Shown here: positions 1-64,000 of the stretch, one piece after another | Position numbering within the stretch: position 1 is the first letter of the stretch | Layout: the number at the start of each line of letters is the position of its first letter | Assembly (NCBI GenBank): GCA_009691195.1 | Contig: SHVA01000001.1 | Coordinates: 59,846 to 123,845 of the forward strand | Direction of reading: 5' to 3' | Source of the DNA: Solirubrobacterales bacterium | Lineage (GTDB): Bacteria; Actinomycetota; Thermoleophilia; Solirubrobacterales; 70-9 | DNA: 64,000 nucleotides | The notes under the pieces: generated by a model | Database searches by the model: none | What the model was told of the DNA's origin: nothing | The model's input: the letters and a program-made list of their open reading frames with translations, nothing else | Position numbers and translations under genes: made by a program

Positions 1-1821
1 ATGGCCGGGCTCGAGAAGCTCGAATATCGCGGCTATGACTCGGCCGGCGTGTCAGTTGTCTCGGACGGTGAGATCTCGAGCGTTCGCGCGGTCGGGAACC
101 TCGCCAACCTCCGAGCCGAGCTCGACGCCCAGGACGCGAACGAGGCCGCGGGGGATGGCAGCGTCGCGGTCGCCGCGCCGCCGGCCACGATCGGCGTCGC
201 GCACACGCGCTGGGCGACCCACGGTCGGGTCACCGAGGAGAACGCCCATCCTCACGGCGATTGCACCGACAAGATCCACATCGTCCTCAACGGCATCGTC
301 GAGAACCACGCCGAGCTGCGCCACGACCTCCGCGAGGAGGGCCACACCTTCAGCTCCGAGACCGACGCCGAGATCGTCTCCCACCTGATCGAGCGCCAAT
401 ACTCGGGCGATCTCACCGAGGCCGTGCAGAAGGCCTTCACCGAGCTGCGCGGCCACTACGCCTTCGTCGCGATGCACTCCGACCACATGGGAGTCCTGGT
501 CGCGGCGCGCAGGGAGTGCCCCCTGGTGGTCGGCCGCGGCGAGGACGAGACCTTCGTCGCCTCGGCGATCCCGGCATTCCTCGCCGAGACGCGGATGGCC
601 CAGCTGATCGAGAACGACGAGGTGGTCACGATCACCCCCGACGGCGTCACGATCACCGACGCCCAGGGGAACGTGGTCGAGCGCGCGGTGGAGGAGATCG
701 AGTGGGACGAGGACGCCGCCGAAAAGGGGGGCTTCGACACCTTCATGCTCAAGGAGATCTACGAGCAGGCCGACGCCGTCGCGGAGACGATCACCGACCG
801 GCTGCCCGAGGTGGACGGCGTCGACCTCTCCGACATGGAGATCAGCGACGAGTTCCTGCGCGACACGGAGCGCATCGTGATCGTCGCCTGCGGGACCTCC
901 TACCACGCGGGGCTGGTCGGGCGCTACGCGATCGAGCGCTGGGCGCGGGTGCCGGTGGAGATGGACATCGCCTCCGAGTACCGCTACCGCGACCCCGTCG
1001 TCTCATCGAACGACCTCGTCGTCGGCATCACCCAGTCGGGAGAGACCGCCGACACGCTGGCGGCGATGCGCCTCGCCCGCGACAAGGGCGCAAAGGTCGT
1101 CGCGGTCACCAACATCATGGGCAGCCAGGCGACCCGCGACGCAGACGCCGTGCTGTTCACGCGCGCCGGCCTCGAGATCGGCGTCGCCGCCACCAAGACG
1201 TTCGTGAGCCAGGTCGCCGTCATGTACCTGCTCGGTCTGCGGATGGCCGAGGTCAGGGGCACGCTGCCGCCCGAGAAGATCACCGAGCTGGTCGCCGAGC
1301 TCAAGCACCTCCCGTCGCGGATCGACGAGACGATCGAGGCGGTCGAGAAGCAGACCGAGGCGGTGGCCGAGCGCTATCGCAATGCCAGCTTCTTCCTCTA
1401 CCTCGGCCGCAACATCGGCCTGCCGGTCTGCCTCGAGGGCGCGCTGAAGCTGAAGGAGATCTCCTACATACCCGCCGACGCCTACGCGGCCGGCGAGATG
1501 AAGCACGGGCCGATCGCCCTGCTCGACGAGTCGACCCCCGTGGTCGCGGTCGCCAACGACAGCCCCACGCTCGACAAGGTGCTCTCGAACGTCGAGGAGG
1601 TCCGCGCCCGCGGCGCAAGCGTGATCGCCGTCGCGACCGAGGGGAACGAGCGCGTTGGCGAGATCGCGGATGAGACCTTCTACGTGCCCCAGAGCAACTG
1701 GGTGCTGCAGCCGATCCTCGCGATCCTGCCGCTGCAGCTGCTCGCGTACCACATCGCCAGGCTCAACGGGCTCAATGTGGACCAGCCGAGGAACCTGGCG
1801 AAGACCGTCACCGTCGAGTGA
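1..1821 (+). CDS. glmS: glutamine--fructose-6-phosphate aminotransferase (5' end outside window)
   Basis: GlmS makes glucosamine-6-phosphate from fructose-6-phosphate and glutamine, the first step to UDP-GlcNAc for peptidoglycan. The frame is already open at base 1. The first visible residues (MAGLEKLEYRGYDSAG) belong to a segment about 25-30 residues inside normal GlmS, so the catalytic N-terminal Cys lies upstream and the ATG at base 1 is an internal Met. The glutaminase domain continues with HTRWATHG. The two SIS sugar-isomerase domains carry ACGTSYHAG and TQSGETADT, and the C-terminus LNVDQPRNLAKTVTVE is the standard ending. It is followed after 25 bases by a lipoprotein gene. Identity is secure; only the start is missing. 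Confidence 0.96.
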   Translation: MAGLEKLEYRGYDSAGVSVVSDGEISSVRAVGNLANLRAELDAQDANEAAGDGSVAVAAPPATIGVAHTRWATHGRVTEENAHPHGDCTDKIHIVLNGIVENHAELRHDLREEGHTFSSETDAEIVSHLIERQYSGDLTEAVQKAFTELRGHYAFVAMHSDHMGVLVAARRECPLVVGRGEDETFVASAIPAFLAETRMAQLIENDEVVTITPDGVTITDAQGNVVERAVEEIEWDEDAAEKGGFDTFMLKEIYEQADAVAETITDRLPEVDGVDLSDMEISDEFLRDTERIVIVACGTSYHAGLVGRYAIERWARVPVEMDIASEYRYRDPVVSSNDLVVGITQSGETADTLAAMRLARDKGAKVVAVTNIMGSQATRDADAVLFTRAGLEIGVAATKTFVSQVAVMYLLGLRMAEVRGTLPPEKITELVAELKHLPSRIDETIEAVEKQTEAVAERYRNASFFLYLGRNIGLPVCLEGALKLKEISYIPADAYAAGEMKHGPIALLDESTPVVAVANDSPTLDKVLSNVEEVRARGASVIAVATEGNERVGEIADETFYVPQSNWVLQPILAILPLQLLAYHIARLNGLNVDQPRNLAKTVTVE

Positions 1822-1831
1822 GCCCAGCCGC

Positions 1832-1837
1832 TATTCT
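1832..1837 (+). promoter_or_regulatory. -10-like hexamer TATTCT before the DUF3352 lipoprotein
   Basis: TATTCT ends 9 bases before the GTG start at 1847 and there is no Shine-Dalgarno sequence between them. This spacing fits a leaderless or nearly leaderless transcript. It is one of a repeated pattern in this window. Confidence 0.4.
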
Positions 1838-1846
1838 GCCGCGCTC

Positions 1847-3382
1847 GTGCTGAGGCGCCTCACAACTCTCTGCGTCGTCGCGGGCATCGCGGCGGTCCCG
1901 CTCGCGGGCTGCGGCAGCGACGATTCAAGCGACGGCGGCATCGCCTCGATCGCGCCCCAGGACACCTCCCTGTTCTTCGAGGCGACCATCCGCCCCGAGG
2001 GGGACGAGAAGACCGCCGTGGACGGCTTCCTCTCCAAGCTCCTGGGTGATGACGACCCCGGCGCCAAGATCGAGCAGCTCGTCGACGATGGCTTCGCCTC
2101 CGAGGGTGAGAACCGCACCTACGCCAAGGACGTCGAGCCCTGGCTCGGCGACACTGCCGCGGTCTTCACCGTCGGCTTCGGCAACGACTCCCCGAGCTCC
2201 AGCGACATCCCCGCGGTTGTCGCCGTCAGCTCCGACGACCCCGACGCCGGCCTCGACCTGATCCGCTCGGAGTCCACGGACGTCACTGACGTCTCGCACG
2301 ACGGCACCGACTATCAGCTCGACGAGGATGGCCAGGCCTTCGGCGAGATCAACGGCTTCATCGCCTTCGGCGACGAGACGGCCTACAAGGCCGCGATCGA
2401 CGCCTCCGGGGGCGACTCGCTCGAGGACGCCGGCGACTTCGTGGACAGCGAGAGCAACGTCCCCGACGAGGCGATCGCCTCGGCCTACCTGAACATGGAC
2501 GAGCTCGCCAAGGCGGTCTCCGCGAGCGAGGGCGTGCCGCCCGACGTCATCAACAGCTTCTTGGACACGGCAGTCGGCGACGGCCCCATCGTCGGCTGGG
2601 TCACCCCCAACTCCGATTCGCTCGAGCTCGCCCTCAGCGCCGGCGAGTCGGCTCTGACCGGCACGGGCGGCGGCGACCTGCTGGCTTCGCTCCCCGCCGA
2701 CGCCTGGCTCGCCCTGGACCTTGGTGACCTCGGCGAGGTCGTGGACAACGTGCTCGACCAGTCCGATGAGATCATCGGCTTCAGTCGTGAGACGCTGGTC
2801 GCCCAGGTTCGGAGCCGGACCGGGATCGACCTCGACCGGGACGTGCTCTCCTGGCTCGGCGAGTCCGCCATCTTCGTCAGCGGCACCGACTCCTCGGACA
2901 TCGGCGGCGCGCTGGTGGTCAGGTCCACCGACTCCGCGGCCTCGGCGCGCGGGCTCAGCGCGCTCCAGCGGGCGGCCGGCCGCAACCTCTCGGGCGGATC
3001 GCAGGTGCGCCCGCTGGGTGGGGGCGCGGCGGGCTTCGAGATCACCGAGCCGGGCACTCCGCAGCCGCTCCAGGTCTTCCAGGACGGCGACGAGGTCGTG
3101 ATCGCCTACGGCCAGAAGGCAGCCGACACCGCCGTTGGGTCGGGCGACTCGCTCGGCGACACCGACGCGCTCAAGCAGGCGACTGACGATCTGGGCGACA
3201 AGAACGCGTCCCTCTTCCTCGACTTCCCGACGGTCCTCCAAATTGCCGAGAGCATGGGCGCCGGCTCGGGCCCCGGCTACGACGAGGCCAAGCCCTACCT
3301 CCAGGCGATCTCCTACGTCGTCGCGGCATCTGGCACCGAGGGCGGCCGCTCGGTCTTCCGCGCTCTGGTCGGCGTCAAGTAG
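1847..3382 (+). CDS. DUF3352-type secreted lipoprotein
   Basis: A 511-residue protein of unknown function that resembles the DUF3352 lipoproteins common in Thermoleophilia. The chosen GTG start (1847) gives an ideal lipoprotein signal: two Arg, a hydrophobic stretch and the lipobox LAGC with the lipidated Cys at residue 22, followed by an acidic linker (GSDDSSDGG). The open frame extends upstream to 1655, but that part overlaps glmS and has shadow composition. The mature part is rich in Asp, Ser and Gly, lacks transmembrane segments and should sit on the outer face of the membrane. It lies between glmS and acpS. Role unknown. Confidence 0.8.
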   Translation: MLRRLTTLCVVAGIAAVPLAGCGSDDSSDGGIASIAPQDTSLFFEATIRPEGDEKTAVDGFLSKLLGDDDPGAKIEQLVDDGFASEGENRTYAKDVEPWLGDTAAVFTVGFGNDSPSSSDIPAVVAVSSDDPDAGLDLIRSESTDVTDVSHDGTDYQLDEDGQAFGEINGFIAFGDETAYKAAIDASGGDSLEDAGDFVDSESNVPDEAIASAYLNMDELAKAVSASEGVPPDVINSFLDTAVGDGPIVGWVTPNSDSLELALSAGESALTGTGGGDLLASLPADAWLALDLGDLGEVVDNVLDQSDEIIGFSRETLVAQVRSRTGIDLDRDVLSWLGESAIFVSGTDSSDIGGALVVRSTDSAASARGLSALQRAAGRNLSGGSQVRPLGGGAAGFEITEPGTPQPLQVFQDGDEVVIAYGQKAADTAVGSGDSLGDTDALKQATDDLGDKNASLFLDFPTVLQIAESMGAGSGPGYDEAKPYLQAISYVVAASGTEGGRSVFRALVGVK

Positions 3383-3392
3383 CTTCCCGGGC

Positions 3393-3803
3393 GTGGCCCG
3401 GGCCCAGGTAGGCATCGACCTGATCGAGATCGCTCGCGTGGAGCGGGCGCTCGAGCGACATCCACGGCTCGCCGCGAGGCTCTTCTCGGAGGCCGAGCTC
3501 GAATATGCGCGCGGGCGCGCCCGGCCTGGCCGGCATCTCGCGGCGCGTTTCGCGGGCAAGGAGGCCGTGGCGAAGGCGCTCGAGATCGACGGCAGCTTCG
3601 GCCTCGGCTCGATCGAGATCGAGGGCTCCGAGCCGCCGCGGGTCCGCCTTCACGGCGCCGCGGCCGACGCCGCCCGCGAGCGTGGGTTGGAGGTCGCGGT
3701 CTCGCTGACGCACTCGCGGGAGACCGCCGCCGCCGTCGCGGTGGCCAGCCCCACCGACATCTCCCCGGGCCCGCCTCCGGGGATGCCGCGCGACCGCGGC
3801 TAG
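3393..3803 (+). CDS. acpS: holo-[acyl-carrier-protein] synthase
   Basis: AcpS transfers the 4'-phosphopantetheine arm of CoA to apo-acyl carrier protein. The 136-residue product has the two family signatures: GIDLIEIARV near the N-terminus, with the Mg-binding Asp, and FAGKEAVAKAL in the middle, followed by VSLTHSRETAAAVAVA. The start is a GTG 10 bases after the stop of the preceding lipoprotein gene. The C-terminus has an extra Pro/Gly-rich tail (ISPGPPPGMPRDRG). It precedes nnr and alr, an order often seen in actinobacteria. Confidence 0.93.
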   Translation: MARAQVGIDLIEIARVERALERHPRLAARLFSEAELEYARGRARPGRHLAARFAGKEAVAKALEIDGSFGLGSIEIEGSEPPRVRLHGAAADAARERGLEVAVSLTHSRETAAAVAVASPTDISPGPPPGMPRDRG

Positions 3804-3806
3804 GCT
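3801..3806 (+). promoter_or_regulatory. -10-like hexamer TAGGCT before nnr
   Basis: TAGGCT overlaps the acpS stop codon (TAG) and ends 6 bases before the nnr ATG at 3813. No Shine-Dalgarno sequence is present. The spacing places the predicted transcription start at or next to the A of the ATG. Confidence 0.4.
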
Positions 3807-3812
3807 GCGGCC

Positions 3813-5321
3813 ATGGAGGACTGGCTCGAGCCCTGCCTCGACGCGGAGCAGATGCGCGCGGTCGATCGCTGGGCGATCGAAGTGCGCGGCGTGCCCTCGC
3901 TCGAGCTGATGGAGACCGCCGGCGCGGCTGTGGCCGAGGCGGCCTCAGAGATCGCCGGCGACGGTCCCGTGAGGGTGGTCTGCGGAAAGGGAAACAACGG
4001 CGGCGACGGCCTGGTTGCGGCCCGGCGGCTGGCCGAACTGGGCTTCGACGCCGAGGCGCTGCTGCTCGCTCCCGAGGGGGAGATGTCGGGGGACGCGGCG
4101 GCCAACCTCGAGCGCGTCTCCGCGGCGCGCCACGTCGAGGTCGGCGAGCTCGATCGGGCCCTCGGCGGCTCCAGCGTGGTCATCGACGCCGTCTTCGGGA
4201 CCGGCTTCGCCGGCGAGCCGCGCGACCCCGCCGCCACCGCGGTCGAGGCGATCAACGACTGTCCGGCGCAGACGATCGCCGTTGACATCCCGTCGGGGGT
4301 GAACGCCTCCAGCGGCGAGGTCGAGGGCGTCGCTGTGGACGCCGACATCACCGTCAGCTTCCACGCGCGCAAGATCGGCCACTTCGTCGCGCCGGGCAAG
4401 TGGCACAGCGGCGAGCTGCGGGTCGTCGAGATCGGCATCCCCGAGGGCGCCCCGGTCGTGGCCGGCGCCGGGCTGATCGATCCCTCCGTACTGGCGCGTG
4501 CGCCGAAGCGCGACGCGTCGTCAACGAAGTTCAGCTCCGGGCAGGTGGTCGTGATTGGCGCCTCGCGCGGGTTGACCGGAGCGGTTTGCATGTGCTCCCG
4601 CGCGGCGATCCGGTCCGGAGCGGGCTACGCGACGGCGGCAGTCCCCGTTGACGTCCAGGCGATCGTCGCGACCAAGCTGACCGAGGTGATGACGCTCGGC
4701 TGCGCTACCCGCGAGGGAAAGCTGCGGCCGGCCGCCTCGGAGCAGATCATCGGCGCCTGCGAGCAGGCTGCCGCCGTCGTCCTCGGGCCCGGGATGGGCG
4801 GTGAGGCCGGGACGCAGCGGCTGGCGCGGGAGCTGGCCGAGCGGATCAAGGCCCCGCTCGTGATCGACGCCGACGGCCTCAACGCGCACGCCAATCGGCT
4901 CGACGCCCTGGCCGAGCGCAGGGCCCCGAAGATCCTCACGCCCCACGAGGGGGAGTTGGCGCGGCTGCTGGACGTGGAGAACGGCTGGATTTCGGCCCAC
5001 AGGCTCGATTGCGCCCGCGAGGCCGCAGCCAAGAGCGGCGCGGTGGTCGTCCTCAAGGGCGACGACACGATCGTCACCGATGGCGAGCGCGTCGCGATCA
5101 ACCGGATTGACAGCCCGGCGCTCGCCACCGCCGGGACGGGCGACGTGCTCTCGGGAATGATCGCCGCGATGGTCGCCCGCGGGCTCGACCCCTTCACCGG
5201 CGCCTGCGCCGCGGTCGTGGCCCACGCGCGAGCGGGGCGCGCGGCGGCCGAGCGCTTCGGCGCAGAGTCGGTGATCGCCGGGGACGTGATCGAGTCGATC
5301 CACTCGGGGCTGGCGCTGTGA
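3813..5321 (+). CDS. nnr: bifunctional NAD(P)H-hydrate epimerase / ADP-dependent dehydratase
   Basis: This enzyme repairs hydrated NADH and NADPH: the N-terminal YjeF domain epimerises NAD(P)HX and the C-terminal ribokinase-like domain dehydrates it using ADP. The 502-residue length matches the fused form. Visible motifs are CGKGNNGGDGLVAARRL in the epimerase half (about residue 50), the linker around residue 220, a Gly-rich VLGPGMGGE and the nucleotide-binding TAGTGDVLSGMIA near the C-terminus. It overlaps alr by 4 bases (GTGA), so the two are probably translationally coupled. Confidence 0.95.
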   Translation: MEDWLEPCLDAEQMRAVDRWAIEVRGVPSLELMETAGAAVAEAASEIAGDGPVRVVCGKGNNGGDGLVAARRLAELGFDAEALLLAPEGEMSGDAAANLERVSAARHVEVGELDRALGGSSVVIDAVFGTGFAGEPRDPAATAVEAINDCPAQTIAVDIPSGVNASSGEVEGVAVDADITVSFHARKIGHFVAPGKWHSGELRVVEIGIPEGAPVVAGAGLIDPSVLARAPKRDASSTKFSSGQVVVIGASRGLTGAVCMCSRAAIRSGAGYATAAVPVDVQAIVATKLTEVMTLGCATREGKLRPAASEQIIGACEQAAAVVLGPGMGGEAGTQRLARELAERIKAPLVIDADGLNAHANRLDALAERRAPKILTPHEGELARLLDVENGWISAHRLDCAREAAAKSGAVVVLKGDDTIVTDGERVAINRIDSPALATAGTGDVLSGMIAAMVARGLDPFTGACAAVVAHARAGRAAAERFGAESVIAGDVIESIHSGLAL

Positions 5322-6451
5322 GCGGCGCAGGCGACCCCGCCGTCGAGCGCGCCGTGGCCCGCGTGGACCTCGGCGCCGTCGAGCGCAACTGCGCCTCGCT
5401 GGCCTCGAAGCTGAGTGGCGCCGAGCTCTGCGCCGTGGTCAAGGCCGACGGTTACGGCCACGGCGCCGCCTCCTGCGCCGCGGCCGCCCTTCGCGGGGGC
5501 GCGAGCAGGCTCGCGGTCGCAGCCGCGGTCGAGGGGGAAGAGCTTCGCCTGCACTTCCCGGAGGCCCCGATCCTGGTGATGGGGGCCCTGACCGAGGCGG
5601 AGTTGCGGCGGGCGCTGATCGCCGATTGCGACATCGCGATCTGGCGGCCGGGCTTCGCAGCGCTGGCGGCCCGCCTGGCCGGCGAGCTGGGCTCTCCGGC
5701 GCGAGCCCACGTCAAACACGACAGCGGCATGGGCAGGCTGGGCGAGCGCGACCCCGAGGTCGTGGTCGAGCTGGCGCGCTCGGTTGCCGCCGACCAGAGC
5801 CTCCAGCTGGCGGGGATCTGGACCCACTTCGCGACGGCCGACGAGCCCGGCGACGAGTTCTTCGGGCGCCAGCTCGAGGCGTTCCGCGCCGTCGCAGGGC
5901 GGGTTCGCGAGATCGAGCCCTCGGTGCTGGTGCACGCGGCCAACAGCGCCGCGACTCTGCGCGAGCCCGGCTCCCACTTCGACATGGTCCGCTGCGGGGT
6001 CGCGATCTACGGCCTCGACCCGTTCCAGGGCGACCCCTCCGGGAACGGGCTCGAACCGGCGCTCGAGCTGCGCTCCTACGTCGCCGACGTCAAGCGCTTC
6101 GAGCCCGGGGCCAGCGCCGGCTACGGGCGCAGCTGGCGGGCCGAGGGCGAGCGCTGGGTCGGGTTGCTGCCGGTCGGCTACGGCGACGGCGTCCGCCGCG
6201 GCCTCAGCAACCAGGCCGAGGTGCTCGTGTCAGGCCGCCGCTATCCGGTGGTCGGCACGATCTCGATGGACAACCTCACGATCGACCTCGGCCCCGAGAC
6301 CGACGTCCGCCCCGGAGCCGAGGCGGTCCTGATCGGCCGCCAGGGGAGCGAGGTGATCCTCGCCGAGGAGCTGGCGCGCCGGCTCGGCACGATCAACTAC
6401 GAGGTCACCTGCGGGATCTCCTCGCGGGTGCCCAGGTCGCATCCGGGGTGA
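5318..6451 (+). CDS. alr: alanine racemase
   Basis: A PLP enzyme that interconverts L- and D-alanine for peptidoglycan. The 377-residue product has the PLP-lysine motif AVVKADGYGHGA near residue 40, the second-subunit catalytic Tyr in SAGYGRSW and the C-terminal TISMDNLTIDLG segment. The GTG start overlaps the nnr stop and its own stop overlaps the GTG of the next gene, so it lies within a tightly coupled run. All expected catalytic residues are visible. Confidence 0.96.
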   Translation: MSGAGDPAVERAVARVDLGAVERNCASLASKLSGAELCAVVKADGYGHGAASCAAAALRGGASRLAVAAAVEGEELRLHFPEAPILVMGALTEAELRRALIADCDIAIWRPGFAALAARLAGELGSPARAHVKHDSGMGRLGERDPEVVVELARSVAADQSLQLAGIWTHFATADEPGDEFFGRQLEAFRAVAGRVREIEPSVLVHAANSAATLREPGSHFDMVRCGVAIYGLDPFQGDPSGNGLEPALELRSYVADVKRFEPGASAGYGRSWRAEGERWVGLLPVGYGDGVRRGLSNQAEVLVSGRRYPVVGTISMDNLTIDLGPETDVRPGAEAVLIGRQGSEVILAEELARRLGTINYEVTCGISSRVPRSHPG

Positions 6452-7878
6452 GCGCCGCCGGGCTCGAGGCGAGGCTGGGGGAGGCGAAGGCGGTCAGGGC
6501 CGCGCGCGAGGCCCTCGACCCCGGGCTGCCGGCCTGGGTGGTCGGGGGCGCGGTCCGGGACGCGGCCCTCGGGGAGCCGGTCGTTGACGCCGACCTCGCG
6601 GTCGAGGCCGGGGCGGAGGAGCCGGCGGCCCGCCGGCTGGCCCAGGCCGCGGGCGGCCACGCTTTTCCGCTCTCCAGCGAGCACGCGACCTGGCGCGCGG
6701 TGGCGGCTGGGGGTGAGTGGCACGCGGACGTCGTGGCGCTGCGCGCCGAGTCGATCGAGGGCGACCTGCGCGAACGGGACTTCACGGTCAACGCGGTCGC
6801 GGTGCCGCTCGCCGGCGGCGAGCCGATCGACCCGACCGGGGGCCTCTCCGATGTCGGCGAGCGGGTGCTCCGGGTCGTCTCGCCCCGCTCCTTTGAGGAT
6901 GACCCGCTGCGGCTGATGCGCGCGGCGCGGATCGCAGCGAGCCACGGCCTCGAGCCGGAGGCGGAGACGGTGCGCCTGGCGCGGGCGGGAGCCTCCCTGG
7001 CGGCCGACCCCGCGGGCGAGCGCCAGTTCGCCGAGCTTCGCGGGATGCTCACCGGGCCCGAGCCGCTGCGGGCGCTGGAGTTGCTCGACGAGCTCGCTGT
7101 CACCGCGGTCGTGCTGCCGGAGCTGGAGGCGCTCCGGGGGGTGGCCCAGAACCCCAACCACCACCTCGACGTCCACGGGCACACCTTGACGGTGCTCGAG
7201 AACACGCTCGAGGTCGAGGGGGACCTCGAGCGCTTCGCGGGCGCCGGCGCGGAGGCGACGGGCGACCTGCTCGATGAGCCGCTCGCCGACGAGCTCGATC
7301 GCCGGGGCGCCCTGCGCTTCGGCGCCCTCCTCCATGACATCGGCAAGCCGGCGACGCGCGGCGAGATCGGCGGCTACGTCACCTTCCGCGGCCACGACAG
7401 CGTCGGGGCGGAGATCATCGCGGGCATCTGCGAGCGGCTTCGCACCTCTCGCCGGCTCAGCGAGCACCTCCAGGCGCTGACGCTGCATCACCTCAGGCTC
7501 GGCTTCCTCGTCTCGGAGCGGCCGCTGGGCAGGCGCCAGGTCTACGGCTACCTGAGCGCGACCGAGCCGGTCAGCGCCGACGTCACCCTGCTCACCGCCG
7601 CCGACCGTCTCGCGGCCCGGGGGGAAGGCAAGCTGGCGAGCCCCGAGATGGTCGAGGCCCACCTCGAGCTGGTCAGGGAGATGCTCGCCGAGGCCATCGA
7701 GTGGCGCCGCCATCCGCCGACCCCGCCGCTCACCGGCGACGAGCTCGCCGAGGAGCTGGGCATGGAGCCGGGGCCGAGGATGGGCGAGGTGCTGGAGGAG
7801 CTTCGCGCCGCCGCCTTCGCGGGCGAGGTCGAGGGTCGCGACCAGGCGCTGGAGCTTGCGCGCCGGCTCGCGGGCTGA
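6448..7878 (+). CDS. cca: CCA tRNA nucleotidyltransferase / poly(A) polymerase family protein with HD domain
   Basis: A 476-residue class II nucleotidyltransferase, expected to add or repair the 3' CCA of tRNAs. The head domain shows GGAVRD and the metal-binding pair in VDADLAVE. RDFTVNAVA, DPTGG and the RAARIA segment follow, and an HD phosphohydrolase domain is marked by LLHDIGKPATR and a downstream LHHLRLG. The open frame begins far upstream inside alr; the GTG at 6448, overlapping the alr stop, gives the correct N-terminus. Activity as a full CCA-adder rather than a poly(A) polymerase cannot be decided from sequence alone. Confidence 0.88.
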   Translation: MSAAGLEARLGEAKAVRAAREALDPGLPAWVVGGAVRDAALGEPVVDADLAVEAGAEEPAARRLAQAAGGHAFPLSSEHATWRAVAAGGEWHADVVALRAESIEGDLRERDFTVNAVAVPLAGGEPIDPTGGLSDVGERVLRVVSPRSFEDDPLRLMRAARIAASHGLEPEAETVRLARAGASLAADPAGERQFAELRGMLTGPEPLRALELLDELAVTAVVLPELEALRGVAQNPNHHLDVHGHTLTVLENTLEVEGDLERFAGAGAEATGDLLDEPLADELDRRGALRFGALLHDIGKPATRGEIGGYVTFRGHDSVGAEIIAGICERLRTSRRLSEHLQALTLHHLRLGFLVSERPLGRRQVYGYLSATEPVSADVTLLTAADRLAARGEGKLASPEMVEAHLELVREMLAEAIEWRRHPPTPPLTGDELAEELGMEPGPRMGEVLEELRAAAFAGEVEGRDQALELARRLAG

Positions 7879-7890
7879 TCGGGCCGCCGG

Positions 7891-7896
7891 TAGGCT
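7891..7896 (+). promoter_or_regulatory. -10-like hexamer TAGGCT before the HIT gene
   Basis: TAGGCT ends 9 bases before the ATG at 7906. There is no Shine-Dalgarno sequence in the 27-base gap after the nucleotidyltransferase gene. It is identical to the hexamer before nnr. Confidence 0.4.
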
Positions 7897-7905
7897 GCTC
7901 CGCCG

Positions 7906-8319
7906 ATGGTTGAAGACTGTCTCTTCTGCGGGATCGTCGCCGGGACCATCCCGAGCCAGACGATCGACGCCGACGAGCGCACGGTCAGCTTCATGGACAT
8001 CAACCCGGCGACGCCGGGTCACGCGCTGGTCGTGCCCCGGGCCCACTCGGCCGATCTGCTCGCGATCGATCCGGCCGACCTCGAGGCCTGCGCCGCCTCG
8101 GCCCAGCGGCTCGTGAAGCGCATGGGAGAGGTGCTCAAGCCCGACGGCTTCAACCTGATCAACGCCTGCGGAGCGGCGGCCTGGCAGACGGTCTTCCACT
8201 TCCACCTCCACGTGATCCCGCGCTACGAGGACGATCCCCTGAAGCTGCCGTGGCTACCGCGCGGGGGAGAGGCCGACGAGATCGCGGCCCTGGCTGAAAG
8301 ACTGCGCGTAGATGGCTGA
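7906..8319 (+). CDS. HIT family nucleotide hydrolase
   Basis: A 137-residue histidine-triad protein. CLFCGIVAGTIPS at the N-terminus and the triad FHFHLHVIPR near residue 100 are standard for the HIT/HINT branch, which hydrolyses purine nucleoside phosphoramidates or dinucleotide polyphosphates. The substrate cannot be told from sequence. It ends inside the next gene, with an 8-base overlap. Confidence 0.92.
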   Translation: MVEDCLFCGIVAGTIPSQTIDADERTVSFMDINPATPGHALVVPRAHSADLLAIDPADLEACAASAQRLVKRMGEVLKPDGFNLINACGAAAWQTVFHFHLHVIPRYEDDPLKLPWLPRGGEADEIAALAERLRVDG

Positions 8320-9094
8320 CTCACCGATAAGCGTGCAGCACGACGGAGGAGTCGCCTCGATCGTGCTCGACAACGGCGACCTCAACCTGTTCGGCGCCGA
8401 CGCCTGGCACGGCCTTGTCAACGCTGTCGAGGAGATCGAGGGCTCGGACGCCCGCTGCGTCGTCTGGCGCGCCGAGGGCGAACTCTTCACCGGCGGGGTC
8501 GATGTCCACGTCTTTCAGCAGGCGGTCAGGGACGGCAGCGCGGCCGAGTCCTTCGGCGAGCTGATCGCCACCGTCAACCGGCTCGAGGCTCTCGAGATCC
8601 CGGCGCTCGCGCTCGTCAAGGGGCTCTGCCTCACCGCCGGGCTCGAGGTCGCGCTCGGCTGCGACATGCTCTGGGCGAGCGAGTCGGCCAAGTTCGGCTT
8701 GGTTGAGGCCGTCGTCGGGTTGACGCCCGGCGCAGGCGGCACCCAGCGCATGGCCGAGCGCGCCGGGCCCGCCCGCGCCGCCGAGTTCGTGATGAGTGGA
8801 GGCCTCTACGACGCCGAGACGCTCGAGCGCTGGAACGTGGTCAACCGGGTCCTACCCGACGATGACCTGCTCGAGAAGGGAATGCGCTTCGCGCACCGCC
8901 TCGCCGAGGGCCCGACTCTCGCCCACGCGGCGACCAAGCGCATCATTCGTGCCCAGCGCCGCGGCGGCGTTGACGAGGCCGACCGGATTACGCCCGACCA
9001 GTTCGCCCAGCTCTTCGCCAGCGAGGACCTGCAGAAGGCCGTGGACACCTTCATCGACCAGGGTCCCGGCAACGCGACCTTCGAGGGGCGGTAG
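8312..9094 (+). CDS. enoyl-CoA hydratase/isomerase family protein
   Basis: A 260-residue crotonase-fold protein, likely acting on a fatty or aromatic acyl-CoA thioester. The oxyanion-hole segment [20 protein letters not shown] and the catalytic region [19 protein letters not shown] are visible. It overlaps the HIT gene by 8 bases and precedes infA by 17 bases. It is separate from the beta-oxidation cluster at the far end of the window, so its pathway is open. Confidence 0.88.
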
Positions 9095-9095
9095 C

Positions 9096-9101
9096 TACCC
9101 T
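9096..9101 (+). promoter_or_regulatory. -10-like hexamer TACCCT before infA
   Basis: TACCCT lies 10 bases before the infA ATG. The intervening CTCGGGG is only weakly purine-rich. The hexamer itself is a weak match, so this call is tentative. Confidence 0.25.
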
Positions 9102-9111
9102 CTCGGGGCGC

Positions 9112-9330
9112 ATGGGCAAGGAAGAGAAGATCGAGATGGAGGGCGAGATCACCGAAGCCCTCCCCAACACCATGTTCCGGGTGAAGCTCGACAACGACCA
9201 TGAAGTCCTGGGTCACATCTCGGGCAAGATGCGCCGCCACTACATCCGGATCCTCCCCGGGGACCGGGTCAAGATCGAGCTCTCGCCGTACGACCTCGAT
9301 CGCGGCCGCATCACCTACCGCTACAAGTAG
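9112..9330 (+). CDS. infA: translation initiation factor IF-1
   Basis: A 72-residue S1-fold protein that binds the ribosomal A site during initiation. The length and the segments [34 protein letters not shown] and [17 protein letters not shown] are diagnostic of IF-1. It is usually found next to ribosomal protein genes, but here it follows an enoyl-CoA hydratase gene and faces a minus-strand operon. Confidence 0.98.
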
Positions 9331-9336
9331 CCGCCG

Positions 9337-9972
9337 CTACACGCCTCCCGGCGCTTCGTGGCCGCCGCTCATGCGGCAGAAGTCCCTGCGCGCCGGACCG
9401 ACGCGGACGACGCCGATCGTCCCGATCCGCTCGTAGCCGAGCTTCTCGACGATCCTGATCGCCGCGCGGTTCTCGGGCAGCACGGTCCCCAGCAGGCGGG
9501 TGTGGCCGCTCTCGCGCAGCTGACGCGCCATCGCCACGCGCAGCGCCGGCCCGAGCCCCATGCCTCGCTGCTCGGGTGGCGTGTAGCTCTCGAAGCTGCA
9601 CGACTCCCGCGAGCCGAGCGGGATCTCCCTGCCGAGGTATGGGCTGGGAAGGGAGCCGGCCGCGGCCCACGCGGAGCTGACGAGGCGTCCCTCGTGGCGT
9701 GCGCCGAGGCAGAGGTGCCCGCGCTCGAACCACGCGCCCACGCGCGTCGGGTCCAGGTCGGGACGCGCGGCGAGGTACTCGTCAAGCGCGGCGGGGGCCA
9801 GTCTCTCGAAGGAGACCTCGAGCTGAGGAGAGATCGCGGATGGCTCGCGCTCGAGCGCCAGCTCGAAGATCGCGAGCCGCCGATAGCCGGCCACGGCCAG
9901 CGCCCCGAACCAGACGCCCCGGGGGCCCTGCTCGTCGAGCAGCTGCCTCGCGCGGCGCGCGCGCCCGCTCAC
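9337..9972 (-). CDS. GNAT family N-acetyltransferase
   Basis: A 211-residue protein with a C-terminal acetyltransferase fold. The acetyl-CoA loop appears as PEQRGMGLGPALRVAMARQL, followed by LGTVLPENRAAIRIVEKLGYERIG, the usual last strands of GNAT domains. The start is a GTG at 9972 that overlaps the stop of the upstream glycosidase gene (GTGA); the longer open frame is a shadow of that gene. The N-terminal part is less typical and the substrate is unknown. Confidence 0.75.
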   Translation of the reverse strand: MSGRARRARQLLDEQGPRGVWFGALAVAGYRRLAIFELALEREPSAISPQLEVSFERLAPAALDEYLAARPDLDPTRVGAWFERGHLCLGARHEGRLVSSAWAAAGSLPSPYLGREIPLGSRESCSFESYTPPEQRGMGLGPALRVAMARQLRESGHTRLLGTVLPENRAAIRIVEKLGYERIGTIGVVRVGPARRDFCRMSGGHEAPGGV

Positions 9973-11192
9973 AGATGGCTGGCTGGCGCCGCCGGGTCGG
10001 GGTCGGCCAGCTCGCAGATCAGCGTGGACCAACCGAAGTCCACGGCGCCCAGGCCCTCGCCGGTGAAGGGCTCGTAGAACTCGCGCGATCCCTCGCGCTC
10101 GTAGATGGCGCAGAGCTGGGTCGCCATCCGCCCCGCCTCGGCGTTGTAGCCGAGCCGGCGGAGGCCGAGCCAGATCATCCAGGCCGAGTTGATCCAGGTC
10201 GGCCCGCGCCAGTAGCGCCGCGTGAACAGGCCCTTCCAGTCGCTGGGTTCGAACGACGGCTCGGCCGCCGAGACCGACGGCGGCGGGTACTCGGTCCAGT
10301 AGCGCTCGGAGTCGAGCAGGTGCTCCTCCACCAGGCGGCGACCGATCTCCTCGGGCAGGTCGGGGAGCGCCAGGGGCGCAAGCGCCGACCATGTGGACGT
10401 TCTGACCCGGTGGTCGCCTCCGAGCTGATCGAGCTCGTCGGGTCGGGCGACATCGCCGCGAGCGACGTCGAGGAACAGCCCCCGCTCGGGGTCCCAGCAG
10501 CGATCGATCAGCGCCGCCGTGATCGAGGGCTCGCCCATCGACATCCGCCCCAGCCCCCAGAGGACGTTGACGACGACCTCGCAGAGCAGCGGCCCGCCGT
10601 CGGCACCTATCGCGCGGGCGTCCCAGCCCAGGCGCCGGTTGCGGGTGATCAGGCCGATGAAGCCGATCCGGGCGTGCGCCCGGCGGCCCCAGACCGGGTC
10701 GAACTTGGGCGAGGAGTCGAGGCCGGATTCATCGGGCTGGACTATCCAGAGCAGCCCGTCCCCATCGAGGTCGCGGTTGTCGGCCAGCCAGCGGTGGTGG
10801 GCGGCGATCCTCGGCTCGTCCCGCGGATCGCCGACTGCGATCTTCCACGCCCAGGCGAGCAGCGGGGGCTGGATCGTCGAGGTGTTGGCCGCGTCGCGTG
10901 AGCTGATGTTGTAGGTCCAGCGCCGGCGCCAGTCCACGGGCCGGTTCCAGAAGATGGTGTGGCCGATGAAGCCGTCCTCGCGGCCCCCGGCGAGCAGCGA
11001 GCGCAGCTCGGACTCGGCCCGCTGGGCCTCGAAGCGCCGCCAGACGATCGCGTGGAAGCAGGAGTCCCAGTACCACTGCCACGGGTAGTGAGTCGGGCTC
11101 GGCCGCGAGTAGGCGTAGGGGACGCCGTTGCGCTCCCCCTCGATCCAGCTCTCGCGAAGGGTCTCCTCGGCTATCTGCTGGACCGGGGTCAC
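9969..11192 (-). CDS. GH63/MGH1-like glycoside hydrolase
   Basis: A 407-residue (alpha/alpha)6-barrel glycosidase, related to glucosyl- or mannosylglycerate hydrolases and other GH63-like enzymes. Key segments are YPWQWYWDSCFHAIVWRRF near residue 40, with the conserved WDS, then RYWRGPTWINSAWMIWLGL and an acidic FYEPFTGEGLGAVDFGWST near the C-terminus. No signal peptide is seen, so it is likely cytoplasmic and may recycle a compatible solute or trim an intracellular glycoside. The start is GTG. It is coupled to the acetyltransferase downstream. Confidence 0.75.
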   Translation of the reverse strand: MTPVQQIAEETLRESWIEGERNGVPYAYSRPSPTHYPWQWYWDSCFHAIVWRRFEAQRAESELRSLLAGGREDGFIGHTIFWNRPVDWRRRWTYNISSRDAANTSTIQPPLLAWAWKIAVGDPRDEPRIAAHHRWLADNRDLDGDGLLWIVQPDESGLDSSPKFDPVWGRRAHARIGFIGLITRNRRLGWDARAIGADGGPLLCEVVVNVLWGLGRMSMGEPSITAALIDRCWDPERGLFLDVARGDVARPDELDQLGGDHRVRTSTWSALAPLALPDLPEEIGRRLVEEHLLDSERYWTEYPPPSVSAAEPSFEPSDWKGLFTRRYWRGPTWINSAWMIWLGLRRLGYNAEAGRMATQLCAIYEREGSREFYEPFTGEGLGAVDFGWSTLICELADPDPAAPASHL

Positions 11193-11226
11193 GGCGCCCC
11201 CGGACGCGAGGCGGAGGAGGTGCCGT

Positions 11227-12000
11227 TCATGCCGTCATTCTTCGCATCCCGCGAAGCGCCATCGCGCTCAGCAGCACTGCGAGGCCGGCGAGGGCAACCA
11301 GCCCCGGCCATGTGTCGCCCCACGTCACCCCACCGACGAAGCCCTGGCGGGCAGCCTCGACGACCTGGGTGACGGGGTTGATCCGGGCGACGTCCTGGAG
11401 CCAGCCCGTCAGCAGGTCGAGCGGCGCGTAGGCGGTGGTGAGGAAGACGAACAGCAGCATCCCCGCCTGCATCAGCGGCGCCGCCGACTGGCTCTTGAAG
11501 CGGAAGGCGAGCGAGGTTCCCCAGGTCGCGGCGACGGTCGCCATTCCCATCACCACGACGAGGGCGATCCCGAGGCCGAGGAACCCGGGCCAGTGGGCGC
11601 CGATCGCGAAGGCGATGATCAGCAGGATGGTCGCCGGGATCAGTGATCGCAGGCTCGCCGAGAGCACGATCCCCGCCAACAGCACCGGCCGCGGGGCGGG
11701 GGAGGCGAGCAGGCGGTCGAACCAGCCCTGCTCGATGTCGCGGGCGAGGTTGACGCCGGTCGCCGCTCCGGTGAAGGCGGCGCCCTGCATCAGGCTTACC
11801 GGGATCACGAAGCTCTGGTAGCTCGAGGTGGTGAAGCCGGGCAGCAGCGTTAGGCCGCCGAAGGCGCTGGTGATGCCCAGGAAGAAGATGGTCGGCGCCA
11901 GCACGCCCGGGATCGCCGCCCCGGGCACCCGCAGCAGCTCGTTGGAGGAGCGCCGGACCAGCGCCCGGATCATCGCCACGTTGGCGCGGAAGTTGCTCAT
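11227..12000 (-). CDS. ABC transporter permease (ABC-2 type)
   Basis: A 257-residue membrane protein with six predicted hydrophobic segments, of the ABC-2/DrrB type used in drug or lipid export. It contains a large hydrophobic core with ATGVNLARDIEQGWFDRLLASP, the cytoplasmic coupling segment of this family. The true start is the ATG at 12000; the open frame upstream is a shadow of the next permease gene. Its start overlaps the end of that gene by 4 bases, so the two permeases probably form a heterodimer. Confidence 0.88.
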   Translation of the reverse strand: MSNFRANVAMIRALVRRSSNELLRVPGAAIPGVLAPTIFFLGITSAFGGLTLLPGFTTSSYQSFVIPVSLMQGAAFTGAATGVNLARDIEQGWFDRLLASPAPRPVLLAGIVLSASLRSLIPATILLIIAFAIGAHWPGFLGLGIALVVVMGMATVAATWGTSLAFRFKSQSAAPLMQAGMLLFVFLTTAYAPLDLLTGWLQDVARINPVTQVVEAARQGFVGGVTWGDTWPGLVALAGLAVLLSAMALRGMRRMTA

Positions 12001-12785
12001 CCGCCCCTCTTCACCCGCCCTCGCAGCGCCAGCGCGCTGGTGACGAAGCCGATCGCGCCGAGCCCACCGATCGAGGCCAGCGCCTTGAGCGAGTCGGGTC
12101 CCGAGAAGGCGGAGACGATCGGCTCGCGCAGGCCCTCGACGACGAAGCTGAGCGGGTTGTACTCGGCGATGTCGGCCGCCGGGGCCAGCATCAGGTTGGC
12201 CGGGAAGAAGGCGGTCGAGAGGAAGAGGATCACGAAGATCAGCGGGAACAGGCCCTGGACGACGCTGGCCTTGCCGCTGCGGAGCGCGATCGCCGCGCCG
12301 ATGCCGCCGAAGGCGAGCGCGGTGGCGGCGACCAGCGCGATGATCCAGATCACGCCCAGCACCCCTTCCGAGATCGGGACGCCGAAGATCAGCCCGATCG
12401 CGAGGAACCAGATCGCGGTGAAGGCTCCGACCATCGCGGTGCCGGCAAGCCGTCCGAGGACGATCGAGAAGCGTGAGATCGGCGCCGCGAGCAGGCGGTC
12501 GGTGAAGCCCATCTCGATGTCGATCGCGAGGGCGATGCCGCCGCTGTTGCCGGCGAGCATGCACGCCTGCAGCATCGCGCCGGCGAGCATGAACTGGAGG
12601 AAGCTGTCCACCTGGGGGAAGCCGTCCAGTTGGACGGCACGGCCGGCGCCGCCGGTCTGGATCGCCAGCAGCAGCGTCGGAAAGATGATCAGCGGCGCGG
12701 ACAGCTGCGGGCGGCGGATCGTCTGGCGGATCGAGCGGCGGCCAAGCTCGCTGATCACCCGGAGGTCGGCTGCGAAGGCGCTCAC
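11997..12785 (-). CDS. ABC transporter permease (ABC-2 type)
   Basis: A 262-residue partner permease, paralogous to its downstream neighbour. It shares the coupling segment IALAIDIEMGFTDRLLAAPISR and ends ALRGRVKRGG. Six hydrophobic segments are visible. The GTG start overlaps the stop of the ATPase gene. Together the three genes form a complete DrrAB-like export system. Confidence 0.88.
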   Translation of the reverse strand: MSAFAADLRVISELGRRSIRQTIRRPQLSAPLIIFPTLLLAIQTGGAGRAVQLDGFPQVDSFLQFMLAGAMLQACMLAGNSGGIALAIDIEMGFTDRLLAAPISRFSIVLGRLAGTAMVGAFTAIWFLAIGLIFGVPISEGVLGVIWIIALVAATALAFGGIGAAIALRSGKASVVQGLFPLIFVILFLSTAFFPANLMLAPAADIAEYNPLSFVVEGLREPIVSAFSGPDSLKALASIGGLGAIGFVTSALALRGRVKRGG

Positions 12786-13801
12786 TCGGCGGCTGCGGGC
12801 TCCGGCTCGGCGGCCCCGTCAACGGCGTCATCGTCGCCCTCGAGGTGCTGGCCCGTCTTCTCGACGAAGACGTCGTCGAGTGACGGCTCCACGAGGTCCA
12901 GCGACTCGACCGCGAGCCCGGAGTCGTCGAGGGCGCGGATGACCGGCGCGATGTCGGAGGCGCCGTGCGCGACCTCGACCAGCAGCTTGCCGTCACGCGG
13001 GGGGAGCAGCTTGCCGAATCGTGCGAGCACCTCCTCGGCCTTGTCCTCCTCGGCGTCGTTGCCCTCGGAGGAAACCGACACTCCGTCGGCGCTCGCGAGC
13101 GACAACTCCAGGTGCGGCTTGCCGACCTGCGCCTTCAGCGCCTCGGGAGTGCCCTCGGCGACGAGCTTGCCGTCGCTGATGATCCCCACCCTGTCGGCGA
13201 GCATGTCGGCCTCCTCGAGGTACTGGGTCGTGAGGAAGACGGTCGTGCCCTCGTCGTTGAGGTCGGAGACCTCCTGCCAGACCGCCTGGCGGCTGACCGG
13301 GTCGAGGCCTGTGGTGGGCTCGTCGAGGAAGAGGACCTTCGGCTCGTGTACGAGAGCGGTGGCGAGGTCGAGCCGGCGGCGCATGCCACCCGAGTAGGTG
13401 CCGACGCGGCGATCGGCCGCCTTGGTCAGGCCGACGCGGTCGAGCAGGCTGTCGGCGAGCTCGTCGCCGCGCGCCTTGCGGATGCCGTGCAGGGTTGCCT
13501 GGAGTTGGAGCAGCTCGCGCCCCTTCATCAGGGGGTCGAGGGCGGCCTCCTGCAGCGCCACGCCGATCGACTTGCGAACGTCAGAGGCCTGGTCGGCCAC
13601 GTCGTAGCCGGCGACGGTGGCGCGGCCGCCGGTCGGGCGCAGCAGCGTCACCAGCATTCGGACCGTGGTCGTCTTGCCGGCGCCGTTGGGCCCCAGGAAT
13701 CCGTAGATCTCGCCCTCCTCCACTGCCAGGTCGACGCCGTCCACAGCGACGATCCCGCCCGCGAAGTCGCGGCGCAACCCCTCCGTCTCGATCGCAGCCA
13801 T
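12782..13801 (-). CDS. ABC transporter ATP-binding protein (DrrA/daunorubicin-resistance type)
   Basis: A 339-residue ATPase powering the two downstream permeases. Walker A is GPNGAGKTTT (about residue 37), the signature is YSGGMRRRLDLA and Walker B is VLFLDEPTTGLDP. The C-terminal extension carries the DrrA-type domain ending in LEPSLDDVFVEKTG and an acidic tail. The exported compound is unknown; antibiotic, lipid or heme export are all possible. The gene is divergent from the secreted protein at 13916. Confidence 0.93.
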   Translation of the reverse strand: MAAIETEGLRRDFAGGIVAVDGVDLAVEEGEIYGFLGPNGAGKTTTVRMLVTLLRPTGGRATVAGYDVADQASDVRKSIGVALQEAALDPLMKGRELLQLQATLHGIRKARGDELADSLLDRVGLTKAADRRVGTYSGGMRRRLDLATALVHEPKVLFLDEPTTGLDPVSRQAVWQEVSDLNDEGTTVFLTTQYLEEADMLADRVGIISDGKLVAEGTPEALKAQVGKPHLELSLASADGVSVSSEGNDAEEDKAEEVLARFGKLLPPRDGKLLVEVAHGASDIAPVIRALDDSGLAVESLDLVEPSLDDVFVEKTGQHLEGDDDAVDGAAEPEPAAAE

Positions 13802-13808
13802 CAGGGTG

Positions 13809-13814
13809 ATTCTA
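13809..13814 (-). promoter_or_regulatory. -10-like hexamer TAGAAT before the ABC operon
   Basis: On the minus strand TAGAAT ends 7 bases before the ATG of the ATPase gene, with no Shine-Dalgarno sequence between. This fits a leaderless operon transcript. Confidence 0.45.
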
Positions 13815-13915
13815 GGTTCGCGGAGCCCTTTTGCTGTGTGACGGTTGCCTCTAACGCGCCTGAGTCATGAGGAAACGCAAGGAAACCCGCAACCCTCGGG
13901 GAAATTGAGTGTTCA

Positions 13916-14680
13916 ATGGACCTCATGGACCGGCCGATTTCCCATGCCTTCAAGCGCGCCCACCGCTGGACGCTGGTGCTCGCGGTGACCGCCTTCGCGG
14001 TCACCGGCGCGATCGCGCTGGGTGTCGGCAGCGCCGGGGCGGCGAGGGTGACGGTGCTCGGCTCGGCGCGATCCGAGGCTACCTCGTGCACCCCAGATCT
14101 CTGCATTGTCGAGGCCAAGGTGACGGGATTCCAGACGAGGATCGGGAGCATCCGCAAGCCCTTCTCCGTCCCCGCGGCCGGAAAGATCGTCGCCTGGTCG
14201 ATCAAGCTCGGCAAGCCGAGCAAGGCGTCACTCAAGGGAACCGACAAGAACGGGAAGCACACCCCGGGACTCAACGAGCTGTTCGGCGTCGCGCGGGCCC
14301 GGCTTGCCGTCCTGGGGCGGAACAAGAAAAAGAAGAACTCCTGGAAGCTCAAGGCCCAGAGCCCCGTTGAGGATCTGGCGCCGTTCTTCGGCTCCACGAT
14401 GACCTTCGTCCTCGATCGGCCGCTGAAGGTCGGAAGGGGCCAGCAGATCGGCCTCACGATTCCGACTTGGGCGCCCGCTTTTCGCCTCAACTCCTCCGGG
14501 AGTACCTGGCAGGCCAGCCGCAAGCCCGGCAAGCGCGGCGGTTGCCTGACGAGGACGGACGACGCGAACCTGGCGGCGGGCAGCCCCGTCCAAGCGATCG
14601 GCAAGATCCGGGCCTTCAGCTGCTCCTACGAGAACCGGCTTCTCTACTCCGCCAGCCTGGTCCGCAAGGGCAACGGCTGA
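13916..14680 (+). CDS. secreted protein of unknown function
   Basis: A 254-residue protein with a signal sequence: a basic start, a hydrophobic run (WTLVLAVTAFAVTGAIALGVG) and a likely cleavage site after SAGAA. The mature part is basic (KKKKN) with four Cys spread along it (SCTPDLC near residue 60, GGCLT and FSCSYE near the C-terminus), probably forming disulfides outside the cell. Repeated blocks of small residues suggest a beta-rich fold. I do not recognise a family. It is divergent from the ABC operon. Confidence 0.7.
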   Translation: MDLMDRPISHAFKRAHRWTLVLAVTAFAVTGAIALGVGSAGAARVTVLGSARSEATSCTPDLCIVEAKVTGFQTRIGSIRKPFSVPAAGKIVAWSIKLGKPSKASLKGTDKNGKHTPGLNELFGVARARLAVLGRNKKKKNSWKLKAQSPVEDLAPFFGSTMTFVLDRPLKVGRGQQIGLTIPTWAPAFRLNSSGSTWQASRKPGKRGGCLTRTDDANLAAGSPVQAIGKIRAFSCSYENRLLYSASLVRKGNG

Positions 14681-14693
14681 TCCAGCCGGCGAC

Positions 14694-15011
14694 TCAGCCG
14701 CAGGTGGCTGGGTTCTGCTTACAGGCCCGCTCGAACCTCTCCGCCGGCGAGCCGGCGGGCGGGGGCTTGTCGTTGTTCTGCGAGTCCGGCAGGTTCGGGT
14801 CGTAGCTGCCGGTTGAGGTGCCGCCGGAGCCGCCGGTGGTGGTGCCTCCCGGCGTCGTGGTGCCGGGCACGGTCTGGCTGTCGCCAGCCGGGACGCTGAT
14901 CGTCTCCGGGGCGGAGCTGCTGCCGCTGTCCCCGCTGTCGTCGCCGCAGGCGGTGGCGCCGAGTGCGAGGAGGGCGGCGGCGATCAGCGTCCCGATCAGC
15001 CGCCGGGACAT
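14694..15011 (-). CDS. small Ser/Thr/Gly-rich lipoprotein
   Basis: A 105-residue protein with a signal peptide and a lipobox-like ATACGDD, giving a lipidated Cys near residue 22. The mature chain is low-complexity (TTTPGGTTTGGSGGTSTG), then a short C-terminal part with two Cys (ERACKQNPATCG) that may form a disulfide. It is likely an extracytoplasmic anchored linker protein. The ATG overlaps the stop of the zinc-ribbon gene by one base. Confidence 0.7.
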   Translation of the reverse strand: MSRRLIGTLIAAALLALGATACGDDSGDSGSSSAPETISVPAGDSQTVPGTTTPGGTTTGGSGGTSTGSYDPNLPDSQNNDKPPPAGSPAERFERACKQNPATCG

Positions 15012-15292
15012 CAGCCCTCGTCGAGCGCCGGCTGTCGCAGGCCGCAGTGGGTGCAGTCGCTGACGTCGAGCCCGATCAGGTTGCTGCAGCGGTGGCAGAC
15101 GCGGAGGTTCTCGGGCGTCCGCACCAGTGCCGAGGGAGACGGCGCGAGGGGCAGCACCCGGGAGACGACCTTCATCTCCTCGCCGCTCTCGCGGTCAACG
15201 TAGACGCCGTCGGCCTTGGCCTTGGCCTTGGCGATGGCCTCCCGCCCGGAGGCCGGGGCGCGCAGGCGGAAGCTCTGATCGTCGTTCTGCAT
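15011..15292 (-). CDS. zinc-ribbon protein
   Basis: A 93-residue protein with a C-terminal four-Cys zinc ribbon (CHRC near residue 67, then CTHCG). The N-terminal half is charged and Lys/Ala-rich. The ATG start at 15292 is preferred because upstream codons in this frame are shadow. Function unknown. The same transcript probably includes the lipoprotein downstream. Confidence 0.65.
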   Translation of the reverse strand: MQNDDQSFRLRAPASGREAIAKAKAKADGVYVDRESGEEMKVVSRVLPLAPSPSALVRTPENLRVCHRCSNLIGLDVSDCTHCGLRQPALDEG

Positions 15293-15303
15293 CGCCGCGC
15301 AGA

Positions 15304-15690
15304 CTACCGATCCATGAGCACGATCTCGGCGCCGCCGAGCTTCGCGAGACCGCTGTCGAGGGTGTAGAGGGGAAGCTCGTTGGCGGCGGCCGTGGCCGCG
15401 ATCAGGGCGTCCGCGGTACCCGGCTTGAGCCGGCGGCGACGGGCGTCGGCCATGATCCGGCCGAAGTGGGGAGCGACGTCCTGGTCCACCGGCAGCGGTT
15501 GGAAGCGCCGCTCGGCGAGGGCGAGCATCGCCAGCCTGCCGGCGCGCTGCTCGTCGTCTGCTACAAGCACGCCGTGGTGGAGGCCGCACAGGGTCAGCGT
15601 CGAGATCGCCCCCTCCTCGGGCAGGCCCGAGAGCTTTTCTCCTCTGGCGAGTGAGATGACCACCGAGGTGTCGAGCAGGCCGCGGCTCAC
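15304..15690 (-). CDS. vapC: PIN-domain toxin of a VapBC module
   Basis: A 128-residue PIN-domain protein, expected to be an RNase toxin inhibited by the antitoxin encoded upstream. The first acidic residue (LLDTSVV), the third (TADALIAATA) and the fourth (TLDSGLAKL) are in place. The second conserved acidic position, normally TLAEL, reads TLCGL here, so the usual Glu is Gly. That may weaken or abolish nuclease activity. The GTG start overlaps the antitoxin stop (GTGA), typical of a TA pair. Confidence 0.85.
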   Translation of the reverse strand: MSRGLLDTSVVISLARGEKLSGLPEEGAISTLTLCGLHHGVLVADDEQRAGRLAMLALAERRFQPLPVDQDVAPHFGRIMADARRRRLKPGTADALIAATAAANELPLYTLDSGLAKLGGAEIVLMDR

Positions 15691-15941
15691 TCGAACGGGT
15701 CGCGCGGCTCGGCGTCAGCCTGCCTGAGCTCACGATCGAGCTGATCGCCGGGGTCGAGCATCCCCGAGAGCTCCTGAGCCAGCTCGGCGACCGGGACGAA
15801 GGTCGCCGCCGAGCCGATCGGGCCGAGCTCCGCGACCGGGTGGCCATGGACGGTGATCTGAAGGCGCTCTCCGCGCTCGACCCGGCGCAGGAGGTCGGCT
15901 GTGTTGTTGCGGAGCTCCCGTTGCGCGACCCTTGTAGCCAT
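15687..15941 (-). CDS. vapB: VapB/Phd-type antitoxin
   Basis: An 84-residue antitoxin. The N-terminal half (VAQRELRNNTADLLRRVERGE, HGHPVAEL) is the Phd/YefM fold that binds DNA and dimerises; the acidic C-terminal tail would wrap the toxin. The ATG at 15941 sits inside an inverted repeat that probably is its own operator. The long open frame continuing upstream to 18251 is a shadow of the glycosyltransferase gene. Confidence 0.85.
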   Translation of the reverse strand: MATRVAQRELRNNTADLLRRVERGERLQITVHGHPVAELGPIGSAATFVPVAELAQELSGMLDPGDQLDRELRQADAEPRDPFE

Positions 15942-15957
15942 GTGGCTACACTGTAGC
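15933..15957. promoter_or_regulatory. VapB operator candidate with overlapping divergent -10 boxes
   Basis: A perfect 18-base dyad TGTAGCCATGTGGCTACA (15933-15950) covers the vapB start codon. It shares its right arm with a second dyad CTACA-C-TGTAG (15946-15956), so three TGTAGC half-sites lie within 25 bases. The + strand reads TACACT (15947-15952), 7 bases before the glycosyltransferase GTG. The - strand reads TACAGT (15955-15950), 8 bases before the vapB ATG. Binding here would occlude both starts. Confidence 0.6.
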
Positions 15958-15959
15958 AA

Positions 15960-17534
15960 GTGCGATTCCTGATCTTCCACGCGTACCTGTTGAGGGGCAC
16001 GGGCAGCAACGTCTACAACGCGGAGCTTGCCCAGGCGCTGGCGGGACTGGGTCACGAGGTACACATCCTCAGCCAGGACCGCGAGGCGGCTCAGCTCGAC
16101 TGGGTCAACGCCGTCGGGACCTGGGGCGAGGACGGCGACGGCGAGGCGGCGCTCGAGGTCGAGCAGCTGCGGCCGGCCGAGTGCCCCGGCTCGATCACCG
16201 CCTACCGCCCCGACATCGGCGGCCTGCTGCCCGTCTTCGTCGCCGACGAGTACGAGGGCTTCCGGGTCAAGGTCTTCCCCGAGATGAGCGAGGAGGAGCT
16301 GGAGGGCTACCTCGCCGCCAACGTCGAGGCCGTGCGGGACGTCGCCGCGCTGATCGGGGACTCCGAGGCGGCGCTCGCCAACCACGCCGTGATGGGGCCG
16401 GTGATCCTCGCCCGCGCCGGGCTCGAGTTCGCCGCCAAGATCCACGGCAGCGACGTCTCCTACACCGTGCGCCCGCACCCCGAGCGCTTCGTCCCCTACG
16501 CCCGTGAGGGCCTGGAGGCCGCGAGCGCCGCGCTGGTCGGCTCCCGGCACACGGCCGAGGACCTCTGGCGGACCCTGGAGATGCCGGGCCTCGAGGAAAA
16601 GACCCGGCTTGCTCCGCCCGGCGTCGACCTCGAGGCATTCAGCTCCCGCCCGCCCGAGGAGGCGAAGCGGACGATGGTCTCGCTGGTCGAGCGGCTCGAG
16701 GGCGGGGAGGGCGGGGGCGACGACGAGTTCGGGCGCGACGCCGCCGAGGCGGCCGAGGCGCTGCGCTGGTTCGCTGACGCCTCCGGGCCGCGGGTGCTGT
16801 TCGTCGGCAAGCTGATCGTCAGCAAGGGGGTGGACCTGCTCCTCGCCGGCTGGCCGCTGGTGGCGCGGGTCCATCCCGAAGCGCGGCTGCTGCTGGTGGG
16901 GTTCGGCGAGTACCGCGAGGGCCTGGAGCGGCTGTGGGCGGCGCTCGAGCGGGGGGATCTCGCCGACGCGGAGGCGATCGCCGCCGCCGGCCGCGCGCTC
17001 GAGGGCAACGGCGAGCCCGAGGTGCCGCTCCCGATCCTCTCCTCCTTCCTGGCGCGGGCCGGCGCGGGTGGCGGCTATGCGGGCGAGTCCCGCGCCGCCG
17101 CCGGGACCGTCGCCTTCAGCGGGCGGCTCGAGCACGACGAGGTCGCCCGGGTGATGCCGGCCGTGGATGCCTTCGTGATGCCGAGCACCTTCCCCGAGGC
17201 CTTCGGGATGGTCGCCGCCGAGGCTGCCGCCTGCGGGGTGCCGCCCGTCTCGGCGCACCACTCGGGGATGAGGGAGGTCTCGGCGCGACTGGCCGAGGCC
17301 ACCGGCCCCGAGCTGGAGCCGCTGCTCTCCTTCGAGGTCGCCGAGGGGGCGCCGAGCGCGATCGCGGAGCGGATCAACGGCTGGCTCGGGCTGACCGGCG
17401 CCGAGAGCGAGAGCGTCGGCGAGGCCCTCTCGAAGCGGGTCGCGGAGCTGTGGGGCTGGGAGGGAGTGGCCCGCGGCGTGGTCGCTGCGTCGGCCGGAAA
17501 GCTCGACGAGCTCAGCCCCGTCCCGGATTCCTGA
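15960..17534 (+). CDS. GT4-family glycosyltransferase
   Basis: A 524-residue retaining glycosyltransferase of the GT-B fold. The N-terminal domain begins FHAYLLRGTGSNVYNAELAQAL. The C-terminal domain has VLFVGKLIVSKGVDLLLAGW and the nucleotide-sugar motif FPEAFGMVAAEAAACGVPPV with the E-x7-E pair. It is about 100 residues longer than common GT4 enzymes because of acidic insertions (around residues 50-120 and 330-380). The acceptor is unknown. The GTG start directly abuts the vapB operator region, and no Shine-Dalgarno sequence is present. Confidence 0.88.
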   Translation: MRFLIFHAYLLRGTGSNVYNAELAQALAGLGHEVHILSQDREAAQLDWVNAVGTWGEDGDGEAALEVEQLRPAECPGSITAYRPDIGGLLPVFVADEYEGFRVKVFPEMSEEELEGYLAANVEAVRDVAALIGDSEAALANHAVMGPVILARAGLEFAAKIHGSDVSYTVRPHPERFVPYAREGLEAASAALVGSRHTAEDLWRTLEMPGLEEKTRLAPPGVDLEAFSSRPPEEAKRTMVSLVERLEGGEGGGDDEFGRDAAEAAEALRWFADASGPRVLFVGKLIVSKGVDLLLAGWPLVARVHPEARLLLVGFGEYREGLERLWAALERGDLADAEAIAAAGRALEGNGEPEVPLPILSSFLARAGAGGGYAGESRAAAGTVAFSGRLEHDEVARVMPAVDAFVMPSTFPEAFGMVAAEAAACGVPPVSAHHSGMREVSARLAEATGPELEPLLSFEVAEGAPSAIAERINGWLGLTGAESESVGEALSKRVAELWGWEGVARGVVAASAGKLDELSPVPDS

Positions 17535-17590
17535 TAGTTGCGTTCGTGACACGGTCGCCACTCGGCGGCGGACCCGGGGTGGGCGATCAA

Positions 17591-17596
17591 TAGAAT
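17591..17596 (+). promoter_or_regulatory. -10-like hexamer TAGAAT at the ctaC start
   Basis: TAGAAT overlaps the first possible ctaC ATG (17595) and lies 10 bases before the second in-frame ATG (17607). If it is the -10 box, the functional start is more likely 17607. Confidence 0.4.
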
Positions 17597-18371
17597 GGCG
17601 CCGCGGATGAAGGGACTCCCTCTCGCAAGGATCTTCGCGGCGATCGTCGTCCTTACGGTCGTCATGTCGTTCATCATGCTGATCCCGAATTGGGACGGCG
17701 AGCAGGCGTCCACCGCGGCGCCGAAGATCGACGAGCTGCTCGACGTGATGATCGTGCTCTCCTCGTTCGTGTTCTCGATCGTGATGGTGATGCTCACCTA
17801 CGCGCTCTGGCGCTGGCGGGCCAAGCCCGGCGACGAGGGCGACGGCGAGCCGATCCACGGCAACACCAGGCTGGAGATCGCCTGGACCACGATCCCGACC
17901 GTGATCGTCCTCTTCGCCGCCGCCTACTCGTGGACGGTACTCGACAAGATCGAGACCGAGGACGCCGATCGGATGCCGATCACCGCGATCGGCCAGCAGT
18001 ACGAGTGGCACTTCGACTATCCAGACCAGGGCGTCACCTCCGAGGAGCTGCACGTGGTGACCGACCAGCAGATCGAGGTCAGCATGCGGGCCCTCGACGT
18101 GCTCCATTCCTTCTGGGTGCCCGAGTGGCGGATCAAGCGCGACGCCGTCCCCGGCGCCCCCGGCGCCAGCATCGACGATGACTTCGTGGTCACCCCGGAC
18201 AAGGCCGGAGCCTTCAGCCTGATCTGCACCGAGCTCTGCGGCATCGGCCACGCGACCATGCGCGCTCCGGTGGTCGTCGAGAGCCAGGCGGAGTTCAACA
18301 AGTGGGTCAGGACCCAGGACCCGCTGCCCAAGGACAGCGCCGCCGCCGCCAGTGAGGTCGCCCCCCAGTGA
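17595..18371 (+). CDS. ctaC: cytochrome c oxidase subunit II
   Basis: The subunit that takes electrons from cytochrome c through the CuA centre. The 258-residue product has an N-terminal hydrophobic segment, a second transmembrane helix (about 52-72), a third hydrophobic stretch near 95-112 and an external cupredoxin domain. The CuA ligands are all present: His171 in DVLHSFWVP, then Cys211, Cys215, His219 and Met222 in CTELCGIGHATM. The aromatic electron-entry segment is GQQYEWHFDYP. An alternative start at ATG 17607 would fit the -10 box better. First gene of the aa3 oxidase operon. Confidence 0.95.
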   Translation: MAPRMKGLPLARIFAAIVVLTVVMSFIMLIPNWDGEQASTAAPKIDELLDVMIVLSSFVFSIVMVMLTYALWRWRAKPGDEGDGEPIHGNTRLEIAWTTIPTVIVLFAAAYSWTVLDKIETEDADRMPITAIGQQYEWHFDYPDQGVTSEELHVVTDQQIEVSMRALDVLHSFWVPEWRIKRDAVPGAPGASIDDDFVVTPDKAGAFSLICTELCGIGHATMRAPVVVESQAEFNKWVRTQDPLPKDSAAAASEVAPQ

Positions 18372-18423
18372 CCCCGCTTGCGATAATCGCCCAGATGGAC
18401 TCGATCACAGAGGGAGCGCGCCG

Positions 18424-20331
18424 GTGAGGGCGGCACTGACGCAACCGGGCTGGTGGCGCGCACTCTTCTTCACGGTGATCGCCGGCGCCTTCGGCTTCGG
18501 CCTCGTGATCGGCCTGCGGGCGATCTCCGGCCTCGACCTGTTCCAGACCGAGCAGACGGGCTACCCCCACATCGTCGTCCCCGCGATCACCGCGCCGCTC
18601 GGCTTCCTGGTCGGGATCGGCTGCTTCGACTACTGGTTCCGCTGGGCCTCCGGGGCGCCGACCCAGCCCGAGGACCACTCCTGGCATGGCGCCACGAGCT
18701 GGAAGGACTACTTCCAGGTCAACACCGATCACAAGGTGATCGGGATCCAGTACATCGTCACCACCTTCTTCTTCTTCTTCGTGGGTGGCCTGATCGCGAT
18801 GATGATGCGCGCCGAGCTGGCCCAGCCCGGCACCCAGATCGTCGATCCGGCGACCTTCAACGGGCTCTTCTCAACGCACGCGGCGCTGATGATCTTCGTC
18901 TTCGTGATCCCGGTCTTCGCCGGGATCGCCAACTACGTGCTGCCGCTGATGATCGGCGCCCCCGACATGGCCTTCCCGCGGCTGAACGCGCTCAGCTTCT
19001 GGATGCTGCCGGTCGCCGGCGTCCTCTTCCTCTGCAGCTACATCGTCCCGGGCGGCGCCTTCGACGCCGGCTGGACCGGCTACGCGCCGTTGTCCACCGG
19101 GGCTCCACTCGGGCAATCGTTCTTCAACCTCGGGGTGCAGTTCGCCGGCGCCTCCTCGGTCGCGACAGCGCTCAACTTCCTGGTCACGATCATCACGATG
19201 CGGGCGCCGGGGATGAACTTCTGGCGGATGCCGCTGCTTGTCTGGGCCAACCTCTCGACCTCGCTGCTCGTGGTCGCCGCGACCCCCTTCATCGCGGGCG
19301 TGCAGTTCATGGTCCTGTTCGACCGCCTCCTGCACACCAACTTCTTCCAGGCGGCCTACGGCGGCGACGTCATCAGCTACCAGCACATCTTCTGGTTCTA
19401 CTCGCACCCGGCGGTCTACATCATGATGTTGCCGGGCTTCGGGATCGTCTCCGAGGTGATCTCCACCCACTCGCGAAAGCCGATCTTCGGCTACCGACTG
19501 ATGGCGCTGGCGCTGCTCGGGATCGTGGTGCTGAGCTACTCGGTCTGGGCGCACCACATGTTCGTCGCCGGCATGTTCAGCTGGCTGCGGGTGCCGATGA
19601 TGATCACGACGCTGCTGATCGCGGTGCCGACGGGGATCAAGATCTTCTCCTGGCTGGGGACCCTCTTCTATGGGAAGATCCACCTCAAATCGACCTCGAT
19701 GCTGTTCGCGCTCGGCTTCATCGTGACCTTCACGATCGGCGGCATCTCGGGCGTGATGCTGGGGATGATCCCGCTCGACATCCACGTCTCCGACACCTAC
19801 TTCATCGTCGCCCACATCCACTTCGTGCTCTTCGGCGGCTCGGTGTTCACGATCTTCGCCGGCATCTACCACTGGTTCCCGAAGATCACGGGTCGCATGT
19901 ACGACGAGAAGCTGGGGCGGATCCACTTCTACCTGACCCTCGCCGGGATGCTCGGGACCTTCGTTCCGATGCACTGGATCGGGATGGAGGGGATGCCCAG
20001 GCGCGTTGCCGACTACGCGGCGGAGTTCGGGGGCTGGAACCTCGAGATCTCGATCGCGAGCTTCATCCTCGGCGCCGCCCAGCTCGTCTTCCTCTACAAC
20101 ATGATCGTCTCCTGGCGCTTCGGGCCCAAGGCCCCGTCCAACCCCTGGCGGGCGAAGACGATCGAGTGGCAGGTCTCCTCACCGCCGCCGATCTTCAACT
20201 TCGATGAGATCCCGCGCGTCGTCGGCGGGCCCTACGAGTACGGCGTTCCGGGCGCCCGGCACGTGATCATGCCCGGCGAGAGCTCCGAGCTGCGAGAACC
20301 CGAGCGCTCGGGAGTCGGGGCGCCCACGTGA
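18424..20331 (+). CDS. ctaD: cytochrome c oxidase subunit I (A2-type haem-copper oxidase)
   Basis: The catalytic, proton-pumping subunit, 635 residues from the GTG at 18424. All six metal ligands are visible: His152 (STHAAL, low-spin haem a), His328 (YSHPAVY, CuB), His377-His378 (WAHHMF, CuB), His464 and His466 (VAHIHF, the haems), plus the cross-linked Tyr332. The usual HPEVY glutamate is absent and replaced by YSHPxV, the signature of A2-type oxidases. It is longer than average because of an N-terminal membrane extension (about residues 1-75). The open frame upstream of 18424 overlaps ctaC and is not used. Confidence 0.95.
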   Translation: MRAALTQPGWWRALFFTVIAGAFGFGLVIGLRAISGLDLFQTEQTGYPHIVVPAITAPLGFLVGIGCFDYWFRWASGAPTQPEDHSWHGATSWKDYFQVNTDHKVIGIQYIVTTFFFFFVGGLIAMMMRAELAQPGTQIVDPATFNGLFSTHAALMIFVFVIPVFAGIANYVLPLMIGAPDMAFPRLNALSFWMLPVAGVLFLCSYIVPGGAFDAGWTGYAPLSTGAPLGQSFFNLGVQFAGASSVATALNFLVTIITMRAPGMNFWRMPLLVWANLSTSLLVVAATPFIAGVQFMVLFDRLLHTNFFQAAYGGDVISYQHIFWFYSHPAVYIMMLPGFGIVSEVISTHSRKPIFGYRLMALALLGIVVLSYSVWAHHMFVAGMFSWLRVPMMITTLLIAVPTGIKIFSWLGTLFYGKIHLKSTSMLFALGFIVTFTIGGISGVMLGMIPLDIHVSDTYFIVAHIHFVLFGGSVFTIFAGIYHWFPKITGRMYDEKLGRIHFYLTLAGMLGTFVPMHWIGMEGMPRRVADYAAEFGGWNLEISIASFILGAAQLVFLYNMIVSWRFGPKAPSNPWRAKTIEWQVSSPPPIFNFDEIPRVVGGPYEYGVPGARHVIMPGESSELREPERSGVGAPT

Positions 20332-21215
20332 CCGACGAGGTGAAGACCGAGATCTCTCACGAGGGCCGCAGGCGCGTCCTGATCTTCCTCAACGAGGTGG
20401 CCGGCGGCCGCAAGCTGGTCACTGCCGCACGGGAGCTCGACGACAAGGACGCCGACTACTTCGCCGTCGTCGCGCCGCAGAACCAGCCCGTCGTGGGCCA
20501 GCTCGTCGATTCCGACGAGGTGCGCGAGGGTGCCCAGAGCCGCGTCGATGTGACCCAGGCGGTCCTCTCGTCCTTCGGGATCGAGTCCGAGGGAGCGGTC
20601 ATGGACCGCGACTCGGCGCTGGCGCTCGACGACGCGGTCCGGGCGACCAAGCCCGACCTCATCCTTCTCTCCTGCCTCTATGAGGAGCGCTTCGGCCTCA
20701 CGCGCAAGGACCTGGTCGAGTGGGCGAAGGCGCGCTTCGACGTCCCGGTGGAGCACATCGCCGTCCGGGTGGACGATGACGCTGTCCGCTGGGACCTGAC
20801 TCACACGCTCGTGGTCGCGACCCGCACGGTCCACAGCCCCGAGCTGCTCAAGCAGCTCAAGGGCCTCGCCGCGGAGCGCCCCCATCGCTACACCTTCATC
20901 TCCCCGCGCTCGGGAGACGTGGGCCGCGAGGAGGTCTGCGCGAACCTCGCGGCGACCCTCGCCGAGCTCTACCGCGAGCAGATCGACGCCACGGGGCAGC
21001 CGATGAGCCCGGAGTCCTTCCACGCGATCAAGAACGCGATCGAGCACTACCGGATCGACGACATTCTGATCTCGACCCTGAAGGGCCAGCAGTCCGCCTG
21101 GCTCGAGGACGGGTTGATCGAGAAGGTCAAGGAGATCACCGACGTCCCGGTCGAGCACGTCGAGTCGAGTCCCTCGGCAGCGCCGGTCGCCGTCGGCGCC
21201 GGAGCGGAGGGCTGA
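20328..21215 (+). CDS. tandem universal-stress-protein-like protein inside the cox operon
   Basis: A 295-residue soluble protein that looks like two Rossmann/USP-like halves: residues about 15-150 ([15 protein letters not shown] ... PDLILLSCL) and 180-285 ([10 protein letters not shown] ... [13 protein letters not shown] ... DVPVEHVE). The classical ATP motif of UspA is not obvious, so nucleotide binding is uncertain. It is tightly coupled: its GTG overlaps the ctaD stop and its TGA overlaps the ctaE ATG. Being embedded between two oxidase subunits it could be an assembly or stress-regulation factor, but that is inference. Confidence 0.7.
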
Positions 21216-21838
21216 TGGAGAGCGCAAGCGTCAGCGTCGGCCACGCCGAGCACGAGCACCACGGCCCGCCCGAGGCCAACCAGAGCTCGCGGATCGACCG
21301 CCAGACCCTCGGGATCCTGCTTTTCATCATCACCGAGGCGATGCTGTTCGGCGCCTTCTTCTCCTCCTACTTCTTCATCCGCGTCGTCGCCAACGACGGG
21401 CCCTGGCCGCCGGATGGGTTCGAGCTTCCGGTCTCTGTGGCGTTCGTGAACACGCTGATCCTGGTCGCGTCGAGCTTCACCATGCACTGGGCGCTCGAGT
21501 CGATCCGGGCCGGCAACCACCGCGGGCTGAAGCTGGGCCTGGTCAGCACCCTGATGCTCGGCACCACCTTCCTCTTCATCCAGATCAACGAGTACATCCA
21601 CATCGGCTTCTCCGCCCGCGACGGCGCCTTCGGATCGATCTTCTACGGCCTCACCGGCCTCCACGGGGCCCACGTCTACGTCGGCCTGACGCTGCTCGCG
21701 ATCGCCTCGGTCCGCGCCTTCAGGGGCCACTACGGCCCCGACGGGAAGGACCACCTCGGCGTCGAGGTACCCGGGATCTACTGGCACTTTGTGGACGTCA
21801 TGTGGGTGATCGTCTTCACCGTCGTTTACGTCCTCTAG
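21215..21838 (+). CDS. ctaE: cytochrome c oxidase subunit III
   Basis: A 207-residue membrane protein with five predicted helices, the short form found in actinobacteria. Recognisable segments are [53 protein letters not shown] and the C-terminal [18 protein letters not shown]. The start ATG overlaps the upstream stop by one base. It completes the ctaC-ctaD-ctaE set. Confidence 0.95.
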
Positions 21839-21850
21839 CTCCAACCCCGG

Positions 21851-21857
21851 AAGGAGG
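21851..21857 (+). promoter_or_regulatory. strong Shine-Dalgarno sequence of tatA
   Basis: AAGGAGG lies 4 bases before the ATG at 21862. It is one of the few consensus ribosome-binding sites in the window and fixes the tatA start. Confidence 0.7.
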
Positions 21858-21861
21858 TGCC

Positions 21862-22119
21862 ATGCCCAACGTCGGACCGATGGAACTGGGGGTAGTTCTG
21901 ATCATCGCCCTGATCGTCATCGGGCCCAAGAAGCTGCCCGATCTGGCGCGCTCGCTGGGCCACGGTGTGCGGGAGTTCAGGGAGACGATCTCCGGCGCGG
22001 CAGACCCGCCGCCCAAGAAGCAGGTCGAGCCGGAGGTCGCGGAGGCCGGCGCCGGACCCGCCGGCGAGGCTTCCGCCGAGGCCACCGATCAAGACGCCAC
22101 CGCGGAGCACCGCGGCTAG
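21862..22119 (+). CDS. tatA: Sec-independent protein translocase subunit TatA
   Basis: An 85-residue protein with one N-terminal transmembrane helix ([15 protein letters not shown]), the hinge [20 protein letters not shown] forming the amphipathic helix, and an acidic, Ala/Glu-rich tail. This is the TatA/TatE layout; the protein multimerises to form the twin-arginine export pore. Its place after ctaE suggests co-expression with the respiratory genes. Confidence 0.9.
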
Positions 22120-22123
22120 CGGG

Positions 22124-22357
22124 GTGGCCGAGCAGGTCCGAAACCCGCTGCGCAACGAGGCGGACGCCTTCCGCTTCCTGATGATGTGCGTCGGGGCGGC
22201 CGCGGTCGTGATCGTCGTCGCGCTGCTGCTCGGCTCGCTCGCGGGCGTCCTGGTGGCGATCGCCTTCCTGATAGTGGGCGCCTGGCGCACCTGGGGGATG
22301 TTCGACAGCTGGCGCCGGCTCGGCTCCGATCCCGACCGCGCCCCCGACCGCGACTAG
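22124..22357 (+). CDS. small two-helix membrane protein
   Basis: A 77-residue protein from a GTG 4 bases after the tatA stop. It has two hydrophobic segments (FLMMCVGAAAVVIVVALLLG and LAGVLVAIAFLIVGAWRTWG) and a charged C-terminus. I do not recognise a family. Its stop directly abuts the GTG of the next gene, so it is co-transcribed with tatA. Confidence 0.6.
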   Translation: MAEQVRNPLRNEADAFRFLMMCVGAAAVVIVVALLLGSLAGVLVAIAFLIVGAWRTWGMFDSWRRLGSDPDRAPDRD

Positions 22358-23236
22358 GTGCGCCTGCACGCGCTCGCCGCGGCCGGGCTCCTGCTCGCCG
22401 CCCTAGCGGTGGTGCTCGCTGACGGCGCGCCCGCCGGCAGCGCCAGTGCCGCGACGGCCAAGGCGGCGAAGGCGGGAGGGATCACCAGCAAGACCTTCCG
22501 CATGAAGGGGCCCGACGACAAGAAGCGGCTAACCGTCTCCTGCCCGGGCCACAGCAAGCCGCTGGGCGGCGCGATGACGGCCCGCCCGCGGCCCGGAGGC
22601 GACGGGGAGGGCGTCTATCCCCACTCATACGAGCGCCTCGGCCAGCAGGGCGGTTGGCATGTGACCGCGGTGCTGTTCGATCCCTCACATCGGAGCACCC
22701 AGCCGCGCAAGGTCACCCTGCAGGTCGTCTGCGGGCCGAAGCTCGGCCACGTGACCCCGCCCCACAAGACCGCCTACGTGAAGCCGGGCCAGACCAAGAA
22801 GGTCGTTGCCAAGTGCCCGGGCCACCGGCACCTGTTCGCGGGCGGATTCCAGCGCACCGACTTCACCTCGCGCGGCGGCGACTTCGTCACCGAGTCGCGT
22901 GCCATCTCCTCGAAGGCGTGGCGCGTCGTCGGACACGCCTTCGGCGGCTTCGGCGGCGAGCTGACCGCGATCGCCTACTGCGTCCGGAGCAAGAAGCCGC
23001 TGCTGCACGAGGTCTCGGCCTCGACGACCCTCCGCAAGGGCGCTCTCGGCAAGGCGACGACGCCCAAGTGCCCGAAGGGCCGGCGGATGACGGTGGGCGG
23101 CTTTCGCGGCCCCCGGTCGGGCTCGGCCTTCTTCGGCGACGGCTCCTTCAACCACAACGGCAGCTGGTCGGCGTCGGGCTACAACCGGGGCCAGGCGGCG
23201 AAGCTGACCGCCTACGGCTACTGCCTCAAGCTCTAG
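22358..23236 (+). CDS. secreted protein with three Cys-rich repeat modules
   Basis: A 292-residue exported protein: signal sequence (about 1-32, LHALAAAGLLLAALAVVLA), then three related modules of about 65-85 residues. Each begins with a CPxGx motif and a G-G pair (SCPGHSKPLGGA, KCPGHRHLFAGGF, KCPKGRRMTVGGF). Each continues with a WxVxG or WxAxG strand (GWHVTAV, AWRVVGHA, SWSASGY) and ends in a Cys (LQVVC, TAIAYC, TAYGYC). One Cys pair per module suggests one disulfide each. Function unknown; a cell-surface role is plausible. Confidence 0.7.
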   Translation: MRLHALAAAGLLLAALAVVLADGAPAGSASAATAKAAKAGGITSKTFRMKGPDDKKRLTVSCPGHSKPLGGAMTARPRPGGDGEGVYPHSYERLGQQGGWHVTAVLFDPSHRSTQPRKVTLQVVCGPKLGHVTPPHKTAYVKPGQTKKVVAKCPGHRHLFAGGFQRTDFTSRGGDFVTESRAISSKAWRVVGHAFGGFGGELTAIAYCVRSKKPLLHEVSASTTLRKGALGKATTPKCPKGRRMTVGGFRGPRSGSAFFGDGSFNHNGSWSASGYNRGQAAKLTAYGYCLKL

Positions 23237-23253
23237 CGCCCGGGGCGGGGCGC
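23236..23253. terminator. weak hairpin between convergent genes
   Basis: GCGCCC and GGGCGC form a 6-bp stem with a 6-base loop right at the stop of the secreted-protein gene, facing the cytochrome c gene. There is no T-run. It could end both transcripts but is only modestly supported. Confidence 0.3.
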
Positions 23254-23263
23254 CGAGACGCTC

Positions 23264-23947
23264 CTACTTGCCGCCGTTGACCGACTGGAGCAGGTAGTTG
23301 ACGAGCTGGTTGAGCTGGGCCGGGGTGAGCTGGTCGCCGTAGGTCTGGGGCATCACGCCGGAGGAGAAGCCGCCCTCGATCTGGGCGTTGGGATCGGTGA
23401 TCGACTCGCTGACCTGGGCGGCTGTCTGGCCGGGCAGCACGTCGTCGAGGTTGGGCCCCACGCTGCCCGTGGTCCCGGCGGTGCTGAGCGTGTGGCAGCC
23501 GCCGCACGTGGTCGCGAAGAACTGGTCGGGGATGAACTCGGGCGCCTGGATGCCGGGCACGCCCGCGACGCTGGCGACGTAGGCGGAGACGTCCTCGGCC
23601 TCGGAGCCCTCGACGAGGTTGGCCGGCATGTAGACGGCGGTGTCCTGAGGGTCGGCCGGGCGCGGGTGCTCGATCTGGCCCTGGATGACGCCCTCGAAGG
23701 TGTCCTGATCCATGCCGGACTTGCGGGCCTCCTGGAAGGCGAGGTCGAGGTTGGGGCCGACGGCGCTGCTGGTGCCCGCCGCGGTCAGGGTGTGGCAGCT
23801 GCCGCACTTCTGGGTGAAGAGCTGCTGGCCGTTGTCGAGGTCGGACGTCTCCTGGAGGTCGCAGCCGGTGAGGGCCGCGAGCGCCGCAAGGGTGACCGCC
23901 GCGGAGAGCAGGAGCTTGATCTTTCTCGGGCGGGCCTTCGAGGTCAT
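23264..23947 (-). CDS. dihaem cytochrome c lipoprotein
   Basis: A 227-residue membrane-anchored cytochrome c with two CxxCH haem sites, CGSCHTLTAAGT and CGGCHTLSTAGT, in two homologous domains joined by an acidic linker. Each domain has a distal Met candidate (YMPANL, GVMPQTYG). The ATG at 23947 gives a basic start, a hydrophobic segment and the lipobox LTGC; codons upstream in this frame look untranslated. It probably delivers electrons to the aa3 oxidase encoded nearby. Confidence 0.88.
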   Translation of the reverse strand: MTSKARPRKIKLLLSAAVTLAALAALTGCDLQETSDLDNGQQLFTQKCGSCHTLTAAGTSSAVGPNLDLAFQEARKSGMDQDTFEGVIQGQIEHPRPADPQDTAVYMPANLVEGSEAEDVSAYVASVAGVPGIQAPEFIPDQFFATTCGGCHTLSTAGTTGSVGPNLDDVLPGQTAAQVSESITDPNAQIEGGFSSGVMPQTYGDQLTPAQLNQLVNYLLQSVNGGK

Positions 23948-24054
23948 CTGCGTAGGCAATCCTATCGGGCGCCCCCGCTGGGCCTCCCCGCCCGTGAGGT
24001 GGTCGGCTAGGCTTACATCGAAAGGCACTGGCAACGGCCGGAGCGGAGGATTCG

Positions 24055-24456
24055 ATGGAGGTCAGGGATGGCATGTCGAGCGTGGTCCTCGCGCTGGGCC
24101 CTGAGCACAATCTCCGCGACGCGGCGACCAAGATGACCGAGAAGGGCACCGGTGCCGCCCTTGTCTTCGACGAGGAGGGGCCGGCTCCCCGGATCATTAC
24201 CGAGCGCGACATCCTCAACGCGGTCGGCTCGGGCAAGGACCCCGACGAGGCCCTGGTAGCCGATCACATGAGCGAGAGCGTCATCTCCGCCGCCCCGGAC
24301 TGGAGCCTCGAGCAGGCCGCGGAGGAGATGGTCCAGCGTGGCATTCGCCACCTGGTCGTGGTTGACGGCGGCGAACTGGTGGGCGTGCTCTCGATGCGCG
24401 ACATCGTGCGCTGCTGGACCCGGGAGGGCGCCACCTCCTCGATCACGCCTCCCTGA
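24055..24456 (+). CDS. CBS-domain protein
   Basis: A 133-residue protein consisting of two CBS motifs (a Bateman pair). The segments GTGAALVFDEEG, RIITERDIL, GIRHLVVVDGGELVGVLSMRDIV are typical. Such stand-alone pairs bind adenine nucleotides and act as regulatory modules. A Shine-Dalgarno stretch (GGAGCGGAGGA) ends 5 bases before the ATG. A TAGGCT at 24008-24013 is a possible promoter -10 box. Confidence 0.88.
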   Translation: MEVRDGMSSVVLALGPEHNLRDAATKMTEKGTGAALVFDEEGPAPRIITERDILNAVGSGKDPDEALVADHMSESVISAAPDWSLEQAAEEMVQRGIRHLVVVDGGELVGVLSMRDIVRCWTREGATSSITPP

Positions 24457-24502
24457 GGGCCGCCGGCCCGCCGGCCCGCCCGCGCGCCGTTGGGGCGACG
24501 CT

Positions 24503-25120
24503 CTACTCGAGGATGCTCTTCACCGCCATCGCGATGAAGAAGACGATCACGATCTCGGTGACGACCCATGAGTTCTCGCTCATCCAGTCGCGAGCCTTCG
24601 GCAGGAAGGTCTCGGCCCGCTGACCGAGAGAGAGGACGAGCAGGAACGGCAGCGCCAGGAGGAAGAGCGTCAGGGCCAGGAACGGGAGCAGGTGCCACCA
24701 GGGGTCGCCCTGGCCGGCGAGGAAGGAGCCGACGGCGAAGGAGGTGAGGATGTCGGTCGGGAAGACGCCCAGCAGCAGGAAGCCGAGCTTGAACGAGAAC
24801 CTCGGCTCCGCGGTCGCGAGCCTGCCCATCCACTTCGGCGGCTCGGCCGTGTCACGGGTGCGGAAAACGTAAATGCCCGCGACCACCAGCAGCAACGCGA
24901 CCACCTCGTCGAGCGTGTCGTGGGAGACGCCCTGGTCAGACGCGCCGTGCTGGGCGAGGTAGGCGATCGAGACGATCGCGGTGATCGAGACGGCGCCTCC
25001 GCTGATGAAGGCGATCGAGTTGGCGCGCCACCTCTCGCTGGTCGCGAAGAAGATCGCGCTGAGGATCTGCGGCCCGGCGATCATCACGAACGCCATCGGC
25101 AGGATCTTCGCGATCGTCAC
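24503..25120 (-). CDS. GAP-family (LysE-like fold) membrane protein
   Basis: A 205-residue protein with about six hydrophobic segments, resembling the GAP family of actinobacterial membrane proteins. Features are KILPMAFVMIAGPQILSAIFF at the N-terminus, FKLGFLLLGVFPTDIL in the middle and a C-terminal helix TEIVIVFFIAMAVKSILE. The start is a GTG. Some relatives are linked to glycopeptidolipid export in mycobacteria, but no function can be assigned here. Confidence 0.65.
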   Translation of the reverse strand: MTIAKILPMAFVMIAGPQILSAIFFATSERWRANSIAFISGGAVSITAIVSIAYLAQHGASDQGVSHDTLDEVVALLLVVAGIYVFRTRDTAEPPKWMGRLATAEPRFSFKLGFLLLGVFPTDILTSFAVGSFLAGQGDPWWHLLPFLALTLFLLALPFLLVLSLGQRAETFLPKARDWMSENSWVVTEIVIVFFIAMAVKSILE

Positions 25121-25182
25121 CCTGCGGCCGCCTGACGGAAGATCGTCACTGAGGCCACCCTACCCGGGCCGCAGGCCGGAGC

Positions 25183-25230
25183 GGGAAATCCGGAGGATGC
25201 GCTGGGAAATCCGGAGGATACGCTGGGAGG
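25183..25230. repeat. 21-base tandem repeat, two full copies plus a fragment
   Basis: GGGAAATCCGGAGGATRCGCT occurs at 25183-25203 and 25204-25224 with one mismatch (R = G, then A), and the first bases of a third copy follow. Each copy contains the palindrome TCCGGA and a GGAGGAT that resembles a ribosome-binding site. The array ends one base before the ATG-containing start of the 55-residue gene. Confidence 0.75.
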
Positions 25231-25231
25231 G

Positions 25232-25399
25232 ATGGAGCGCCGCATCGTTCCCAGCCATTTCAACCGGGACGGCAAGCCCAAGCGGGGATACCCGAAGGAG
25301 AGCGAGGCGCGCGATGAGGCCGCCCGCCTCGGGATGGAATTCTACCTCTGCGACTTCTGCAACCGCTGGCACCTGGCCAGCAAGCAGGGACCGGGCTAG
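25232..25399 (+). CDS. 55-residue protein with CxxC...WH motif
   Basis: A small gene with ATG at 25232 and TAG at 25397. The product is basic and charged in its first half (SHFNRDGKPKRGYPKESEAR) and ends in FYLCDFCNRWHLASKQG, a likely single metal-binding knuckle (CxxC followed by His). The codon pattern is coding-like. It may be a small zinc-binding or nucleic-acid-associated protein. Directly upstream is the 21-base repeat. Confidence 0.6.
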   Translation: MERRIVPSHFNRDGKPKRGYPKESEARDEAARLGMEFYLCDFCNRWHLASKQGPG

Positions 25400-25662
25400 C
25401 CGCGTCGGCGCGGGCGGAAGGCCGACAGCGGGATGCTGGCGCTGTCTGACTGCTGCTCGCGCGGCATCGCAGCGGTCTGGCGCCGGCTGTCGCGAAGCCA
25501 GGAGATCAGCGCCAGCAGAGCGATCAGGCCGCCCACGGCCGCGTAGGGCCACCAGGCGTAGATACCGACGATCACGAAGGCGAGGCCGGCCGCGAGCAGG
25601 GCCGGCATCCAGGATGGCCTGGGGGTGTAGACCCACTCGGTCGGCTTGGGGGGCTGGCTCAC
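25396..25662 (-). CDS. small membrane protein of the cox/ctaB cluster
   Basis: An 88-residue protein from the GTG at 25662. It has a Pro-rich N-terminus (QPPKPTEWVYTPRPSWMP), two hydrophobic helices (ALLAAGLAFVIVGIYAWW, AAVGGLIALLALISWL) and a polar tail. Its size and genomic place would suit a small accessory (subunit IV-like) oxidase component, but no family motif proves this. Its stop shares the palindromic bases CTAG with the stop of the convergent 55-residue gene. Confidence 0.6.
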   Translation of the reverse strand: MSQPPKPTEWVYTPRPSWMPALLAAGLAFVIVGIYAWWPYAAVGGLIALLALISWLRDSRRQTAAMPREQQSDSASIPLSAFRPRRRG

Positions 25663-25769
25663 GCCAGGTAGAGGATCGAGGCGTAGAAGGCTAGGCCGAA
25701 GACGAAGAGGATCAGGGCCCCGAGCCACATGCCGGAGCGGATGTTGGCGCGTGCGCGGTCGCGATCCAC
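25659..25769 (-). CDS. 36-residue single-helix membrane protein
   Basis: A short GTG-started gene. The product is a charged N-terminus (DRDRARANIRSG) followed by one helix, MWLGALILFVFGLAFYASIL. Support: the TGA overlaps the GTG of the next gene (GTGA), and a TAGATT -10-like hexamer lies 6 bases before the start. It sits directly downstream of ctaB. A tiny oxidase-associated subunit is possible but unproven. Confidence 0.6.
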   Translation of the reverse strand: MDRDRARANIRSGMWLGALILFVFGLAFYASILYLA

Positions 25770-25775
25770 GGCGGG

Positions 25776-25781
25776 AATCTA
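25776..25781 (-). promoter_or_regulatory. -10-like hexamer TAGATT before the 36-residue gene
   Basis: TAGATT on the minus strand ends 6 bases before the GTG at 25769 and overlaps the ctaB stop codon. It supports the small downstream gene having its own leaderless transcript. Confidence 0.4.
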
Positions 25782-26741
25782 CAACACCCGGTCGAGGGCC
25801 ATTGCCACGAACAGGAGCGCCAGGTACAGGAGGGAGCTGAGATAGAGCCGCCGCGCCGCAGCCGTTGATGGCCGCAGGGCGAGCGCCGCCGCGAGGCCGA
25901 TGAAGCAGGCCCCCAGCCCGAGAGCGGCAGCGAGGTAGATGGCTCCGAAGAGGCCGGTGGCGACGGGCAGCGCGGTGACGGTCACGAGCAGCACCGAGTA
26001 GGCGAGGATCTGGCGCCTGGTCACCGCCTCGCCGCGGACGACCGGCAGCATCGGCGTCCCGGTCTTGGCGTAGTCGTCCTTGATCAGCAGCGACAGCGCC
26101 CAGAAGTGGGGCGGGGTCCAGAGGAAGACGATCGCGAAGGGCCAGAGCGCGTCGAGGGTGAGGCTCCCCGTCGCCGCGGCCCAGCCGACCAACGGTGGCA
26201 TCGCGCCGGCGGCGCCGCCGAGGACGATGTTCTGCGGCGTCCGCGGCTTCAGCCACATCGTGTAGAAGAAGACGTAGCCCAGCAGCCCGACCGCGGAGAG
26301 GCCTGCCGCGAGCCAGTTGACGGTGAGCCCGAGCTGCAGCACGGCAGCCACGCCGAGGGTGATTCCGAAGGCGAGGCCGTGGGCGGGGCTGATCCGCCCG
26401 CTGGCCATGGGGCGGTGACTGGTCCTGGTCATCCTCGCGTCCGACTCGCGCTCGAGGTAGTGATTGATCGCCCCCGCGCCGCCGGCGGCGAGATAGCCGC
26501 CGAGCATGGTCCAGAGGATCGTCGCCAGCGGCGGCCCCGAGGGGTCGGCGACGAACATCGTCGCCACCGTCGTCAGCAGCAGCAGCGAGATGATCCGCGG
26601 CTTGGTCAGGGTGATGTAGTCGCGGACCAGCTCGCGAGCGGAGCTCGTCGCAGGGGAGGGCAGGGGACGGCGCGCCTGCACCGGCGAGCCGACCGGCGGC
26701 TCGATTCCGCCTCTCTCGAGTGTTCCTGTTTCGGCTTCCAT
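25779..26741 (-). CDS. ctaB: protohaem IX farnesyltransferase (haem O synthase)
   Basis: CtaB adds a farnesyl tail to haem B, the first step to haem A for the aa3 oxidase. The 320-residue UbiA-family membrane protein has about eight to nine helices. Both Asp-rich substrate loops are visible: NHYLERESDARMTRT (near residue 100) and the KDDYAKTGTPMLP loop, plus TPQNIVLGGAAGAMPP. It starts 2 bases after the ctaA stop. Confidence 0.95.
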   Translation of the reverse strand: MEAETGTLERGGIEPPVGSPVQARRPLPSPATSSARELVRDYITLTKPRIISLLLLTTVATMFVADPSGPPLATILWTMLGGYLAAGGAGAINHYLERESDARMTRTSHRPMASGRISPAHGLAFGITLGVAAVLQLGLTVNWLAAGLSAVGLLGYVFFYTMWLKPRTPQNIVLGGAAGAMPPLVGWAAATGSLTLDALWPFAIVFLWTPPHFWALSLLIKDDYAKTGTPMLPVVRGEAVTRRQILAYSVLLVTVTALPVATGLFGAIYLAAALGLGACFIGLAAALALRPSTAAARRLYLSSLLYLALLFVAMALDRVL

Positions 26742-26743
26742 TG

Positions 26744-27790
26744 TCAGGCGGCCGCCACCGGCGTTCCGGCCTTGGAAGGCCTCGCGGTGGCTCGGGATGG
26801 GACGCGCACCCAGGCCAGGGTATAGGCGATCAGCAGCACCGTCACCCAGAGCAGCGTCCCGGTGCCGAGGTGGGCGACGACCAGCGTCGCGTGCTTGCCG
26901 AGCATCACGTTGAGAACGCCGAGGCTGAACTGGGCGAGGAGCACGGCGGCCGTGAGCGCGAGCAGCTGCGAGCGCGAGCCGCGGTGGTAGGCAAAGCCGA
27001 GCAGGAAGAGGACGCTGAGGGTGGCGCCGTAGACGAGCACCCGGTGCGTCAGCTGGATGTCGATCAGGCGCGACTCGCCGAAGGGCAGCACGCCCTCGTT
27101 GGCACAGCCCGGGAACTGCTCGCCGCAGGCGAGGTGGGCACCGCCGACCGGGCCGTTCTCGACCCCCTCCTTCTCGGTGCCGGCGACGTAGCCGCCGGCG
27201 ACGATCGCCGCCAGCACCAGCACGGCCGCCACGGCGGATGCGGTGCGGAGGCCGCGGGGGGGCGTGGCCGCGGCCAGCTCGGCGCTGTGGGGTCCCTCGA
27301 GCGCCTGCTCGCGCCGCGCTCGTACCACCAGCCAGAGCAGGATCCCGAGCAGGATCATTGCCAGCATCAGGTGGGCCGCGACCAGAAGCTCGTGCAGGTT
27401 GTTCTCGACCGTGAACCCGCCCAGGACCGCCTGGCAGAGGACCAGCACGCCCGCGATCAGCGATCCCCGGAAGGCCCAGCGCTGCTCGGGGAGGTGCTTG
27501 TAGGCCCGCCAGGCCATCCAGACGATCAGGCCGACGACGACGGCCGCGAGCAACCGGTGTGAGAACTCGACGATTCGGTTGAGGTCGCCGATCAGCGGGA
27601 CCACCTGGCCGCCGCAGAGCGGCCAGCCCTCACTGCCGCTGCCGGCGGCACCGCAGCCCAGGCCCGAATCGCTGACCCGGACGATGCCGCCCACCAGGAC
27701 CAGGGCGAAGGTGACACCTGCGGTGGCCTCGACGAGTCGCTGAAAGCCGCGAAGCTCGCCGGCCCCGCCGCCGGCAAGGGAGCGCTCCAT
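26744..27790 (-). CDS. ctaA: haem A synthase
   Basis: CtaA oxidises haem O to haem A. The 348-residue protein is the eight-helix two-repeat form. Landmarks are VRVSDSGLGCG, the first His pair (IVEFSHRLLAA and LHELLVAAHLML) and the second (IQLTHRVLVY and VVAHLGTGTLLW), which are the haem ligands. The Cys pair in ACGEQFPGC lies on the external loop. It lies between ctaB and the unusual oxidase-like pair, all on one strand. Confidence 0.94.
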   Translation of the reverse strand: MERSLAGGGAGELRGFQRLVEATAGVTFALVLVGGIVRVSDSGLGCGAAGSGSEGWPLCGGQVVPLIGDLNRIVEFSHRLLAAVVVGLIVWMAWRAYKHLPEQRWAFRGSLIAGVLVLCQAVLGGFTVENNLHELLVAAHLMLAMILLGILLWLVVRARREQALEGPHSAELAAATPPRGLRTASAVAAVLVLAAIVAGGYVAGTEKEGVENGPVGGAHLACGEQFPGCANEGVLPFGESRLIDIQLTHRVLVYGATLSVLFLLGFAYHRGSRSQLLALTAAVLLAQFSLGVLNVMLGKHATLVVAHLGTGTLLWVTVLLIAYTLAWVRVPSRATARPSKAGTPVAAA

Positions 27791-27795
27791 GCGCC

Positions 27796-29496
27796 TCAGG
27801 CTACCGGGGCGCCTTGCTCGGCCTGCTCGCTCGAGCCCTCGCGCGCGAGGACAGCGTCACGTATGTCACGAAGCGGTTCGGCGCTGCGCACGTCGGGGAT
27901 CACGTCGAAGTTGTGCTCGGGGGGCGGCGAGGGCGCGTACCACTCCAGCGTCTCGCCGTGCCAGGGGTCCGGGCCGACCTCGACGCCGCGGCTGGCGCTC
28001 CGGGCCGCGTTGATTACCGAGACCAGAATCCCGATCGAGAGGACGACCGAGCCGATCGTCGCGATCAGGTTGTAGGTGTCGAGCCCCTGCCCCTCGAAGA
28101 AGCGGTAGGCGTCAACGGGCTGGCCCTCGAGGCCGGCCAGGAACATCGGGATGAAGGTGAGGTGGACGCCGACCAGGATCAGCAGCAGCGACAGCCCCGC
28201 CATCGATTCGCCCATCAGGCGGCCGGTCATCTTCGGGAACCAGTAGTGGAGCGCGGCCAGCCCGCCGAGCACCGAGCCGCCGACCAGCACGTAGGCGGTC
28301 TCCGCGGTGGCGGCGACGGTGTCGGCCAGCAGCCAGTTGACGGGGATCACGGCCTGGATCAGCTCTCCGGCGAGACCGAACGCGAGCGTGGAGATGGCGC
28401 CGAGCGCGAACAGCATCGGGGCGCGGAGCCGGATCGCGCCGCCGGCCAGCGTCGCCAGCCAGTTGTAGAAGGTCAGTCCCAGCGGGAGCAGCAGCAGCAG
28501 CGCCATCAGCATCGCACCGTAGAGCCAGCCGACGGGGATGGACGCCGTGAACATGTTTTGCATCCAGGCGAGCACGCCGAGGACCGGGATCGCGACCATC
28601 GAGGCGAGCACCGCGCCCCGTGAGAACAGCGGCTTGCCGCTGAACGTGGGCACGATCTCGGAAATCGCCCCGATCGCCGGCAGCAGCATCAGCACGTAGC
28701 AGCCGGTGAAGAAGATCCAGCTCAGGTGCTGGTAGTAGATCGGCGCGCCGCCCTCGCCGGCGTCGAAGAAGACGCCGTCGAAGTGTCGGTCGATCTCCAG
28801 CATCGTCAGCGCCGCGAGCATCAGTGGGCCGACGGCAAGCAGCAGCCAGCTCGAGACGGCGCCGGCGAAACTGAACGGCGCAAGCCGTCGCCAGGCCATA
28901 CCCGGCGCGCGCATGCGGCGCAGGGTCACCGTCAGGTTCAGCGCCTGCAGTGTCATCCCGAGCACGGCGAGCCCGACGGAGGTGATCCAGACGTCGACGC
29001 CATTGTTGGAGATGAAGGCCGGCTCCGAGAGCGGGGGAAGGGCGTTGAAGTTGGCCTCGGGCGGCGTGTAGGCGAAGCTGACGTAGAGCGCGGCTCCGGC
29101 GGAGAGGTAGAGCCAGAGGGCGAATGAGCCGAGTCGCGGGAAGGCCGTGCCACGAGCGCCGATCTGCAGCGGCACGACGTAGGTGAAGAGGCCGATCGCG
29201 AAGGGAACCGCGAACAGCACGATCAGCGTCGTCTGCCCGACCGAGAGCAGCCTGTCGAAGGTGATCGGCTCGATCAGCGTGTTCTGGGGGACCGCGAGCT
29301 GGGCTCGCATCAGGACGAACTCGACCAGCCCCAGCACGAGGAAGGCGAGCGAGGCGCCGATCATCAGCCGCCCCTGGTCCTTGTGGTCGCCGCTGGTGGT
29401 CAGCTCGATCCAGCGCGGGCGCCGGCTCGGGACGGCGTCGCTGACCAGCTCGGGCCGGTGGGGGGAGAGCGTGCTCGATCCGTTGCCGTCGCTCAC
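27796..29496 (-). CDS. cytochrome oxidase subunit I homologue lacking all haem/copper ligands
   Basis: A 566-residue membrane protein with the twelve-helix subunit I fold. Shared landmarks with the ctaD of this window are YVVPLQIGARGTAFPRLG, MRAPGM, IYYQHLSW, PTFSGKPLF and HYWFPKMTGRLMGE. The catalytic positions are changed. Low-spin haem His is Gly87, CuB His is Thr264 and the cross-linked Tyr is Val268 (FFTGCYV). The His-His pair is Gln313-Asn314 (WMQNMF). The two haem His of helix X are Glu399 and Ala401 (AETAYVL). The frame is intact. It cannot bind the usual cofactors as far as I can see. The GTG at 29496 overlaps the upstream stop. Confidence 0.85.
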   Translation of the reverse strand: MSDGNGSSTLSPHRPELVSDAVPSRRPRWIELTTSGDHKDQGRLMIGASLAFLVLGLVEFVLMRAQLAVPQNTLIEPITFDRLLSVGQTTLIVLFAVPFAIGLFTYVVPLQIGARGTAFPRLGSFALWLYLSAGAALYVSFAYTPPEANFNALPPLSEPAFISNNGVDVWITSVGLAVLGMTLQALNLTVTLRRMRAPGMAWRRLAPFSFAGAVSSWLLLAVGPLMLAALTMLEIDRHFDGVFFDAGEGGAPIYYQHLSWIFFTGCYVLMLLPAIGAISEIVPTFSGKPLFSRGAVLASMVAIPVLGVLAWMQNMFTASIPVGWLYGAMLMALLLLLPLGLTFYNWLATLAGGAIRLRAPMLFALGAISTLAFGLAGELIQAVIPVNWLLADTVAATAETAYVLVGGSVLGGLAALHYWFPKMTGRLMGESMAGLSLLLILVGVHLTFIPMFLAGLEGQPVDAYRFFEGQGLDTYNLIATIGSVVLSIGILVSVINAARSASRGVEVGPDPWHGETLEWYAPSPPPEHNFDVIPDVRSAEPLRDIRDAVLAREGSSEQAEQGAPVA

Positions 29497-30359
29497 TCGC
29501 TGCCTCCCGGCGCTTCGTCGCCTTCGCTGTTGTCGACCAGGGCCCCGCCCTCGGCGAGCTGGGCCTGAACGAACGCCTGACCCTTCTGGATTCCCTGAGC
29601 CTGCTCGGCGAGCCACTGCTGGTACTGGGGAACGTCAACGACCCGCACCCGCGTCCGCATCGCCGGGTAGCCGGCGCCTGAGAAGGCGTAGGAGGCGCCA
29701 TCGTAGACCCCCTCCTCATCCGCCCGGAACCAGGTCTGGTTGAGGGTTCCGGGGATCGCGTCGGCCTTCGCCCCGAGGCCCGGCACCCACCAGCGATGGA
29801 GGACGTCGGTCGAGTCGAGTGTGAGGAGCACCGTCGTATCCACCGGGACCACCAACTCGTAGTAGGAGAAGGTCTGGGGGAAGGAGGCGCTGGCGCCGGT
29901 GCCGGCCGGGGCGGAGGGGTTCGGGCTCGAGCTCTGGTCGGCGGCGGGCGCCGGGTACTCGTAGCGCCAGATCCACTGCTGGCCGACGGCCGTGATCTTG
30001 AGGGGCTGGGGATCGCCGCTGGGGACGTCGAGGGTCCGCTGGGCGGTCAGGGGCCTGGAGGCCTGGAGGCCGTCGGCGCCCGCGGAATCGAGTTTGGAGG
30101 CGCTGTGGGTGACGATCACGCCGGCCGCGAAGATTACGATGGCGATGGCGGTGAGGCCGCCTGCGACGATGAACTGCGCCCGCCCGCGGCTGCGCACCCG
30201 TCGCGCGCTGCGGCCGCGAACGGCGCGGTGGCGGACGACGAGCGCCACCAGGGCGGCGTTGGCGGCCAGCGCCAGCACGGCGGCGATCGCCAGCATCACC
30301 CAGTAGAGGGCGTTCAGGTCTTCGGCGTTCGGGGAATGGGCGCTTTCGGGGCCAAGCAA
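29493..30359 (-). CDS. cytochrome oxidase subunit II homologue lacking CuA ligands
   Basis: A 288-residue protein with two N-terminal transmembrane helices and an external cupredoxin-like domain. GQQWIWRYEYP and DVLHRWWVPGLGAKADAIPG match subunit II, but the CuA loop reads SYAFSGAGYPAM. The two Cys are Ser223 and Ser227 and the second His is Tyr231; His188 and Met234 remain. A Ser/Pro/Ala-rich insertion (about 138-160) separates the first strands. The start is a TTG. It is co-transcribed with, and overlaps, the ligand-free subunit I gene, so the two probably form a complex. Confidence 0.85.
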   Translation of the reverse strand: MLGPESAHSPNAEDLNALYWVMLAIAAVLALAANAALVALVVRHRAVRGRSARRVRSRGRAQFIVAGGLTAIAIVIFAAGVIVTHSASKLDSAGADGLQASRPLTAQRTLDVPSGDPQPLKITAVGQQWIWRYEYPAPAADQSSSPNPSAPAGTGASASFPQTFSYYELVVPVDTTVLLTLDSTDVLHRWWVPGLGAKADAIPGTLNQTWFRADEEGVYDGASYAFSGAGYPAMRTRVRVVDVPQYQQWLAEQAQGIQKGQAFVQAQLAEGGALVDNSEGDEAPGGSE

Positions 30360-30368
30360 GGCGCGGCC

Positions 30369-30374
30369 ATTCTA
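30369..30374 (-). promoter_or_regulatory. -10-like hexamer TAGAAT before the oxidase-like operon
   Basis: On the minus strand TAGAAT ends 9 bases before the TTG start at 30359 and no Shine-Dalgarno sequence follows. It suggests the oxidase-like pair is actively transcribed from its own promoter. Confidence 0.45.
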
Positions 30375-30399
30375 TTCAGGCGGCGGCGGCGGCGAGGGG

Positions 30400-31587
30400 C
30401 TAGCCGCGGCCCGAGGGCCCATCGCCACCGCGGTGCAGCAGCGAGCCGGCTGCCCGCTCCCAGCGCTGCACGCCGGCGGCCCAGGTCTGCTCAGGAAAGT
30501 CCCGGATCGCCTGCCAGCGCAGGGCCTCGAGCCCGATCACGAAGAGCACGACCAGCAGGACGGAAACGGAGAGGCGGCTGAAGCCCGGGGTCGGGGACCA
30601 CCAGAAGAGCAGGCCGAGGACGATCAGCAGCGCCGCGTAGGCGGTGGAGCGCGAGTGCAGGATCGGCGCCAGCGCCCTGCGGGCTGCCCGGCCGAGGCCC
30701 GTCGGGCCAGCGAGCCAAGTTCCGATCACGATCACGATCCCGTAGAAGAGCATCGCGCCGCCACCGGCTGCGAGCAGCGAGGTCCCGATGCTCCAGGTCG
30801 CGTTGACGGCGGGCTCCGCCGAGGCGGTGGAGGCGAGCTGGCCGGTCACAGCGTCGCCGGCGACGTGGCGGATGACCAGGACCGCGATCCCGACCAGGAT
30901 GAAGCCGATGCCGACGCTTCGCAGCGCCTCCCTGCGCCAGCCCTTGGCGAGGAAGACCGCCAGTGCGTAGAGCACCAGCGCCAGCGCCGTCAGCGCCCAG
31001 GCGAACGTCTGCAGCAGGTCAACCGCCTTCTGTGCCGATTCCAGCTCGTTGTTTTCCAGGATCACGATTTGGCCGACGCCGGGCGGGAGCTTGGAGGCGG
31101 CGTCCACCCCGACCTGCCCGCCGAGCTGGGAGACGATCGTGGAGAGGTCGAGCTTCACGTCCTCGTCGCCTCCGTGCTGGATCACGTCGAGGAGGGTGCG
31201 GTGGGTGGCCTCGTTGGCCTGCTCCCAGAGCTGCTGGACCCTGGGCCGCTGAAGTGCGTCGTTGGCGAGATTGGTCGCGAGCTGGCGGATCGCGCCGGAG
31301 ATCGGGCCCGCCGCGGGCGCCGCGCGCGGCGGCAGCGCTTGCTGGATCTGGGCCTGGACGTCGGCCTCGGTGAAGAGCTCGTCCACCATGAAGCCCGACA
31401 CCTGCTCGCGGACGTCCTTGTTCTCGAGCAGCTCGGTGCTCGTCTCCGTCCACGCGTCCGTCTCGAGCAGCTGGCGCTTGGCCCAGACCGCGAAGACGGC
31501 GAGAAAGGCGACGATCGTGCCGACCACGACCAGCGCCACGACGGTCTTGTGCCTGGGGCGCGCCGCGACTGATCCCTCGGAACTCAT
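30400..31587 (-). CDS. four- to six-helix membrane protein of unknown function
   Basis: A membrane protein of 395 residues from ATG 31587, or 411 from an upstream GTG at 31635. It has one N-terminal helix (VVALVVVGTIVAFLAVFAVW), a long external region (about residues 50-190), then several helices in the C-terminal half ending in a Gly-rich tail. The external part contains LLENKDVREQVSGFMVDELF, a pattern seen in actinobacterial integral membrane proteins of unknown role. No catalytic motif is seen. Confidence 0.65.
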   Translation of the reverse strand: MSSEGSVAARPRHKTVVALVVVGTIVAFLAVFAVWAKRQLLETDAWTETSTELLENKDVREQVSGFMVDELFTEADVQAQIQQALPPRAAPAAGPISGAIRQLATNLANDALQRPRVQQLWEQANEATHRTLLDVIQHGGDEDVKLDLSTIVSQLGGQVGVDAASKLPPGVGQIVILENNELESAQKAVDLLQTFAWALTALALVLYALAVFLAKGWRREALRSVGIGFILVGIAVLVIRHVAGDAVTGQLASTASAEPAVNATWSIGTSLLAAGGGAMLFYGIVIVIGTWLAGPTGLGRAARRALAPILHSRSTAYAALLIVLGLLFWWSPTPGFSRLSVSVLLVVLFVIGLEALRWQAIRDFPEQTWAAGVQRWERAAGSLLHRGGDGPSGRG

Positions 31588-31686
31588 CGGCCGCCGTCCT
31601 AGTTCCTGGACGCTCGGGCTGTCACTTTCGAGCACCAGGGGCTAGAACTCTCGTGTCAACGGCTGCCATCAAGGCGACCGCCTAAC

Positions 31687-31694
31687 AAGGAGAG
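31687..31694 (+). promoter_or_regulatory. Shine-Dalgarno sequence fixing a TTG start
   Basis: AAGGAGAG ends 5 bases before the TTG at 31700 and supports that rare start codon for the following membrane protein. Confidence 0.6.
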
Positions 31695-31699
31695 ACACA

Positions 31700-32077
31700 T
31701 TGAGAGGTGCAGGTCGCGTCGCGTTCGCAGCCATCCTGCTGATGATCGCGGGAGTGCTGAACATCATCTACGGGATCGGAGCCATCTCCGACGCCAGCTT
31801 CTTCGTCGGGAGCACGAAGTACGTGTTCTTGAGTTTCCATACATGGGGCTGGATCACGGTGCTGCTCGGAGTCATCCAGCTCACCGGTGGCTTCTCGCTG
31901 ATCGGCGGGCGGACCTACGGTCGAGTGATCGGGATCGTCGCCGCCAGCCTCGGCGCCATCGGCGCGCTGCTGTCGATCGGCGGAGCGTTCCCGTTCTGGT
32001 CGCTGGGCATCTTCGCCCTCTGCGTGATCGTGCTCCACGGGATCGTGGTGTACGGCGAGGACGAGAACATCGCCTAG
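31700..32077 (+). CDS. four-helix DUF7144-like membrane protein
   Basis: A 125-residue protein with four hydrophobic segments. The pattern (FAAILLMIAGVLNIIYGIGAI, HTWGWITVLLGVIQLTGGFSL, YGRVIGIVAASLGAIGALLS, SLGIFALCVIVLHGIVVYG) matches small actinobacterial membrane proteins of the DUF7144 kind. The TTG start is supported by a good ribosome-binding site. It is followed by a strong hairpin terminator, so it is probably a single-gene unit. Confidence 0.7.
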   Translation: MRGAGRVAFAAILLMIAGVLNIIYGIGAISDASFFVGSTKYVFLSFHTWGWITVLLGVIQLTGGFSLIGGRTYGRVIGIVAASLGAIGALLSIGGAFPFWSLGIFALCVIVLHGIVVYGEDENIA

Positions 32078-32120
32078 AGAACGGATGGCGGTGCTGATCG
32101 CACGCCAACCAAAACGGTCA

Positions 32121-32148
32121 CGAGGGCCCCGCATCGGCGGGGCCCTCG
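32121..32148. terminator. 12-bp perfect hairpin
   Basis: CGAGGGCCCCGC and GCGGGGCCCTCG form a perfect 12-bp stem with a 4-base loop, 44 bases after the DUF7144-like gene. There is no T-run on the + strand, and an AAAAC tract lies on its left, which would give a T-rich tail to minus-strand transcription. It lies only 7 bases before the next ATG. Confidence 0.65.
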
Positions 32149-32155
32149 TCGGCTG

Positions 32156-32914
32156 ATGAGTCCGGAGCGCCGCCGGCGAGGGTCAGGCGTCGTGACGATC
32201 GAGACCGCGACGGTCGGCGACCCGGGGAACCCCTCGGTGGGGGTAGTCCAGACGTTCGGCGGCCCGAAGGGCGAGTTCGTGGACCCGCCCAAGGGCACCG
32301 GGATCTACAAGACCTGTGGTGACGCGCCGGCAGCGCCGCCGCCCTGCATCACGGTGGGCGCGGTCAAGGACACCTTCGGGATCGGCGAGTTCGAGATCAC
32401 CGATGAGCGCTACCGGGATCACTTTTCGAAGTTCCCCTTCGCGAACGGGTTCCTGGGCGTGGTCAGGATGCTTCCTGCGCAGATACGTCACGCGACCGGT
32501 GAGATCCGCATCCCCGATGGCGCGATCAGCGGGGACTACGACCTGGTCGTCATCGGCTCGCCGACGTGGTGGCTGACGACCTCGATTCCCGTTCGCTCCT
32601 TCCTCAAGTCCGACGACGCCGATGCGTTGCTCGGCGGCACGCGCTTCACCAGTTTCGTGGTTTGCCGGCGCTACTTCGGCTTCAACCTGAGGACCGTGAA
32701 GAAGCTCGGCACAAAGCACGGCGGCGAGTGGGTGGACGGGACCGAATTCACGTATCCGGGCGGCCAGATCCGGTCGCTGCTGTCGTTGATCAGCTTCCTC
32801 GGCAGCGGCGAGCAGCGCGGGCGCTACCTCGGGATCAAGATCCCTCCGACCAACCTGCAGCCCGAGCACCTGGTCCAGGCGCGGGAGTTCGCCGCCAAGC
32901 TCCCGCTCGAGTGA
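32156..32914 (+). CDS. flavodoxin-like protein with foreign N-terminus (possible chimera)
   Basis: A 252-residue product. The C-terminal two-thirds (from about residue 78) resemble a flavodoxin-family protein: DYDLVVIGSPTWWL, PVRSFLKSD, FTSFVVCRRYFG, PPTNLQPEHL. The FMN phosphate loop expected at the N-terminus (S/T-x-T-G-N-T) is absent. Instead, residues about 13-78 (VTIETATVGDPGNPS ... VGAVKDTFGIGEFEITDERY) resemble the opening of sulfatase-modifying (FGE/SUMF) domains. The protein may be a recombination product. A GTG at 32192 is an alternative start. Not clearly functional. Confidence 0.55.
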   Translation: MSPERRRRGSGVVTIETATVGDPGNPSVGVVQTFGGPKGEFVDPPKGTGIYKTCGDAPAAPPPCITVGAVKDTFGIGEFEITDERYRDHFSKFPFANGFLGVVRMLPAQIRHATGEIRIPDGAISGDYDLVVIGSPTWWLTTSIPVRSFLKSDDADALLGGTRFTSFVVCRRYFGFNLRTVKKLGTKHGGEWVDGTEFTYPGGQIRSLLSLISFLGSGEQRGRYLGIKIPPTNLQPEHLVQAREFAAKLPLE

Positions 32915-32918
32915 CCGC

Positions 32919-33185
32919 CTAGCCGCGCGAGCGCTGGCCCTGGGCGTATGAGCCCATGTCGATGAAGAAGGCGAAGATGACGATGAACCACTCGAAGCCC
33001 TCGACGCCCCGGGAGCTGCTCCACATCACCGCGTAGGCGAGCGTCGTCCAGGGGATGAAGAAGAAGCCGAGGAACGGCACCAGCCAACTGTCGAACGCCC
33101 TGCTGAGGAGGTCGCCGAAGAGCCAGAGCGCGATCAGCGCCAGGCGCGGCGAGATGATCGCCAGCAGTGCGAACAGGCAGCCCAC
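32919..33185 (-). CDS. small membrane protein
   Basis: An 88-residue protein with about three hydrophobic segments (LFALLAIISPRLALIALWLFG, WLVPFLGFFFIPWTTLAYAVMW, EWFIVIFAFFIDMGSYAQ). It resembles a widely conserved actinobacterial small membrane protein of unknown role. The ATG lies 15 bases beyond the glutamate decarboxylase stop on the same strand, so it is probably the last gene of that operon. Confidence 0.7.
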   Translation of the reverse strand: MGCLFALLAIISPRLALIALWLFGDLLSRAFDSWLVPFLGFFFIPWTTLAYAVMWSSSRGVEGFEWFIVIFAFFIDMGSYAQGQRSRG

Positions 33186-33200
33186 GGCCGGGACCCTATC

Positions 33201-34604
33201 TCAGTAGCCGGTGCCGGTCTTCACTCGCCTGCGCTCGGTCTCGACCGCTCCGCCCTTCTTCTTCAGGGTCTCGCAGGCGGTCGCGATGTCGGCGGCGAGC
33301 GAGTCGACCATCTCCCGCGACAGCGTCTCCTTTACGAGCGCCCGCATCAGCTTCACCTTCTCGGCGTTCGGCGGCATCGTGTAGGCGGGGACCATCCAGC
33401 CGCGCTCGGCCTGAAGCTGCCAGGCGAGGTCGAACTCGTCGTATCCCTGATCGCCCAGCAGCTTGAAGGCGACCAGCGGAAGCTGCTCCTCCCCCTGGCC
33501 GATCAGCTCGAAGTTGCCCATCTCGGTCAGGCGCTCCGCGAGCGTGTTGGCGTTGTGCTGCATCACGGTCATCACATACGTGTACCCCTTGCGCCCGAGG
33601 CGGACCAGGTTGTAGTACTGCGCCAGGACCATCGAGGAGCCGGTGGAGAAGTTGAGCGTGAAGGTTTCGTCCTCCTTGCCGAGGTAGTTCTCGGTGAAGA
33701 CGAGGTCCTTCGCGAGGTCGGAGCGCTCGCGGAAGATCAGCCACCCGATCCCCGGGTAGACGAGGCCGAACTTGTGGCCCGAGACGTTGATCGAGCGCAC
33801 CTGCTCGAGCCGGAAGTCCCATTCGGAGTCGGGGTAGAGGAAGGGCCAGACGAAGCCGCCGCTGGCGGCGTCGACGTGCAGCGGCACATCCAGGCCCTTC
33901 TCCTTCTTGATCTCGACCAGCAGCTTGTTGATGCCCGGGATGTCGTCGCTGTGGCCGGTGAAGGTGGTGCCGAGCACGACTGCGACGCCGATCGTGTTCT
34001 CATCGACGTGAGGCGCCACGTCGTCGGGGCCGATCGTGTACTTGCCCTCCTTGAGGGGAACGATCCGCGGCTCGACGTCGAAGTAGCGGCAGAACTTCTC
34101 CCAGACGACGTGCACGTCGCCGCCGAAGACGAGGTTGGGCTTGTCGGTCGGCTGCTTGTCGGCTTCGCGGCGCTCGCGCCACTTCCACTTCAGCGAGAGC
34201 GCGCCGAGCATGATCGCCTCCGAGGAGCCCTGGGTCCGGGCGCCGGTCGTCTCGCCCGGGGCGTTGTAGAGGTTGGCCAGCATCCGGATGCAGCGCTGTT
34301 CGATCTCGGCGGTCTGCGGATACTCGGCGTGGTCGATGAAGTTCCGGTGCAGGTTCTCGGCGATCAGCCGCTGGGCCTCGGGCTCCATCCAGGTGGTGAC
34401 GAAGGTCGCGAGGTTGCGCATCGGGTCGCCATCGAGGAAGAGCTCCTCGCCGATCATCCGCATCGCGTCCACCGCGGGCAGCCCGTGGTCGGGCATCTCG
34501 CCGGCCGGAGCGGACTCCACCAGCCAGCGGCTGCCGTAGCCGTAGGGCGCCGGCGGCAGCTCGTGGTCGGCCTTCGGGTGCTTCGGCTTGTCCTTCGCGC
34601 TCAT
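33201..34604 (-). CDS. gadB: glutamate decarboxylase
   Basis: A PLP enzyme converting glutamate to GABA and CO2, consuming a proton and thereby helping acid resistance. The 467-residue length is typical. Key segments are the substrate-binding TGARTQGSSEAIMLGAL region, HVDAASGGFVWPF, and the PLP lysine in INVSGHKFGLVYPGIGW. The ATG at 34604 is preceded by GGAGGGG; the upstream part of the open frame is a shadow. No glutamate/GABA antiporter gene is adjacent, so a role in acid resistance is uncertain. Confidence 0.93.
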   Translation of the reverse strand: MSAKDKPKHPKADHELPPAPYGYGSRWLVESAPAGEMPDHGLPAVDAMRMIGEELFLDGDPMRNLATFVTTWMEPEAQRLIAENLHRNFIDHAEYPQTAEIEQRCIRMLANLYNAPGETTGARTQGSSEAIMLGALSLKWKWRERREADKQPTDKPNLVFGGDVHVVWEKFCRYFDVEPRIVPLKEGKYTIGPDDVAPHVDENTIGVAVVLGTTFTGHSDDIPGINKLLVEIKKEKGLDVPLHVDAASGGFVWPFLYPDSEWDFRLEQVRSINVSGHKFGLVYPGIGWLIFRERSDLAKDLVFTENYLGKEDETFTLNFSTGSSMVLAQYYNLVRLGRKGYTYVMTVMQHNANTLAERLTEMGNFELIGQGEEQLPLVAFKLLGDQGYDEFDLAWQLQAERGWMVPAYTMPPNAEKVKLMRALVKETLSREMVDSLAADIATACETLKKKGGAVETERRRVKTGTGY

Positions 34605-34649
34605 CTTCCCCTCCGTTGTCAGTGGCTCCCAGGCTCTTGAGGCTGCATC

Positions 34650-35441
34650 ATGCCGCAGGCTATGCGTTCGACCCCCGAACCCCCCCGAGACCCCGACGGC
34701 GTGGAGTACGTCGGCCACGCTACCACCCTGATCCGCGTCGGCGGCGTCTCGGTGCTCACCGACCCGTTCCTGGGGCGCGGCATGGGCCCGCTGAGGCGGA
34801 TCGGGCCCGCCCCCGACCCGGCGATACCGGCCGGGGTGGACGTTGCGCTCGTCTCCCACCTTCACCGAGACCACCTCGACCTACATTCCCTGCGGCGGCT
34901 GCGGCCCGAGATTCCGCTCGTCGTGCCGCGCGGGGGCGCCCATCTTCTCTCCAGGGTGGGCCCCGAGCGCGTGTGCGAGATCGACCTGGGGGAGACGATC
35001 TCGGTGGCGGGGGTGGAGGTGACCGCCGTCCAGGCCCTTCACGACGGTCACCGCGACCGCTGGGGGACGGCGGTGACCCCGCTCGGCTATGTGGTCGAGG
35101 CCGGCGGCCGGCGGGTTTACTTCGCCGGCGACACCGATCTCTTTCCCGAGATGTCCGAGCTCGAGGGGATCGACCTGGCGCTCGTCCCGATCTGGGGCTG
35201 GGGGCCGTCCCTGGGCAAGGGGCTGCACCTCGACCCCTCGGGGGCTGCCGACGCCGTGCGGCGGATCCAGCCCAGGATCGCGGTTCCGATCCATTGGGGG
35301 ACCATATATCCGCTCGGGCTGCGCAGGCTGCGTCCCGAGCCGCTCTCCGATCCTCCGCTCGAGTTCGTACGGGTCGCCGCCGAGCTCGCGCCGGAGGTCA
35401 CGGTGCATGTTTTGCAGCCAGGCGAGAGTATGGAGCTGTGA
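34650..35441 (+). CDS. MBL-fold metal-dependent hydrolase
   Basis: A 263-residue metallo-beta-lactamase fold protein of the UlaG/RomA-like branch. The metal motif is SHLHRDHLD; later ligands are the FAGDTDLFPEM Asp and the VPIHWGT His. It lacks a signal peptide and is likely cytoplasmic. Substrate unknown; relatives include L-ascorbate lactonases and N-acyl-phosphatidylethanolamine phospholipases. Its TGA overlaps the next GTG. Divergent from gadB. Confidence 0.85.
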   Translation: MPQAMRSTPEPPRDPDGVEYVGHATTLIRVGGVSVLTDPFLGRGMGPLRRIGPAPDPAIPAGVDVALVSHLHRDHLDLHSLRRLRPEIPLVVPRGGAHLLSRVGPERVCEIDLGETISVAGVEVTAVQALHDGHRDRWGTAVTPLGYVVEAGGRRVYFAGDTDLFPEMSELEGIDLALVPIWGWGPSLGKGLHLDPSGAADAVRRIQPRIAVPIHWGTIYPLGLRRLRPEPLSDPPLEFVRVAAELAPEVTVHVLQPGESMEL

Positions 35442-37507
35442 AGGCGGCGCGCGGAGTGGGGCGGACGGTGAGGGACCTCCTCAGGGGGCTGCTGCTGTGG
35501 GCCCTCGTCTCGGCCGTCTTCTGGGCCGCCGTCGCGGTGATCCCGGGGATCGATCTGCCCAGCTTCCGCGCGGCGATGCTCACCACCGCGCTGATCGCCG
35601 CCATCAACGCGCTGCTCTGGCCGCTGATCATCAGGATCGTCCTGCCGCTGACGGTGCTCACCTTCGGCCTCGGCTCGCTGATCCTCAACGCCGGCGTCGT
35701 GGCGCTGGCGATCAGGCTGGTGGACGGCGAGTTTCCCCCGTTTCTCGGGGCGCTCGCATCGGCGTTCGTCATCTCCGTCGCCCTGATGGTGCTGATCCCG
35801 GCGCTCAGCTTCGACGACGATGCGCGCCAGCTCCGCGTCGTGCGCCGCCGGGCGCGAGCCGTCACCGACGAGAACCGGACCGACGTTCCCGGCGTGATCA
35901 TGTTCGAGATTGACGGCCTCGCCGAGCCCATTCTGCGACGGGCGCTGGAGGCGGGCCACGTGCCGACGATGGCGCGCTGGCTCGAGGATGGGAGCCACCG
36001 CGTGGTCCCCTGGGAGTGCGACCTCTCCTCCCAGACCGGCGCCAGCCAGGCCGGGCTGCTGCTCGGCAGCAACCACGACATGCCTGCCTTCCGCTGGTAC
36101 GAGAAGGACACGAAGCGGACGATGGTCTCCAACCACGGCAAGGACGCGACGGAGATGGAGAACCGCCACTCCGACGGTGGCGGCCTGCTCGCCGAGCGAG
36201 GGGCCAGTCGCGGCAACATGTTCTCTGGAGACGCTCCCCGCTGCTCGGCGACGATGAGCGTGATCAAGGACCGCGAGCGCTCGGGCACCAGCGAGTACTT
36301 CGCCTACTTCGCAGACCCCTACGGCCTCACCCGCACGATCACCCTCTACCTCTGGGACGTGATCCAGGAGCGGCGCGCCGCTCGCCATCAGCGCCGCAAC
36401 GGCGAGCAGCATATCGACCGCGGAGGCCTCTATCCCTGGATGCGCGGCGCGATCACCGTGGTCATGCGCGACCTCAACGTCGCCAGCCTGATGGGCGACA
36501 TCGTCGAGGGGGTCCCGGTCGTCTACTCGACCTTCGTCGGCTACGACGAGGTGGCCCACCACTCGGGGATCGAGGAGCCCGACGCGTTCGCCGTGCTGAA
36601 GCAGCACGACGCCCAGCTCGCCCGGCTCGAGCGGGCGATAGAGCAGGCTCCGCGGCCCTACCACCTGGTCGTCCTCTCCGATCACGGCCAGACCCAGGGC
36701 CGCCCCTTCCGCCAGCGCTACGAGACGACCCTGGAGGAGCTCGTCGAGGGCGCGCTGGCGGGGGGCGATGTCTTCGCGCCGGCCCCCAGCGACGAGGGCC
36801 TGAGCACGGTCGGCAGTGCGATCACCGACGCTCGCGACGAGGGCAGCACCGGCTCGCGCCTGCTCGCGCGGGCGACCCGCGACAGTATCGTCGAGAGGGA
36901 GGTGGCGATCGGCCCCAACAAGGAGGCGATGCGCGAGGAGAACTCCACCGACGCCGGCGAGCACACCGCGGTCGTGCTGGCATCGGGTGGCCTCGGGCTG
37001 GTCTCACTGACCGAGGTGGACCACCGCATGAGCCTCGAGGAGATCGAGGCGCTGCACCCGGAGCTGCTGGGCACCTTGACCGAGCACCCCGGGATCGGCT
37101 TCGTCATGGTCCGCACCGAGGCTGACGGAGCCGTGGTGCTCGGGGCGGGCGGGGGTCGCCGGCGGCTATCCGACGATGACGTCACCGGCGAGGACCCGCT
37201 GCGCCACTTCGACGCCACCGCCGCCGATCACCTGCGGCGCACCGACGGCTTTCCGCACTGCCCCGACCTGCTCGTCAACTGCATGTACGACCCCGAGGCC
37301 AACGAGGTCGCCCCCTTCGAGGAGTTCATGGGGTCCCACGGCGGCCTCGGCGGCTGGCAGACCCACCCCTTCTCGATGGTGCCCAGCCCCTGGAGCGAGC
37401 CCACCGCGCCGATCGTCGGGGTCGAGGCGATGCATCGCGCGCTGCGGGGATGGCTCGAGGAGACGGGTCAAACGCTGAAGCCGCACGCAGCGGCCGACGC
37501 AAGCTGA
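35438..37507 (+). CDS. phage-holin-like membrane domain fused to a phosphodiesterase/alkaline-phosphatase-fold domain
   Basis: A 689-residue fusion. Residues about 10-135 form a four-helix membrane module like the actinobacterial phage-holin family IV (LLWALVSAVFWAAVAVIPGI, INALLWPLIIRIVLPLT). The large C-terminal part starts VPGVIMFEIDGLAEPILRRAL and resembles nucleotide pyrophosphatase/phosphodiesterase or alkaline phosphatase folds. Metal-site candidates are the EIDG Asp, the SSQTGAS nucleophile region, STFVGYDEVAHHSG and VLSDHGQTQG. The domain probably faces the outside or is tethered to the membrane. Substrate unknown. Coupled to the MBL gene upstream. Confidence 0.75.
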   Translation: MKAARGVGRTVRDLLRGLLLWALVSAVFWAAVAVIPGIDLPSFRAAMLTTALIAAINALLWPLIIRIVLPLTVLTFGLGSLILNAGVVALAIRLVDGEFPPFLGALASAFVISVALMVLIPALSFDDDARQLRVVRRRARAVTDENRTDVPGVIMFEIDGLAEPILRRALEAGHVPTMARWLEDGSHRVVPWECDLSSQTGASQAGLLLGSNHDMPAFRWYEKDTKRTMVSNHGKDATEMENRHSDGGGLLAERGASRGNMFSGDAPRCSATMSVIKDRERSGTSEYFAYFADPYGLTRTITLYLWDVIQERRAARHQRRNGEQHIDRGGLYPWMRGAITVVMRDLNVASLMGDIVEGVPVVYSTFVGYDEVAHHSGIEEPDAFAVLKQHDAQLARLERAIEQAPRPYHLVVLSDHGQTQGRPFRQRYETTLEELVEGALAGGDVFAPAPSDEGLSTVGSAITDARDEGSTGSRLLARATRDSIVEREVAIGPNKEAMREENSTDAGEHTAVVLASGGLGLVSLTEVDHRMSLEEIEALHPELLGTLTEHPGIGFVMVRTEADGAVVLGAGGGRRRLSDDDVTGEDPLRHFDATAADHLRRTDGFPHCPDLLVNCMYDPEANEVAPFEEFMGSHGGLGGWQTHPFSMVPSPWSEPTAPIVGVEAMHRALRGWLEETGQTLKPHAAADAS

Positions 37508-37526
37508 GCTCGCGGCCCCGTCGCAG

Positions 37527-37779
37527 CTAGGCCGCGCCGGGATTGGACACTGCGAGGGCGTCCGTGGGAAGGCGCCGCGTGAACCAGAGCGAGAGCAGCG
37601 ACGCGGCCGCGACCGCCCCCAGCGCCAGGCGCAGCGCCTGCAGCTGCGCGTCGCCGTAGTCCGTCGCGACGGCGTCCGCCTGTTCCTGTCTGCGAGATCG
37701 CGACGTTCATGACGCTCGTGTCGAGCACCATCACGAACTGGGCAGAGGCCAGCATGAAGAGGGGGAGGCACCTGCGCAC
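37527..37779 (-). pseudogene. remnant of a DHA2-type MFS exporter with its middle deleted
   Basis: Two ends of a drug exporter lie side by side in different frames. The N-terminal frame reads RRCLPLFMLASAQFVMVLDTSVMNVAISQ, the classic first helix of DHA2-family proteins. After the shift, the next frame reads QLQALRLALGAVAAASLLSL then WFTRRLPTDALAVSNPGAA and TAG, the last helix and tail. About 400 central residues are missing. The region occupies most of the gap between the phosphodiesterase fusion and the epimerase gene, which otherwise holds no gene. Confidence 0.75.
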
Positions 37780-37822
37780 GGTCGCCTGCGAGCCTACCCG
37801 CGATCCACCAAACTCCGTGGCG

Positions 37823-38764
37823 ATGGCCGGACGAAACCAGGCGACGGCGCAGCCCTCACGCGAGCGGCTGACGCTGGTGCGTGGCGAGCTGGAGGCGAGC
37901 TTCGTCCCGGGTGCCGGCATGATCGGCTGCTCGCTGCGCCACCGCGGCGAGGAGGTTCTCGGCCAGCGCGCCGGGCTCGACTCCTACATCGAGCGGGGCA
38001 AGACGATGGGCATCCCGCTGCTGTACCCGTGGGCCAACCGCCTCGGTGAGAGCCACTTCACGGTCGCGGGGCGCACCGTGGACCTTCGCTCATACGAGGG
38101 GCTGATCTCGACCGACTCCAGCGGGCTGCCGATGCACGGGTTGCTGGCGGCCTCCACCGGATGGGTGGTGCGCCGGCACCGCGAGAGCGGTGACGGCAAC
38201 GTATTGGAGGCCGGTTTCGACTTCGGCGCCCACGAGCGGTTGCTCGCTGCCTTCCCTTTCCGGCATCAGCTCTTATTCGAGGCCCGGCTCTCCGAAAGCG
38301 CGCTGGCGCTCACCACCACCGTGATCGCCTCAGGTGGCGTCGAGGTCCCGGTCTCGTTCGGCTTCCACCCCTACCTCCGCCTGCCAGGCGTCCCGCGCGA
38401 GGATTGGGTCCTCGAGGCCCCGGTGAACGAGCGGCTGCTGCTCGACGAGCGCATGCTTCCCACGGGCGGGCACGAGCGGGCGAGGATCGAGCCGGGGCCG
38501 CTCGGCTCGCGGGGGTTCGACGACGCCTTCGACGCCCCCGCCGCTCCGTTCACGCTGACCGGCGGCGCCCGGCGGCTCGAGCTGGCGATGGATGACGGCT
38601 ACCGCTTCTCGCAGATCTACGCCCCGCCGGATGACGACCTCGTCGCCTTCGAGCCGATGACGGCGCCCACGAACGCTCTCGTCACCGGCGGCCCCGAGCT
38701 GCCGATCGTCGAACCGGGGGGAAGCTACGAGGCCTCCATCTCGATCACGGTGCTCGAGACGTAG
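37823..38764 (+). CDS. aldose 1-epimerase family protein
   Basis: A 313-residue mutarotase-fold protein. Recognised segments are GAGMIGCSLRHRGEEVL, GIPLLYPWANRLGE, the catalytic His in LPMHGLL and SFGFHPYLRLPG, and the FEPMTAPTNAL motif with the catalytic Glu. The ATG at 37823 is chosen because the upstream frame overlaps the pseudogene. It equilibrates sugar anomers. It precedes a PfkB kinase by 2 bases, suggesting a shared sugar pathway. Confidence 0.88.
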   Translation: MAGRNQATAQPSRERLTLVRGELEASFVPGAGMIGCSLRHRGEEVLGQRAGLDSYIERGKTMGIPLLYPWANRLGESHFTVAGRTVDLRSYEGLISTDSSGLPMHGLLAASTGWVVRRHRESGDGNVLEAGFDFGAHERLLAAFPFRHQLLFEARLSESALALTTTVIASGGVEVPVSFGFHPYLRLPGVPREDWVLEAPVNERLLLDERMLPTGGHERARIEPGPLGSRGFDDAFDAPAAPFTLTGGARRLELAMDDGYRFSQIYAPPDDDLVAFEPMTAPTNALVTGGPELPIVEPGGSYEASISITVLET

Positions 38765-38766
38765 CC

Positions 38767-39612
38767 ATGCGGGTCGCCGTGGTCGGACACGTCGAGTGGA
38801 TCGAGTTCGCCCGGGTCGCGCACGTGCCGGCCCCCGGGGAGATCGTCCACGCCCTGGAGAGCTGGGAGGAGCCCGCAGGGGGCGGCGCTGTCGCCGCGGT
38901 CCAGCTCGCGCGGCTGGCCGGCGAGTGCCTCTTCCTCACCGCCCTGGGCGACGACGAGCTCGGGCACCGCTCCAAAGGGGAGCTGGAGAAGCTCGGCGTC
39001 CGGGTGGAGGCCGCCTGGCGCCCCGAGCCCCAGCGCCGGGCCTTCGTACACGTTGATGGGGCAGCCGAGCGCACGATCACCGTGATCGGGGACCGGTTGG
39101 GGCCGCGAGGCGACGACCCGCTGCCCTGGGATCAGCTCGACGGTGTGGACGCCGTCTATTTCACGGCCGGTGACGCAGCCGCGGTTTCGGCGGCGCGCCG
39201 CGCGCGGACGATGGTGGCGACGTCTCGTGCCATGGACGCGCTCGCCGCCGCGGGCGCTCCGATCGACGCCCTGGTCTCGAGCGCGCGGGACGCTGGAGAG
39301 CGCTACCGGCCCGGCGAGATCCAGCCGCCGCCGTCGCTCGTGTTCCGAACCGAGGGCGCGCGTGGTGGCTCCTTTGAGCACGCAGATGGCCGCGGCGGGC
39401 GCTGGGAGGGCGCGAGGCTGCCCGGCCCGGCCGTGGACGCATACGGCGCCGGCGACTGCTTCGCCGCCTGCCTCACATACGGGCTCGGCGCGGGGCAGCC
39501 CCCCGAGGGGGCTGCCGGGCAGGCCGCGCGCTGCGGGGCGGCCTGCGTCACCGGACGTGGCCCCTACGAGGGCCAGCTCCGGAGTTGGCCGCCGGGAGAG
39601 GGCGCTAGCTGA
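38767..39612 (+). CDS. PfkB-family carbohydrate kinase
   Basis: A 281-residue ribokinase-fold kinase. The N-terminal GGGAVAAVQLARLAGE segment and the C-terminal signature DAYGAGDCFAACLTYGLG with the catalytic Asp are present. Substrate cannot be named; ribose, fructose or a nucleoside are all possible. It follows the aldose epimerase gene by 2 bases. Confidence 0.88.
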   Translation: MRVAVVGHVEWIEFARVAHVPAPGEIVHALESWEEPAGGGAVAAVQLARLAGECLFLTALGDDELGHRSKGELEKLGVRVEAAWRPEPQRRAFVHVDGAAERTITVIGDRLGPRGDDPLPWDQLDGVDAVYFTAGDAAAVSAARRARTMVATSRAMDALAAAGAPIDALVSSARDAGERYRPGEIQPPPSLVFRTEGARGGSFEHADGRGGRWEGARLPGPAVDAYGAGDCFAACLTYGLGAGQPPEGAAGQAARCGAACVTGRGPYEGQLRSWPPGEGAS

Positions 39613-40270
39613 ACACGTTGACCGCGCGAGCGATGACGAGGCCGAGGATCGCGAGCGAGACCATCGCCTGGGTCGCCATCGCGATCTTCACCCGCGGTGC
39701 GTATGGCATCGCGTCGGTCGGGCTGAACGCGGTGGCGTTGGTGAAGCCCAGGTAGAGGTAATCGATGAACTGCGGCCGCCAGTGCGGCGGCGCCAGCTCG
39801 GGATTCATCTGCTGCGGGAAGACGATGTCCGGATGCACGGGCATCCGGTGCGCGCGCGCCGCCGCGCCGCCGCCGTCCAGCTGCCAGTAGAGAAGCGAGA
39901 AGACGATGTTGTTGACGAGCCAGACGATCCCTCCGGCGGCGAGCAGCTCGCCGGCGCTGTCCGTCGCGGAGCCGCCGTCGATCAGCTCGGCGACGAGGAA
40001 GCCGGCAGAGGCCAGCGCGCCCACCATCATCACCGCCACAAGTCCCACCGAGACCCTGTGCAGCGCCCGCGAGCGGCGGTCGATCGCCCCGGGGTCGCCG
40101 ATCACGAGCGCCACGAGCAGGAGTCCCTCGAGCGCGGGGAAGATCCACCCGACGTGGATCGGATCCATCCCGGAGGGGATCAGGACCGTGAGCACGATCA
40201 CGGCAAGCACCGCCGTTGCCATCGGCCACCGAGGCTCGCCGACGATCCCTGAATCCGCCGGAGCAGGCAT
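39605..40270 (-). CDS. membrane protein with channel-like C-terminus
   Basis: A 221-residue membrane protein with about five to six hydrophobic segments. The last part (FIDYLYLGFTNATAFSPTDAMPY ... IAMATQAMVSLAILGLVIARAV) resembles a pore-loop/inner-helix unit of a two-helix channel with a non-canonical filter (NATAFSPTD in place of TVGYGD). I do not assign an ion. It ends inside the PfkB gene by 8 bases. Divergent from the frameshifted small gene at 40319. Confidence 0.65.
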   Translation of the reverse strand: MPAPADSGIVGEPRWPMATAVLAVIVLTVLIPSGMDPIHVGWIFPALEGLLLVALVIGDPGAIDRRSRALHRVSVGLVAVMMVGALASAGFLVAELIDGGSATDSAGELLAAGGIVWLVNNIVFSLLYWQLDGGGAAARAHRMPVHPDIVFPQQMNPELAPPHWRPQFIDYLYLGFTNATAFSPTDAMPYAPRVKIAMATQAMVSLAILGLVIARAVNVFS

Positions 40271-40318
40271 CCAGTTTTAGGCTAGCCCCCACGACAACCA
40301 CTGCGAAAGGACATCGAC

Positions 40319-40524
40319 ATGGTGCTCGCCGTATCCACCGTCCTCGGGTTCTCCCTGGGCTCCTCTACTTCGTCCTGCTGGTCGTCCTCGGCGTCACTTC
40401 GCTCAGGAAGGGCCACTGGGTCATGTTCATCATCGGAATCTTCATCCCGCTGTTCTGGATCATCGGCGCCGTGATGCCGCCGACCGCAGCGGCGGTGGCG
40501 AAGGCCGGGGGTCGCGTCGAGTAG
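40319..40524 (+). pseudogene. small membrane protein gene with a one-base frameshift
   Basis: The ATG at 40319 (preceded by AAAGGA) opens MVLAVSTVLGFSLG, then the frame is lost. The +1 frame continues LLYFVLLVVLGVTSLRKGHW and FIIGIFIPLFWIIGAVMPP to a TAG at 40524. Adding one C after GGC at about 40360 restores a single 68-residue two-helix protein. No good start codon exists in the second frame outside the neighbouring gene. It could be a real mutation or a base missed in sequencing. Confidence 0.6.
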
Positions 40525-40528
40525 CTCT

Positions 40529-40993
40529 CTAGGCGTCTGATCGCCGGTCGAGGCTGGCCAACTCGGCCTCGAGCGAGTCGAGCTTGGCCGACAGGCCTTC
40601 GAGCTTCTGCATGACCGGGTCCTCGCCGGACTCCTGTCGCTCCTGCTCGAGCGCGACCAGGAAGAAGCTGGTGATGGCTCCCGACACGACCGCGAGGAAG
40701 GAGAGCCCTCCGAGCATCAGGAAGGACGCCACGACCTTCCCATCTGTCTGGCCGGGGACAACGTCGCCGTAGCCGACCGTGGTGACCGTCTGGACCGCCC
40801 ACCACATGCCGAGCCATACGTTGCCGAAGGTGTCGGGGTCGACCAGGTACTCGACTACCCCGAAGATCAGGACGGCGACCACCCACGAAACCAGGATCAC
40901 CCCGGCCGCGAGGCGTGGGCGCAGGCCCACCTTGGCGATCCGGCGCTGGAGCAGCTGCGTCCCGCGGCGCGGAGGAGACTTGGATGCGGCCAT
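40529..40993 (-). CDS. two-transmembrane potassium channel
   Basis: A 154-residue pore protein with helix 1 (LAAGVILVSWVVAVLIFGVVEYL), the pore loop and selectivity filter TVTTVGYGDVVPG, helix 2 (VASFLMLGGLSFLAVVSGAITSFFLV) and a C-terminal coiled coil (LEGLSAKLDSLEAELASL) that would aid tetramer formation. No RCK regulatory domain is fused. Next to another channel-like membrane gene. Confidence 0.9.
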   Translation of the reverse strand: MAASKSPPRRGTQLLQRRIAKVGLRPRLAAGVILVSWVVAVLIFGVVEYLVDPDTFGNVWLGMWWAVQTVTTVGYGDVVPGQTDGKVVASFLMLGGLSFLAVVSGAITSFFLVALEQERQESGEDPVMQKLEGLSAKLDSLEAELASLDRRSDA

Positions 40994-41108
40994 TCGGTGG
41001 TCTTCGGCGCCCCGGTCCCCGCACCTTCACCACGCCTGCGCGGGGCCGCGGGGTAGCTCATCTGAAGGGGGCGAAGCGCGGAGCCCGCGCTTGCGTCAGG
41101 ATGGCGCG

Positions 41109-42677
41109 GTGAGCGGGGGCTCTCCCAAGCGCGCGGGACTGGTGCTGGCGACGCTGATCATCGTCGCCGCGGTCGCGAACCTGAACCTCGCGGTCGCGAA
41201 CGTGGCGCTGCCGTCGATCGGCGACGCCTTCGACGCCGGGCAGACCTCCCTCAACCTGGTCGCGGTCGGCTATTCGCTCGGGCTCGCCACCTCCGTCCTC
41301 TACCTCGGCGCGCTGGGCGACCGCTACGGGCGCAAGATGATGCTCGTCGCGGGCATGGCGCTGTCGATCCCGGCCTGCATCCTGGCCGCGCTCGCGCCCA
41401 CGATCGGGATTCTGTTCGCAGCCCGCCTGATCGGCGGGATCTCGGCCGGCATGGCCTATCCGACGACCCTCACCCTGATCACCGCGCTCTGGTCGGGCCC
41501 GGCGCGGACAAAGTCGATCGCGCTCTGGTCAGCGCTAGGAGGCGCCATCGCGGCGCTCGGGCCGCTGCTCGCCGGTGCGCTGTTGACGAAGTACGACTGG
41601 GGGTCGGTCTTCGTCGTCACCGTGCCGCTTGCGGTGGTCGCTCTCGTGATGGCGCTCCGGTACGTCCCCGCCCATGTCAACGAGACCAGCGACCGCGTCG
41701 ACAACCTCGGCGGGATCCTGTCGGTGCTGCTGATCGCGGCCGTCGTGTTGGCGATCAACTTCGCGCCGGTTCCGGGTGAGGGGACGCTCGTGCTCGGTCT
41801 GGTGGCATTGGCCGTCGCCGCCGGCCTGGCGTTCGTGGTCCGGCAGCGCCGGGTCGCATCGCCGCTCTATGACCTCGACGTCGCCGGGCGCCGGATCTTC
41901 TGGGTCGCCGCGTGCGCCGGAATCATCGTCTTCGGGACCCTGATGGCCACCATATTCATCGGCCAGCAGTTCCTCCAGAACGTGCTCGGCTACTCCACGC
42001 TTGACGCCGGCCTCTCGATCCTCCCGGCCGCCTTCTGCATGGTCCTCGTGGCGCCGCGCTCGGCGAAGCTGATCGAGCTCAAGGGCTCGCGGTTCACCCT
42101 GCTGATCGGCTGCCTCTTCTGCCTGCTGGGCTTCCTGGTGATGCTGTTCCTGTGGAAGGAGGACATCGCCTACTGGAAGGTGGGCCTCGGCTACGCGATG
42201 GTGGGGATCGGCGTCGGATTCGCCGGCACCCCCGCATTGCATTCGCTGACCGGATCGGTTCCCGTCAGTCGCGCGGGCATGGCCTCGGGCACCGCCGACC
42301 TCCAGCGCGACCTCGGCGGAGCGATCATGCAGTCGTTGCTCGGCGCCCTCTTGACGGCGGGCTACGCGGCCGCCACCGGCGCGGCGATAGCGGCAGCGCC
42401 GAACGGGAGCAAGATCAACGGCAAGGTCCAGAGCGAGTTGACCAAGTCGTTCTCGAGCGCCGCCGACGCCGCCTCCCAGTACCCGCCGAAGTACTCGAAC
42501 GAGATCATCTCCGCGGCCAAGACCGCGTTCCTCCAGGGGGACGAGTGGGCCTACATCGCGGGTGCGGTGGCGATCGTGCTCGGGGCGGCCCTCGTCTTCT
42601 TCATGTTCCCGAAGAAGGAGCAGGAGGAGGCGCTCGTCAAGAGCTACCAGGTTGAGGACGCCGCGCGGGCCGGCTGA
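41109..42677 (+). CDS. DHA2-type MFS drug exporter
   Basis: A 522-residue 14-helix major facilitator protein. Landmarks are NLAVANVALPSIGDAF, the loop motif LGDRYGRKMMLVAGM, the motif C-like GALGGAIAALGPLLAGAL and the late segment GTADLQRDLGGAIMQS. It likely exports drugs or metabolites by proton antiport. A long polar loop precedes the last helix. The GTG start is chosen to give the first helix; the open frame starts further upstream in the neighbour. A broken paralogue lies at 37527. Confidence 0.88.
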   Translation: MSGGSPKRAGLVLATLIIVAAVANLNLAVANVALPSIGDAFDAGQTSLNLVAVGYSLGLATSVLYLGALGDRYGRKMMLVAGMALSIPACILAALAPTIGILFAARLIGGISAGMAYPTTLTLITALWSGPARTKSIALWSALGGAIAALGPLLAGALLTKYDWGSVFVVTVPLAVVALVMALRYVPAHVNETSDRVDNLGGILSVLLIAAVVLAINFAPVPGEGTLVLGLVALAVAAGLAFVVRQRRVASPLYDLDVAGRRIFWVAACAGIIVFGTLMATIFIGQQFLQNVLGYSTLDAGLSILPAAFCMVLVAPRSAKLIELKGSRFTLLIGCLFCLLGFLVMLFLWKEDIAYWKVGLGYAMVGIGVGFAGTPALHSLTGSVPVSRAGMASGTADLQRDLGGAIMQSLLGALLTAGYAAATGAAIAAAPNGSKINGKVQSELTKSFSSAADAASQYPPKYSNEIISAAKTAFLQGDEWAYIAGAVAIVLGAALVFFMFPKKEQEEALVKSYQVEDAARAG

Positions 42678-42696
42678 CCGGTCCGGCTGGGCCTGC

Positions 42697-43698
42697 CTAT
42701 TCCTCGAGCACGCTCTTCTGGGTCAGCGTGTAGAGCAGGCCGAGGGAGGGGATGACGAGCACAACGGCAACTCCGAACACGATCAGCACCTCAATCAGGG
42801 TGTCGGCCGTCGCGGCCCCCTCCTTGATCGTCTGGGTCTCCGGCAGCAGGTAGGGGAACTGCGCGACCCCCCAGCCCCAGACCACCGCCGCCACGGCTCC
42901 CACCGCGAGCACGCGGGCGCCCCGGAGCGCCTCGCGGCGCAGCAGGATCAGCACACTGACGCCGCAGACGGCCGACAGGATCACCAGCGGCAGCGCGTCA
43001 CTGACGAGCCCGTCGTAGATGTAGCGCGCGTCGGCGTGGAAGACGAAGAGCCCCGCGGCGCCGAGAGCGCCGGCCGCGATGGCGGCGCCCAGGGCGCGGG
43101 TCCGGAAGTAGCGCTCGAGATCCGCATCCCCGGCCCGGCGCGAGTCGCTGACGAGGAAAACGGCCGCGAGGTAGGCGCTGGTCGCCACGAACAGCGCGCC
43201 CGTCAGCAACGAGACCGAGTTGAGCCAGCTCGTGACCGGGTCCCCCTCGGCGTTGCCCAGCGGCACCCGGCCCGACGCGATCGCGCCGACCACGGTGCCC
43301 ATGAAGAACGGCGTCAGCAGGGACGAGAGCCCGAAGAGTGTCTGGGAGACCCTGCGCTCACGGACGCTCGGAGCGAGCCGGTGGAAGGCGAACCCGCCCC
43401 CCCGGAGCACGATCCCGAGCGCTGCGAGGGAGAGCGGGATGAACAGCGTCGAGAAGATCGCCGCGAAGGCGGCGGAGAAGGCAGTCCAGAGCACCACCAG
43501 CACAAAGATCAGCCAGACGTGGTTCGACTCCCAGACCGGCCCGATGGCCCAGTCGATCAGCGTCCGCGCGCGCTTGCCGCGCTCGCTACCCCCCGCGAAA
43601 AGGGACCAGAACCCGGCTCCGAAGTCGGCGCCGCCGAAGACCGCGTACAGCGTGACGCCCACCCAAAGCACTCCGGCGACAGCGTCAGCAGTGCTCAC
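42697..43698 (-). CDS. cydB: cytochrome bd ubiquinol/menaquinol oxidase subunit II
   Basis: A 333-residue eight-helix protein, partner of CydA in the bd oxidase. Segments GVTLYAVFGGADFGAGFW, IGPVWESNHVWLIFVLVV and TPFFMGTVVGAIASG are the standard CydB landmarks. The GTG start overlaps the cydA stop (GTGA). The bd enzyme is an oxygen-scavenging terminal oxidase that complements the aa3 oxidase. Confidence 0.95.
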   Translation of the reverse strand: MSTADAVAGVLWVGVTLYAVFGGADFGAGFWSLFAGGSERGKRARTLIDWAIGPVWESNHVWLIFVLVVLWTAFSAAFAAIFSTLFIPLSLAALGIVLRGGGFAFHRLAPSVRERRVSQTLFGLSSLLTPFFMGTVVGAIASGRVPLGNAEGDPVTSWLNSVSLLTGALFVATSAYLAAVFLVSDSRRAGDADLERYFRTRALGAAIAAGALGAAGLFVFHADARYIYDGLVSDALPLVILSAVCGVSVLILLRREALRGARVLAVGAVAAVVWGWGVAQFPYLLPETQTIKEGAATADTLIEVLIVFGVAVVLVIPSLGLLYTLTQKSVLEE

Positions 43699-45086
43699 TT
43701 GCCGCCACCTCCGGCGCTCGCCGCAGGCGGGCCCTCGCCGGGCCCGTACGGAACGTCGGCGTCGAGGTTCTCGCCCTCGCGCCAGCGGCGGGCCATCGAG
43801 CGCAGCACCAGGATCGTTGCCGTGCCGAGCGCCGCATAGAGGAGCACCACGAGGCCGAACGTCACCCAGACGCCGTTGGCGCGGGTGACGGCTTCCTTGG
43901 TGCGCATCACCTCGTAGACGATCCAGGGCTGTCGGCCGACCTCGGTCACGATCCAGCCGGCCTCCATCGCGAGCACCGTCGCCACGCCCGACACCGCCAC
44001 GGCGCGCAGGAACCACTTCGTCTGCGGGATGTCGCGTTTGCGCCACCAGACGAACCCGAACCAGAGGCCGAGGGCGATCAGCGCCGAGCCGATCCCGACC
44101 ATGTAGTCGAAGGACAGGTGCAGAAGCGTCTTGGGCTGCGGCTGGTCCTTGGCGGGCACCGTGTCGTAGCCGGTCACCTCGGTGTCGGTGCTGAACCCGA
44201 CCAGCAACGAGTCAAGGCCGGGAATTGCGATTCCCCCCTTGACGCCGTCGTCGGTGCAGCGACCCCCGAGGTACTCGGTGACGTCGCGATGGGTCTTTTC
44301 AACGCACTCGATGGAGGCGAACTTGACCGGCTGGTCCTTGGCGATCGCCCGCGCCGCCGTGTCGCCGACCATGAACTGGATCGGGGCCAGGATGCAGCCG
44401 ACCGTGAGCGGGATCAGCAGGCCGAGGCGGTGGTGGCGGTCGCGGCGGCCTCGCAGCATCCCCACCGCGTAGACCGAGGCAACCAGGAAGCAGGTCACCA
44501 GATAGGCGGCCAGGATCATGTGCGGGACCTCGTACGGGACCGCGGGGTTGAAGATCACCTTGATCGGGTCCACGTCGGTGACCGCGCCGGCAGCGTCCAG
44601 CGTGAAGCCCTGGGGCTGGTTCATCCAGGAGTTAACCGCGACCACCGAGAAGGCGCCGCCGATCCCGCAGATCACCACCGGCACGCCGGTCCAGAAGTGC
44701 GCCCAGCCCGAGAGACGCTTCCAGCCGAAGATGTAGATCGCGATGAAGATCGCCTCGAGGAAGAAGAAGATCCCCTCGATCGTGAACAGCACCCCGAAGA
44801 CCTCGCCGAAGCGGTTGGTGAACTCCGGCCAGAGCAGCCCGAACTCGAACGACAGCACCGTCCCGGTGACGGCCCCGACCGCGATCGTCACCGCGGCGAC
44901 CTTCGACCAGCGCTGCGCCAGCTCGAGCGCGACCGGGTCCTTGCGGCGCAGCCCGATGTAGTTCGCGATCAACATCAGCGCGGGGAAGCCGACCCCGAGG
45001 CTGGCGAGGATGATGTGGAAGCCGAGCGTGAACGCCATCTGCTCGCGGGCGGCGAGCAGGTTGTCGGTGGCGAGCAGGAGGTTCAC
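43695..45086 (-). CDS. cydA: cytochrome bd oxidase subunit I
   Basis: The catalytic subunit, 463 residues from the GTG at 45086. Haem ligands are the His in FTLGFHIILASLG, the His in YEVPHMILAAYL and a Met in the later helices. The quinol-binding loop includes EAGWIVTEVGRQPW. The Q loop is short. The upstream open frame overlaps DUF2252 sequence and is not used. No cydDC genes follow within the window. Confidence 0.95.
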   Translation of the reverse strand: MNLLLATDNLLAAREQMAFTLGFHIILASLGVGFPALMLIANYIGLRRKDPVALELAQRWSKVAAVTIAVGAVTGTVLSFEFGLLWPEFTNRFGEVFGVLFTIEGIFFFLEAIFIAIYIFGWKRLSGWAHFWTGVPVVICGIGGAFSVVAVNSWMNQPQGFTLDAAGAVTDVDPIKVIFNPAVPYEVPHMILAAYLVTCFLVASVYAVGMLRGRRDRHHRLGLLIPLTVGCILAPIQFMVGDTAARAIAKDQPVKFASIECVEKTHRDVTEYLGGRCTDDGVKGGIAIPGLDSLLVGFSTDTEVTGYDTVPAKDQPQPKTLLHLSFDYMVGIGSALIALGLWFGFVWWRKRDIPQTKWFLRAVAVSGVATVLAMEAGWIVTEVGRQPWIVYEVMRTKEAVTRANGVWVTFGLVVLLYAALGTATILVLRSMARRWREGENLDADVPYGPGEGPPAASAGGGGK

Positions 45087-45100
45087 GGCGTCAGCGAGCC

Positions 45101-46510
45101 TTACATCACGGTCAGACGTCCGTGGTGGCCTTGAGCCGGCCGCTCTCGACGGCGGCAACGACCGCGGCGTAGTCGCCGGTCGTTCTGGTCGGCGTAGGCC
45201 TCGGCGAAGGTGGCGATGGCGCGGTCGAAGCTGTCACCGGAGCCGAGGTAGGCCGAGATCGCGACCCGGTCTCCCGAGCGCGCGTGGGCGCGCGCCAGCG
45301 TCCATCCGCAGGCGCGGCCGTAGGAGCCGAGCGCCTCCTCGTCCATCCGGTCGACGTCCGCCGAGCCCTTCCAGTCCCAGAGCTGGCGCACGTAGAAGTC
45401 GCGGGAGCGCCCGTCGATCCCGGTCGCGTTGATCCAGCCGAGGAACGGGTCGCCGGCGGCCTGCATCAGCCACTGGCCCTCGACCACTCGCCGGCCCTGG
45501 TTGCTGTAGGCGCTGGCACCCGCGAACGGCGCGAGCGCGGAGTCCGCCGCCTCCTTGACCTGGAGGAATAGCGGGTCCTCATCGTCGCGGCCGAGCAGGA
45601 GGATGATCCAGGCGCGCGTGCCGACGCTTCCCACACCCACCACCTTGTGGGCCATGTGGACGTAGCGGTAGCTCTCCATCAGGTGGCGGCCGCCACCCGG
45701 GAGCGTGCTCCGGTAGGAGCGCAGCAGCTTCCGGATCTCGGCTTCGATGTCCTTGCCGGCCTCGCCGGGCAGGAGCTCCTCGATCGGCACGATCAGGGGC
45801 GGCTGGCTGACGATCCGGCGCTCGCCGTCCACGACCGTGGTCAGCTTCGAGAGGGCTCGCAGGCTGTCCTTGGATCGGGCCTTGGTCACCGTCCTCTTGA
45901 CCTGTTGCGTGCGCTTCTTGCTGGCCTCGGCGCCCCAGCGATCGAGCAGCTTCTCGATAGCGAGCCGGGCGTACCAGACGTCGAGGTTGCGCATCCTCGA
46001 GAACTCCCCCATCGCGATGCGGTACTCGCCGGCGGTCGCCAGCAGGGCCCCCCGACGCTGCTTGGCGCTGAAGCCGCGGTTGCGGCCCGCGATCGCGACG
46101 CTGGCCGCGAGCCGCTTCAGGTCCCACTCCCAGGGACCGGGGAGGGTCTCGTCGAAGTCGTTGATGTCGAAGACCTGCTGGCGGTCGGGGGCGGCGAAGC
46201 CCCCGAAGTTCGAGAGGTGGGCGTCCCCGCAGAGCTGGACCTGCCGGCCCGCGTTCGGAGTCTGGGCGAGATCCCACGCCATCAGGGCGGCGGCGCCGCG
46301 AAAGAAGGTGAAGGGGGATTCGAGCATGCGCCCGTAGCGGAGCGGGAGCAGCTCCTGGACCCGGGTCGTTCCCTGCTGCTCGAGGACTTCCACCGGATCG
46401 GGCCGGTCGCTCGGCGGCTCCCATGCGGCGTGGCTCGCGCGCTTGGATCGCTTTCGCGCCTGCTTGCCGGCGGCCTGGCGCTGCTCGATTGAGGGATGCT
46501 CGATCTTCAC
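45101..46510 (-). CDS. DUF2252 protein with frameshifted C-terminus
   Basis: A DUF2252-family protein (kinase-like fold, function unknown), 469 residues as read. Typical segments are RYGRMLESPFTFFRGAA, LCGDAHLSNFGGFAAPDR, FDINDFDETLPGPWEWDLKRLAAS and VVEGQWLMQAAGDPFLGW. The last residues after YADQN read as an Arg-rich shadow. In the +1 frame the expected ending DYAAVVAAVESGRLKATTDV followed by TGA at 45112 is present, so there is one extra base near 45174-45179. The GTG at 46510 is chosen as start. Confidence 0.82.
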   Translation of the reverse strand: MKIEHPSIEQRQAAGKQARKRSKRASHAAWEPPSDRPDPVEVLEQQGTTRVQELLPLRYGRMLESPFTFFRGAAALMAWDLAQTPNAGRQVQLCGDAHLSNFGGFAAPDRQQVFDINDFDETLPGPWEWDLKRLAASVAIAGRNRGFSAKQRRGALLATAGEYRIAMGEFSRMRNLDVWYARLAIEKLLDRWGAEASKKRTQQVKRTVTKARSKDSLRALSKLTTVVDGERRIVSQPPLIVPIEELLPGEAGKDIEAEIRKLLRSYRSTLPGGGRHLMESYRYVHMAHKVVGVGSVGTRAWIILLLGRDDEDPLFLQVKEAADSALAPFAGASAYSNQGRRVVEGQWLMQAAGDPFLGWINATGIDGRSRDFYVRQLWDWKGSADVDRMDEEALGSYGRACGWTLARAHARSGDRVAISAYLGSGDSFDRAIATFAEAYADQNDRRLRRGRCRRRERPAQGHHGRLTVM

Positions 46511-46760
46511 GATCCGGCGCGCAACATACTCGGAATGCGCGCCCCCGCCTGGCTGGCCGGCCAGACCAGAGGCATGATCGCCGCGAAGGCAAGGAGCACC
46601 GACCCCGGCACGCTGGCCCGTCTCGCGGGCGGCGCCAGCCCGGTCGGTGCCCTGGCAAGCCGCCGCCTGAGGCTGCGGGGCCAGCGCCGCAAGGCCCCCT
46701 CGCTCTGCGCCACCTCTCCCCGGACGCGGGCCCGCGTGAGCTGGCGCGGCTCGGGCTCCC

Positions 46761-47116
46761 GGAAGGTGCTTGAGGTAATAGAAGCTCGCGAAGCCGGCCC
46801 CAAGTCGTCGAGGGCGAAGCGGCAGCCGAGCGTGGCCGACCACCTCCCGGGTCAGCCCGAGGACGGGGACCTCGGCCTTGCGCTCGGCGAAGTCCCGGAG
46901 GTGTGCGCCGTACTGCTCTCCATCGGGGTCGAGCAACAGCCCAGCGAGGTCCGATCCGGCCAGCTCCTGGCGGCTGCGGCCGAAGAGCCGTTCCGCGGCG
47001 GCATTGGCGGAGGCGATCCTGCCCGCGGAGTCGATCGTGAGCACCGCGTCGATCATGCTGTCGAGCACGAGGTCCGACCCCGCCTCTGCCTGCTGGGTTG
47101 GGCTGGGTTCGAGCAC
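46761..47116 (-). pseudogene. PAS-domain / EAL-domain gene remnant
   Basis: From a GTG at 47116 the frame encodes a full PAS domain (LDSMIDAVLTIDSAGRIASA, AERLFGRSRQELAG, LTREVVGHA). It is followed at once by pieces of an EAL domain: FALDDLG in one frame and GAGFASFYYLKHLP in the PAS frame. In intact proteins a GGDEF domain and most of the EAL domain would lie between. So this is a signalling gene with a large internal deletion and a frameshift. The 250 bases downstream (46511-46760) hold no gene that I can support. Confidence 0.6.
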
Positions 47117-47130
47117 GATGGCCCCTGACG

Positions 47131-47159
47131 AACGTCCGCAGCTTCCGTGCGCGGACGTT
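47131..47159. other. 9-bp inverted repeat upstream of the decarboxylase gene
   Basis: AACGTCCGC and GCGGACGTT flank an 11-base spacer. It sits between the PAS/EAL remnant and the decarboxylase gene, 35 bases before the decarboxylase -10-like box. It could be a regulator site or a hairpin; nothing in the sequence decides which. Confidence 0.35.
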
Positions 47160-47193
47160 TGAGTTATCGGCAGTGGGCGCGCGCCTTAGCGAA

Positions 47194-47199
47194 TAGGGT
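47194..47199 (+). promoter_or_regulatory. -10-like hexamer TAGGGT before the decarboxylase gene
   Basis: TAGGGT ends 9 bases before the ATG at 47209, with no Shine-Dalgarno sequence, consistent with the leaderless pattern elsewhere. Confidence 0.35.
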
Positions 47200-47208
47200 G
47201 CAGATCGC

Positions 47209-48807
47209 ATGACGACCGTTCGCGAGGCCACATATGAGTTGCTCCGGGAGCAGGGGATGACGACCATCTTCGGCAACCCCGGGTCCACCGAGCTGCCGAT
47301 GCTGGCCGAGTTCCCCGACGACTTCAACTACGTGCTCGGCCTCCAGGAGGCCGCCGTGGTGGGCATGGCCGACGGCTACGCGCAGGCCTCGGGCAAGGTC
47401 ACCCATGTCAACCTGCACACCGCGCCGGGCGTCGGCAACGCGATGGGGGCCATCTTCAACGCCCAGGCCAATCACGCGCCGCTGCTGATCACCGCGGGCC
47501 AGCAGGTGCGGGCGCAGATGACGATGCAGGCCAACCTCACCAACCGCGATGCCGCACGGGTGCCGCACCCGTTCGTGAAGTGGAGCTACGAGGCGGCGCG
47601 CGCCGAGGACGTGCCGCTGGCGATCGCCCGCGGCATCCACGTCGCCTCGCTGCCCCCCAAGGGACCGGCCTTCGTCTCGATCCCGATGGACGACTGGAAG
47701 GCCGAGGTGCCCGAGGCCGAGGCCGCCCAGGCCATCGCGCGAAAGGTGGGCGGCCGCGCCGTCGCCGACCCCGATGCGGTCGCCGCGCTGGCGGCGCGCC
47801 TGACCGCGGCCTCGAGCCCGGTGATGATCGCCGGCCCCGATATCGACGCGAGCGGCGGCTGGGATGACGCGGTGGCGCTGGCCGAGCGCCAGAAGCTGCC
47901 GGTGTTCGCGACCCCCGCGACGGGCGGCGGGCGGATCGGCTTCCCCGAGGGCCACCCACTCTTCCAGGGGCTGCTGCCGCCGGCGATCGGCCCCGTGGGC
48001 GAGACGCTCAAGGGCCGCGACCTGATCCTGGTCGTCGGCTCATCGGTCTTTCCCTACTACCCCCACATCCCCGGTCCGCTGCTCCCCGAGGGCGCCTCGC
48101 TCGTGCAGATCACCAGCGACCCCGACGAGGCCGCCCGCGCCCCGATGGGGGAGGCGATCGTCGCCGACGTCGCGCTGACCCTTCGGGCGCTGGTCGAGAA
48201 GGTCGGGGAGGCCAACCGCGCCGAGCCCGAGCTGCTGCCCGACCCGGTCGCCGGTGAGGACTCCGACCCGATGACGCCGACGATGGTCCACAACACGCTC
48301 GCGCAGGTGCTTCCCGACGACGCGATCATCGTGCTCGAGTCGCCCTCCAGCACGCTCGCCCTTCGCAACCAGCTCCGGATCTCGCGCCCCGGCAGCTACT
48401 TCTTCGGCGCCGGCGGTGGGCTCGGCTTCGGCCTCGCGGGCGCGATCGGCGTTCAGCTCGCCCAGCCCGACCGTCCAGTGGTCTGCGTCCTCGGCGAGGG
48501 CTCGGCCCAGTACGCGATCGCCGGGCTCTGGAGCGCGGTGGCCTACAACGTCGGGGTCACCTTCCTGGTCCTGCGCAACGAGGAGTACGCGATCCTCAAG
48601 TGGTTCGCCGACGTCGAGGAGGTCAAGGGGGCTCCCGGGCTCGACCTGCCGGCGCTCGACACGGCCGGGATCGCCCAGGGCTACGGAGTCGCCTCCCAGC
48701 GGGTCGGAGAGCGCGAGGAGCTGGCCGAGGCCCTGCGCCAGGGCATCGCCGCCGATGGCCCGAGCCTGGTCGAGATCCCGGTGACGCCGGGCATGGCGCT
48801 CTTCTAG
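47209..48807 (+). CDS. mdlC: benzoylformate decarboxylase-like ThDP enzyme
   Basis: A 532-residue thiamine-diphosphate enzyme closest in pattern to benzoylformate decarboxylase, which turns benzoylformate into benzaldehyde and CO2. Seen: FGNPGSTELPML, the active-site His in VNLHTAPGVGNAMGA, and the ThDP motif region GEGSAQYAIAGLW ... NEEYAILKWF. The second active-site position reads VFPYYPHIPG, where the model enzyme has a His two residues earlier. Substrate is therefore uncertain. It is followed after 3 bases by a large FAD/Fe-S oxidoreductase. Confidence 0.82.
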   Translation: MTTVREATYELLREQGMTTIFGNPGSTELPMLAEFPDDFNYVLGLQEAAVVGMADGYAQASGKVTHVNLHTAPGVGNAMGAIFNAQANHAPLLITAGQQVRAQMTMQANLTNRDAARVPHPFVKWSYEAARAEDVPLAIARGIHVASLPPKGPAFVSIPMDDWKAEVPEAEAAQAIARKVGGRAVADPDAVAALAARLTAASSPVMIAGPDIDASGGWDDAVALAERQKLPVFATPATGGGRIGFPEGHPLFQGLLPPAIGPVGETLKGRDLILVVGSSVFPYYPHIPGPLLPEGASLVQITSDPDEAARAPMGEAIVADVALTLRALVEKVGEANRAEPELLPDPVAGEDSDPMTPTMVHNTLAQVLPDDAIIVLESPSSTLALRNQLRISRPGSYFFGAGGGLGFGLAGAIGVQLAQPDRPVVCVLGEGSAQYAIAGLWSAVAYNVGVTFLVLRNEEYAILKWFADVEEVKGAPGLDLPALDTAGIAQGYGVASQRVGEREELAEALRQGIAADGPSLVEIPVTPGMALF

Positions 48808-48810
48808 GCC

Positions 48811-51720
48811 TTGAAGCTTCTCGAGCCCGACGCTCAGCGCATCGCCCCGGCCGGCGATGCCGCGCCCGACCGCGCCCCCGAATCGCTGGCCGAGGGCACG
48901 CCCGAGCCGCTGCGATCGGACTTGACGGACCTGCTCGGGGCGGATCGCGTGCTGACGCGGGCGATCGACCTGGTCCGCTACGCCTCCGACGCCAGCCCCT
49001 ACCGCCGCATGCCGAAGGCCGTGGTGATGGCCAGGGACGCCGGCGACGTCTCTGAGGTCCTCGCCTACGGTCGCCGCTCGGGCGTCCCCGTCACCTTCCG
49101 CGCCGGCGGCACAAGCCTCAACGGCCAGGCGCAGAGCGACGGGATCCTGGTGGATGTCCGCCGGCACTGGAGCGGCGTCACGATCGAGGACGGGGCGGCG
49201 CGCGCCAGGATGCTGCCGGGCACCCTGCTCGGCCACGCCAACCGGGTGCTGGCGCCCCACGGGCGCAAGCTCGGGCCCGATCCCGCGAGCACCGACATCG
49301 CCACCGTCGGCGGCGTCGTCGCCAACAACTCGGGGGGAATGCGCTGCGGCGTCGCCCGGGACTCATACAGCACGGTGAGCGCGCTGACCTTCGTGCTGGC
49401 CTCCGGGACCGTGATCGACAGCGCCGATCCCGACGCCGAGCGGCGCTTCGCGGAGGCGGAGCCGGAGCTCACCTCGGGGCTCGAGCGGATTCGCGACGAG
49501 ATCCGCGCCGACGCCGAGCTCTCGGATCGGATCCGGCGCAAGTTCGAGATCAAGAACACGACTGGCTACCGGCTCTGCGCCTTCCTGGACGCCGACACGC
49601 CCGTCGAGATCTTCCGCCGCCTCCTGGTGGGCTCGGAGGGCACCCTCGCCTTCACCGCCGAGGCGGTGTTCGAGACGGTGCCCCTGCCCGCGAGGACGAC
49701 CGTCTCATGGCTGCACTTCGATGGGATCGCGTCGGCCACCGAGCCCGTTCCCGATCTCGTGGCCGCCGGGGCGAGCGCCGTGGAGCTGATGGTGGCGCCC
49801 TCGCTGATGGTCGCAAGCCAGAACATCGCCGGAGCGCCCGCCGATTGGATGGAGCTGCCGCCCGAGTCCGCCGCGCTGCTGGTGGAATTCGGCGCTGAGA
49901 CCGACGCCGAGCTCGACCTGCTCGTCGCCGAGGCCGAGCGGATCCTCTCCTCGCGCGAGCTGATCCGCCCGCCCGACTTCACCCGGGACCCGGAGCGGAT
50001 CGAGGTCTCGTGGACGGTTCGCGAGGGACTGCACGGGCTGATCGGCCGGCTGCGCCCCCCGGGCACCTCGCTGATCATCGAGGACGTCTGCGTCAGGCCC
50101 GAGCGGATCGCCGAGTCGGCCGCCGACATCCAGGCGCTGCTCGGCGAGCACGGCTTCTTCACCGGCGTGGCCGGCCACACCTCCGCCGGGAACCTCCACT
50201 TCATGCTGACCCCCGACTTCTCCAAGCCCGAGGATCTCGAGCGCTATGAGGGCTTCATGGGCAAGCTGGTCGAGCTGATCCTCGACAAGTACGACGGCTC
50301 GCTCAAGGCCGAGCACGGGACCGGGGTCAACATGGCGCCCTACGTCGAGCGCGAGTGGGGGGCGAAGGCGACCGAGCTGATGTGGAGGGTGAAGGGCCTC
50401 GCGGATCCCGACGGTGTGCTCGCGCCCGGTGTCCTGCTCAATCGCGACCCCGGGGTGCACCTGCGCGACCTGAAGACGAGCCCCGAGATCGAGGAGGTCG
50501 CGACCAACTGCGTCGAGTGCGGCTTCTGCGAGCCGGCCTGCCCCAGCCGCAACCTGACCACGACGCCGCGGCAGCGGATCGTGATCCGTCGCGAGATCGC
50601 GCGCCTGCCCGAGGGCTCGCAACTGAGGCAGACGCTGCTCGAGCAGTACGAGTACGACGGGATCGAGACCTGCGCCGCCGACGGCACCTGCGCGCTCGCG
50701 TGTCCGCTGGGGATCGATACCGGCAAGCTGGTCAAGGCCTTCCGCGAGCGCCAGCGAACCCCACGCGCGCAGCGCCGCGGCCGCAAGCTCGCCGAGCGCT
50801 GGGCCTCGGTGGAGCGCGCGGCGCGGGCCGGCCTGCGGGCGGGCGGCGGGCCGGGAGCACCGGTGATGCGCGCCGGCTCGGCGGCCCTGCGGGCCGCGGT
50901 CAGCCACGAGCTGGTGCCCTCCTGGCCACCGAACATGCCGCGTCCCGCCGCCGCGCGGATGCCGCAGACCAGCCGGGAGGGCGCCGCGGCCGTCTACATG
51001 CCGGCCTGCATCAACCGCATCTTCGGCCGCCCGCGCTCGGACGCCGACGGCCCCTGCCTGCCCGAGGCGCTGGTCTCGGTGTCCGAGCGGGCGGGCCTGC
51101 CGGTCTGGATCCCCGACGACGCCGCGGGCCACTGCTGCGCCACGCCCTGGAGCTCGAAGGGCTTGAGCGAGGGAGCCGGGCTGATGGCCAACCGCACCGT
51201 GGAGTCGCTCTGGCGCTGGAGCGGGGAGGGGAAGCTTCCGATCGTGATCGACGCCAACTCGTGCTCGCTCGGCCTCAGCGAGGAGATCGTCGACCGGCTT
51301 GACGAGGTCAACAGCGAGCGCCACGCGAAGCTCGAGCTGCTGGACGCCGTCGCCTGGGTTCACGACCGGCTGCTCCCGGTGCTGACGCCCCAGCGGCGGG
51401 TCGGCTCGGTGGCGCTGCATCCCACCTGCTCGGCGCGTGAGGCCGGCCTGACCGCAAAGCTCGAGGCGATCGCCGCCGCCCTCGCGGATGAGGTGACGGT
51501 CCCGGCAAGCGCCACCTGCTGCGGCTTCGCGGGCGATCGCGGGATGCTCCATCCGGAGCTGACCCGGTCGGCGACCGAGGCCGAGGCCGCTGAGCTGGCG
51601 GGAAGCCACCATGACGCCCACCTCTGCGGCAACCGCACCTGTGAGATCGGCCTCGAGGGCGCGACGGGCGAGCCCTACCAGTCGTTCGTGCTGCTGCTCG
51701 AGGAGCTGACCCGGCCCTAG
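48811..51720 (+). CDS. fused FAD-linked oxidase and Fe-S/CCG-domain oxidoreductase (D-2-hydroxyacid dehydrogenase type)
   Basis: A 969-residue fusion like membrane-linked D-lactate/glycolate dehydrogenases. The N-terminal FAD-binding domain has VTFRAGGTSLNGQAQSDG and GGVVANNSGGMRCGV; the C-terminal FAD-oxidase segment includes GHTSAGNLHFML and KAEHGTGVNMAPYVE. Two 4Fe-4S sites follow (CVECGFCEPACPSR; CAADGTCALACPLG), then CCG-type Cys motifs (GHCCATPW, ATCCGFAGD). The start is TTG. Placed after the decarboxylase, it may supply the 2-keto acid from a D-2-hydroxy acid such as mandelate; this is inference. Confidence 0.88.
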   Translation: MKLLEPDAQRIAPAGDAAPDRAPESLAEGTPEPLRSDLTDLLGADRVLTRAIDLVRYASDASPYRRMPKAVVMARDAGDVSEVLAYGRRSGVPVTFRAGGTSLNGQAQSDGILVDVRRHWSGVTIEDGAARARMLPGTLLGHANRVLAPHGRKLGPDPASTDIATVGGVVANNSGGMRCGVARDSYSTVSALTFVLASGTVIDSADPDAERRFAEAEPELTSGLERIRDEIRADAELSDRIRRKFEIKNTTGYRLCAFLDADTPVEIFRRLLVGSEGTLAFTAEAVFETVPLPARTTVSWLHFDGIASATEPVPDLVAAGASAVELMVAPSLMVASQNIAGAPADWMELPPESAALLVEFGAETDAELDLLVAEAERILSSRELIRPPDFTRDPERIEVSWTVREGLHGLIGRLRPPGTSLIIEDVCVRPERIAESAADIQALLGEHGFFTGVAGHTSAGNLHFMLTPDFSKPEDLERYEGFMGKLVELILDKYDGSLKAEHGTGVNMAPYVEREWGAKATELMWRVKGLADPDGVLAPGVLLNRDPGVHLRDLKTSPEIEEVATNCVECGFCEPACPSRNLTTTPRQRIVIRREIARLPEGSQLRQTLLEQYEYDGIETCAADGTCALACPLGIDTGKLVKAFRERQRTPRAQRRGRKLAERWASVERAARAGLRAGGGPGAPVMRAGSAALRAAVSHELVPSWPPNMPRPAAARMPQTSREGAAAVYMPACINRIFGRPRSDADGPCLPEALVSVSERAGLPVWIPDDAAGHCCATPWSSKGLSEGAGLMANRTVESLWRWSGEGKLPIVIDANSCSLGLSEEIVDRLDEVNSERHAKLELLDAVAWVHDRLLPVLTPQRRVGSVALHPTCSAREAGLTAKLEAIAAALADEVTVPASATCCGFAGDRGMLHPELTRSATEAEAAELAGSHHDAHLCGNRTCEIGLEGATGEPYQSFVLLLEELTRP

Positions 51721-52733
51721 GCGAGCCCCTCGGCTCGAAGCCAGTCGCCGGTCCGGCGCAGCCCCTCTTCAAGCGCCACCTCGGGCTCCCAGCCCAGGTC
51801 CTCGCGTGCCCTCTCGTTGGAGACGGTCCCGCGACGGTCGAGCATGTGGACCCCGTGGCGGCCGATCTGCGGCGGGGCGCCCCGCAGCCGCGCCGCGAGC
51901 TCGACCGCGCCTCCGAGCGCCCACAGCAGCGACTTCGGCGAGCGGCCGGGGACGGGCACCCCGGCTGCCTTTGCGAGGCCCTCGAAGTAGTCGCTGAAGC
52001 TGACCTCCTCGCCGCTCCAGACGGTGTAGGCGCGGCCGGGGGCCCCGCGCCGCAGCGCCGACGCGATCGACTCGGCGAGATCGTCGATGTAGATCGGCAG
52101 CATGTTGCCGTCGCCCTCGCCGGGGAGCCTGAAGCGCCACGCGCGCATCAGCTCCACCGGCCTCAGCACCCACGGCACCGACCCCGGCCCGTAGACGTCG
52201 CCCAGGCGGAGCACCACAGCGCCCCCGTGGGTGGCGACCCGGTCGGAGGCGCTCTTGGTGTCCAAGTAGGGGATGCCGACGGCTCGGCGATGCGCCGACT
52301 CGTCCTGGTGGCCCTCGCTCGCGTAGCCGTAGATCACGGCCGAGCTGAGGTGGAGCACGCGCTCGGCGGCACCGGCGCTCGCCGCGTTGAGGACGTTGGC
52401 GGTTCCGCGGACGTTGACCTCCATGAACTCCTCCATCGAGCCCCATTCCCGCACGAGGGCCGCTGTGTGGACGACGAGCTCCGCGTCGGCCAGCGCCTTC
52501 GTGATCGCCGCCGGATCGGAGACGTCGGCGATCCGGGGCTCCGCGCCCGCCTCCTGGACTCGCTCAGCAGCCGCACCGTCGAGTCCGATCCCCACGACCT
52601 CGGCGCCCTCCGCGGCGAGCCTGCGGCAGGCCGCGGTGCCGATGAAGCCGCCCGCGCCGGTCACCGCGACGCGGCGCCCGCCGAGCTCGAGCTTCCCTTC
52701 GGCCGCGGCTGGCTGTGCGCTTGCGCCCGTCAC
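51717..52733 (-). CDS. NAD-dependent epimerase/dehydratase (extended SDR)
   Basis: A 338-residue extended short-chain dehydrogenase. The NAD loop is VTGAGGFIGTAACRRL, the catalytic motif is YLDTK (YxxxK), and HLSSAVIYG precedes it. It probably acts on a nucleotide sugar or a steroid-like substrate. It converges with the FAD oxidase, overlapping its stop by 4 bases. Its GTG start shares a promoter region with the divergent PAP2 gene. Confidence 0.85.
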   Translation of the reverse strand: MTGASAQPAAAEGKLELGGRRVAVTGAGGFIGTAACRRLAAEGAEVVGIGLDGAAAERVQEAGAEPRIADVSDPAAITKALADAELVVHTAALVREWGSMEEFMEVNVRGTANVLNAASAGAAERVLHLSSAVIYGYASEGHQDESAHRRAVGIPYLDTKSASDRVATHGGAVVLRLGDVYGPGSVPWVLRPVELMRAWRFRLPGEGDGNMLPIYIDDLAESIASALRRGAPGRAYTVWSGEEVSFSDYFEGLAKAAGVPVPGRSPKSLLWALGGAVELAARLRGAPPQIGRHGVHMLDRRGTVSNERAREDLGWEPEVALEEGLRRTGDWLRAEGLA

Positions 52734-52743
52734 CGTGGGCCGA

Positions 52744-52751
52744 CTTATACT
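52744..52751. promoter_or_regulatory. shared divergent -10 region (CTTATACT)
   Basis: One AT-rich octamer serves both directions: + strand TATACT (52746-52751) ends 9 bases before the PAP2 GTG, and - strand TATAAG (52749-52744) ends 10 bases before the SDR GTG. The whole intergenic gap is 27 bases. Confidence 0.5.
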
Positions 52752-52760
52752 CGCCCGCCC

Positions 52761-53711
52761 GTGGGCAGGGGACGCGCATCAGCGAAGCGATCACCGTGGC
52801 GCCCGCTCGTCAAGGGCGTTGCAGCCGCGGCTCTTGCCGCGGCCTTCGCGGTGCCCCTGGCGCGAAAGCGCCGCCGGATCGGCCCCGCCCTCACGACCGC
52901 GGCCGTTGCCGCGGGCCCGCCGGCGCTGGCGGTGCTGCGGCCGCGGACCAGGGTGCGCGACGCCAGCCTCTACTTCCTGCAGATGTGGGCCTTCACGGTC
53001 GCCCACGAGTTGCCCTACGACGATCCCGAGGCGGCTCGGCGGCGGCTCCGGATCAAGTACCCGATCAAGATCGACACGGCGATCGGCCGCGGCGAGCTGC
53101 CCAACGTCCGGCTCCAGCGCACGCTCTCGGGGTTGGGAAGGGGGAACCTGCTCGACCGGGCGCTGTCCTATGTTCACTGGGCGTGGTTCATCGAGCCTCA
53201 CGCGACCGTGTGCTGGATCCTGGCCCGGCACCCGGAGCACTTCGCGCGCGCCGCCCGCCAGACGGCCGCGGTATACGACATCGGCTGCGCCACCTACTTC
53301 GCGGTTCCGACCGCTCCCCCGTGGTGGGCGTCGGAGAACGGCTACACCGACGGCAAGGTGCGCAGGATCATGCTCGAGGTCGGCGAGGACACCTGGGGCC
53401 GCGCCTGGCCGACTCTCTACGGATCGCTCGGCGGCAACCCGTGGGCGGCGATGCCCTCGCTCCACTTCGGCAGCTCGCTGATGGCGGCCTTCCTGCTCGC
53501 CGAGACGGGCCCGATCGAGGGGGCGATCGGGTTCGCCTACTCGGCGGTGTTGGGCTTCGCCCTGGTCTACCTGGGAGAGCACTACGTGACCGATCTGATC
53601 GCGGGCGCGCTGACCGTGTTCGTGGTCCGCGCCGGCGAGCCGCCGCTGGAGCCGGCGGCGCTGGCGGTGAGCCGTGGCTTTCAGCGTCTGGAGCGGATCG
53701 CGAACGAGTAG
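52761..53711 (+). CDS. PAP2-family membrane phosphatase/phosphotransferase
   Basis: A 316-residue membrane protein with about six helices. The PAP2 core is visible as AMPSLHFGSS and GEHYVTDLIAG, corresponding to the second and third phosphatase motifs. The overall layout resembles inositol-phosphoceramide synthase-like (AUR1-type) members, so the substrate is probably a lipid phosphate. The GTG start lies 27 bases from the divergent SDR gene. It is followed 21 bases on by a flippase-like gene, supporting a lipid role. Confidence 0.82.
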   Translation: MGRGRASAKRSPWRPLVKGVAAAALAAAFAVPLARKRRRIGPALTTAAVAAGPPALAVLRPRTRVRDASLYFLQMWAFTVAHELPYDDPEAARRRLRIKYPIKIDTAIGRGELPNVRLQRTLSGLGRGNLLDRALSYVHWAWFIEPHATVCWILARHPEHFARAARQTAAVYDIGCATYFAVPTAPPWWASENGYTDGKVRRIMLEVGEDTWGRAWPTLYGSLGGNPWAAMPSLHFGSSLMAAFLLAETGPIEGAIGFAYSAVLGFALVYLGEHYVTDLIAGALTVFVVRAGEPPLEPAALAVSRGFQRLERIANE

Positions 53712-53732
53712 TCGCTTTGGAAGGATGAAGCG

Positions 53733-54863
53733 ATGAGGGAGGAGCAGACCGAGGAGATGATCGAGGAGGCGGAGCCCAGTTTCTTCGCCGATCCCAAGCG
53801 CCTCCTGCAGACTGTCGCGGCGGTTTTTCTGCTCACGATCGTGATCTACGTGCTGCTGCCGAAGGTGCTCGACCTCCAGGGCGCGATCGGCCAGATCGAG
53901 GACGGGGACCCGCGGTGGATCGCCATCGCGATCGGATTCAACGTGGTCGCGTTCGGCGCCTACGTCGCCCTCTTCAGGGGCGTCGTCGCTGAGAAGGTGC
54001 TCCACCTCGAGTGGCATGCATTATACCAGATCACCATGGCGGGACTGGCGGCGACGAGGCTCTTCTCCGCCGGCGGCGCCGGGGGCATCCTGCTCACCTA
54101 CTGGGCCTTGCGCAAGGCCGGGATGGAGCGCCGCCAGTCGGCCTGCCGGATGATCGCCTTCCTGGTCGTGCTCTACGGCGTCTACATGTTGGCGCTGATC
54201 GTGTTCGGGACGCTGCTGCGGGTCGGGGTGCTGCCGGGAGAGGCGCCGGTCAGCGTCACGATCGTTCCCGCAGCGCTGGCGGGGGTCGTGATCGTGCTGG
54301 TGCTGTTGATCTCCTTCCTGCCCCAGGACTTCGAGCGCCGGATCGAACGCCACACCTCCGAGGGCTTCTTCGGAAAGCTGGTCGGCAAGCTGGCGACGGC
54401 CCCGGCGACGCTGGGCTCGGGCACCAGGACGGCGATCGCGTTCATGCGCCACCCGAGCTCGGGGGTGCTGGCGATCGGCGGCGCGGTCGGCTTCTGGGCC
54501 GCGAACATCGGGATCCTCTGGGCGAGCTTTCAGGCATTCGACGTCAGCGTCCCGCTCGGGGTCGTCGTGCAGGCGTTCTTCATCGGCATGATCGCGAATC
54601 TGTTCCCGCTGGCGCCCGGCGGGGTCGGCGCGGTGGACGCCGGGATGATCGGCGCCTTCTCGCTCTTCGGCCTCCCCGGCGACAAGATCTTCGTCGCGGT
54701 CCTGACCTACCGCGTGATCGCCTTCTGGCTGCCGATCCCGCCGGGGATCATCGCCTTCTTCCAGCTCCGCAAGACGGTCAGCCGCTGGGAGGCCGAGGGG
54801 CGGGAGGTCCCGGATACGATCGAGGTGGCCGCCGCTCACGATGCGATTCCGGCGAGCTCGTGA
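53733..54863 (+). CDS. lysylphosphatidylglycerol-synthase-TM / UPF0104 flippase-like protein
   Basis: A 376-residue protein with eight or so helices of the MprF/AglD membrane-domain family. Landmarks are LQGAIGQIEDGDPRW (before helix 2), TRLFSAGGAGGILLTYWAL, and LFPLAPGGVGAVDAGMIGAF. The catalytic aminoacyl-transferase domain of MprF is absent, so only a lipid-flipping or membrane role is expected. A purine-rich GGAAGGA precedes the ATG. Likely same transcript as the PAP2 gene. Confidence 0.85.
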   Translation: MREEQTEEMIEEAEPSFFADPKRLLQTVAAVFLLTIVIYVLLPKVLDLQGAIGQIEDGDPRWIAIAIGFNVVAFGAYVALFRGVVAEKVLHLEWHALYQITMAGLAATRLFSAGGAGGILLTYWALRKAGMERRQSACRMIAFLVVLYGVYMLALIVFGTLLRVGVLPGEAPVSVTIVPAALAGVVIVLVLLISFLPQDFERRIERHTSEGFFGKLVGKLATAPATLGSGTRTAIAFMRHPSSGVLAIGGAVGFWAANIGILWASFQAFDVSVPLGVVVQAFFIGMIANLFPLAPGGVGAVDAGMIGAFSLFGLPGDKIFVAVLTYRVIAFWLPIPPGIIAFFQLRKTVSRWEAEGREVPDTIEVAAAHDAIPASS

Positions 54864-54891
54864 CCAGCCTCACAAGGCCTCGAGGGGACGC

Positions 54892-54921
54892 ACTATACAA
54901 AATGAAGTATTGGAGTATGAT
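54892..54921 (+). promoter_or_regulatory. AT-rich promoter region of trxB
   Basis: A short AT-rich island in a GC-rich genome. TATGAT (54916-54921) ends 8 bases before the trxB ATG and is a good -10 box. Just upstream ATAC-N8-GTAT forms a small dyad, and AGTAT is repeated. A redox-responsive regulator could bind here, but no known consensus is matched. Confidence 0.45.
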
Positions 54922-54929
54922 CTGATCCC

Positions 54930-55949
54930 ATGACTGATGAGAAGAACGGCAAGATCGAGGATGTGATCATCGTCGGCGGCGGCCCCGCCGGCTACACCGC
55001 CGCTCTCTATGCGGCGCGCGCCGAGCTCAACCCGCTGCTGATCGAGGGCTTCCAGTGGGGCGGCCAGCTCCAGAACACGACCGACGTCGAGAACTACCCG
55101 GGCTATCCCGAGGGCGTGATGGGCCCGGAGATGATGCAGCAGTTCCGCGCCCAGGCCGAGCGCTTCGGTACCCGCTTCGTCACCGACGACGCCACGGAGC
55201 TCGAGCTCACCGACGGTGGGATCCAGACCGTCAAGGTCGGCAAGGAGGCCTACCTCGCCAAGGCCGTGATCCTCGCGATGGGCGCCGAGCCCAAGCGGCT
55301 TGGGATCCCGGGTGAGATGGAGCTGAGCGGCCGCGGGGTCTCCACCTGCGGCGTCTGCGACGGAGCCTTCTTCAAGGGCGCCGACGTGGCGGTGCTCGGT
55401 GGCGGCGACTCTGCGATGGAGGACTCGATCTTCGTCTCGAAGTTCGCCGAGAAGCTGACCATCGTCCATCGCCGCCACGAGTTCCGGGCATCGAAGATCA
55501 TGGAGGACCGGGCTCGCGGCAGGGCCAACATCGAGGTCCTGACGCCGTACGTGCCGCTCGAGTTCGTCACCGGCGACGACGGCAAGATCGCGAAGATCCG
55601 GCTCAAGCACGCGGATACCGGTGAGGAGCGCGAGCTCGAGGTCGGCGGCGCCTTCGTCGCCATCGGCCACCAGCCCCGCTCGGAGCTGGTCAAGGACCAG
55701 GTTGACGTTGATGAGAGCGGCTACGTCGTCACCGACGAGCCCTCGACCCGCACCGACCTCGCCGGCGTGCTCGCCGTCGGAGACCTCGTCGATCACACCT
55801 ACCGCCAGGCGGTCACCGCCGCCGGCAGCGGTACCAAGGGCGCCCTCGACGCCGAGTGGTACCTGCGCGACACGCCGCCGAGCCCCGAGGAGCACTGGGC
55901 CCAGGATCCCGGCGCCATCGTCGAGGCCGTCGAGGCGGCCGGCTCCTGA
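54930..55949 (+). CDS. trxB: thioredoxin reductase
   Basis: A 339-residue low-molecular-weight FAD/NADPH enzyme that reduces thioredoxin. Motifs: FAD loop VGGGPAGYTAALYAARAEL, redox site STCGVCDGAFF, NADPH loop VLGGGDSAMED with HRRHEFRAS, and the C-terminal LAVGDLVDHTYRQAVTAAGSG. Its stop overlaps the next ATG (TGATG). No trxA gene follows, unlike in many actinobacteria. Confidence 0.95.
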   Translation: MTDEKNGKIEDVIIVGGGPAGYTAALYAARAELNPLLIEGFQWGGQLQNTTDVENYPGYPEGVMGPEMMQQFRAQAERFGTRFVTDDATELELTDGGIQTVKVGKEAYLAKAVILAMGAEPKRLGIPGEMELSGRGVSTCGVCDGAFFKGADVAVLGGGDSAMEDSIFVSKFAEKLTIVHRRHEFRASKIMEDRARGRANIEVLTPYVPLEFVTGDDGKIAKIRLKHADTGEERELEVGGAFVAIGHQPRSELVKDQVDVDESGYVVTDEPSTRTDLAGVLAVGDLVDHTYRQAVTAAGSGTKGALDAEWYLRDTPPSPEEHWAQDPGAIVEAVEAAGS

Positions 55950-57088
55950 TGGCCACGATCGAGAGCCCCGAGAAGCTCGGGCTGAAGCCCTTCAGCGAGT
56001 TCGACGAAGCCAACGAGACCTGGCCCCGGGGCCACCGGCCCGCGGCCATCCGCGCGGCCGCCGCCGAGTTCCGCGCCCGCTTCGCGACGCCCGAGAACCG
56101 GATCCGGGGCGTTCGCACCGTTGACCTCGCCTCCGCCGGCTATCCCGTCAAGTTCGCCTTCGGCGGCTCGGCGAAGGCGGCAAACCCCTACATCAACATC
56201 CTCAACCGCCTGGTGGTGGTCCAGTACGAGGACTTCGACGGCGACCTGCGCACCCTCGTCTACGAGCCCACCGTCGCCGAGGGGCCCGCCGAGGCTCCCT
56301 TCTACGAGCAGATGATCTCCCGCTACGGCGAGTTCCTCTCCTACAAGGTTCTGGCCCGGATCTACAACACGGTCGAGTCGGCCCTCGCCGTGACCGGCGT
56401 CCGCCCGGAGGACGTGGACTTCGTCAGCTTCGACCACCTCCACGTCCAGGACGTTCGCTTCGTGCTCGGCACCACCGAGCCGATGGAGGGCGAGTCCGAG
56501 CCCCGGCCGCCGCTGTTTCCCAACGCCAAGCTGATCACCCAGCGCAAGGAGTACGACACCTTTCGCTCGCTGCACCCGATGCAGTGGGCCTGGTACGTGG
56601 CCGACGGGATCAAGGACATCCCCGAGGAGAACGTCGTCCTGATAGACGGCGACGTCGAGCTCGGAAAGGGCCTCGCCCTGGTGTGGACGCCCGGCCACAC
56701 CGACGGCAACCACTCGCTCTGCATCAACACCGAGGACGGCGTCTGGGTCTCCTCCGAGAACGGCGTCGCCGCCGACAACTGGCATCCCCACCTCTCGAAG
56801 ATCCCCGGCGTCCGCAAGGCCGCCGAGTTCTTCAACCGCGAGGTGATCATGAACTCGAACACCCTCGAGGACTCGATCGACCAGTACGACTCGATGATCA
56901 AGGAGAAGTCACTGGCCGACGCCAACAAGCGCGACCCGCGCTACCGCAACGTCTTCCCCTCATCGGAGATGTCCAACTGGCGCCGCCAGTGGCCGGTCGT
57001 CCCGACCTTCATCTACGGCGGAATGAACTACGGCATGCTCGTCTCCGGCTCCGGCAGCAACGGCTCGCGCTCCAACGGCGCGGGCTGA
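55949..57088 (+). CDS. MBL-fold protein co-transcribed with trxB
   Basis: A 379-residue protein with metallo-beta-lactamase features: DHLHVQD (HxHxxD) near residue 160 and TPGHTDGNHSL about 90 residues later. Those positions fit two metal-site His motifs. The N-terminal 150 residues are family-specific. The C-terminus is low-complexity (SGSGSNGSRSNGAG). One-base overlap with trxB suggests a shared redox context. Substrate unknown. Confidence 0.75.
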   Translation: MATIESPEKLGLKPFSEFDEANETWPRGHRPAAIRAAAAEFRARFATPENRIRGVRTVDLASAGYPVKFAFGGSAKAANPYINILNRLVVVQYEDFDGDLRTLVYEPTVAEGPAEAPFYEQMISRYGEFLSYKVLARIYNTVESALAVTGVRPEDVDFVSFDHLHVQDVRFVLGTTEPMEGESEPRPPLFPNAKLITQRKEYDTFRSLHPMQWAWYVADGIKDIPEENVVLIDGDVELGKGLALVWTPGHTDGNHSLCINTEDGVWVSSENGVAADNWHPHLSKIPGVRKAAEFFNREVIMNSNTLEDSIDQYDSMIKEKSLADANKRDPRYRNVFPSSEMSNWRRQWPVVPTFIYGGMNYGMLVSGSGSNGSRSNGAG

Positions 57089-57118
57089 GCCACGCGCCTC
57101 GACCCGCTCCTGAAGGGC

Positions 57119-57280
57119 ATGAAGCTCCCCCGGCGCGTCCGGGTAGTCCTACGCAACGAGAGCCTCGGCGGCACCCTCCTCAGCTACTCAGACGAAGCCC
57201 TCCTGATCGATGTGAATGGCACCGAGCGCAAGATCCCAGCAGGCGAGGTCACCAACATCTATCTCTCTATCTCGAGTTGA
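57119..57280 (+). CDS. 53-residue Sm-like protein (tentative)
   Basis: A short gene, ATG 57119 to TGA 57278. The product (RVRVVLRNESLGGTLLSYSD, then EALLIDVNGTERKIPAGEV) has the strand pattern of an Sm/LSm fold: a V-x-V-x-L strand, GTL turn, Asp, and an I-P motif. It is in the same frame as the preceding MBL gene, whose TGA lies 10 codons upstream. It may be an RNA-binding protein or an extension once joined to that gene. Tentative. Confidence 0.45.
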   Translation: MKLPRRVRVVLRNESLGGTLLSYSDEALLIDVNGTERKIPAGEVTNIYLSISS

Positions 57281-57366
57281 GCACCACCAGCCCGGAGTAG
57301 GTGACGGCCGGTCGCCCTCGCTCGGCCCCGGGGGCGGGTCGGTTCCGTCCGGGCTCGACCCTAGCA

Positions 57367-57382
57367 TCGAACATATGTTCGA
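57367..57382. promoter_or_regulatory. LexA (SOS) box overlapping -10 box and start codon
   Basis: TCGAACATATGTTCGA is a perfect 16-base palindrome fitting the CGAAC-N4-GTTCG LexA box of Bacillus and actinobacteria. The ATG of the HNH gene (57375) is inside it, and TAGCAT (57362-57367) ends 7 bases before that ATG. LexA bound here would block transcription directly. Confidence 0.8.
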
Positions 57383-58844
57383 TACGGGGACCGCGGCGAG
57401 GATGGAGTCGGAAGGTGAGGCGTCGAGCCGGGCGGCCGCTTCCGACTTGCCGCTCGAGCACCTCGAACACGAGATCACCCAGCTTGCCGCGCACATCAAC
57501 GCCGGCAGCTGCCGCTTCCTCGAGCTCGTCGCTGAGTTCGACCGGCGGGAGGGGTGGGGCCGGTGGCCCGGGATCGCTTCCTGTGCCGAATGGGTCGCCT
57601 GGCAATGTGGGATCAGCCCCCGGACCGCCCGGGAGCAGGTGCGGGTTGCCCGGGCGCTGGCGGAGCATCCGTCGGTGCATGAGGCCTTCGCCCGCGGCGA
57701 GCTCTCCTACTCAAAGGTGCGAGCGCTGACGCGGATGGGGGACGGCTATTCCGACGACGAGCTTCTCGGCCTCGCCCGCGATGCGACGGCCGGCCAGCTC
57801 GAGCGGATCGCGCGGGTGGTCCGGCGGGTCAGCGCCGCCGAGTCCAATGATGCGCATGAAGGGCGCTTTCTCGCCTACCACTGGGAGGAGGACGGCTCGC
57901 TCTCGATTCACGGCAGCCTTCCCGCTGAGGAGGGAGCGCTCTTGATCCAGGCTCTCGACGCGGCTCGCGACGCGCTTTGGGAGGGAGCCGAGGACGGTTC
58001 CGCGGAACCGTCCCGATCAGACTCCGGTTCCGCGGAACCGTCCCGATCAGACTCCGGTTCCGCGGAACCGTCTGAATCTCACTCTCACTCAGTCCCCCCA
58101 CACTCGACGGAAACCCCCCAAGCCGCCCCAGAGACCAAGCGGATCACGAGCGCCGACGCCTTGGTGACCGTTGCGGACCTCTCTCTGGCTCCTCGAACCC
58201 GCGATCGAACCCCCGGCGACCGCTACCAGGTGGTCGTCCACGTCGAGGAGCCCGCTCTGAGGGGTGAACTGCCCTCCTTTCTCACCGGCGACACCGCCGA
58301 CACCGCCGACACGCCCGCCCGGATCCCGCCGCCGGCGATCGAGGGCGAGACGTCAATCTCGGCGGAGACCGCCAGGCGACTCGCCTGCGATGCCTCTCTC
58401 ATACGTGTGACCGAGCACGATGGAATCCCACTCTCGGTGGGCCGGAAGCGCAGAACGATCCCAGCCTCGATCCGCCGGGCTCTTGGCGCCCGGGACTCGA
58501 CCTGCCGCTTCCCCGGCTGCGAGCGGCGCCGCTTTCTCGACGCACACCACGTCCAGCATTGGGCCCACGGCGGCGAGACCTCGCTCGACAACCTCATCCA
58601 TCTCTGTCGTCACCATCACCGGCTTCTGCACGAGGGAGGCTGCTCGGTTGAGCTCTCGAGCGATGGCGAGGCCACGTTCAGGGGGCCGGAGGGGCTGGAG
58701 TTGCCACCGGCCCCGGTGCCGCCCGGTAGTGACCGTTGGGCTCTATCGGCGCGAAACCTCCGGACGGGTCTGAAGATCACGCCCGACACCTGCCGGGGCG
58801 GCAGCGGCGAGAAGCTGGATCTTGATCTGGCGCTTCGGGTCTAG
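57375..58844 (+). CDS. DUF222/13E12-type HNH endonuclease
   Basis: A 489-residue protein of the DUF222 plus HNH architecture. The N-terminal DUF222 part includes GWGRWPGIASCAEWVAWQCG. The C-terminal HNH nuclease has CRFPGC, FLDAHHVQHWAHGGETSLDNLIHLCRHHHRLLHEGG split over its two metal-binding halves. In between is a low-complexity stretch with the repeat GSAEPSRSDS encoded by 30-base DNA repeats, and DTADTADT. Under a LexA box, so DNA-damage inducible, like mycobacterial 13E12 genes. It may be a mobile or self-propagating element. Confidence 0.88.
   Translation: MFDTGTAARMESEGEASSRAAASDLPLEHLEHEITQLAAHINAGSCRFLELVAEFDRREGWGRWPGIASCAEWVAWQCGISPRTAREQVRVARALAEHPSVHEAFARGELSYSKVRALTRMGDGYSDDELLGLARDATAGQLERIARVVRRVSAAESNDAHEGRFLAYHWEEDGSLSIHGSLPAEEGALLIQALDAARDALWEGAEDGSAEPSRSDSGSAEPSRSDSGSAEPSESHSHSVPPHSTETPQAAPETKRITSADALVTVADLSLAPRTRDRTPGDRYQVVVHVEEPALRGELPSFLTGDTADTADTPARIPPPAIEGETSISAETARRLACDASLIRVTEHDGIPLSVGRKRRTIPASIRRALGARDSTCRFPGCERRRFLDAHHVQHWAHGGETSLDNLIHLCRHHHRLLHEGGCSVELSSDGEATFRGPEGLELPPAPVPPGSDRWALSARNLRTGLKITPDTCRGGSGEKLDLDLALRV
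57996..58080. repeat. 30-base direct repeats containing a palindrome, inside the HNH gene
   Basis: Copies begin at 57996, 58026 and 58056 (the third partial, 25 bases). The shared core GGTTCCGCGGAACC is palindromic; in copy 1 it extends to 20 bases (GACGGTTCCGCGGAACCGTC, 57993-58012). In frame it encodes GSAEPSRSDS repeats. The palindrome can form hairpins, like a REP element. Confidence 0.85.
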
Positions 58845-59963
58845 CGCTTCGCCTTTAGTGCCTCGCCCCAGCTCGCCGAGCCCTGGAGCCAGGCGGCGGC
58901 CTCCGCCGCGGGCAGCGGTGGGCTGGCCAGGTGGCCCTGCATCGCCTCGCAGCCGATTGCCTCGAGCCTCTTTCGGGTCGCCTCGGTCTCCACGCCCTCC
59001 GCGACGGTTCGGATGCCGAGGCCCTGGGCCATCTCCACAATCGCCCCGACGATCGCGGCGGCGCCGTCGTCCTCCACGCGTTGGACCAGCTGGCGGTCGA
59101 TCTTGATGATGTCCACCGGAATCTGATCGAGGCGGCCGAGGGAAGAGTGGCCGACCCCGAAGTCATCGATCGCGATCAAGGGCCCGGCGCTGCGGATCGC
59201 CGCGAGGGCCTCGATCACGTCGGCCTCGCCACCGGCGATCGCGCTCTCGGTGACCTCGACGACCAGTCGCCCGGCGGGCAGCGGGCTCGCCTCAACCGCC
59301 GCGGCGAACTCCTCGGCCAGGTCGAGGCGCAGCTGACGTGGGGAGATGTTGACCGCGACCAGCGGCGCGCCGGGCCAATCGGCGGCGGCGCCCGCCGCTT
59401 GCCCCAGCATCTCGAGCGTCAGCAGCCGGATCGTCCGCGGGTCCGACTCGGCGGCTGGGATGAACTCGGCGGGGAGTGCCGTGCCGCCCTCGCGTTGCCA
59501 TCTCGCCAGCGCCTCTACGCCGATCAGCGCGCCCCCGGCCGTGGCGACGATCGGCTGGAAGTGGGCGACGATGGCGCCGTCGGCCAGCGCCTGGCGGATC
59601 CGGCGGGCCTCCAGCGCCCGCTTGAAGTCGTAGTCACCCAGGGCGCCGCGGGCATAGTGGCCGCTGATGATGCCGAGCAGGAAGAAGGTGAAGGGCCGGT
59701 TCGCGTACTCGACGGCGTCGCTGTCAGCTCGCGATAAGAGCCAGGCGATCGAGACGACCGTCGCGAGCACCGCGGCGACGAGGTCCTCCCCTGACGCCGA
59801 GCATCATCCCCAGCAGCACGATCGGGAACATGGCGAAGAACATGATCCCCGGGGCGGCGGGGAAGACGAACCGCATCGCGCAGATCAGGAGCAGGAGCGC
59901 AGCAGCGGCCAGCGGAGGAGCGATGATCCGCGCCAGGCCGGGCTCTTTCACGTGATCTCTCAT
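58841..59963 (-). CDS. EAL-domain c-di-GMP phosphodiesterase with N-terminal membrane region (frameshifted)
   Basis: The intact frame (58841-59770) encodes an EAL domain with all usual catalytic residues visible: VEALARW, NISPRQL, EVTESAI, DDFGVGHSS, IKIDRQL and AEGVETE. A separate frame from the ATG at 59963, overlapping the upstream stop (ATGA), encodes two membrane helices (IIAPPLAAAALLLLICAM; FFAMFPIVLLGMMLGVRG). It joins the EAL frame if one C is removed near 59785 (GGACCTC). So this is a membrane-anchored c-di-GMP phosphodiesterase, broken by one extra base or misread there. No GGDEF domain. Confidence 0.78.
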
Positions 59964-61135
59964 CCGGATGCGAGCAGTCGGAGTTCAGGGGCGGGCCGAT
60001 AGGCCTCGCCTCGGATCTCACGCAGCGCCTCGAGCTCACCGAGCACCGCCGCGTAGCCGAGCTGCCGGCCCCACTCGAGCGGGCCGATGGGCCAGTTGTA
60101 GCCGAGCGCCATCGCCGTATCGATGTCCTCGGCCGATCCGACTCCCTCGGCCAGAGCGAAGCAGGCCTCGTTGACGATCTGGGCCGAGAGGCGCCCGAGC
60201 ACCTGGGCGGCCCTGGGCCCGGCGACCTCGTCGAGGCGGCGAGGATCGAGGATGGGGCACTCCGCGTCGAGTGCGGGGTCCTCGGGGCGGTGGCGCTCGC
60301 CCTTCGCGTAGGTGTAGAAGCCGCGGCCGCTCTTGCGGCCGAGGCGGCCGGCGGCGACCATCCTGGCCTGGATCGGGCTCGGGCGCCAGCGCGGCTCGCC
60401 GAAGGACTGCTTGAAGAAGGAGCGGGCGACGCCGAAGTTGACGTCGATCCCGATCAGGTCGATCAGCTCGAAGGGGCCCATGCGGAAGCCGCCGCCGATC
60501 CGGATCGCGCGGTCGATCTCGTCGTGGCTGCCGACCCCGTCCGCGAGCATCCGCAGCGACTCGAGGAAGAAGGGACGGGCGCAGCGGTTGGCGATGAAGC
60601 CCGGGCCGTCGGCGGCGCGAACTGCGGTGCGGCCCATCCGCTCGGCGAGCTCGACGGTCCCCTCGACCGTGTTCTCGCTCGTCTCCTCACCCGGCACGAC
60701 TTCGACCAGCCTCATCCGGGTCGGGGGGTTGAAGAAATGCATGCCCACGATCCGCCCGGGGCGCTCGGCCTCGGCGGCGATCGCCGTCACCGACAGCGAG
60801 GAGGTGTTGGTGGCGAGGATCGTGTCCGGGCCGCAGGCGGATTCGAGCCTCGCGAACAGCTTGCGCTTGAGCTCCAGCCGCTCCGGGGCGGCCTCGATCA
60901 CGGTCTCGCAGGGCCCAAGCTCCTCGAGCGTGCTGACGGTCCGCATCCGCGCAGCGGCGTCGGTTGCGTCCTGCTCGCTGAGGCGCCCCCGCTCCACGGC
61001 CTTGGCCAGCGCGGCTCGCAGCCGCTCGGCGCCCCTCTCGAGCGCGGGCGGCTGGGGGTCCCAGAGCAGGGTTTCGCAGCCGGCGAGGCAGGCGAGCTGC
61101 GCAATCCCAGCGCCCATCGTGCCGGCGCCGACCAC
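59960..61135 (-). CDS. 3-hydroxyacyl-CoA dehydrogenase
   Basis: Oxidises 3-hydroxyacyl-CoA to 3-ketoacyl-CoA with NAD. The 391-residue product has the NAD loop VGAGTMGAGIAQLA, the catalytic HFFNPP segment and two C-terminal domains (GPGFIANR; GFRMGPFELIDLIG; ALGYNWPIGPLEWG). With the GTG at 61135 the first beta-strand is almost missing. The codons just upstream encode the expected QIGRVGV but contain no ATG, GTG or TTG, so the true start may be unusual. Third step of the beta-oxidation operon. Confidence 0.9.
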   Translation of the reverse strand: MVGAGTMGAGIAQLACLAGCETLLWDPQPPALERGAERLRAALAKAVERGRLSEQDATDAAARMRTVSTLEELGPCETVIEAAPERLELKRKLFARLESACGPDTILATNTSSLSVTAIAAEAERPGRIVGMHFFNPPTRMRLVEVVPGEETSENTVEGTVELAERMGRTAVRAADGPGFIANRCARPFFLESLRMLADGVGSHDEIDRAIRIGGGFRMGPFELIDLIGIDVNFGVARSFFKQSFGEPRWRPSPIQARMVAAGRLGRKSGRGFYTYAKGERHRPEDPALDAECPILDPRRLDEVAGPRAAQVLGRLSAQIVNEACFALAEGVGSAEDIDTAMALGYNWPIGPLEWGRQLGYAAVLGELEALREIRGEAYRPAPELRLLASG

Positions 61136-61176
61136 GCCGACGCGCCCGATCTGTGAATCGTCCCTCGCGGGTACGG

Positions 61177-61944
61177 CTAGCGCCCCCTGAACTCGGGCCG
61201 GCGCTTCTCGAGGAAGGCCTGCATCCCCTCGACCCGGTCCTCCGTTGCCATCGCGAGCTCAAACAGGCGGCGCTCGGCCTCGAGTCCCGCCGAGAGCCCG
61301 GTGTCGCCGGCGGTCAGGACCGCCTGTTTGGCGAGCCGGACCGCGATCGGCGGCCGGCGGGCGATCGCGCCTGCGAGCTCAAGGGCTGCCTCCAGCCATT
61401 CCTTCTTCTTGGTCACCTTGTTGACCACGCCCATCTGCTGGGCTTCCGCGGCGCTGAAGCGTCGTCCGGTCAGGACCAGCTCCATCGCCTGATGCTTGCC
61501 GACGGTGCGTGCCAGCCGCTGGCTTCCGCCGCCACCGGGGATGATCCCCAGGGTGATCTCGGGCTGGCCGAACTCGGCCGTCTCGGAGGCGACGATGATG
61601 TCGCAGGCCAGCGCCAGCTCGCAGCCGCCGCCGAGGGCGAAGCCCGAGACCGCGGCGATCAGCGGCTTGCGGCAGGAAGCGATCCGCTTCCAGAAGGAGC
61701 CGCTCGGATGGTTCAGCGACTCGGCGAAGCTGCGCTCACTGAGCGCGCGGACGTCAGCGCCGGCGGCGAAGACCTCATCGCTGCCGGCGATCACCATGCA
61801 GCGCACCTCGTCGTCGGCGTCGAGCTCCTCGAGCATGCCGGCGAGCTGGTCCATCAACTCGGGGGAGAGCGCGTTGCGCGCATCCGGGCGGTTCAGGGTG
61901 CAGAGTGCGACACCCCCGTCGCGGCTGAGCTCGACCTCAGACAT
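61177..61944 (-). CDS. enoyl-CoA hydratase
   Basis: A 255-residue crotonase that hydrates enoyl-CoA in beta-oxidation. The oxyanion segment ALGGGCELALACDIIVAS and catalytic EFGQPEITLGIIPGGGGSQRL carry both glutamates. It overlaps the acyl-CoA dehydrogenase gene by 1 base (ATGA). It lies between the dehydrogenases of the same operon and is separate from the paralogue at 8312. Confidence 0.93.
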   Translation of the reverse strand: MSEVELSRDGGVALCTLNRPDARNALSPELMDQLAGMLEELDADDEVRCMVIAGSDEVFAAGADVRALSERSFAESLNHPSGSFWKRIASCRKPLIAAVSGFALGGGCELALACDIIVASETAEFGQPEITLGIIPGGGGSQRLARTVGKHQAMELVLTGRRFSAAEAQQMGVVNKVTKKKEWLEAALELAGAIARRPPIAVRLAKQAVLTAGDTGLSAGLEAERRLFELAMATEDRVEGMQAFLEKRRPEFRGR

Positions 61945-63110
61945 CAGTCCTTCATGGGGGTCATCGCGTTGATGCCGGTGGCATCGCGGCCAATGATCAG
62001 CTTCTGGATCTGCGAGGTGCCCTCGTACAGCGTCGTGACGCGAGCGTCCCGCAGGTAGCGCTCAACGGGGTAGTCGTCCACGTAGCCGGCGCCGCCGTGA
62101 ACCTGGATCGCGGCGTTCGCGCACTCGACCGCGGCCTCGGTCGCGTAGAGCTTGGCGATCGAGGTCTCGGCGGTGTTGGGTAGGCCGCGGTCCTTGAGCG
62201 ACCCGGCGCGGTAGACGAGCATCCGCGCGGCGTCACGCTTGACGATCATCTCGGCGAGCAGCTCCTGGACGAGCTGGAAGCGCGCGATCGGGACGCCGAA
62301 CTGCTTGCGCTCGGTCGAGTAGGCGACCGAGGCGTCCACGCAGCCGTCGCAGATTCCGACGCAGCCGGCGGCGACGCTGTAGCGGCCGTTGTCGAGTGCC
62401 GACATCGCGACCTTGAAGCCGTCGCCGATCTCGCCGAGCATCGCCGAGTCCGGCACCTCGACCTCGTCGAGCGCGATCTCGGCCGTGTCGGAGGCGCGGA
62501 GGCCGAGCTTGCCGTGGATCTCCTGGGCGGAGTAGCCGTCGTTGGCGGTGGGGACGAGGAATGCGGCGAGCCCCTTGTGCTTCTTCTCGGGGTCGGTCTG
62601 GGCGAAGACGAGGGCGACCTCGGCGAAGTTGCCCATCGAGATCCACATCTTGTTGCCCGAGATCGACCAGCCGCCATCGGTCTTCTTGGCGCGGGTCCGC
62701 AGGTTGGCCGCGTCGGAGCCGGTGTCGGGCTCGGTCAGGGCGAAGCAGCCGAGCGCCTCGCCCGCGCAGAGTCTCGGCAGCAGCTCCTGCTTCTGCTCCT
62801 CGGTTCCCCAGCGCTCGATCGAGCCGCAGACCAGTGAGGTCTGGACGCTGACCACGGTGCGGGCCGAGGAGTCGGCGCGGCCGACCTGCTCGACGATCAG
62901 CCCGTAGCCCATGTAGTCGAGCCCGCGGCCACCGTACTCCTCGGCGACCGGGGCGCCGAGGTAGCCGACCTCCCCCAGCTTGCTCGCCAGCTCGCGGTCG
63001 AAGCGCCCGGCGCGGTCGTTGTCGCGGACGCGCGGCAGGATCTCGCGGTCGCAGAACTCGCGCGCGGAGTCGGAGATCAGCTTCTGCTCGTCGCTCAGCT
63101 CGAAGTCCAT
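61944..63110 (-). CDS. acyl-CoA dehydrogenase
   Basis: First, FAD-dependent step of beta-oxidation. The 388-residue product has CFALTEPDTGSDAANL, the flavin region WISMGNFAEVALVFAQ, and the C-terminal IQVHGGAGYVDDYPVERYLRDARV and YEGTSQIQKLIIGRD. ATG 63110 is preferred over the TTG at 63113 because it overlaps the upstream stop (TGATG). Confidence 0.95.
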   Translation of the reverse strand: MDFELSDEQKLISDSAREFCDREILPRVRDNDRAGRFDRELASKLGEVGYLGAPVAEEYGGRGLDYMGYGLIVEQVGRADSSARTVVSVQTSLVCGSIERWGTEEQKQELLPRLCAGEALGCFALTEPDTGSDAANLRTRAKKTDGGWSISGNKMWISMGNFAEVALVFAQTDPEKKHKGLAAFLVPTANDGYSAQEIHGKLGLRASDTAEIALDEVEVPDSAMLGEIGDGFKVAMSALDNGRYSVAAGCVGICDGCVDASVAYSTERKQFGVPIARFQLVQELLAEMIVKRDAARMLVYRAGSLKDRGLPNTAETSIAKLYATEAAVECANAAIQVHGGAGYVDDYPVERYLRDARVTTLYEGTSQIQKLIIGRDATGINAMTPMKD

Positions 63111-63922
63111 CAATCTCCGCCGATCGGTTGGTCAGCAGCGAGCTCCTCCGACAGCACCCCGGCGAAGGCGTCGATCGCCTCCTGGGTGAGCGGCCCGGGG
63201 ACCTCGGGCAGCTCGCGGCCGTCGATCGCCGAGACGGGCTGGACCTCGCGCGTGGTCGAGGCGAGGAATGCCTCGTGGGCGCCGTGGAGGTCGGAGACCT
63301 GCCACTCGCCCTCCTCGACGTGAAGCTGCCTTGCCACCTTGGCGCGCGTGATCGACTCGAGGATCCCGGAGGTGATCGAGGGCGTCCTCAGGCCGCCCTC
63401 GGGCGAGACCCAGAAGATGGTGGAGGTCGGCGGCTCGAGCACGATCCCGTCGGGCCGCACCAGCACCGCCTCGTCGGCGCCGCGCGACTTGGCGATACGC
63501 GTGGCCTGCATGTTGGCCGCGTAGGAGAGTGACTTGACCCCGGTCAGGATGATGCTGGGGGCGTACTCCACCACCGCCAGGGAGACGGTCTCGCCACGGG
63601 CCGGGAGCGCCTCGGTGAAGGCGAGCCGGCGGCCGGCACGGGTGACGATCAGCCGAAGCTGCCCGTCGTCATCGCCAAAGCGCTCGAGCAGGGCGGCGAT
63701 CTCGGTCTCGAGCTCGGGCCGCGCCACCCCGAGCTCGATCGCCGCCGCCGAGCGCTCGAGGCGGTCGAGGTGCTCGCCGAGGGCGAAGCAGCGGCCCCGG
63801 TAGAGGCGGATCACCTCGAATACACCGTCGCCGCGCCGCAGGCCGTCGTCATCGACCGGGACCTGCGCCTCGGCCGTCGGGGCGATCTCACCGTCGATGC
63901 TCGCTAGTTCGGCAGCGGCCAT
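63110..63922 (-). CDS. PLP aminotransferase class IV
   Basis: A 270-residue fold-type IV PLP enzyme like branched-chain aminotransferase or aminodeoxychorismate lyase. The PLP lysine is in GVKSLSYAANMQAT, and RGADEAVLVRPDG and ITSGILESITRAKV follow. Its presence at the head of a beta-oxidation operon might connect it to amino-acid-derived acyl-CoA, but that is a guess. A TAGCCT hexamer precedes the ATG by 8 bases. Confidence 0.85.
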   Translation of the reverse strand: MAAAELASIDGEIAPTAEAQVPVDDDGLRRGDGVFEVIRLYRGRCFALGEHLDRLERSAAAIELGVARPELETEIAALLERFGDDDGQLRLIVTRAGRRLAFTEALPARGETVSLAVVEYAPSIILTGVKSLSYAANMQATRIAKSRGADEAVLVRPDGIVLEPPTSTIFWVSPEGGLRTPSITSGILESITRAKVARQLHVEEGEWQVSDLHGAHEAFLASTTREVQPVSAIDGRELPEVPGPLTQEAIDAFAGVLSEELAADQPIGGD

Positions 63923-63930
63923 GGGGGATG

Positions 63931-63936
63931 AGGCTA
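63931..63936 (-). promoter_or_regulatory. -10-like hexamer TAGCCT before the aminotransferase
   Basis: On the minus strand TAGCCT ends 8 bases before the ATG at 63922 and overlaps the thiolase stop codon. No Shine-Dalgarno sequence lies between. Confidence 0.35.
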
Positions 63937-64000
63937 TCGGGACGGGGCGGCCGGGTTCTCGACGACCGTCGCCAGCCCCTGGCCGACGCCGACGCACATG
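63934..64000 (-). CDS. thiolase (acetyl-CoA acyltransferase), C-terminal end only
   Basis: The minus strand at the right edge encodes MCVGVGQGLATVVENP followed by a short tail and TAG at 63936-63934. CVGVGQG with its catalytic Cys near the C-terminus is diagnostic of thiolases. The rest lies outside the window. It is the likely first visible gene of the beta-oxidation operon. Confidence 0.75.
   Translation of the reverse strand, partial: MCVGVGQGLATVVENPAAPSR

Follow-up and report, generated by a model that had tools for sequence, protein, structure and literature searches.

It is nearly certain that the window, a 64,000-nucleotide stretch of a Solirubrobacterales genome, encodes an intact two-subunit oxidase look-alike, a pseudo-oxidase. 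As all six metal-holding His of its subunit I are replaced, the look-alike would not use oxygen. Our main reading, with a probability of about 40%, is that the look-alike would be free of metal and likely serves as a non-catalytic scaffold holding the working aa3 oxidase together with CtaA and CtaB. The pair and the working oxidase of the window are as follows.

27796..29496, minus strand: pseudo-subunit I, CtaD-like; GTG start, 566 aa, without haem a, haem a3 or CuB ligands
29493..30359, minus strand: pseudo-subunit II, CtaC-like; TTG start, 288 aa, with Ser223, Ser227 and Tyr231 for the CuA Cys, Cys and His
29493..29496, minus strand: GTGA overlap, the start of pseudo-subunit I over the stop of pseudo-subunit II, from sequence and frames
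17595..18371, plus strand: ctaC, belonging to the working aa3 oxidase, with an intact CuA motif
18352..20331, plus strand: ctaD, also belonging to the working aa3 oxidase, with the full set of six His and the Tyr; the true start is perhaps further in

Aligned to the window's own ctaD (33% identity), pseudo-subunit I has none of the six haem/CuB His. Gly87, Thr264, Gln313, Asn314, Glu399 and Ala401 stand there instead, with Val268 at the position of the cross-linked Tyr; each residue is as the original prediction gave it, numbered in the 566-aa protein from the GTG start, a frame that sits within a longer ORF reaching 29616. Further losses lie beyond its list: Gly116 is found where the D-channel Asp belongs, Thr342 where the K-channel Lys belongs, and Val461 and Asp462 replace the haem-propionate Arg pair, taking positions 116, 342 and 461/462 to be those of the channel and propionate residues. 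In pseudo-subunit II, aligned to the window's ctaC (29% identity), the three predicted replacements of two Cys and one His were likewise found, and two CuA ligands, His188 and Met234, are kept. Its SSPNPSAPAG stretch is an insertion that hardly any relative shares: 115 to 118 of 119 have a gap there.

Both subunits are still strongly recognised by Pfam. Pseudo-subunit I belongs to the superfamily fold by Pfam COX1 (PF00115; 301.6 bits against a cut-off of 34.8), and pseudo-subunit II matches Pfam COX2 at 73.2 bits. Neither reaches the NCBIfam aa3-type equivalog scores. Pseudo-subunit I scores 411.5 against 670.75 for CtaD_CoxA, a cut-off not decisive alone since the window's working CtaD also just misses it (657.2); pseudo-subunit II scores 129.9 against 147.7 for CoxB, which the working CtaC passes with 165. 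Pseudo-subunit I lacks the six His for two haems and CuB/FeB that define the catalytic haem-copper superfamily as well as the D-channel Asp and K-channel Lys of proton-pumping A-type oxidases, and pseudo-subunit II lacks the full CuA set of two Cys, two His, Met and a Glu backbone. Among the best 120 relatives listed for each subunit, own copy excluded, not one of 119 carries a His at even one of the six positions in subunit I; likewise, not one of 119 has either CuA Cys or the third-ligand His in subunit II.

Replacement ligands elsewhere in pseudo-subunit I were ruled out by a survey of conserved His, Cys and Met in 28 family rows. Within residues 28-529 these fall at positions 38, 232, 257, 315 and 329, which in working copies, too, are mainly His or Met, and at His528, which is new but placed in the C-terminal tail, where residues 528-546 form a conserved cytoplasmic segment. 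No new conserved His or Cys was found in the membrane core of these rows at the level of sequence, so the idea that other His had taken over the ligand role, which the original prediction had named as grounds for rejecting it, finds no candidate there.

The pseudo-subunit I homologue is present in 47 of 50 genomes of the window's bacterial family, its own included, and in all 12 genera, with no stops in any of the 47 matched stretches. For 30 family loci (the window's own and 29 others) the residues at the ligand positions were read. None has a CuB His, a haem a3 His or a His at 87; all six His are absent in 14, and one, His401, is kept in 16. Asn314 and Arg115 are found in 30/30 and Gln313 in 29/30, with Arg in the remaining locus (L118). 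Subunit II lies upstream of subunit I in 22, and ctaB is present in 21, of 23 newly fetched family loci (3.4-4.7 kb stretches). No match to the pair was found in G561 (54% complete), G573 (78% complete) or G029 (97% complete). G029 does have ctaA and a single COX1-like match, which is presumably its working copy; two genomes of its genus do carry the pair, which indicates that the pair can be lost.

The lack of the lost ligands in 119 of 119 listed relatives for each subunit and the homologue in 47 of 50 genomes rule out chance mutation or sequencing error. It is hardly credible that the genes are a decaying pair caught before frame breakage, or an assembly artefact. The degraded copy does evolve faster than the working one in matched genome pairs (dN 0.224 against 0.100 for the window and L004), haem a ligand positions drift, and one copy, in G550, is short (456 aa). 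However, the spread across genomes and genera without stops and the recurrence of identical substitutions in independent assemblies, including the one-contig genome G093, argue against this reading, and the family survey refutes it unless an artefact is common to those genomes.

The family is under purifying selection, as judged from coding sequences: dN/dS over 36 distinct pairs ranges from 0.117 to 0.473, with a median of 0.246. When 31 working rows were compared with 28 family rows, 43 of the 66 columns invariant in the working rows were kept and 23 lost. As a point against the scaffold reading, the lost columns do not exceed the core in average conservation (mean entropy 1.26 vs 1.17). Five of them (313, 314, 375, 378 and 462) have settled on a new residue in 27 or more of the 28 family rows, giving near-invariant Gln313, Asn314, Leu375, Glu378 and Asp462 (Asp in 27/28). 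The old binuclear site is thus partly re-fixed with Gln, Asn, Glu and Asp, and both propionate Arg are lost across the family. Leu375 and Glu378 presumably occupy the positions of two Gly facing haem a3; from alignment position and known oxidase structures, the pocket would be plugged rather than empty.

Tyr/His is a ligand set of known haem-transfer proteins. Tyr87 is paired with His401 in 15 of 28 aligned family rows and in 16 of the 29 loci other than the window's, and in part of the family a low-spin site of these two residues might hand haem from CtaA/CtaB to CtaD. Such a carrier is improbable given that the window has Gly87 and Ala401, that three Tyr87 members (L120-L122) have Ser401, and that the propionate Arg pair and the two haem-facing Gly have given way to Asp462 and to Leu and Glu.

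The pair adjoins the haem A and haem O synthase genes, as had been predicted, in the following setting.

26744..27790, minus strand: ctaA, haem A synthase; Pfam PF02628, 117.7 bits
25779..26741, minus strand: ctaB, haem O synthase; NCBIfam haem o synthase, 360.8 bits against a cut-off of 246
25396..25680, minus strand: small membrane protein with a provisional start, perhaps oxidase subunit IV-like; weak sub-cut-off Cyt_c_ox_IV match, E 0.033
30369..30374, minus strand: -10-like hexamer TAGAAT upstream of pseudo-subunit II, read from sequence
21305..21832, plus strand: subunit III (COX3) match, its position converted from contig coordinates
23264..24034, minus strand: cytochrome c with two domains, encoded on the same strand as the pseudo-oxidase operon

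Both pseudo-subunit frames are intact and overlap by 4 nt, in agreement with the original prediction, and the GTGA overlap likely couples their translation. ctaA begins 5 nt downstream of pseudo-subunit I and ctaB 2 nt downstream of ctaA. With such tight spacing the frames might be kept only as a leader for coupled translation of ctaA and ctaB and not for their products. This is very improbable, however, as selection acts on amino acids, with dN/dS well below 1 and new near-invariant pocket residues, and as the pair lacks an adjacent ctaA match at many related loci. The predicted -10-like box is present (30374-30369, a 5/6 match 9 nt before the pseudo-subunit II start), but a promoter scan found no two-hexamer promoter upstream of pseudo-subunit II, so the hexamer is weak evidence. 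The COX3 match is the only one found in the source genome (92.65% complete). The two-domain cytochrome c is also found near the pseudo-oxidase in many related loci. The small membrane protein recurs as a neighbour at many related loci.

The pseudo-oxidase pair appears to descend from a working second oxidase, as trees and synteny suggest. Two sister families carry a metal-bearing oxidase, CtaC2-CtaD2, at the same locus, with all subunit I ligands present and ctaB following, in all eight genomes read. In the careful tree the degraded clade groups with CtaD2 (99/91.5). The original prediction held that relatives with restored ligands would undo it. In the 30 loci read from the window's own family none are restored, His401 alone being kept in 16; outside the clade, in the sister families, the ligands are there. 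The intact sister-family oxidase and the retained His401 point to an ancestor and to graded loss, and do not undo the claim. As the ctaB link is inherited from CtaC2-CtaD2, adjacency to ctaB is less telling for the family of the window.

A second degraded group, Acidimicrobiia-like and from a different class of the phylum, also lies beside ctaB and likely arose independently. ctaB is beside the degraded copy in 17/17 of these loci, versus 1/13 for intact copies. In the longer stretches read, ctaB and ctaC flank the degraded copy, and the working ctaD comes next in all of them but L075, which is cut off; the pseudo-subunit I and a COX3-like partner share a gene run with the working oxidase. Only the three CuB ligands are lost in L094; in the other 16 degraded loci, four to seven of seven positions are lost. 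A 74-row tree unites all degraded copies with 99 SH-aLRT, under a long-branch warning from the tool. When each degraded group was put into a tree with working rows only, the copies from Solirubrobacterales grouped with CtaD2 (support of 92 for the family of the window and 95 for f4), and the Acidimicrobiia-like copies with L057/L070. A single origin is disfavoured by these different partners, and we lean towards two separate origins.

An AlphaFold2 model of pseudo-subunit I from a 48-row alignment, which included working oxidases, reached pLDDT 86.1 and pTM 0.88, superseding a poor model from 26 rows (pLDDT 64.1). Its closest solved folds are oxidase subunit I, with query-normalised TM of 0.83-0.89 over the 50 PDB matches listed. 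The original prediction of a repurposed oxidase fold (scaffold, proton channel, assembly or regulatory complex) is upheld as to the fold by the ligand loss, intact frames, selection, re-fixed pocket and model; the proton channel is not, as the D- and K-channel residues are gone. Gene context makes a scaffold, assembly or regulatory partner role possible. Under the scaffold reading, the genes would be expressed as protein, the product would be free of metal, and in the course of assembly it would dock with either the working oxidase or CtaA/CtaB.

SURF1, a haem-insertion factor, was absent from all 14 Thermoleophilia-side genomes tested, three of them with working CtaD2, and present in all three tested of the second group; no SURF1 domain was found by Pfam in either pseudo-subunit. 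A simple rule by which the pair replaces SURF1 is not supported, as its occurrence does not follow the absence of SURF1. That haem A synthesis has been lost is ruled out, with ctaA found in 17/17 genomes tested.

Alternatively, the pair could belong to complex IV permanently, as a stoichiometric subunit without a catalytic role that is joined with working CtaCDE in one heteromeric complex or supercomplex, and not a transient assembly platform. Both pseudo-subunits are kept, pseudo-subunit I with an oxidase fold, and the second group's pseudo-subunit I and COX3-like partner lie in the working-oxidase gene run, as such a subunit might. Among the matches listed, the best structural ones are subunit I of actinobacterial III2-IV2 supercomplexes, though ancestry alone may explain this. 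The absence of the pair from G029 argues against it, and we regard a permanent subunit as unlikely, if the most serious competitor to the scaffold.

More broadly, at a little under even odds, Actinomycetota may have hollowed out a second haem-copper oxidase at least twice into a metal-free pseudo-oxidase with a working role in complex IV or in the assembly of that complex, as a subunit I and II pair in Solirubrobacterales and as subunits I and III in the aa3 gene run of the Acidimicrobiia-like group. If so, the haem-copper superfamily would have its first class of pseudoenzymes; searches of an open-access library found no description of such a pseudo-oxidase. The graded losses across lineages would record a respiratory enzyme turning into a non-enzyme, and the lineage offers a natural experiment on the use of a metal-free oxidase fold. 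Where source names are given, they read cytochrome c oxidase subunit I, cbb3-type subunit I, subunit II and similar, so genome and metagenome surveys may count these proteins as oxygen reductases.

The pair resembles the aa3 cytochrome c oxidase CtaC/CtaD in subunit I and II architecture, fold, ctaA/ctaB locus and descent from CtaD2, but lacks the haem a, haem a3 and CuB ligands, the CuA Cys, the D- and K-channel residues and the propionate Arg. The quinol oxidases CyoA/CyoB and QoxA/QoxB have a subunit II without CuA and a subunit I that keeps the His sextet. The pair shares with them a subunit II without intact CuA, but its subunit I has lost the sextet, and the NCBIfam cut-offs for quinol oxidases are missed by a wide margin, with 334.2 against 1020.35 for CyoB. 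Mitochondrial bc1 core proteins are inactive, peptidase-like pseudo-subunits; like them the pair derives from an enzyme and would be kept as structure, but the bc1 proteins stem from an enzyme unrelated to their complex, while the pair duplicates the very core of the oxidase. NO dismutase and divergent nitric oxide reductases have an altered active site, as does the pair, but the pair is without the His sextet that PMC3413370 gives as a signature of the superfamily. A lineage that has fixed non-ligands yet retained the oxidase fold, its two core subunits and their operon breaks that rule.

The cytochrome-oxidase-like pair occupies 27796-30359 on the minus strand, with the subunit II and subunit I frames sharing a GTGA overlap. 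It stands first in a tight gene run, followed by ctaA after a 5 nt gap and ctaB after a 2 nt gap, both identified from family models. The features concerned are:

29493-30359, minus strand: pseudo-subunit II, cytochrome-oxidase-like, 288 aa
27796-29496, minus strand: pseudo-subunit I, cytochrome-oxidase-like, 566 aa
17595-20331, plus strand: the normal ctaC and ctaD of the window
21305-21832, plus strand: COX3, the only one found in the source genome (92.65% complete)

Pseudo-subunit I and the normal ctaD are the two COX1 matches in that same 92.65% complete genome. A 411-aa protein encoded at 30400-31635, upstream of the pair and on its strand, has no match in Pfam or NCBIfam at E 0.001, and genes resembling cytochrome bd oxidase subunits were recognized by eye at 42697-45158.

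Aligned to the window's own ctaD, pseudo-subunit I is substituted at all six haem/CuB histidines and at the cross-linked Tyr, and the residues that the original prediction had placed at these positions were confirmed. Pseudo-subunit I also lacks the D-channel Asp and K-channel Lys, together with the pair of propionate arginines. In subunit II, the CuA residues Cys, Cys and His are replaced by Ser, Ser and Tyr, while His188 and Met234 are retained. The columns come from the alignment; the roles of the ligand, channel and propionate residues follow the oxidase literature.

The losses are shared by close homologues. Subunit I gave 5721 matches. Among the best 120, setting aside the window's own protein, none of the 119 others has His at any of the six columns; position 314 is Asn in 119/119 and position 313 Gln in 112 and Glu in 7. 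Subunit II gave 877 matches, and its best 120, again setting aside the window's own protein, have Ser in 117 and Ala in 2 at the first lost CuA position, Ser in 118 and Asn in 1 at the second, and Tyr in 118 and Thr in 1 at the third, with His188 and Met234 present in 119/119. Matches beyond the best 120 are expected to include working oxidases. A stretch of pseudo-subunit II, SSPNPSAPAG (10 residues, window 29901-29930), is an insertion nearly private to the window's protein, being a gap in 115-118 of the 119 best listed relatives. Where the homologues have source names, these are of the type cytochrome c oxidase subunit I, cbb3-type subunit I and subunit II, likely a widespread misannotation.

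Of 50 genomes in the window's GTDB family, 47 encode subunit I (E <= 1e-100), with no stops in the matched stretches, some of which end at contig ends; the exceptions are genomes G029 (97% complete), G573 (78%) and G561 (54%). The copy in G550 is short (456 aa). In 30 family loci, the CuB histidines, the haem a3 His and the His at 87 are never kept (0/30); His401 is kept in 16/30, and 14/30 have no ligand His at all. Full-length Solirubrobacterales members read in genome contigs likewise have no CuB or haem a3 ligand left, many retaining His401, and a working copy in the same locus, where there is one, has every ligand. Fifteen rows (fetched loci L006-L010, L012, L014-L021 and L033) form a sub-clade with Tyr87 and His401, in which a Tyr/His-ligated low-spin haem is possible judging from these residues. 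Three more loci (L120-L122) have Tyr87 with Ser401. The CuA region was readable in 26 loci, 25 from the window's family and one from sister family f4; L032 and L049, which the motif used did not match, are unscored. Neither Cys nor the third-ligand His is kept in any of the 26, the triplet being Ser/Ser/Tyr (21), Ala/Ser/Tyr (4) or Ser/Ala/Phe (1), and the CuA Met is kept in all. The C-terminal Pro-Val-Ala of pseudo-subunit I (window 27799-27807) is invariant in 26 close homologues and common, not universal, family-wide.

The degraded copies remain constrained. A total of 66 columns are invariant (at least 97%) among 31 working rows; 43 of these persist in half or more of the 28 family rows, and the remaining 23 are lost. 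Five of the lost columns are re-fixed, with 27 or 28 of the 28 rows having Gln at 313, Asn at 314, Leu at 375, Glu at 378 and Asp at 462; columns 87, 150, 268, 273, 316, 371, 387, 392, 394 and 461 are drifting. As the lost columns are on average no more conserved than the whole core (mean entropy 1.26 vs 1.17), re-fixing is limited to a subset. By the Nei-Gojobori method (pairs 70-98.5% identical, dS under 2), dN/dS was 0.117-0.473 for the degraded copy (36 distinct pairs) and 0.076-0.608 for working ctaD (56 pairs); the medians, 0.246 and 0.251, are alike but come from differing pair sets. Since high GC and codon bias probably make dS low, these values are likely upper-side estimates. In matched genome pairs, dN of the degraded copy was about twice that of the working copy (0.224 vs 0.100 for window/L004; 0.078 vs 0.034 for L016/L021).

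The pair appears to descend from a second oxidase. At the same locus, all 8/8 genomes read from two sister families encode a second oxidase with the full subunit I ligand set, in the order ctaC2-ctaD2-(ctaA)-ctaB, and working CtaC2 has Cys-x3-Cys-x3-His wherever the motif matched (L037 unscored). Three longer stretches among those read (L046, L051 and L056) have a CBS-domain gene following on the opposite strand, as in the window's family. In the two f4 genomes, the copy at this locus is degraded differently (SHFQVAH and SHYVVSL at positions 87, 264, 268, 313, 314, 399 and 401), both retaining the first CuB His. A tree built without the ligand columns grouped the window's family, f4 and working CtaD2 (99/91.5) and joined the window's family to f4 (100/100). 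Long branches may contribute to this join; the Ser/Ser/Tyr of subunit II in L050, shared with the window's family, agrees with it.

Searching samples of 296 genomes from the phylum and 148 from the class, with an Acidimicrobiales copy and then a relative as queries, revealed a second degraded group; two records named as Acidimicrobiales, L023 and L024, are the basis of its class label. Of 30 class loci returned and read, 13 were intact and 17 had lost 2 or 3 of the three CuB histidines, with 3-7 losses over all seven positions. ctaB lay inside the fetched stretch in 17/17 degraded vs 1/13 intact loci, although in stretches of 4.2-4.6 kb a more distant ctaB would go unseen. A COX3-like match was present in 16/17 degraded loci. 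The longer stretches L023, L024, L072, L073, L074 and L077 read ctaB, pseudo-I, COX3-like, ctaC, ctaD, ctaE (COX3-like unscored in L024), as does L075 over its available length. These copies evolve fast, and their last two ligand columns vary between alignments (L023). L094 (genome G526) is in an intermediate state: its pseudo-subunit I has Arg, Ala and Gly for the three CuB histidines but keeps the Tyr and the histidines of haem a (both) and haem a3. As trees placed the second group elsewhere when it was tested alone, two or more origins of degraded copies are likely.

With the redox-metal ligand set and proton-channel residues absent, the pair would not be expected to catalyze or pump. It retains the oxidase fold and both core subunits, it occurs with haem O synthase and the working oxidase, and often with haem A synthase, and its C-terminal tail residues His528, Asp535, Arg537 and Arg546 are conserved in the window's family, not in working copies. 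The simplest mechanism, on these sequence features, would be a scaffold or partner, which might act transiently in assembly or permanently as a subunit, either of which would fit the sequence. An assembly role as a SURF1 replacement is counted against by the lack of a SURF1 match in all 14 Thermoleophilia-side genomes tested (the window's and 13 related), whether the second oxidase was live, dead or absent. The lack of a subunit I match in the 97% complete G029 counts against the pair being necessary. Full-text searching of open-access published papers found no description of such a pair.

The second structural model of pseudo-subunit I (48 rows) reached pLDDT 86.1 and pTM 0.88. As its input alignment contained working oxidases, a match to their fold is partly expected. 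Its closest solved counterparts in fold are aa3 subunit I chains, those of the Corynebacterium and Mycobacterium supercomplexes at query TM 0.87-0.89 and that of Paracoccus (1ar1) at TM 0.84/0.90 with rmsd 2.0.
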